NCBI GenBank assembly: GCA_020216655.1
Contig: JAIWNU010000132.1
Span: 1-16,797 of the forward strand
Source of the DNA: Treponema sp.
Lineage (GTDB): Bacteria; Spirochaetota; Spirochaetia; Treponematales; Breznakiellaceae
Direction: 5' to 3'
DNA: 16,797 nt
Position numbers and translations under genes: made by a program. Shown piece by piece: positions 1 to 16,797 of this stretch. Each line of letters opens with the position of its first letter. The first letter of the stretch is position 1. The notes under the pieces were generated by a model, which made no database searches, was not told the origin of the DNA, and saw nothing but the letters and a program-made list of their open reading frames with translations.

Positions 1-781
1 TGGCTTCGAAGGCGCCTTTTACTGCATCAACAGATACGATAATGATGTCCTTTCCTGGTTTGAGTCCGAATTCTTCGATAGCCTGGATAGCGCCAATAGC
101 CATATCATCGTTGTGGGCATACAGGACGTTGATATTTTTACCTTCAGCCTTCAAGAATGCTTCCATGACTTCCTTTCCCTTTGCACGGGTAAAGTCACCG
201 GTCTGGGAGCGGATGATTTTGTAATTGGGGAAGGGCTTTAGCATTTCTTCAAAGCCCCGTTTGCGGTCAATGGCTGGGGCGGAACCAACGGTGCCCTGCA
301 GTTCCACGATGTTGACCGGCTTGTCGGTGTGGAGGTAGCCCATGAGCCATACGGCGGCCTGTTTGCCTTCCTCGACAAAATCAGAACCCATGAAGGTTAC
401 ATAGAGACTGTCATCTTTTACCGCCACAGCCCGGTCGGTCAGAATGACGGGGATTTTAGCCCGTTTGGCTTCCTGCAGCACCGTTTCCCAGCCGGTTTCG
501 ACCACTGGGGAAAAGGCGATGACATCCACTTTCTGGGCGATAAAGGAGCGGATAGCCTTAATCTGGTTTTCTTGTTTTTGCTGGGCATCGGCGAATTTCA
601 ATTCAATGCCCGCTGCAGCGGCAGCAGCCTTGATTGATTCGGTGTTGGCGGTCCGCCATTCGCTTTCTGCGCCGATCTGGGAAAAACCAAGGACGATTTT
701 CTTGCTTTGAGCAAAGCCGTTCAGGGCTACCAGGGTGATGAGTGCGCACACTCCCGCGAAAACTTGTAGGGATTTCTTCAT
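1..781 (-). CDS. ytfQ: YtfQ-type sugar ABC transporter substrate-binding protein (3' end outside window)
   Basis: This is the periplasmic binding protein of a ribose-family ABC importer, closest in recognisable motifs to E. coli YtfQ, which binds galactofuranose. About 260 residues are visible and the C-terminus lies beyond the left edge. A signal peptide (MKKSLQVFAGV..., ending near NGFAQS) is followed by the mature start IVLGFSQIGAESEWR. YtfQ hallmarks follow in order: QQKQENQIKAIRSF, SPVVETGWE, DRAVAVKDDSLY, VELQGTVGSAPAIDRKRGF, SQTGDFTRAKGKEVME and AHNDDMAIGAIQAIEE. The start is the ATG at 781, preceded by AAGGAGG 5 nt upstream. The ATPase and permease genes (ytfR, ytfT, yjfF type) presumably follow outside the window. 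The gene lies downstream of a kinase, regulator and tandem binding protein, so it is probably their regulatory target. Family assignment is firm; the actual sugar is inferred and could be another aldohexose or galactofuranose derivative. Confidence 0.9.
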   Translation of the reverse strand, partial: MKKSLQVFAGVCALITLVALNGFAQSKKIVLGFSQIGAESEWRTANTESIKAAAAAAGIELKFADAQQKQENQIKAIRSFIAQKVDVIAFSPVVETGWETVLQEAKRAKIPVILTDRAVAVKDDSLYVTFMGSDFVEEGKQAAVWLMGYLHTDKPVNIVELQGTVGSAPAIDRKRGFEEMLKPFPNYKIIRSQTGDFTRAKGKEVMEAFLKAEGKNINVLYAHNDDMAIGAIQAIEEFGLKPGKDIIIVSVDAVKGAFEA

Positions 782-794
782 ACATGCCTCCTTT

Positions 795-825
795 GTGGGA
801 CTTGTTGATAATGCTATTGTCCCAC
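795..825. repeat. inverted repeat GTGGGAC-N17-GTCCCAC upstream of ytfQ
   Basis: Perfect 7-bp arms (795-801 and 819-825) flank the candidate -10 of ytfQ and end just before its ribosome binding site. It could be a repressor operator or an mRNA leader hairpin. The 17-nt loop and the lack of a U-tract argue against an intrinsic terminator. Confidence 0.45.
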
Positions 826-836
826 CGGATACGGCA
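808..836 (-). promoter_or_regulatory. candidate ytfQ promoter (TGCCGT-N17-CATTAT)
   Basis: On the minus strand a -10-like CATTAT (808-813) lies 17 nt from TGCCGT (831-836). The -35 is poor, as expected for an activator-dependent promoter. It coincides with the gene-proximal copy of a three-fold direct repeat. The predicted transcript would begin near 800 and carry a short leader with the AAGGAGG ribosome binding site. This is a pattern match only. Confidence 0.4.
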
Positions 837-878
837 TTTGTATTTAGACGATTCGGCAAAAATGTGTACGATACCGCA
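826..878 (-). promoter_or_regulatory. three phased direct repeats, candidate response-regulator operator
   Basis: Minus-strand copies are TGCGGTATCGT (868-878), TGCCGAATCGT (848-858) and TGCCGTATCCG (826-836), consensus TGCCGTATCGT. Their starts are 20 and 22 bp apart, about two helical turns, so all three lie on one face of the DNA. AraC-family regulators typically bind direct repeats with this spacing. The gene-proximal copy overlaps the candidate -35 of ytfQ, which fits activation by contact with RNA polymerase. The likely protein is the AraC-type response regulator encoded at 2788-4002. The repeats are seen directly; the binding is inferred. Confidence 0.6.
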
Positions 879-892
879 CTAAATAACCAACC

Positions 893-2791
893 CTAATAAC
901 GCCGCTTGGGCAGCACTGCCCGGGCCACCTCTGCGGGAAAGACTTCTTCGCTCGTGATGATCCGTGTCGGAAGTTCCTTTCCATCAAAATAATCCTGGAT
1001 AACCTTCATAAGCTGGGGGCCCAAAAGGGGAGTACATTCTACGGTGCAGTTCAGCTTTCCTGCGATCATTGCCTGGAAGGCTTCCTTGACCGCATCTACC
1101 GAGACAATAACGATATCCTTGCCCGGGTTAAGGCCCGCTGCCTCTATGGACTGGATTGCCCCCAGTGCCATGTCGTCATTATGGGCAAAAAGCACATCTA
1201 TCCGGTTTTGTTCTGTTTCAAGAATTCGTTTCATGACATCCCTGCCCTGATCAAAATAGAAATTGGCGATTTCTGATCGGATAATACGGTATTCCTTATG
1301 GGCTGCCAGGGTTGTTTCAAAACCCCGTTTACGATCCAATGCGGGGGCAGAGCCAACGGTCCCCTGAAGTTCCACAATATTGATGATCCCGTCCGGGGTG
1401 GGATGCTGCTGCATATAGGAAAGGAGCCAGCGGGCAGCCCTGCGGCCCTCTTCCAAAAAATCAGAGCCGATAAAGGTTGCCCAAAGACTGTCATCCTTTA
1501 TGTCCACTTCCCGGTCCGAAAGTATGACCGGAATTCCCGCTTCTTTTGCTTCCTGCAAAACCGGTTCCCAGCCGGACTCTACGATTGGAGAGAAGGCAAT
1601 AATATCCACCTTTTGCCGTATAAAACTGCGGATTGCCTCTATCTGTTTTTCCTGTTTTTGCTGTCCGTCAACAAAAATAAGCTCAATTCCCGCATCTCGG
1701 GCTGCATCCTTTATAGATTTTGTATTCGTCAATCTCCAGCGGCTTTCGCTTCCCACCTGCGCAAAGCCGAGCCTGATTGGTTCCTTGTTTGACCGGGGGT
1801 GCCGGAAAGATGCGTAGGGATCCACATTTGTATTGACCGTTTCTGCGGTAATTTTTCTTGTTCGCAGGTATATTTTTTTGGGGATTCCCGGTTTTTTTTC
1901 CAAAATATCCCAGGCATAGTTTACCGCCTCTTTCCCGCCTGTGGGACAGATAAAGGTCGCCGTAAGAAGCCCCTTTCGTACCAGGTCAAGGCCGCCGTTC
2001 GCCCCCTCTAAGCCATCGACACCGATAAATTTGATATTTTTAATCCCCGCCTTTTTCGTTGCAAGGATTGCCCCATAGGCCATGGCATCATTCTGGGATA
2101 CGATAACGTCGGGGATGGGACTTTTAGCGAGCAAAGCCGACAAAGCGTCTTCGGCCTGGTCTCGAAGCCAGTCGGCGGTGACCGTTTTGGTGAGCCTAAT
2201 GCCCGGATGCCGCTCAATTTCCTGCCGCAGCCCTGTACTGCGATCTATGGTGGGGGGCGAACCTGCCCTCCCTTGTATCTCCCACACGGTCCCGCCGCTT
2301 TTTCCCAGAAGTTCAGATACCGAGCGTCCCGTTTCTCGGCCGATCAACTGGTTGTCCGGACCGATATACAGCGTATAGTCGTAGCCTTCTACCGCCCGGT
2401 CCAGCACAATGACCGGAATGGTTTTATATGCTTCGGTTACGACAGGGGTGAGCACCTGCGAATCCGTAGGCGAAATAATAAGCAGGTCTATGCCATAGGC
2501 AAGGAGCCGCCTTACATCATCAACCTGGCGCTCACTTGAATCGACCGCATCGGTAATGACTACCCGCATGTCAGGGTATAGTTTCGCCTGCTGGGTAATT
2601 TCTTCGGTCATGCTGATGCGCCAGGGTTCCGAAAGGTTTGCCTGGGAAAGACCGATGAGTATCCCCACTTCCTGTTCTACCTTCTGGTATGAGGTTAAGG
2701 GCAGTATGTTAACAAACCAGAGCAGAAAGACAGAAACAACCATGATCCCCAGGGCAATAAGAATAAAAGAGGGCTGCAGATACCCTTTCAT
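893..2791 (-). CDS. membrane-anchored tandem periplasmic sugar-binding protein (probable sensor)
   Basis: The 632-residue protein carries two consecutive type I periplasmic binding domains. A hydrophobic helix at residues 8-29 has no lipobox or clear cleavage site, so it probably anchors the protein outside the inner membrane. Domain 1 (about 42-315) is RbsB-like, with SPTD, VLDRAV, TIDRSTGL, SQNDAMAYGA and GVDGLEG motifs. A linker (about 316-337) leads to domain 2 (about 339-632), which is YtfQ-like: QQKQEKQIEAIRSF, SPIVESGWEP, VELQGTVGSAPALDRKRGF and AHNDDMALGAIQ. The YtfQ ligand-loop motif GDFTR is replaced by ANFYF (509-513), so ligand preference has probably shifted. Transport binding proteins are normally soluble single domains. 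The anchor and the overlap with a response-regulator gene point to sensing, as for LuxP with LuxQ or XylFII with LytS. The start ATG overlaps the regulator stop as ATGA, with GGGAGG 9 nt upstream. Sensor function is inferred; a transport role is the alternative. Confidence 0.88.
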   Translation of the reverse strand: MKGYLQPSFILIALGIMVVSVFLLWFVNILPLTSYQKVEQEVGILIGLSQANLSEPWRISMTEEITQQAKLYPDMRVVITDAVDSSERQVDDVRRLLAYGIDLLIISPTDSQVLTPVVTEAYKTIPVIVLDRAVEGYDYTLYIGPDNQLIGRETGRSVSELLGKSGGTVWEIQGRAGSPPTIDRSTGLRQEIERHPGIRLTKTVTADWLRDQAEDALSALLAKSPIPDVIVSQNDAMAYGAILATKKAGIKNIKFIGVDGLEGANGGLDLVRKGLLTATFICPTGGKEAVNYAWDILEKKPGIPKKIYLRTRKITAETVNTNVDPYASFRHPRSNKEPIRLGFAQVGSESRWRLTNTKSIKDAARDAGIELIFVDGQQKQEKQIEAIRSFIRQKVDIIAFSPIVESGWEPVLQEAKEAGIPVILSDREVDIKDDSLWATFIGSDFLEEGRRAARWLLSYMQQHPTPDGIINIVELQGTVGSAPALDRKRGFETTLAAHKEYRIIRSEIANFYFDQGRDVMKRILETEQNRIDVLFAHNDDMALGAIQSIEAAGLNPGKDIVIVSVDAVKEAFQAMIAGKLNCTVECTPLLGPQLMKVIQDYFDGKELPTRIITSEEVFPAEVARAVLPKRRY

Positions 2792-4002
2792 TGTGGGCTT
2801 CCTCCCTTACGGTATTCTACGGGAGAGATTCCCAGTATTTGCTTAAAAGCCCTGCTAAAGTAGTGCTGGCTGCGGTATCCTACTTTCTCCGCAATCTCAT
2901 ACACTTTCACCGCCGGATCGGCTAAAAGCTGCAGGGCATGCTGAATACGGATCCTGCCCACATATTCTACAAAGGAGTAGCCCGTAGCCTGTTTCATAAG
3001 CCTGGATAGATATCCGGGACTTATCTCCAGTTCCGCGGCGGTTTCCTCAAGCGAAAGATCCGGATACTGGTAGTTTTTTTCGATGTACCCTTGGGCAAGC
3101 AATACAAAGGTTTGGTAGCTGCCCTTTTTGGTGAGTTCCGATAAAGCCTCCTCGTAGGCTTCCTGCACCGTACGAAGTTCTCTGCTCCCGGCTTGCCCCC
3201 TGGGAACCAATACAATAAGAGGATGTTGATGGGTTGTCTCTTCTATAGCAGCTTCAATGGCCGGTATGGCATTTTGAAGTGCTGCTCCATCTTCGGTACA
3301 GAGGGCTATCACCGTATCGTCCCTATCGATGACGCAGAGCGTGTTTTTGCCGAGCCGTTCTTCAATAATTGGTTTTACAGAATAGGTCAGTATGGTCCGG
3401 TACCCTTTTTGTAAGCTCCCCACTGTAAGCACCTTGTCCTCGAGCCGTATAGCAAGAATGGTTGCATATTCCGGAAGCGTAAGACCAAGAAACTTGCTGC
3501 AGTCTTCTATTTCAGTTTTCGATAATGACGACGAAAGCCAATCAAGGATGAACTGCTGCTGTAAGACTTCTCGGTGCTCTCGTATTGTTTCCCGAGCCCA
3601 ATTGATATACCTGTTTGTTTCTCTCCGCAGGGCAAGCTCCCGTTTTGCGTGTTCCAATGTCCTGAATAATTCATCTTCATTGACCGGTTTTAGAATATAT
3701 TCAAAGACCTGAAGCGAAACTGCTTTTCGGGCATAGTCAAATTCGTCATGACCGCTCACAATGATGATGAGCCAGTCCCGTCTGTATGCGGAAAGCCGTT
3801 CAATCAGTTCAAGACCATTCAGAAATGGCATGCGTATATCGATGAACAGAATATCTGGCAGGGTACTTTCTGCGAGTGCCAAAGCTGCCTCCCCGTCGCC
3901 AGCTTCAGCGACCACCTCTATTTCTGGATCCAGCCGTTCAAGAACGGACCGGATCCCCCGGCGGATTTTCGGTTCGTCATCGGCGATCAACACTTTCCAC
4001 AT
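2788..4002 (-). CDS. AraC-type two-component response regulator (YesN-like)
   Basis: The 404-residue protein is a cytoplasmic transcription regulator. A receiver domain occupies about residues 1-120, with acidic D8/D9, phosphoacceptor D55 in FIDIRMP, and K105 in YILKPVNEDEL. A middle region (about 130-290) has no obvious named domain. The C-terminal 100 residues form an AraC-family double helix-turn-helix: LSLEETAAELEISPGYLSRLMKQ, then VYEIAEKVGYRSQHYFSRAFKQ and the closing GISPVEYRKG. It lies 14 nt downstream of the kinase gene and overlaps the next gene by 4 nt, so the three are co-translated from one operon. An A/G-rich AGGGG stretch precedes the ATG. It is the obvious candidate to bind the phased direct repeats upstream of ytfQ. 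Family assignment is firm; the target is inferred. Confidence 0.95.
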   Translation of the reverse strand: MWKVLIADDEPKIRRGIRSVLERLDPEIEVVAEAGDGEAALALAESTLPDILFIDIRMPFLNGLELIERLSAYRRDWLIIIVSGHDEFDYARKAVSLQVFEYILKPVNEDELFRTLEHAKRELALRRETNRYINWARETIREHREVLQQQFILDWLSSSLSKTEIEDCSKFLGLTLPEYATILAIRLEDKVLTVGSLQKGYRTILTYSVKPIIEERLGKNTLCVIDRDDTVIALCTEDGAALQNAIPAIEAAIEETTHQHPLIVLVPRGQAGSRELRTVQEAYEEALSELTKKGSYQTFVLLAQGYIEKNYQYPDLSLEETAAELEISPGYLSRLMKQATGYSFVEYVGRIRIQHALQLLADPAVKVYEIAEKVGYRSQHYFSRAFKQILGISPVEYRKGGSPQ

Positions 4003-4016
4003 AATGTCGTCCCCTT

Positions 4017-5801
4017 TTACACTTCTATGGCTGGATGCCGGATAGTTACTCGAGTCCCCAGCCCCCAGGTGCTGCTATAGGTGATACCATAACTGGGCCC
4101 AAAGTTTAAAAATATCCGTTCGTGTACATTGCGGGCTCCAAATCCAATGTAGCCAAGCTCGCCCCAGTCTTTATGGCTCTCAGTCCGCAGTTCCCGGCTG
4201 CAAGACAGCTCTTCCTGCAGCTGGGCAAGCTTGTCCGCAGGCATCCCGATACCGTCATCTTCTACGGTAAGCAAGACATCATTCCCTTCCCGTACTGCAC
4301 TTACCTGGATATGACCTTTCCCTCTCCGTTCTTTAATGCCATGGTAAATTGCGTTTTCAACTAAGGGCTGCAATATAACTTTAAGGAGCCGCAGCTGCTC
4401 AAGGCCGGAAGCTATGGAAATGGTATAATCGAATTTATTTTCGTAGCGTACCTTTTGTATAAAGAGATAGCTTTCCACATGCCTAAACTCTTCCCGCAGG
4501 GGTATCATTTCCTGGCCTTTGGAAAGACCCACCCTAAAGAGCTGGGTCAGAGCATTCACCATGTCTACAATGTCCCGGGCTCCATGTTCCTGGGCCATCC
4601 ATTGTATTGTATCCAGGGTATTGTACAGAAAATGGGGCTTAATCTGTTCCTGTAACACCCGCAGCTCGGTTTCCCGTTTCCGCTGCTGCTCCTGGTATAC
4701 TTGGTCTATAAGGTTGCTGATTTCTTCTATCATTCGGTTAAAAGAATGACCCAGCTGACCTATTTCATCCTCGCGGTTTTCGGAGAATCGGATTGAAAAA
4801 TCTCCCGTTTCGGCCTGTTTCATGAGGCTCCGCAGTTTTTCCACCGGCAGCGCGATAGAGGAAGCAAAGAAAACCGAAAGCAGGATTGCGAGGAAAACCG
4901 TAAAACTACCCACAATAAGTGCATAGAGCCGAATAAAGGAAACTTCCCGCAGTACGCTTTGTACCGAAAATACCCCTGCGGTGGTCCATCCAGTATAGGA
5001 AGACCGTTTATACAGGACTTGAAATACCTCCTGCCCATAACGGCGGAGTGTTCTGCCCTCTGAGCCCTGAAGCTGCCGGGGGGCGATCCGGTAAATCGTT
5101 TGGTTTACCGGAGCAAAGACCAGTTCCCCATTTTGGTCCGAAATATAAAGGTATCCGTCGCGTCCAAGGGAAGAATCGGCTAAAAGTTCCTGAATACTCT
5201 CCAGTCGTAGGTCTATAAGAATCGCTCCGGCAACTCGGTTAAAATGTGCCGGATCCCGGATTGGCTTAACGATAGAAACCACGTCATCGCTGCCGTAGCC
5301 TAACTGGCTTCGTATGTTTCTTCCTATGGGTCGGGAAAAAATACTGACCGCCTGGGTAGAACCCACCGCCTTAAGGTACCAGGGCTCCAGTGTAAGCGGG
5401 TCCCGGGTAATGCGGGTGTAATGGCTGGTCAGAATACGATCATCCGCAGAGATAAGGAGGATCCCCGCAATTTCCTTGTGGGTTTCGCGGCATGCGTCCA
5501 TGAAGGCCAAGGCACTAGCTAAAGGGCCCATCTGGGCTGCTTCTTCAGGGGGCATAAAAAATTGATGAATCGAAGGGGTAGCTTCCAGCAGGCTGCTCAG
5601 TTTCTCCAGATTTACCACCAGGTATTCCAAGTTTTTATCGACCTGGGATATCATTCTTAGTGTGTGATCAATAACCTGGGTTTCTATGGAACGGGAAAAA
5701 ATAAGCGGGCCGATGACTCCCAGGGTTATTACCGGAAGCAAAAGCAGGGCCAAAAAGGAAAAGAGGAGTCTGTTTCTGATGGAAAGGGACGGTATTCTCA
5801 C
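4017..5801 (-). CDS. YesM/LytS-type sensor histidine kinase with extracytoplasmic Cache-like domain
   Basis: The 594-residue membrane kinase has one transmembrane helix at about 11-34 and another at about 291-316. The roughly 255-residue loop between them is extracytoplasmic and Cache-like, with GYLYISDQNGELVFAP and TTAGVFS near its end. A HAMP domain (about 316-370) and a short coiled coil lead to the His_kinase motif QIKPHFLYNTLDTI, phosphoacceptor H390. The ATPase domain follows, with the N-box around LVENAIYHGI (480-489), EDDGIGM (514-520) and a late glycine-rich GFGARNVHERI. The start is a GTG with no ribosome binding site. It is the first possible start after an in-frame stop, and the next start-like codon (TTG) lies inside the first membrane helix. 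It is the first gene of the cassette with the AraC-type regulator and tandem binding protein. It may receive two inputs: its own Cache domain and the anchored binding protein. The latter is inference. Confidence 0.94.
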   Translation of the reverse strand: MRIPSLSIRNRLLFSFLALLLLPVITLGVIGPLIFSRSIETQVIDHTLRMISQVDKNLEYLVVNLEKLSSLLEATPSIHQFFMPPEEAAQMGPLASALAFMDACRETHKEIAGILLISADDRILTSHYTRITRDPLTLEPWYLKAVGSTQAVSIFSRPIGRNIRSQLGYGSDDVVSIVKPIRDPAHFNRVAGAILIDLRLESIQELLADSSLGRDGYLYISDQNGELVFAPVNQTIYRIAPRQLQGSEGRTLRRYGQEVFQVLYKRSSYTGWTTAGVFSVQSVLREVSFIRLYALIVGSFTVFLAILLSVFFASSIALPVEKLRSLMKQAETGDFSIRFSENREDEIGQLGHSFNRMIEEISNLIDQVYQEQQRKRETELRVLQEQIKPHFLYNTLDTIQWMAQEHGARDIVDMVNALTQLFRVGLSKGQEMIPLREEFRHVESYLFIQKVRYENKFDYTISIASGLEQLRLLKVILQPLVENAIYHGIKERRGKGHIQVSAVREGNDVLLTVEDDGIGMPADKLAQLQEELSCSRELRTESHKDWGELGYIGFGARNVHERIFLNFGPSYGITYSSTWGLGTRVTIRHPAIEV

Positions 5802-5810
5802 ACGGACACC

Positions 5811-5819
5811 AGTATAGCA
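5811..5819 (-). promoter_or_regulatory. extended -10 promoter for the kinase operon
   Basis: TGCTATACT on the minus strand is an extended -10 (TGn plus TATACT), with no good -35 at 17 nt (TAATCG). The hexamer ends 9 nt before the GTG start of the kinase gene, so the transcript would have a leader of roughly 1-3 nt. That would explain the missing ribosome binding site. The rest of the 103-bp gap to the DUF2974 gene shows no convincing terminator, so read-through from upstream is also possible. Confidence 0.5.
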
Positions 5820-5904
5820 TGAGTCATCGATCCCGATTATTCATAAATCGGTAATTTTGTGCACTTTTCTGGAATTTGGGCTTTAGGCCTGTTTCCAAAG
5901 TCGG

Positions 5905-7065
5905 TCACTCCTCTTCGAGTTTTGAAATTGGTTTTGTTTTTTCTCCATTTCTTTCACCTGTCGGCAAGAGGAGCCGAACATTTTCCTTTAGGGTATCAAA
6001 CAGGAGCCCTGCGGTTTTTAGGAGCATACTGCGGCTCTCGTTGTCAAGGTTAGAAATGGCTGTTCCCATTGCGCGGACCCGCTGGATCCAGTTGGTAGAG
6101 AGATCCCTAAAATTGCTAATGTCCGCAGCTTCGATAATGTCAAATAACGCATCGACAAAGCGCTGCCGTTCTTCAGGACTTAGCGCACCAAGCCATTCTT
6201 TTATAGTTGTATCAATAAAACGGCTCGTATCGCTTACGGTGTCAACGCAGACAAAATCCGGCCCAAGTACAACCCATGAATAGGGATCATGCTGGGCAAT
6301 GCCCCGCTGGGTGCTTAGTACAATAGTATACTGTTCTGAATGTTCAAGAAGCATCCCAATAATAGATGACTGGGGTACATAGGCAAAGAGCCGGCCCTCC
6401 AGTTCTCGGAACCCTTTTTTTGCGATTATTGATTTGTTAAAACCGGGGCCATCATTGTTATACACCGCGGTGATTCGCCGTTTTGTCCAGAAACCGCTGA
6501 ATGCCGCAGCGTACACCGCAAGATTCCCCCCTTTAGAATGACCTCCGATGCGGAGCCTCCCGTGTACCGATTTAGCTGCTTTTTCCAAATAGAGCAGCGC
6601 AAGCTGCTGGGCTGGAACAGGGGTCATGAAACTCATGTTAAAGTCCTCTTTCCAGCCCGCAACGGTAGCATCGGTCCCGCGGAATGCAATAAAAGAGCTG
6701 CCGTCGGTAAGAGAAAAGGTCACCGCAGCAAATTGGGTTTCCGCTTCCTGGTCAAAATGGTTTTGATAGCCTAAAATCCTCACATCGGAAAAACGTTTTG
6801 TTTTTGCAGCCCTCAGGAAAAAGCTTATATGCCGTTCAATCCGTTCAGACCAGCCCCGTTCTTTTATGTCTTTTAAACTGAGTTGTGCAAATATTTCTGC
6901 CACTTCTGCGATGGTAAGGCCCCGTGTTTTTGTAAATCCTGGCACAAGACCATCAAAGGGGAGGTAGGCAAAGACACTGAATATCAGGTTATCAACCGGA
7001 TTAAAGGGACTCCCCTTAAAAGATAGATCTCCCCGCCAATCAAGATAGGTTTCTAAATTGTTCAT
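5905..7065 (-). CDS. DUF2974 (Mbeg1-like) lipase-fold alpha/beta hydrolase
   Basis: The 386-residue protein has no signal peptide or clear membrane helix, so it is probably cytoplasmic. The lipase-like core has a strand with AFRGTD (127-132), resembling the oxyanion region of class 3 lipases, and the nucleophile elbow GGHSKGG with candidate catalytic S177. A candidate acid is D205 in YNNDGPGF. The N-terminal region (LSFKGSPFNPVDNLIFSVFAYLPF, split here as 14-27 and 28-37) is typical of DUF2974 proteins. The catalytic histidine cannot be assigned by eye. Residues after about 290 form a charged, mostly helical tail ending GEKTKPISKLEEE. The ATG lies 3 nt after the stop of the hydrogenase-like chemoreceptor gene and lacks its own ribosome binding site, so translation is probably coupled. 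Substrate is unknown; esterase or lipase activity is a family-level guess. Confidence 0.8.
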   Translation of the reverse strand: MNNLETYLDWRGDLSFKGSPFNPVDNLIFSVFAYLPFDGLVPGFTKTRGLTIAEVAEIFAQLSLKDIKERGWSERIERHISFFLRAAKTKRFSDVRILGYQNHFDQEAETQFAAVTFSLTDGSSFIAFRGTDATVAGWKEDFNMSFMTPVPAQQLALLYLEKAAKSVHGRLRIGGHSKGGNLAVYAAAFSGFWTKRRITAVYNNDGPGFNKSIIAKKGFRELEGRLFAYVPQSSIIGMLLEHSEQYTIVLSTQRGIAQHDPYSWVVLGPDFVCVDTVSDTSRFIDTTIKEWLGALSPEERQRFVDALFDIIEAADISNFRDLSTNWIQRVRAMGTAISNLDNESRSMLLKTAGLLFDTLKENVRLLLPTGERNGEKTKPISKLEEE

Positions 7066-7068
7066 TAC

Positions 7069-9162
7069 TTAAACCAGCGCAGCGTTCTTATGGGAAATTT
7101 CAGAGATTGAGTTTACTTCCTGGGCAATTGCTTGGAGCGAAACGCCCATCTCCTTTGTCAGGCTTTCCAGTTGCTGTGTTGCCGTTGTTAGCTGCTCCAA
7201 GGCATTTCCAACACCCCCGGTCTCGGAAGACATGGTGCGCATGGACCCAAAAATCTCTTTCATTCCATCTGCTTCCGCAGCAAGTTTTTCCAGTACCGAT
7301 TGAATATGGGTTCCGGATTCGGTGGTTACCGTAGCGGCGCTGTCCATAGCCCTAATCATTTCTGTTATAGTTTTGCTTATCTCGTTCGCATTTACCCTGG
7401 CCATGTCTGCCAGGTGTCGAATTTCCTCAGCTACAACCGCGAATCCCGCCCCTGCAGAACCCGCATGGGCTGCCTCTATTGCCGCATTCATGGACAGGAG
7501 ATTTGTCTGCGCTGCAATTTTATTAATGTCTGTAATAAGCCGATTAACCCCGTGTATGTGATCCCGGAGTGATTGGATAGATTTCAGCGAGGCCCCCAGT
7601 TCTTTCTGTACTGCCAGAGCCATATCAAGCAAGGCTCCCAACTCAGTGCTGCGGCTGGAAGAAAGGCTGCCAATCTCCTGAATACTGGAAAGCAGACCCC
7701 TGATCTTTTGAGTGGAATTGGCCAGTGAATCCGATTGAGCCTGGGTAAACTTTGAAAGTTCTGGCAGCATGTTTATTACCTGATTCAAGTTTTGCGTACT
7801 TGCCGCTATTTCTTTGTCCAGCTCTATGACCATATTGATGATATTGCGATGGTTCCGTTCCAGCACCAATTGGCGGTAATGCTGGCAGTTTTCCGGTTTA
7901 TTAAGCCCGTTATATACTGCAATCGCCATTTGCTCACAGCTTCCGTACCCGCAGGCTGCACAGTTCAGGAAATCTTTTTCTTCTATTTTTAACATCCTGT
8001 GGTAAATTTCCTGCAGTTCATCCTGTCTTGGAACCTGTAATCTCAGAGAATCAGACCGGTTTACATAGCTGCGCTTAAAAAGCTCCGATTTCCAATATTT
8101 GTTAATCAATCTTCGTATACTCTGGACAGAGCTTTTTTTAAAGGGGCCGCTGTTGTTGCTTAATTTTGCTGTTTCTCTCTGCAGCCTGCGTTGGACCGCC
8201 GCATCCAATATATCTATGGGAATATCCTGAGAACCGGTCCCGGTGCCGCCGTTGCAGCCCTTTTCGCAATTTAAGCAATCTAAAATCAGGGGATTTGCTT
8301 TTTTCGTAATCGATTGCGCAATGCCTTTCAGATAGTCATATACCGTCTCAGGGCCTTCAATTTTTCGAATTGTATTGTACAAATCGGGCCTTTCCCGTTC
8401 TACTGTCGCTTTAAGGCCCCCAGGAGAAGAAAACAACACGGCCCGTTCGCCGGTGGGGCCATCAAAATCAGTTTCCGGGAATGATGTTAAATTGATCTGC
8501 TGGTCTTCCAGGTAAGCGCTGATCCGCTCCAATGTTACGTTGTAATCTCCGATGCCGGTCTCATCGAATTCCCGGCGCTTTGCAACGCAGGGAGAAACAA
8601 CAAGGATCTTATGATGCTTGAGCTCAGGAAACTGGTGCCGTATCATTTTAATGGTATGGAGCATGGGGCTGTCTGCTGGCGCTAGGTAAGGCAGGAGTTC
8701 AGGCTGATAAATCTCTATGTAGGAGACGATTGCAGGACATGGCTGCGCTATAACCAACGGAGGATTCTGCTGTTTAATATGGTGCAAATAGGATTGGACC
8801 GTCAGTTCGGCCCCAAAGGCAACGTCGAAAATGTGGGTAACACCGATACTTTTTAGACATCCGTTAAAGCGGAGCCGGTCTGCATCGTAATGGGCTGCTA
8901 CGGCAGGAGCAACAATGGCAAATAATTTTTCCTTTTTGGTAATGGCCTCCATAAAGCGATCAAAATCATCAATACCCCTGCGAGCCCCATGGGTACAGGC
9001 TGCTATACAGGATCCGCATCCAATACAAAGAGTATGATAGACCGTCACCTTGTCGCCAGAACCATCAATACAGAATTTTACAGGGCACACAGAAATACAG
9101 GTGTGGCAATTGGTACATTTTTTTTCTATCACTTCTATAACTGGTGCGAGCGAATTCCCCAT
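7069..9162 (-). CDS. soluble [FeFe]-hydrogenase-like chemoreceptor (putative H2/redox sensor)
   Basis: The 697-residue fusion has four parts. Residues 10-60 hold two [4Fe-4S] ferredoxin motifs (C16/19/22/26 and C46/49/52/56). Residues about 80-330 are an [FeFe] hydrogenase H-cluster domain with C142 (AQPCPAI, loop L1), C192 and K195 (SPCVAK, L2), and C299/C303 (NCEKGCNGG, L3). All four expected cluster cysteines are present. Residues about 395-430 hold a further Fe-S motif (CAACGYGSC...C, C401/404/409/426). Residues about 440-697 form a methyl-accepting chemoreceptor signalling coiled coil with its tip region around NAAIEAAHAGSAGAGFAVVAEE. There is no membrane helix, so it acts in the cytoplasm. 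The layout resembles sensory group C (HydS-type) hydrogenases, with a chemotaxis output in place of PAS/kinase. The L1 cysteine used in proton transfer is replaced by proline, which fits sensing rather than turnover. I chose M at 9162 because GGAGG lies 5 nt upstream. A longer in-frame start at 9213 falls inside the promoter. Confidence 0.92.
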   Translation of the reverse strand: MGNSLAPVIEVIEKKCTNCHTCISVCPVKFCIDGSGDKVTVYHTLCIGCGSCIAACTHGARRGIDDFDRFMEAITKKEKLFAIVAPAVAAHYDADRLRFNGCLKSIGVTHIFDVAFGAELTVQSYLHHIKQQNPPLVIAQPCPAIVSYIEIYQPELLPYLAPADSPMLHTIKMIRHQFPELKHHKILVVSPCVAKRREFDETGIGDYNVTLERISAYLEDQQINLTSFPETDFDGPTGERAVLFSSPGGLKATVERERPDLYNTIRKIEGPETVYDYLKGIAQSITKKANPLILDCLNCEKGCNGGTGTGSQDIPIDILDAAVQRRLQRETAKLSNNSGPFKKSSVQSIRRLINKYWKSELFKRSYVNRSDSLRLQVPRQDELQEIYHRMLKIEEKDFLNCAACGYGSCEQMAIAVYNGLNKPENCQHYRQLVLERNHRNIINMVIELDKEIAASTQNLNQVINMLPELSKFTQAQSDSLANSTQKIRGLLSSIQEIGSLSSSRSTELGALLDMALAVQKELGASLKSIQSLRDHIHGVNRLITDINKIAAQTNLLSMNAAIEAAHAGSAGAGFAVVAEEIRHLADMARVNANEISKTITEMIRAMDSAATVTTESGTHIQSVLEKLAAEADGMKEIFGSMRTMSSETGGVGNALEQLTTATQQLESLTKEMGVSLQAIAQEVNSISEISHKNAALV
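8303..8320. promoter_or_regulatory. intragenic 16/18 match to the GH30 operator palindrome
   Basis: TTCGTAATCGATTGCGCA inside the hydrogenase-chemoreceptor gene differs at two positions from the perfect palindrome at 11686-11703. It encodes part of AQSITKKA, so it may be coincidental, but a match this close is not expected by chance in a window of this size. It could be an auxiliary operator of the same LacI-type regulator. Confidence 0.25.
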
Positions 9163-9184
9163 ACATTCCTCCGAGATAAGTATT

Positions 9185-9213
9185 ACTATAACCCGCCGGG
9201 GACGTAAACGCAA
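9185..9213 (-). promoter_or_regulatory. sigma70-like promoter of the chemoreceptor operon (TTGCGT-N17-TATAGT)
   Basis: On the minus strand TTGCGT (9208-9213) and TATAGT (9185-9190) are separated by exactly 17 nt. Transcription would start near 9178, giving a leader of about 15 nt that carries the GGAGG at the right distance from the ATG at 9162. This also supports that start codon over the upstream one. Confidence 0.7.
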
Positions 9214-9272
9214 ATTTGAAAGCTCATTTCATATTTCGAAGCGTAGTAATTGCCTTTTGAAATTGGCATAAA

Positions 9273-9281
9273 TGATATACA
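9273..9281 (+). promoter_or_regulatory. extended -10 promoter for the DUF523-DUF1722 gene
   Basis: TGATATACA matches an extended -10 (TG, one base, TATACA). The best upstream hexamers, such as TTGAAA at 9257-9262, are too close to be a -35. The predicted start near 9288 gives a leader of about 25 nt that includes the GGAGG at 9304-9308. It is divergent from the chemoreceptor promoter in a 150-bp intergenic region. Confidence 0.5.
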
Positions 9282-9312
9282 CTTATAAAAACACAGTAAA
9301 AATGGAGGCTCC

Positions 9313-10305
9313 ATGTCCAGTGCCCAAGAAGCTTTCCCCAAACCCCGTATCTTTATAAGCCGCTGCATCGAGTTCGATGCCTGCCGCTGGAACGGTGCCA
9401 TGATTGGCTGTGATTTTGTCAGGGTCCTTAAGCCTTTAATAGAACCTGTCACTCGCTGTCCCGAGGCCGAAATCGGTCTCGGTGTACCCCGGAACCCTGT
9501 CCGGATCGTCCGGCACGAGGGGGCTTTGGCCCTTTTCCAAATCGCAACAGGCCGTTTTTATACCAAAGAAATGCTCGCATATTGCGCTGCCGAAACAGCA
9601 CGGCTTGGTGAGCTGGACGGTGCCATCTTTAAGGAAAAGTCTCCCTCCTGCGGGGACCGGGATGTAAAAATATACGCCAGCGCAGATCCTTTGGCAGCCC
9701 AGAACGGCAAGGGCCGGGGTTTTTGGGCAGAGGCTTTCATACAGGTATATCCAGATATCCCCGAAGAAAACGAGGGGCGGCTCAACAACTTTACTATCCG
9801 TGAGCATTTTTATACCGCCATTTTCACGAGAGCCGCTTTCCGCCATGCAAAACAGTCCGGTGCCATGAAAGACCTGGTGAATTTTCATACTCGGAACAAG
9901 CTTTTATTTATGGCTTATAACCAGGCGGTCATGCGGGACCTGGGGCGTCTTGTGGCCAACCACGACCAGCTGCCGGTAGAGCATCTTTTTGCCGCATATC
10001 AAGAGCAGCTTCCCCGTATGTTCCAGCGGATCCCCCGGCGGGGCTCCATGGTAAACGTCCTCCTCCATGCCTTTGGCTATTTCTCCGGCCAGCTCGAAAA
10101 CCGGGAGCGGTCCCATTTCCTGGAACTTTTGGAAGCCTATCAAACGGGGCGGCTTCCCTTAAGCGCCTGCCAAACGGTGCTCCAGTCCTGGATTGAGCGT
10201 TTTAATCAGGAATACCTGCGGGGCCAAAGCTTTTTTAGACCCTTTCCGCAGGCTCTTATTGATATTAGCGACAGCGGCAAAGGGGTGGGCTCCGCACGGG
10301 AATAG
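9313..10305 (+). CDS. DUF523-DUF1722 fusion protein (TudS-like desulfidase plus YbgA-like domain)
   Basis: The 330-residue cytoplasmic protein has an N-terminal DUF523 domain (about 10-155) and a C-terminal DUF1722 domain (about 185-305). DUF523 members studied as TudS are [4Fe-4S] enzymes that remove sulphur from thiouracil-type nucleobases or thiouridine monophosphate. The expected cysteines are visible: C18 in ISRCIEF, C49 in TRCPE and C113 in KSPSCGD, with extra cysteines C24 and C33. DUF1722 is the domain of E. coli YbgA; here FHTRNKLLFMAYNQ and the GSMVNVLLHAFGYF segment stand out. The domain order is the usual one for this fusion. The start ATG has GGAGG 4 nt upstream. It is followed by a flavin-reductase-like gene 47 nt downstream, which could supply electrons. 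Desulfidase activity is inferred from the family and the role of DUF1722 is not known to me. Confidence 0.88.
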   Translation: MSSAQEAFPKPRIFISRCIEFDACRWNGAMIGCDFVRVLKPLIEPVTRCPEAEIGLGVPRNPVRIVRHEGALALFQIATGRFYTKEMLAYCAAETARLGELDGAIFKEKSPSCGDRDVKIYASADPLAAQNGKGRGFWAEAFIQVYPDIPEENEGRLNNFTIREHFYTAIFTRAAFRHAKQSGAMKDLVNFHTRNKLLFMAYNQAVMRDLGRLVANHDQLPVEHLFAAYQEQLPRMFQRIPRRGSMVNVLLHAFGYFSGQLENRERSHFLELLEAYQTGRLPLSACQTVLQSWIERFNQEYLRGQSFFRPFPQALIDISDSGKGVGSARE

Positions 10306-10316
10306 CATCCATCCCC

Positions 10317-10345
10317 TTGCGTTTTTTGTATTGCTTGTCTACCCT
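10317..10345 (+). promoter_or_regulatory. weak candidate promoter (TTGCGT-N17-TACCCT) before the flavin reductase gene
   Basis: TTGCGT (10317-10322) and TACCCT (10340-10345) are spaced by 17 nt. The -10 matches consensus at only three positions. It ends 7 nt before the ATG, which would give a leaderless transcript. The gene may instead be read from the upstream DUF523-DUF1722 promoter. Confidence 0.3.
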
Positions 10346-10352
10346 ATTTGTT

Positions 10353-10871
10353 ATGGAATATAAAACCATTAATCCTACCGATGCTTACAAGCTCCTGAAC
10401 TGCGGCGGTCTTGTCCTTGTTTGTACCCTCTCTCCGGAGAACCGCTACAACCTGGCTCCCATCGCATGGAACTGCCCCCTGGACTATGAACCGGTGTCCC
10501 GGGTCCTCTTTGTTATCGATCCAGGACACCAGACTTTTAAAAACCTGGAATCCAGCCGGGAATTTACCCTTGCCCTTCCGACCTATCATCAGAAAGAACT
10601 GGTCGAAAAAACAGGTTCTGTTTCGGGGGCTAAACTGGATAAATATAAAGCCTTTGAAATTCCCTTTCACGACGCAGTGGATGTGGATGCCCGTATTCCC
10701 GACGGTGTTGCTGCCTCCCTGGATTGCCGCCTTGTCGAGATTCTCAGGATTGGTTCTGTGGCTATCATTGCCGGCGAAGTCCTCTCTGCCCGGGCTATAC
10801 CCAACGCATGGGAACTGAGGCTCCACCATGCGGGGGATGACCTGTACTACCGCCCCGGCAACCGGGTTTAA
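10353..10871 (+). CDS. flavin reductase-like FMN-binding split-barrel protein
   Basis: The 172-residue protein matches the flavin reductase-like family, small dimeric split-barrel proteins that bind FMN. Typical features are the start MEYKTINPTDAYKLL, the strand NLAPIAWNCPLDYEP, the segment LFVIDPGHQTFKNLESSREFTL (residues about 51-72, quoted in part: DPGHQTFKNL) and the family-like KTGSVSGAKLDKYKAF. A possible longer start, TTG at 10317, adds 12 hydrophobic residues and overlaps a promoter-like stretch, so I prefer the ATG. No ribosome binding site is visible before it. Its position behind a DUF523 Fe-S desulfidase suggests a redox partner, but this is inference. The exact substrate is unknown. 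Confidence 0.88.
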   Translation: MEYKTINPTDAYKLLNCGGLVLVCTLSPENRYNLAPIAWNCPLDYEPVSRVLFVIDPGHQTFKNLESSREFTLALPTYHQKELVEKTGSVSGAKLDKYKAFEIPFHDAVDVDARIPDGVAASLDCRLVEILRIGSVAIIAGEVLSARAIPNAWELRLHHAGDDLYYRPGNRV

Positions 10872-10884
10872 GCAAGGGACACGG

Positions 10885-10913
10885 TTTACGCAGCCCATCG
10901 CTTTTGGTATAGT
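10885..10913 (+). promoter_or_regulatory. surE promoter (TTTACG-N17-TATAGT) giving a leaderless mRNA
   Basis: TTTACG (10885-10890) and TATAGT (10908-10913) are spaced by exactly 17 nt. The -10 ends only 6 nt before the surE ATG, so transcription would begin at or next to the start codon. No ribosome binding site precedes the ATG, which agrees with a leaderless message. Confidence 0.6.
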
Positions 10914-10919
10914 TCATCC

Positions 10920-11642
10920 ATGAAGATACTCCTCACGAACGATGACGGAATTGGCTGCCAGGGAATTTGGGTGTTGAAAAATGCGCTAGAAGCCTCAGGC
11001 AAACATACGCTGTACATGGTGGCCCCGGAAGACAACCGGTCTGGCATATCCCACGGCATAACCATGCAGGGACCAATCCGGCTGCGGCAAAAGGAAGATT
11101 CCGTGTGGGCCTGTTCGGGAACTCCCGCAGACTGTGTCATCGTGAGCATCTTAGGAGATCTGGCCATACAGCCCGATATGGTTATTTCGGGTATTAACGA
11201 GGGTCCCAATCTGGGGACCGATATCATCTATTCAGGCACCGCGAGCGCCGCCCGTCAGGGCGCCCTGCATGGCATCCCATCCCTTGCGGTCAGCATGGGC
11301 GCCCATACAAAGCCCTTTCACTATGAAACTGCCGCCCGGTACATCGCAGACCATCTTGATGAACTCCGTTCGCTCTGGGAGCCAGATACCTTTCTCAATA
11401 TCAACGTACCCAACAAAGCCGTGAAAATTGATGAATACCGTCTTACCTATCCATCCCGCCGCCGTTATAACGACCAGGTAGTCCGCTTTAACGCCCCTGA
11501 CGGGCATCACTATTGCTTCCTCGAAGGGGGCGCCATAGAAACCAAGGAAGATGACGGCTCGGACTGGCATGTGGTAGAACAGGGCCTTGTGTCCATAAGC
11601 AAAATATACATTCACCCCGTGGTTGTAGAGGCTCTGAAATAA
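10920..11642 (+). CDS. surE: 5'/3'-nucleotidase SurE
   Basis: The 240-residue protein is a full-length SurE, a metal-dependent phosphatase that removes phosphate from nucleoside monophosphates and is linked to stationary-phase survival. The start MKILLTNDDG carries the metal ligands D8 and D9. Further family motifs are APEDNRSGISHGIT (S41), CSGTPADCV and SGINEGPNLGTDIIYSGTASAAR (residues 90-112, N93). The 240-residue length is normal for the family. The ATG has no ribosome binding site and lies 6 nt from a good -10, so it is probably translated leaderless. It is not obviously linked in function to the GH30 gene 123 bp downstream, which has its own promoter and operator. Confidence 0.97.
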   Translation: MKILLTNDDGIGCQGIWVLKNALEASGKHTLYMVAPEDNRSGISHGITMQGPIRLRQKEDSVWACSGTPADCVIVSILGDLAIQPDMVISGINEGPNLGTDIIYSGTASAARQGALHGIPSLAVSMGAHTKPFHYETAARYIADHLDELRSLWEPDTFLNINVPNKAVKIDEYRLTYPSRRRYNDQVVRFNAPDGHHYCFLEGGAIETKEDDGSDWHVVEQGLVSISKIYIHPVVVEALK

Positions 11643-11685
11643 TTCAATTGCCGGCTCAATCTTACAAGACGGCGGCATAATTGTT

Positions 11686-11703
11686 TTCGCAATCGATTGC
11701 GAA
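11686..11703. promoter_or_regulatory. perfect 18-bp palindromic operator (LacI-family type)
   Basis: TTCGCAATCGATTGCGAA equals its own reverse complement, with a central CG as in LacI/PurR-family sites. It overlaps the -35 of the GH30 promoter, so a bound regulator would block transcription. No LacI-family gene lies inside the window, so the cognate protein must be elsewhere. Confidence 0.75.
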
Positions 11704-11725
11704 TAATTCTATTTCACGGTACAAT
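11697..11725 (+). promoter_or_regulatory. GH30 gene promoter (TTGCGA-N17-TACAAT)
   Basis: TTGCGA (11697-11702) and TACAAT (11720-11725) have ideal 17-nt spacing. The -35 lies inside the right half of the palindrome at 11686-11703. The predicted start near 11732 gives a leader of about 34 nt carrying a GAGGAG ribosome binding site. Confidence 0.7.
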
Positions 11726-11765
11726 ACTGATTAAGGCCGAAAACCCTATGAGGTGAGGAGTGTGT

Positions 11766-13145
11766 ATGAACATTGAACAAATTATCGAGACCGCAAAGGA
11801 TACGGACCGCCGTCTTTCTCCTGTTTCATTACATGAACGGCAGCTCGGGCAGGCAAAACACCTTTCCTGTATTATCACTATAAAACCGGAACAGACGTAT
11901 CAACCAATCATGGGATTCGGCGGGGCCCTCACCGAATCTTCTGGCTATGTTTTATCAGCCCTGCCTCGGGAAAAACGGGAAGAGGTCCTCAAGGCTTATT
12001 ATGATCCGGCGGAAGGGCTCGGCTATACCCTGGCCCGGACCCACCTGAATAGCTGCGACTTTTCACTGGGAAACTGGGCCTGTGTGGAAGAACCGGACGA
12101 AAGCCTCGCCACCTTTTCGATGGAAAAGGCCGAACGGTACCAGATTCCCCTTATTCACGACGCCATGCAAACCGCAGGCGGTCTTTCCCTGCTCATATCC
12201 CCCTGGAGTCCCCCCGCATGGATGAAGGACAACCATGATATGAACCATGGAGGCAAGCTCCTTAAAAAATACTATAAGCTGTGGGCCTCCTATTTTGTGC
12301 GTTTTATTGATGAACTGGTAAAGCGGCATATTCCGGTATGGGCTGTCTCGATACAGAATGAGCCGGAGGCAAACCAGGTCTGGGACTCCTGCCTTTGGAC
12401 CGCCAGCGAAGAGGCCGAATTTGCGGTAGAACACTTAGGTCCCCAGCTCGAAGAAGCGGGCTATGGCCATATCAAAATACTGGTTTGGGATCATAACCGG
12501 GACCGTCTCTGGGAACGGGCCAGCGAAAGCTATGCCTGGCCCGGGGCTGAAAAGTATATCGCCGGCGCAGCCTATCACTGGTATTCGGGAGATCAGTACG
12601 AGGCGGTACGGCGGGTGGCCGAAACCTATCCGGATAAGCTCCTTGTGTTTTCTGAAGGCTGCGTGGAAGGGGGAGCCCGGCCGGGGGCCTGGTTTACCGG
12701 TGAGCGCTATGCCCACAATATCATCAATGATCTCAATAACGGCTGCCATGCCTGGATAGACTGGAACATAGCCCTGGATCTTACCGGGGGGCCCAACCAT
12801 GTGGGGAACCTCTGCGATGCGCCGGTCCTGGTAGATACGGACAAAGGAAGGGCATACTATCAGAGTTCTTTCTATTATATAGGACATTTTAGCCGGTATA
12901 TAAAACCCAAGGCCCGCCGGCTTGGTGTTCAGATGGATTCATGGATGGTCCCCGCGGCAGTGGACGGCCGCATGGGCAATACTATGGAAGCCCTGGCGGT
13001 TCGTAACCTGGATGGGAGCATAGTGCTTGTACTTACCAACAGGACCGAGGCTGACATGGTATACCGTCTCAGGCTATCCGGCGAAACGAATGAGCGGACA
13101 CTCTTTTGTCCGCCCCGGGGTATACAGACTCTGGTGATTCGCTAA
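11766..13145 (+). CDS. intracellular GH30 glycosidase (beta-glucosidase or beta-1,6-glucanase type)
   Basis: The 459-residue enzyme belongs to glycoside hydrolase family 30 (clan A). Motifs run in order: MGFGGALTESSGY (49-61), ISPWSPPAWMKDN (144-156), SIQNEPEANQVWDSC with acid/base E199, AAYHWYSGD, and FSEGC with nucleophile E297. The C-terminal beta domain ends in FCPPRGIQTLVIR. It lacks a signal peptide, so it acts in the cytoplasm on imported oligosaccharides. The sequence style resembles the glucosylceramidase-like subfamilies (GH30_1 or GH30_3), which include beta-glucosidases and beta-1,6-glucanases; the specificity is not certain. The ATG at 11766 is chosen because GAGGAG sits 5 nt upstream. 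An in-frame GTG at 11760 overlaps that site. Expression is probably controlled by the palindromic operator. It converges with a beta-glucan phosphorylase-type gene, which suggests work on beta-1,3/1,6-glucan fragments. Confidence 0.93.
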   Translation: MNIEQIIETAKDTDRRLSPVSLHERQLGQAKHLSCIITIKPEQTYQPIMGFGGALTESSGYVLSALPREKREEVLKAYYDPAEGLGYTLARTHLNSCDFSLGNWACVEEPDESLATFSMEKAERYQIPLIHDAMQTAGGLSLLISPWSPPAWMKDNHDMNHGGKLLKKYYKLWASYFVRFIDELVKRHIPVWAVSIQNEPEANQVWDSCLWTASEEAEFAVEHLGPQLEEAGYGHIKILVWDHNRDRLWERASESYAWPGAEKYIAGAAYHWYSGDQYEAVRRVAETYPDKLLVFSEGCVEGGARPGAWFTGERYAHNIINDLNNGCHAWIDWNIALDLTGGPNHVGNLCDAPVLVDTDKGRAYYQSSFYYIGHFSRYIKPKARRLGVQMDSWMVPAAVDGRMGNTMEALAVRNLDGSIVLVLTNRTEADMVYRLRLSGETNERTLFCPPRGIQTLVIR

Positions 13146-13148
13146 AAA

Positions 13149-13198
13149 GCAGCAGCGTTTTACGGCGGCGCCGTTTTGCGGCCGCCTTATGTTGCTGC
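13149..13198 (+). repeat. nested GC-rich stem-loop after the GH30 gene
   Basis: An outer stem GCAGCA/TGCTGC (13149-13154 with 13193-13198) encloses an inner stem GGCGGC/GCCGCC (13164-13169 with 13181-13186). A shorter alternative hairpin, ACGGC/GCCGT (13162-13166 with 13170-13174), is followed by three more Ts. It begins just after the GH30 stop and could be an upstream terminator or an RNA-stabilising structure. Confidence 0.35.
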
Positions 13199-13228
13199 GG
13201 TTCCAGAAAACTAGGTTCCAGTAAACTA

Positions 13229-13263
13229 AAAAAGCCCCCGGGCCATGCGGCCGGGGGCTTTTT
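13229..13263. terminator. bidirectional intrinsic terminator between convergent genes
   Basis: Arms AAAAAGCCCCCGG (13229-13241) and CCGGGGGCTTTTT (13251-13263) are perfectly complementary around a 9-nt loop. The very GC-rich core is flanked by an A-run on one side and a T-run on the other, so it can terminate both the GH30 transcript and the opposing phosphorylase transcript. Confidence 0.93.
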
Positions 13264-13292
13264 ATATGCCTTCTGTGAGTTACTTTTAGAAT

Positions 13293-16200
13293 TTAGGAGA
13301 GCAGAACAGAGGCAGGAATTATAGCTTCTATTTTAACTATGCTGCCATCCCGGTTAAAGAGCCTGCGGCTATGATCGGTATCAAGGGCGAGACTTGAGAT
13401 TTTGAACACCTCTGTTTTACCAGACCCTGGAATGTTCTGGTGAACAAGAATGCCCGCTTCGCCATTTGCTCCAAGACGGTATTCAAAGGGAACCCCGCAA
13501 TAGGTAAATGCGAGGCGGCCGTCAGCCAAAAACTCCGATTTTTTAAGCAAAATCGGATCCAGGACGAGCTGTCCGTTCCGGATGCTCAAGCCCAATTCTC
13601 CCCAGCGGGTAATGACCTCTTCCTTTACTTGCCCGGTCATGCCCGGCTGTTTTGCACCCTGGCCTGCGGGCGTGTGGGAATAGGGGTCGGTCGGGAAGGC
13701 CCCATAGACTTCGGGCTTTTTGTTAAACCCAAGCCCCTTGCGTACATCGTAGTATGCTTCGATAAGGCCCTGGCGGATTTCTTTGTCCTGTTCCAGTAGC
13801 AGTGTTTCCTGAAGGGCCAATAGCAGCTTGGACACCATGTGCCAGTAAATGCTGCCCAGTCCTTCATAGGCATAAAAGGTTCCCGACCGGCCGGTAAAGC
13901 TGCGGTGATGGAATGTTTTTTCGTACAGGTCCAATATGGCCTGTTTATCGTTCTGGACAAGAACGGCCAGAGCCGGATCTTCTGCTTCGATATGATGGAG
14001 CATCTTTTCCAGATCCTTGGCATTGCGGAACTGGGCGTTAAAGTGACCCATACCATGGATATCCAGCTTAATAATCCGGTGGTCATCCTGTTCAAGAAGC
14101 TTTTTCAAAAGCTTAATAGATTCAACTTCCGACTTCGGAACGCGGTTTTTTTCCAGGAAATGGGGTAATTCCTTATCTGGATACAGAATATAGGAATACT
14201 GGTCTTCCCGGAAAAGCCTGCCGTGACGGAGGGCTTTAAAGACCGCAAGGCTTTCAGAACCGGTGAGCGCCCGGGACGAAAGGACTGCCACCTGGCCTTC
14301 GAGCATTTCATCAAGATAGTGGAGGGTAATGCTGCCGTCCTGTTCTACACTAAAGGTGTTGTACGCATGGTAAAGGCCGTCGCTCCGGCGGTTTTTCTGG
14401 ATAGTGTACAGGATATGGGATTTAAAGCGTTTAAGCTGTTCCAGCAGTTCGTGCCGTGAAAGCGCGGCTGTTTTGCCGCTGTAACCATTCATGTACAGGC
14501 TTTCCCGGAATGTTTCGTAGATCTTTCCGGCTTTATCCATAAAGTTCCGGCGGCCCTGGGGTGTGTCTGCTGCCGCAGGGTCGGTGTCCGCAAAAATACG
14601 GCCCAGGTCCTGCAGGCAGGCGTAGGTTTCTTCAGGCAGAGCAAAGGCCGATGCATCGGATTCGCTGTACAGTTGAATGGCGAAATCTACATAGCGGTGC
14701 AGGTAATACAGGGTTACCATAGAAAGGCCGTAGCCAGCCAGGGCGTTGTTGGCATCATTCCATTCGGGCCGTTGGGTGTTGAGCCAGATGCCGCCGCCGG
14801 GAACCAGGTTTGCAAGCTTTGCAAGAAGGATTGCCAAGAATTTTGCCGTAAAAGACACGAGGGCTACCGACTTGTCGCTGTTCAGAACGAGCTTTGCATC
14901 GGTTCCCAGCTCTGCCACAAGCTTTTCTATGGCGTGATGCCGCTGGTGATCAAAGTCTATGGTTGACCGGGGATTGGCAAGAATATCCTTATAGGGCTTT
15001 AAGTGGTAAGGAACGTTGGCGCTGGAATACCGGGGCTGGTCCAGGGCAGCCAAAAGGCCCTTTTTGTCCAGGTTATACTGGAATTCCAGCAGTTTTAAGA
15101 GGTAAATCACCTGGTGATCCCCCCAATAGCCAATGTTTGACCAGGGGTTATCAGGCTCCACCACTTCCCAGTCTATGCCGTCCCGGGTAATCCGGTAGGG
15201 GTTAAAACCTTCCGGGGTAAGGGCATTAAGGAATTTGGACACCATGCCTTCGATATAACCAGGATAGGAATAGGCGAGGGCTTCCCAGTTCTGGAATATA
15301 TCCCGCCAGTTTCCCTGGTAGTTAAGCTTGCGCCGGCCCTTGTCGTCCTTAAGCTCAATGGAGAACCGGTTCCAGGGCCGGCTCGGGTCACCATGGCGCC
15401 GCGAGAAGGTAAGGGGCAGGTATTCCAGCGCAATCCGTTCGAGCTGGGCATTGTTCTGGGACCGGACCTGATGAAGAAGGGTAAAATAATTGATGATTTT
15501 TCCGAGCCCGGCTACGGTTTGCGCCATGATCGGGGCCAGTGCCTTGTTTCGTACCTTTACAAAGGCCACTAGGTCTTCGGCGGATATATCGTAGGCGTCG
15601 GCAAAAAAGCCGCCCCGCATTATATTAAAGAGCACGTTAGCCTTGTGGTGAATACAGGTTATCTCTTCTGCGCTGTGCTGGATACCGTCGGCTGCTGCAA
15701 GGTAGCTTTCCAGCTGGGCCTGGGTTTTTTTAACATCCTCTCGCAGCAGGGCCTCGGCCTTTTTCTTGTCCCGGATTGTTTCTCGCAGGGCAATAGCTGC
15801 GCTGGCATCCAGGTTCGTGTCAAAGACCTGGTACCATTCATCCTGGGCTCCTGCGGCGAGCTTAATGGTTTGGTACAATAAATGACTTGGCCGCTGTCCC
15901 TTAAGTACCGGTGTTTCCGGCAGGGGGAGCCCGTACTTAAAGGCCTCATTGGTCTCGTGGGCCAGGTAAATCCTGCCGTTCCGGCTGAACCAGCCCGCAT
16001 TGGCAAAAAGACCCTCGCTTGGTTCTGCCTTGTCGGTGACTATGGAACTAACCGCAAAGAGGGCCATACCGGTTTCTTGGTCTAAATCGGTTTTTTTATA
16101 GGCATCCAGAAGTACGCTGTTGGCATTTTGGAAATCGGCACTCGTACAGGCGGGCATAATATTCTGGCAGCCGTCAAGTATTTCTATAGTACGTTCTGCC

Positions 16201-16700
16201 TTTCCAAGGTTCAGTATCCTGCTGTGCCGGACAAGACCAAAGCGGTCACTGCTGGTCCATCCATACTGGAAGGCAAGAGCCAGGTCATGATTTATTTCTT
16301 CAAAATAGACGCTGGAGCCGCTTGTGTTTTTATACAGGTTCCGCTCTATGTTCCAGATTCCCGCGCTGCAGGATGAAAAGGGTTCCCAATACCAAGCATC
16401 CTTTCCGTCCGCCACTTTTATGGCCGTAAAGGACCCGGTATAGGGTTTCCCGTCCGCCACCTTGTCCGCAGTATAATAGGGGAAAATCGCATAGTCGGCA
16501 TTTTTCCGGCCTGCGGTAATTCCGCCATTGGACCAAATAAAGTTCCACACATCGGAGGCACTAACGATGGTCATGAAAAGGGGCGGCATCGCATCAATAT
16601 GGGAAATCTTAAAATAGGTATCATCCAAAAAGGAAACCAGGCCGCTCTGTACCTGTTCGTTCCCCGTGGTCTGTAATGAAGAAAGCCGTAATCCGTTCAT
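13293..16700 (-). CDS. large GH94-related phosphorylase (probable beta-1,3-glucan phosphorylase, GH149/GH161-like)
   Basis: The 1135-residue cytoplasmic protein looks like a large inverting glycoside phosphorylase related to cellobiose phosphorylase. The N-terminal beta-sandwich half (about 1-300) includes SNGGITAGRKNADYAIFPYY (58-77), DAWYWEPFS (101-109) and RHSRILNLGKAERTIEI. A helical linker (about 305-345) leads to an (alpha/alpha)6-barrel region (about 350-1000). This has RRHGDPSRPWNRF (434-446), NYQGNWRDIFQNWEAL (460-475) and IGYWGDHQVIYLLKLLE (523-539), where D528 is a candidate catalytic acid. A second GRSGTFYAYEGLGSIYWHM block follows. Cellobiose phosphorylases (GH94) are about 800 residues; GH149 and GH161 beta-1,3-glucan phosphorylases are near 1100, which fits better. 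There is no signal peptide. The ATG has AGGAG 6 nt upstream. It converges with the GH30 gene, consistent with a shared beta-glucan pathway. The family is fairly secure; substrate and exact GH family are inferred. Confidence 0.8.
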   Translation of the reverse strand: MNGLRLSSLQTTGNEQVQSGLVSFLDDTYFKISHIDAMPPLFMTIVSASDVWNFIWSNGGITAGRKNADYAIFPYYTADKVADGKPYTGSFTAIKVADGKDAWYWEPFSSCSAGIWNIERNLYKNTSGSSVYFEEINHDLALAFQYGWTSSDRFGLVRHSRILNLGKAERTIEILDGCQNIMPACTSADFQNANSVLLDAYKKTDLDQETGMALFAVSSIVTDKAEPSEGLFANAGWFSRNGRIYLAHETNEAFKYGLPLPETPVLKGQRPSHLLYQTIKLAAGAQDEWYQVFDTNLDASAAIALRETIRDKKKAEALLREDVKKTQAQLESYLAAADGIQHSAEEITCIHHKANVLFNIMRGGFFADAYDISAEDLVAFVKVRNKALAPIMAQTVAGLGKIINYFTLLHQVRSQNNAQLERIALEYLPLTFSRRHGDPSRPWNRFSIELKDDKGRRKLNYQGNWRDIFQNWEALAYSYPGYIEGMVSKFLNALTPEGFNPYRITRDGIDWEVVEPDNPWSNIGYWGDHQVIYLLKLLEFQYNLDKKGLLAALDQPRYSSANVPYHLKPYKDILANPRSTIDFDHQRHHAIEKLVAELGTDAKLVLNSDKSVALVSFTAKFLAILLAKLANLVPGGGIWLNTQRPEWNDANNALAGYGLSMVTLYYLHRYVDFAIQLYSESDASAFALPEETYACLQDLGRIFADTDPAAADTPQGRRNFMDKAGKIYETFRESLYMNGYSGKTAALSRHELLEQLKRFKSHILYTIQKNRRSDGLYHAYNTFSVEQDGSITLHYLDEMLEGQVAVLSSRALTGSESLAVFKALRHGRLFREDQYSYILYPDKELPHFLEKNRVPKSEVESIKLLKKLLEQDDHRIIKLDIHGMGHFNAQFRNAKDLEKMLHHIEAEDPALAVLVQNDKQAILDLYEKTFHHRSFTGRSGTFYAYEGLGSIYWHMVSKLLLALQETLLLEQDKEIRQGLIEAYYDVRKGLGFNKKPEVYGAFPTDPYSHTPAGQGAKQPGMTGQVKEEVITRWGELGLSIRNGQLVLDPILLKKSEFLADGRLAFTYCGVPFEYRLGANGEAGILVHQNIPGSGKTEVFKISSLALDTDHSRRLFNRDGSIVKIEAIIPASVLLS

Positions 16701-16797
16701 ATAGAGCTCCTATAAAAAGTCAACCGGGAGGTTGACGATTTTAACTCATAGAGACCGGCAACGCCGATCATGCGGTTTTCGCTATGGAGATCCGCAT
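16697..16797 (-). CDS. possible C-terminus of an upstream gene (partial, unrecognised)
   Basis: A minus-strand frame is open from the window edge to a TGA that overlaps the phosphorylase ATG as ATGA. The visible 32 residues include ENRMIGVAGLYELKSS and end in FYRSSI. I do not recognise it. The stop-start overlap is typical of operon partners, but a frame this short can be open by chance, and the hairpin at 16714-16736 would lie inside it. The other frames close at about 16768-16766 and 16785-16783. Confidence 0.3.
   Translation of the reverse strand, partial: ADLHSENRMIGVAGLYELKSSTSRLTFYRSSI
16714..16736 (-). promoter_or_regulatory. terminator-like hairpin next to the phosphorylase ribosome binding site
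   Basis: On the minus strand GTCAACC-TCCC-GGTTGAC (16719-16736) is followed by TTTTT (16714-16718) and, two bases later, by the AGGAG of the phosphorylase gene. There is no room for a promoter between this hairpin and the ATG. If it terminates transcription, the gene is reached only by read-through, as in an attenuator. It could also act by masking the ribosome binding site. Confidence 0.5.

Follow-up and report, generated by a model that had tools for sequence, protein, structure and literature searches.

A single open reading frame in the window, by which we mean the whole 16,797 nt stretch of Treponema sp. DNA analyzed here, joins a hydrogenase domain to a chemotaxis signaling rod, and its product is probably an H2-responsive (or H2/H+ redox-responsive) cytoplasmic dimeric receptor of [FeFe]-hydrogenase group C2 that acts on CheA. 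The behavioral output of such a receptor is well supported by the complete hairpin of a methyl-accepting chemotaxis protein (MCP) and by the chemotaxis genes of the host, and H2 as the stimulus is plausible from the intact ligands, the HydG and the HydE fragment of the host, and the maturase genes that adjoin the receptor in two relatives. The first-pass annotation had proposed a hydrogen- or redox-taxis receptor; its chemotactic part stands, and its H2 part is held here as plausible, with many receptor genomes in which HydG or HydF was not found. The idea of a hydrogen chemoreceptor is not new, the class having been named as putative in 2016 (HydDB, PMC5037454).

Domain Architecture of the Receptor

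The receptor frame starts with an ATG at position 9162 and ends with a stop codon at 7069-7071. Its features are as follows, all on the reverse strand.

7069..9162, reverse: whole gene of the soluble [FeFe]-hydrogenase-domain chemoreceptor, 697 aa (ORF reading, Pfam, homologues)
9168..9172, reverse: ribosome-binding site GGAGG ahead of the ATG (read in the sequence)
8980..9123, reverse: two [4Fe-4S] ferredoxin motifs, residues 14-61 (C16, C19, C22, C26; C46, C49, C52, C56; Pfam Fer4 and conservation in homologues)
8245..8928, reverse: H-domain Fe_hyd_lg_C, residues 79-306 (Pfam)
8734..8748, reverse: L1 motif AQPCP, residues 139-143, with ligand C142 and a proline in place of the proton-relay cysteine (alignments)
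8578..8595, reverse: L2 motif SPCVAK, residues 190-195, with ligand C192 and K195 (alignments)
8245..8280, reverse: L3 motif DCLNCEKGCNGG, residues 295-306, with ligands C299 and C303 and the extra invariant C296 (alignments)
7990..8217, reverse: helical linker from the H-domain to the FeS domain, residues 316-391 (AlphaFold2 model)
7882..7968, reverse: extra FeS domain PF04060, Cx2Cx4Cx16C (C401, C404, C409, C426; Pfam and conservation)
7465..7884, reverse: first arm of the MCP coiled coil, helix 427-566 directly after C426 (AlphaFold2 model; MCPsignal)
7393..7506, reverse: MCP hairpin tip, residues 553-590 (invariant residues in homologues)
7075..7461, reverse: second arm of the MCP coiled coil, helix 568-696 (AlphaFold2 model)

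The ferredoxin clusters, H-domain, extra FeS domain and MCP rod that had been read in one frame from the letters each have a Pfam match, including Fer4 at residues 15-61, PF02906 (E 7e-32, profile positions 2-244 of 245, above the cut-off), PF04060 at residues 399-427 and PF00015 (MCPsignal) at residues 516-671 (E 7e-28). No PAS or HAMP domain was found by Pfam between sensor and rod. The absence of a membrane segment, also claimed at that stage, is borne out, as no span is predicted and the highest 19-residue hydropathy mean is 1.40. The AlphaFold2 model has a mean pLDDT of 86.6 and shows the helical hairpin 427-566/568-696; fold matches of this model (VIA-align list) covered residues 1-371. 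Methylation sites gave no match to the full consensus and three relaxed matches, at 492, 660 and 678.

Elsewhere in the window, an Mbeg1-like hydrolase (5905-7065, reverse) begins a few bases past the receptor stop and is a neighbor shared with just one other genome of the set. A 632-aa protein with two periplasmic sugar-binding domain matches (893-2791, reverse) adjoins a dCache histidine kinase and an AraC-type response regulator, and a 1135-aa protein (13293-16700, reverse) has no significant Pfam match and is a relative of bacterial beta-1,3-oligosaccharide phosphorylase (6hq6, 1024.7 bits).

Classification and Distribution of Group C2

In HydDB, group C2 is labeled 'Chemotactic (putative)' and described as possibly sensing H2 and regulating via methyl-accepting chemotaxis proteins (PMC5037454). 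Judged by its H-domain fused to an MCP, the window protein is a member of this group. Classification of the H-domain, suggested in the first-pass annotation as a check, was approached with a tree and agrees: among 77 rows, C2 with a kinase-bearing offshoot forms one branch (SH-aLRT 100), distinct from both C1 (kinase; 99) and C3 (phosphatase-linked; 100), with the C1 and C3 labels assigned here from fused or neighboring output domains. A search for the same domain order in other genomes, the other suggested check, found PF02906 together with PF00015 in all of the best 120 homologues, so the fusion is not due to chance. A total of 4228 of the 7999 scored candidates pass E 0.001, many of them possibly through the MCP part alone.

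Among the named matches, a Gracilinema caldarium MAG ranks first, with 96% identity. When one genome per species was retained, 77 of the 80 loci kept (from 511) belonged to Spirochaetota, and in an order-level sample the C2 receptor occurs in 124/241 genomes. As far as these sequences tell, C2 receptors form a clade that is mainly spirochaetal and is marked by an additional, invariant cysteine. Searches of open-access PMC turned up no experiments on C2 proteins. Treponeme hydrogenases and hydrogen sensors are the subject of Ballor, Paulsen and Leadbetter (2012), where fusions of this type may already be described. In the part available to us, a rumen survey counts the abundance of C2 as sensory (PMC10811737).

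Some relatives depart from this plan. Two C2-clade proteins of about 890 aa (L104 in G276, L105 in G279) have the relay cysteine restored and the L2 lysine lost; L105 carries a HATPase domain and has no MCP match, and a CheX gene follows it within a few bases. In L029 (G228:C1:270683-271954), a sensory H-domain with an FeS domain is fused to GGDEF and EAL, with a changed L2 lysine (SACVAS); this cyclic-di-GMP-type output is absent from the C1-C3 rows of HydDB that were compared.

The Active Site and a Fifth Invariant Cysteine

Alignment to group A enzymes from the sampled genomes identifies C142, C192, C299 and C303 as the H-cluster ligands, which confirms the earlier reading that all four expected cysteines are present. 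When aligned to solved hydrogenases, L1 and L2 are well covered and L3 lies in an insignificant second stretch; accordingly, Thermotoga maritima HydA (7p5h) agrees on C142 and C192, and reaches C299 and C303 through that insignificant stretch. The four ligands are invariant in 121/121 sequences (the window protein and its 120 homologues). The marks of group A are replaced: the CpI relay cysteine C299 of L1 corresponds to Pro141, CpI M353 to Ser190 and CpI M497 to Leu297, and the proline at the relay position is found in all 121 C2 rows. According to HydDB-based figures in the available part of one study, sensory enzymes have Cys at the relay position in just 17% and Pro in about 10% (PMC10055695). 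Pro141 is common to C2 and C1, and C3 has Ala there.

The fifth cysteine, C296, occupies a position that is Val or Ile in groups A and B. In the alignment it is present in all 121 C2 rows and in 3/3 rows of the C2 offshoot, and an equivalent is found in none of 120 C1, 120 C3, seven B and six A rows compared, the C1 and C3 sets being the best 120 matches each and thus near relatives of two queries. It also holds in 135/135 of a wider, genome-derived receptor set. The count on the 80 named loci (80/80) is circular, as the scan pattern and the choice of ORF demanded the motif. All 80 of those loci have the L1 proline as well as the FeS motif, and 65/80 match the MCP tip pattern; most of the other 15 are tip variants within the printed stretch, the frame of L205 has just 498 aa, and the tip of L217 lies beyond the printed stretch. 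C2 is marked further by Q140, H169, S190 and N298.

Maturases in the Host and Beside the Receptor

A lack of the HydEFG maturases in the host had been named at the outset as a point against the receptor. HydG is present (480 bits), and HydE is present as a fragment that runs off the end of the HydG-bearing contig; HydF was not found in this assembly, which is 89.6% complete and in 251 contigs. HydF is present in a sister genome (G350; receptor N-terminus 94% identical) and in another of the same genus (G222). Because the host has HydG, the H2 reading is kept for the window protein. A group B-like hydrogenase is encoded in the host as well, close to a sensory hydrogenase of the C3 type (L003 and L004, G000:C137), an arrangement repeated in G222.

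Maturase linkage was looked for around the fetched receptors, and two Treponematales genomes were positive. In G365, hydE (convergent), hydG and hydF come after the receptor, all recognized by NCBIfam well over the cut-offs; in G326, a divergent hydG adjoins the receptor, and a HydF domain lies within about 1 kb beyond. The best H-domain matches in the two genomes (E 1.3e-57 and 2.1e-56) score far below group A and resemble group B elsewhere, so that the maturases of these genomes probably serve C2 or group B.

A Maturase-Poor Distribution and the Redox Alternative

The receptor set comprises 138 sequences, including pieces, from 120 genomes. HydG was found in 64 of these genomes and not found in 56; among the 59 that are at least 95% complete and have a fetched receptor, the figures are 31 and 28. 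The HydF tetramer domain was not found in 27 of the 28 near-complete HydG-less genomes (G249 has it), and it is present in 11/12 HydG-positive controls, the exception being the incomplete assembly of the host. Nine of the 28 were covered by a search with the complete HydE and HydF models, and no match in them reached the cut-offs; matches below the cut-offs include a HydE-like one of 165 bits in G044 and a HydG-like one of 180 bits in G216. The 28 include G120, with a broken receptor gene, and G110, with pieces only. Receptor genes with internal stops or split frames were seen in G120 (L026), G347 (L140) and G229 (L055); HydG and HydF were not found in G120 and G347, the latter having an intact copy as well, and G229 has HydG.

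Across the order, the association of C2 with HydG is weak (56, 68, 28, 89; odds ratio 2.6, p 7e-4), and in the full order sample none of the four families tested shows it at a significant level by itself; with the sample restricted to genomes at least 95% complete, one family (f1) reaches p 0.04 on 14 genomes. On the receptor tree (FastTree, 103 rows), the HydG label must have changed at least 16 times to fit the well-supported branches.

These data bear on a reading in which the H-domain carries [4Fe-4S] cubanes only, with C296 perhaps a further ligand, and the receptor reports the state of ferredoxin or of the cell's redox balance to CheA, H2 not being required. It is favored by the pocket cysteines, all kept in the 28 of 59 near-complete genomes without HydG (27 of them also without HydF), the ligand cysteines being present in every HydG-less row that covers them, by the repeated label changes, and by the loss of the relay cysteine beside an invariant fifth one. 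Against it, K195 is kept in 63/63 sequences from HydG-less genomes; K195 is the equivalent of CpI K358, which we take to be a cyanide contact. The hydEGF or hydG genes that adjoin the receptor in two Treponematales genomes and the HydG of the host itself also speak against it. We regard this reading as doubtful for the window protein. For much of the C2 family, it is a tentative suggestion of about the same standing that the H-domain has turned into an FeS redox receptor, with a pocket of C142, C192, C296, C299 and C303 signaling to CheA without the [2Fe] subcluster; such a five-cysteine pocket would explain an unchanged receptor in Treponematales genomes without HydG and HydF.

By itself, the persistence of an undecayed pocket in HydG-less genomes would favor a receptor independent of H2; a group A control places the pattern in context. 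With a group A-range H-domain defined here as a best E of at most 1e-80, HydG passes the cut-off in 28/57 such genomes of the order that are at least 95% complete, leaving 29/57 without. Group A enzymes are thus HydG-less about as often, and the C2 family is not singled out; for this reason, the absence of HydG was rejected as proof of H2-independence, and the maturase pattern is best taken as an unexplained lineage feature. Group A motifs are canonical where read, with L1 patterns unmatched in G270, in one of two G089 enzymes and in host L002. Group A-range hydrogenases for which HydG (and HydF where tested) was not found occur in near-complete Treponematales genomes, namely G186, G089, G162, G252, G261, G275, G250, G111 and others (L159-L161, L184-L195). 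The persistence of canonical group A enzymes in this lineage raises a bolder alternative, that these spirochaetes may assemble H-clusters by a non-HydEFG route. Hydrogenases without maturases have been reported for Rhodospirillum rubrum and Entamoeba; in the passage available, the R. rubrum enzymes are regarded as inactive or as serving another role (PMC4967309).

Residue 305 was considered as a marker of a lost [2Fe] subcluster. In the first HydG-less genomes examined, this residue was R, E or A, and Gly is found in 30/62 HydG-less rows vs 63/73. The marker was rejected, as among 16 independent pairs on supported branches an average of 0.5 changed the same way and 15.5 showed no difference; the change to a larger residue can be explained by just three steps on the tree and belongs mostly to the Treponemataceae-side clade.

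The Signaling Rod and the Proposed Mechanism

The presence of cytoplasmic chemotaxis proteins in the host, on which the proposed output had been made to depend, is established by CheA-type kinases, CheW, CheR, CheB, CheX and response regulators. Seven CheW-domain matches lie on four contigs, three of which have a long CheA-like ORF; in the two whose domains were checked (C75 and C248), HATPase and CheW are combined in the ORF. Around the CheW-domain matches are CheA-type kinases, a CheW-CheR fusion, CheX, CheB and receivers. This multiplicity of contigs with CheW-domain genes and CheA-like ORFs leaves room for a receptor that steers a non-swimming output through an alternative Che pathway. We find this improbable: the gene surroundings give no sign of another output, and the largest neighbor cluster (19 ORFs from 17 genomes) is itself MCP-like by sequence. 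No general partner gene emerged when 560 neighbor ORFs, from short flanks and with four of 138 sequences lacking context, fell into 415 clusters.

The residues of the MCP tip are invariant in 54 sequences, and the tip (residues 553-590) is the contact for CheA and CheW that we would presume from known MCPs. Counted from the last FeS cysteine, the tip lies 135 residues away in 97 of the 104 close homologues that could be measured (16 of the 120 being unmeasurable by the pattern), and 133-138 residues away in 98 of 99 measurable sequences among the larger collection of 138. It is very unlikely that the protein serves as a slow hydrogenase anchored in the chemosensory array, with its catalysis, and not signaling, being what matters, for although some H2 turnover is retained by group C and D proteins in the published passages compared, the relay position is proline in 121/121, the whole MCP hairpin is kept with its conserved tip, and the rod length is nearly fixed.

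For the favored H2-responsive receptor, we infer H-cluster assembly, H2 as the stimulus, the direction of the signal, dimerization and coupling to CheA. H2 itself, or the redox state that the H2/H+ couple imposes, would act at an H-cluster held by C142, C192, C299 and C303, and the two N-terminal [4Fe-4S] clusters would provide the way in or out for electrons. The change of state would then be relayed by the linker to the C-terminal FeS domain, in which C426 would cap the MCP helix, and CheA activity would be altered at the hairpin tip, changing swimming. In TamHydS, as described in the part of the report available, H2 reduces an N-terminal cluster and alters secondary structure, and the C-terminal cluster is not reduced (PMC13104023). 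By analogy, the FeS domain of the window protein is probably a structural coupler rather than an electron acceptor, a view supported by the near-fixed length from cysteine to tip.

Significance

If the H2 reading is true, a single protein would provide a route from an H-cluster to swimming, and this would be common in spirochaetes, including many MAGs labeled Treponema. Taxis towards H2 has been reported for a methanogen in the passage available (PMC4266047). If the maturase pattern is real, either the H-domain has been separated from H2 across the whole receptor family, or the H-cluster is assembled without HydEFG.

Comparison with Known Systems

The HydDB description of group C2 matches the window protein as an [FeFe] sensory type tied to MCP output; the C296 signature and the maturase-poor distribution of the present set do not appear in the part of that description compared (PMC5037454). 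TmHydS of Thermotoga maritima (group C, M2f) shares the N-terminal clusters, the H-cluster cysteines and the C-terminal FeS domain, and has also lost the relay cysteine, with Ala there vs Pro in the window protein. However, it has a PAS domain where the window protein has the MCP, and Gly and Ser at M353 and M497 in place of Ser and Leu. TamHydS of Thermoanaerobacter mathranii (group D, M2e), in the source passages compared, shares the Cx2Cx4Cx16C motif as well as Ser at M353 and Leu at M497. It has no fused output domain, in contrast to the MCP rod of the window protein, which places the latter outside group D. The soluble MCP of T. maritima (2ch7) shares the MCP hairpin, with residues 438-690 of the window protein aligned (E 2e-17), whereas its solved chain is without a hydrogenase domain. 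Four points were not seen in the literature passages compared: the signature of five cysteines, the capping of the rod by the FeS domain, the linkage with maturases in two genomes, and the maturase-poor distribution.
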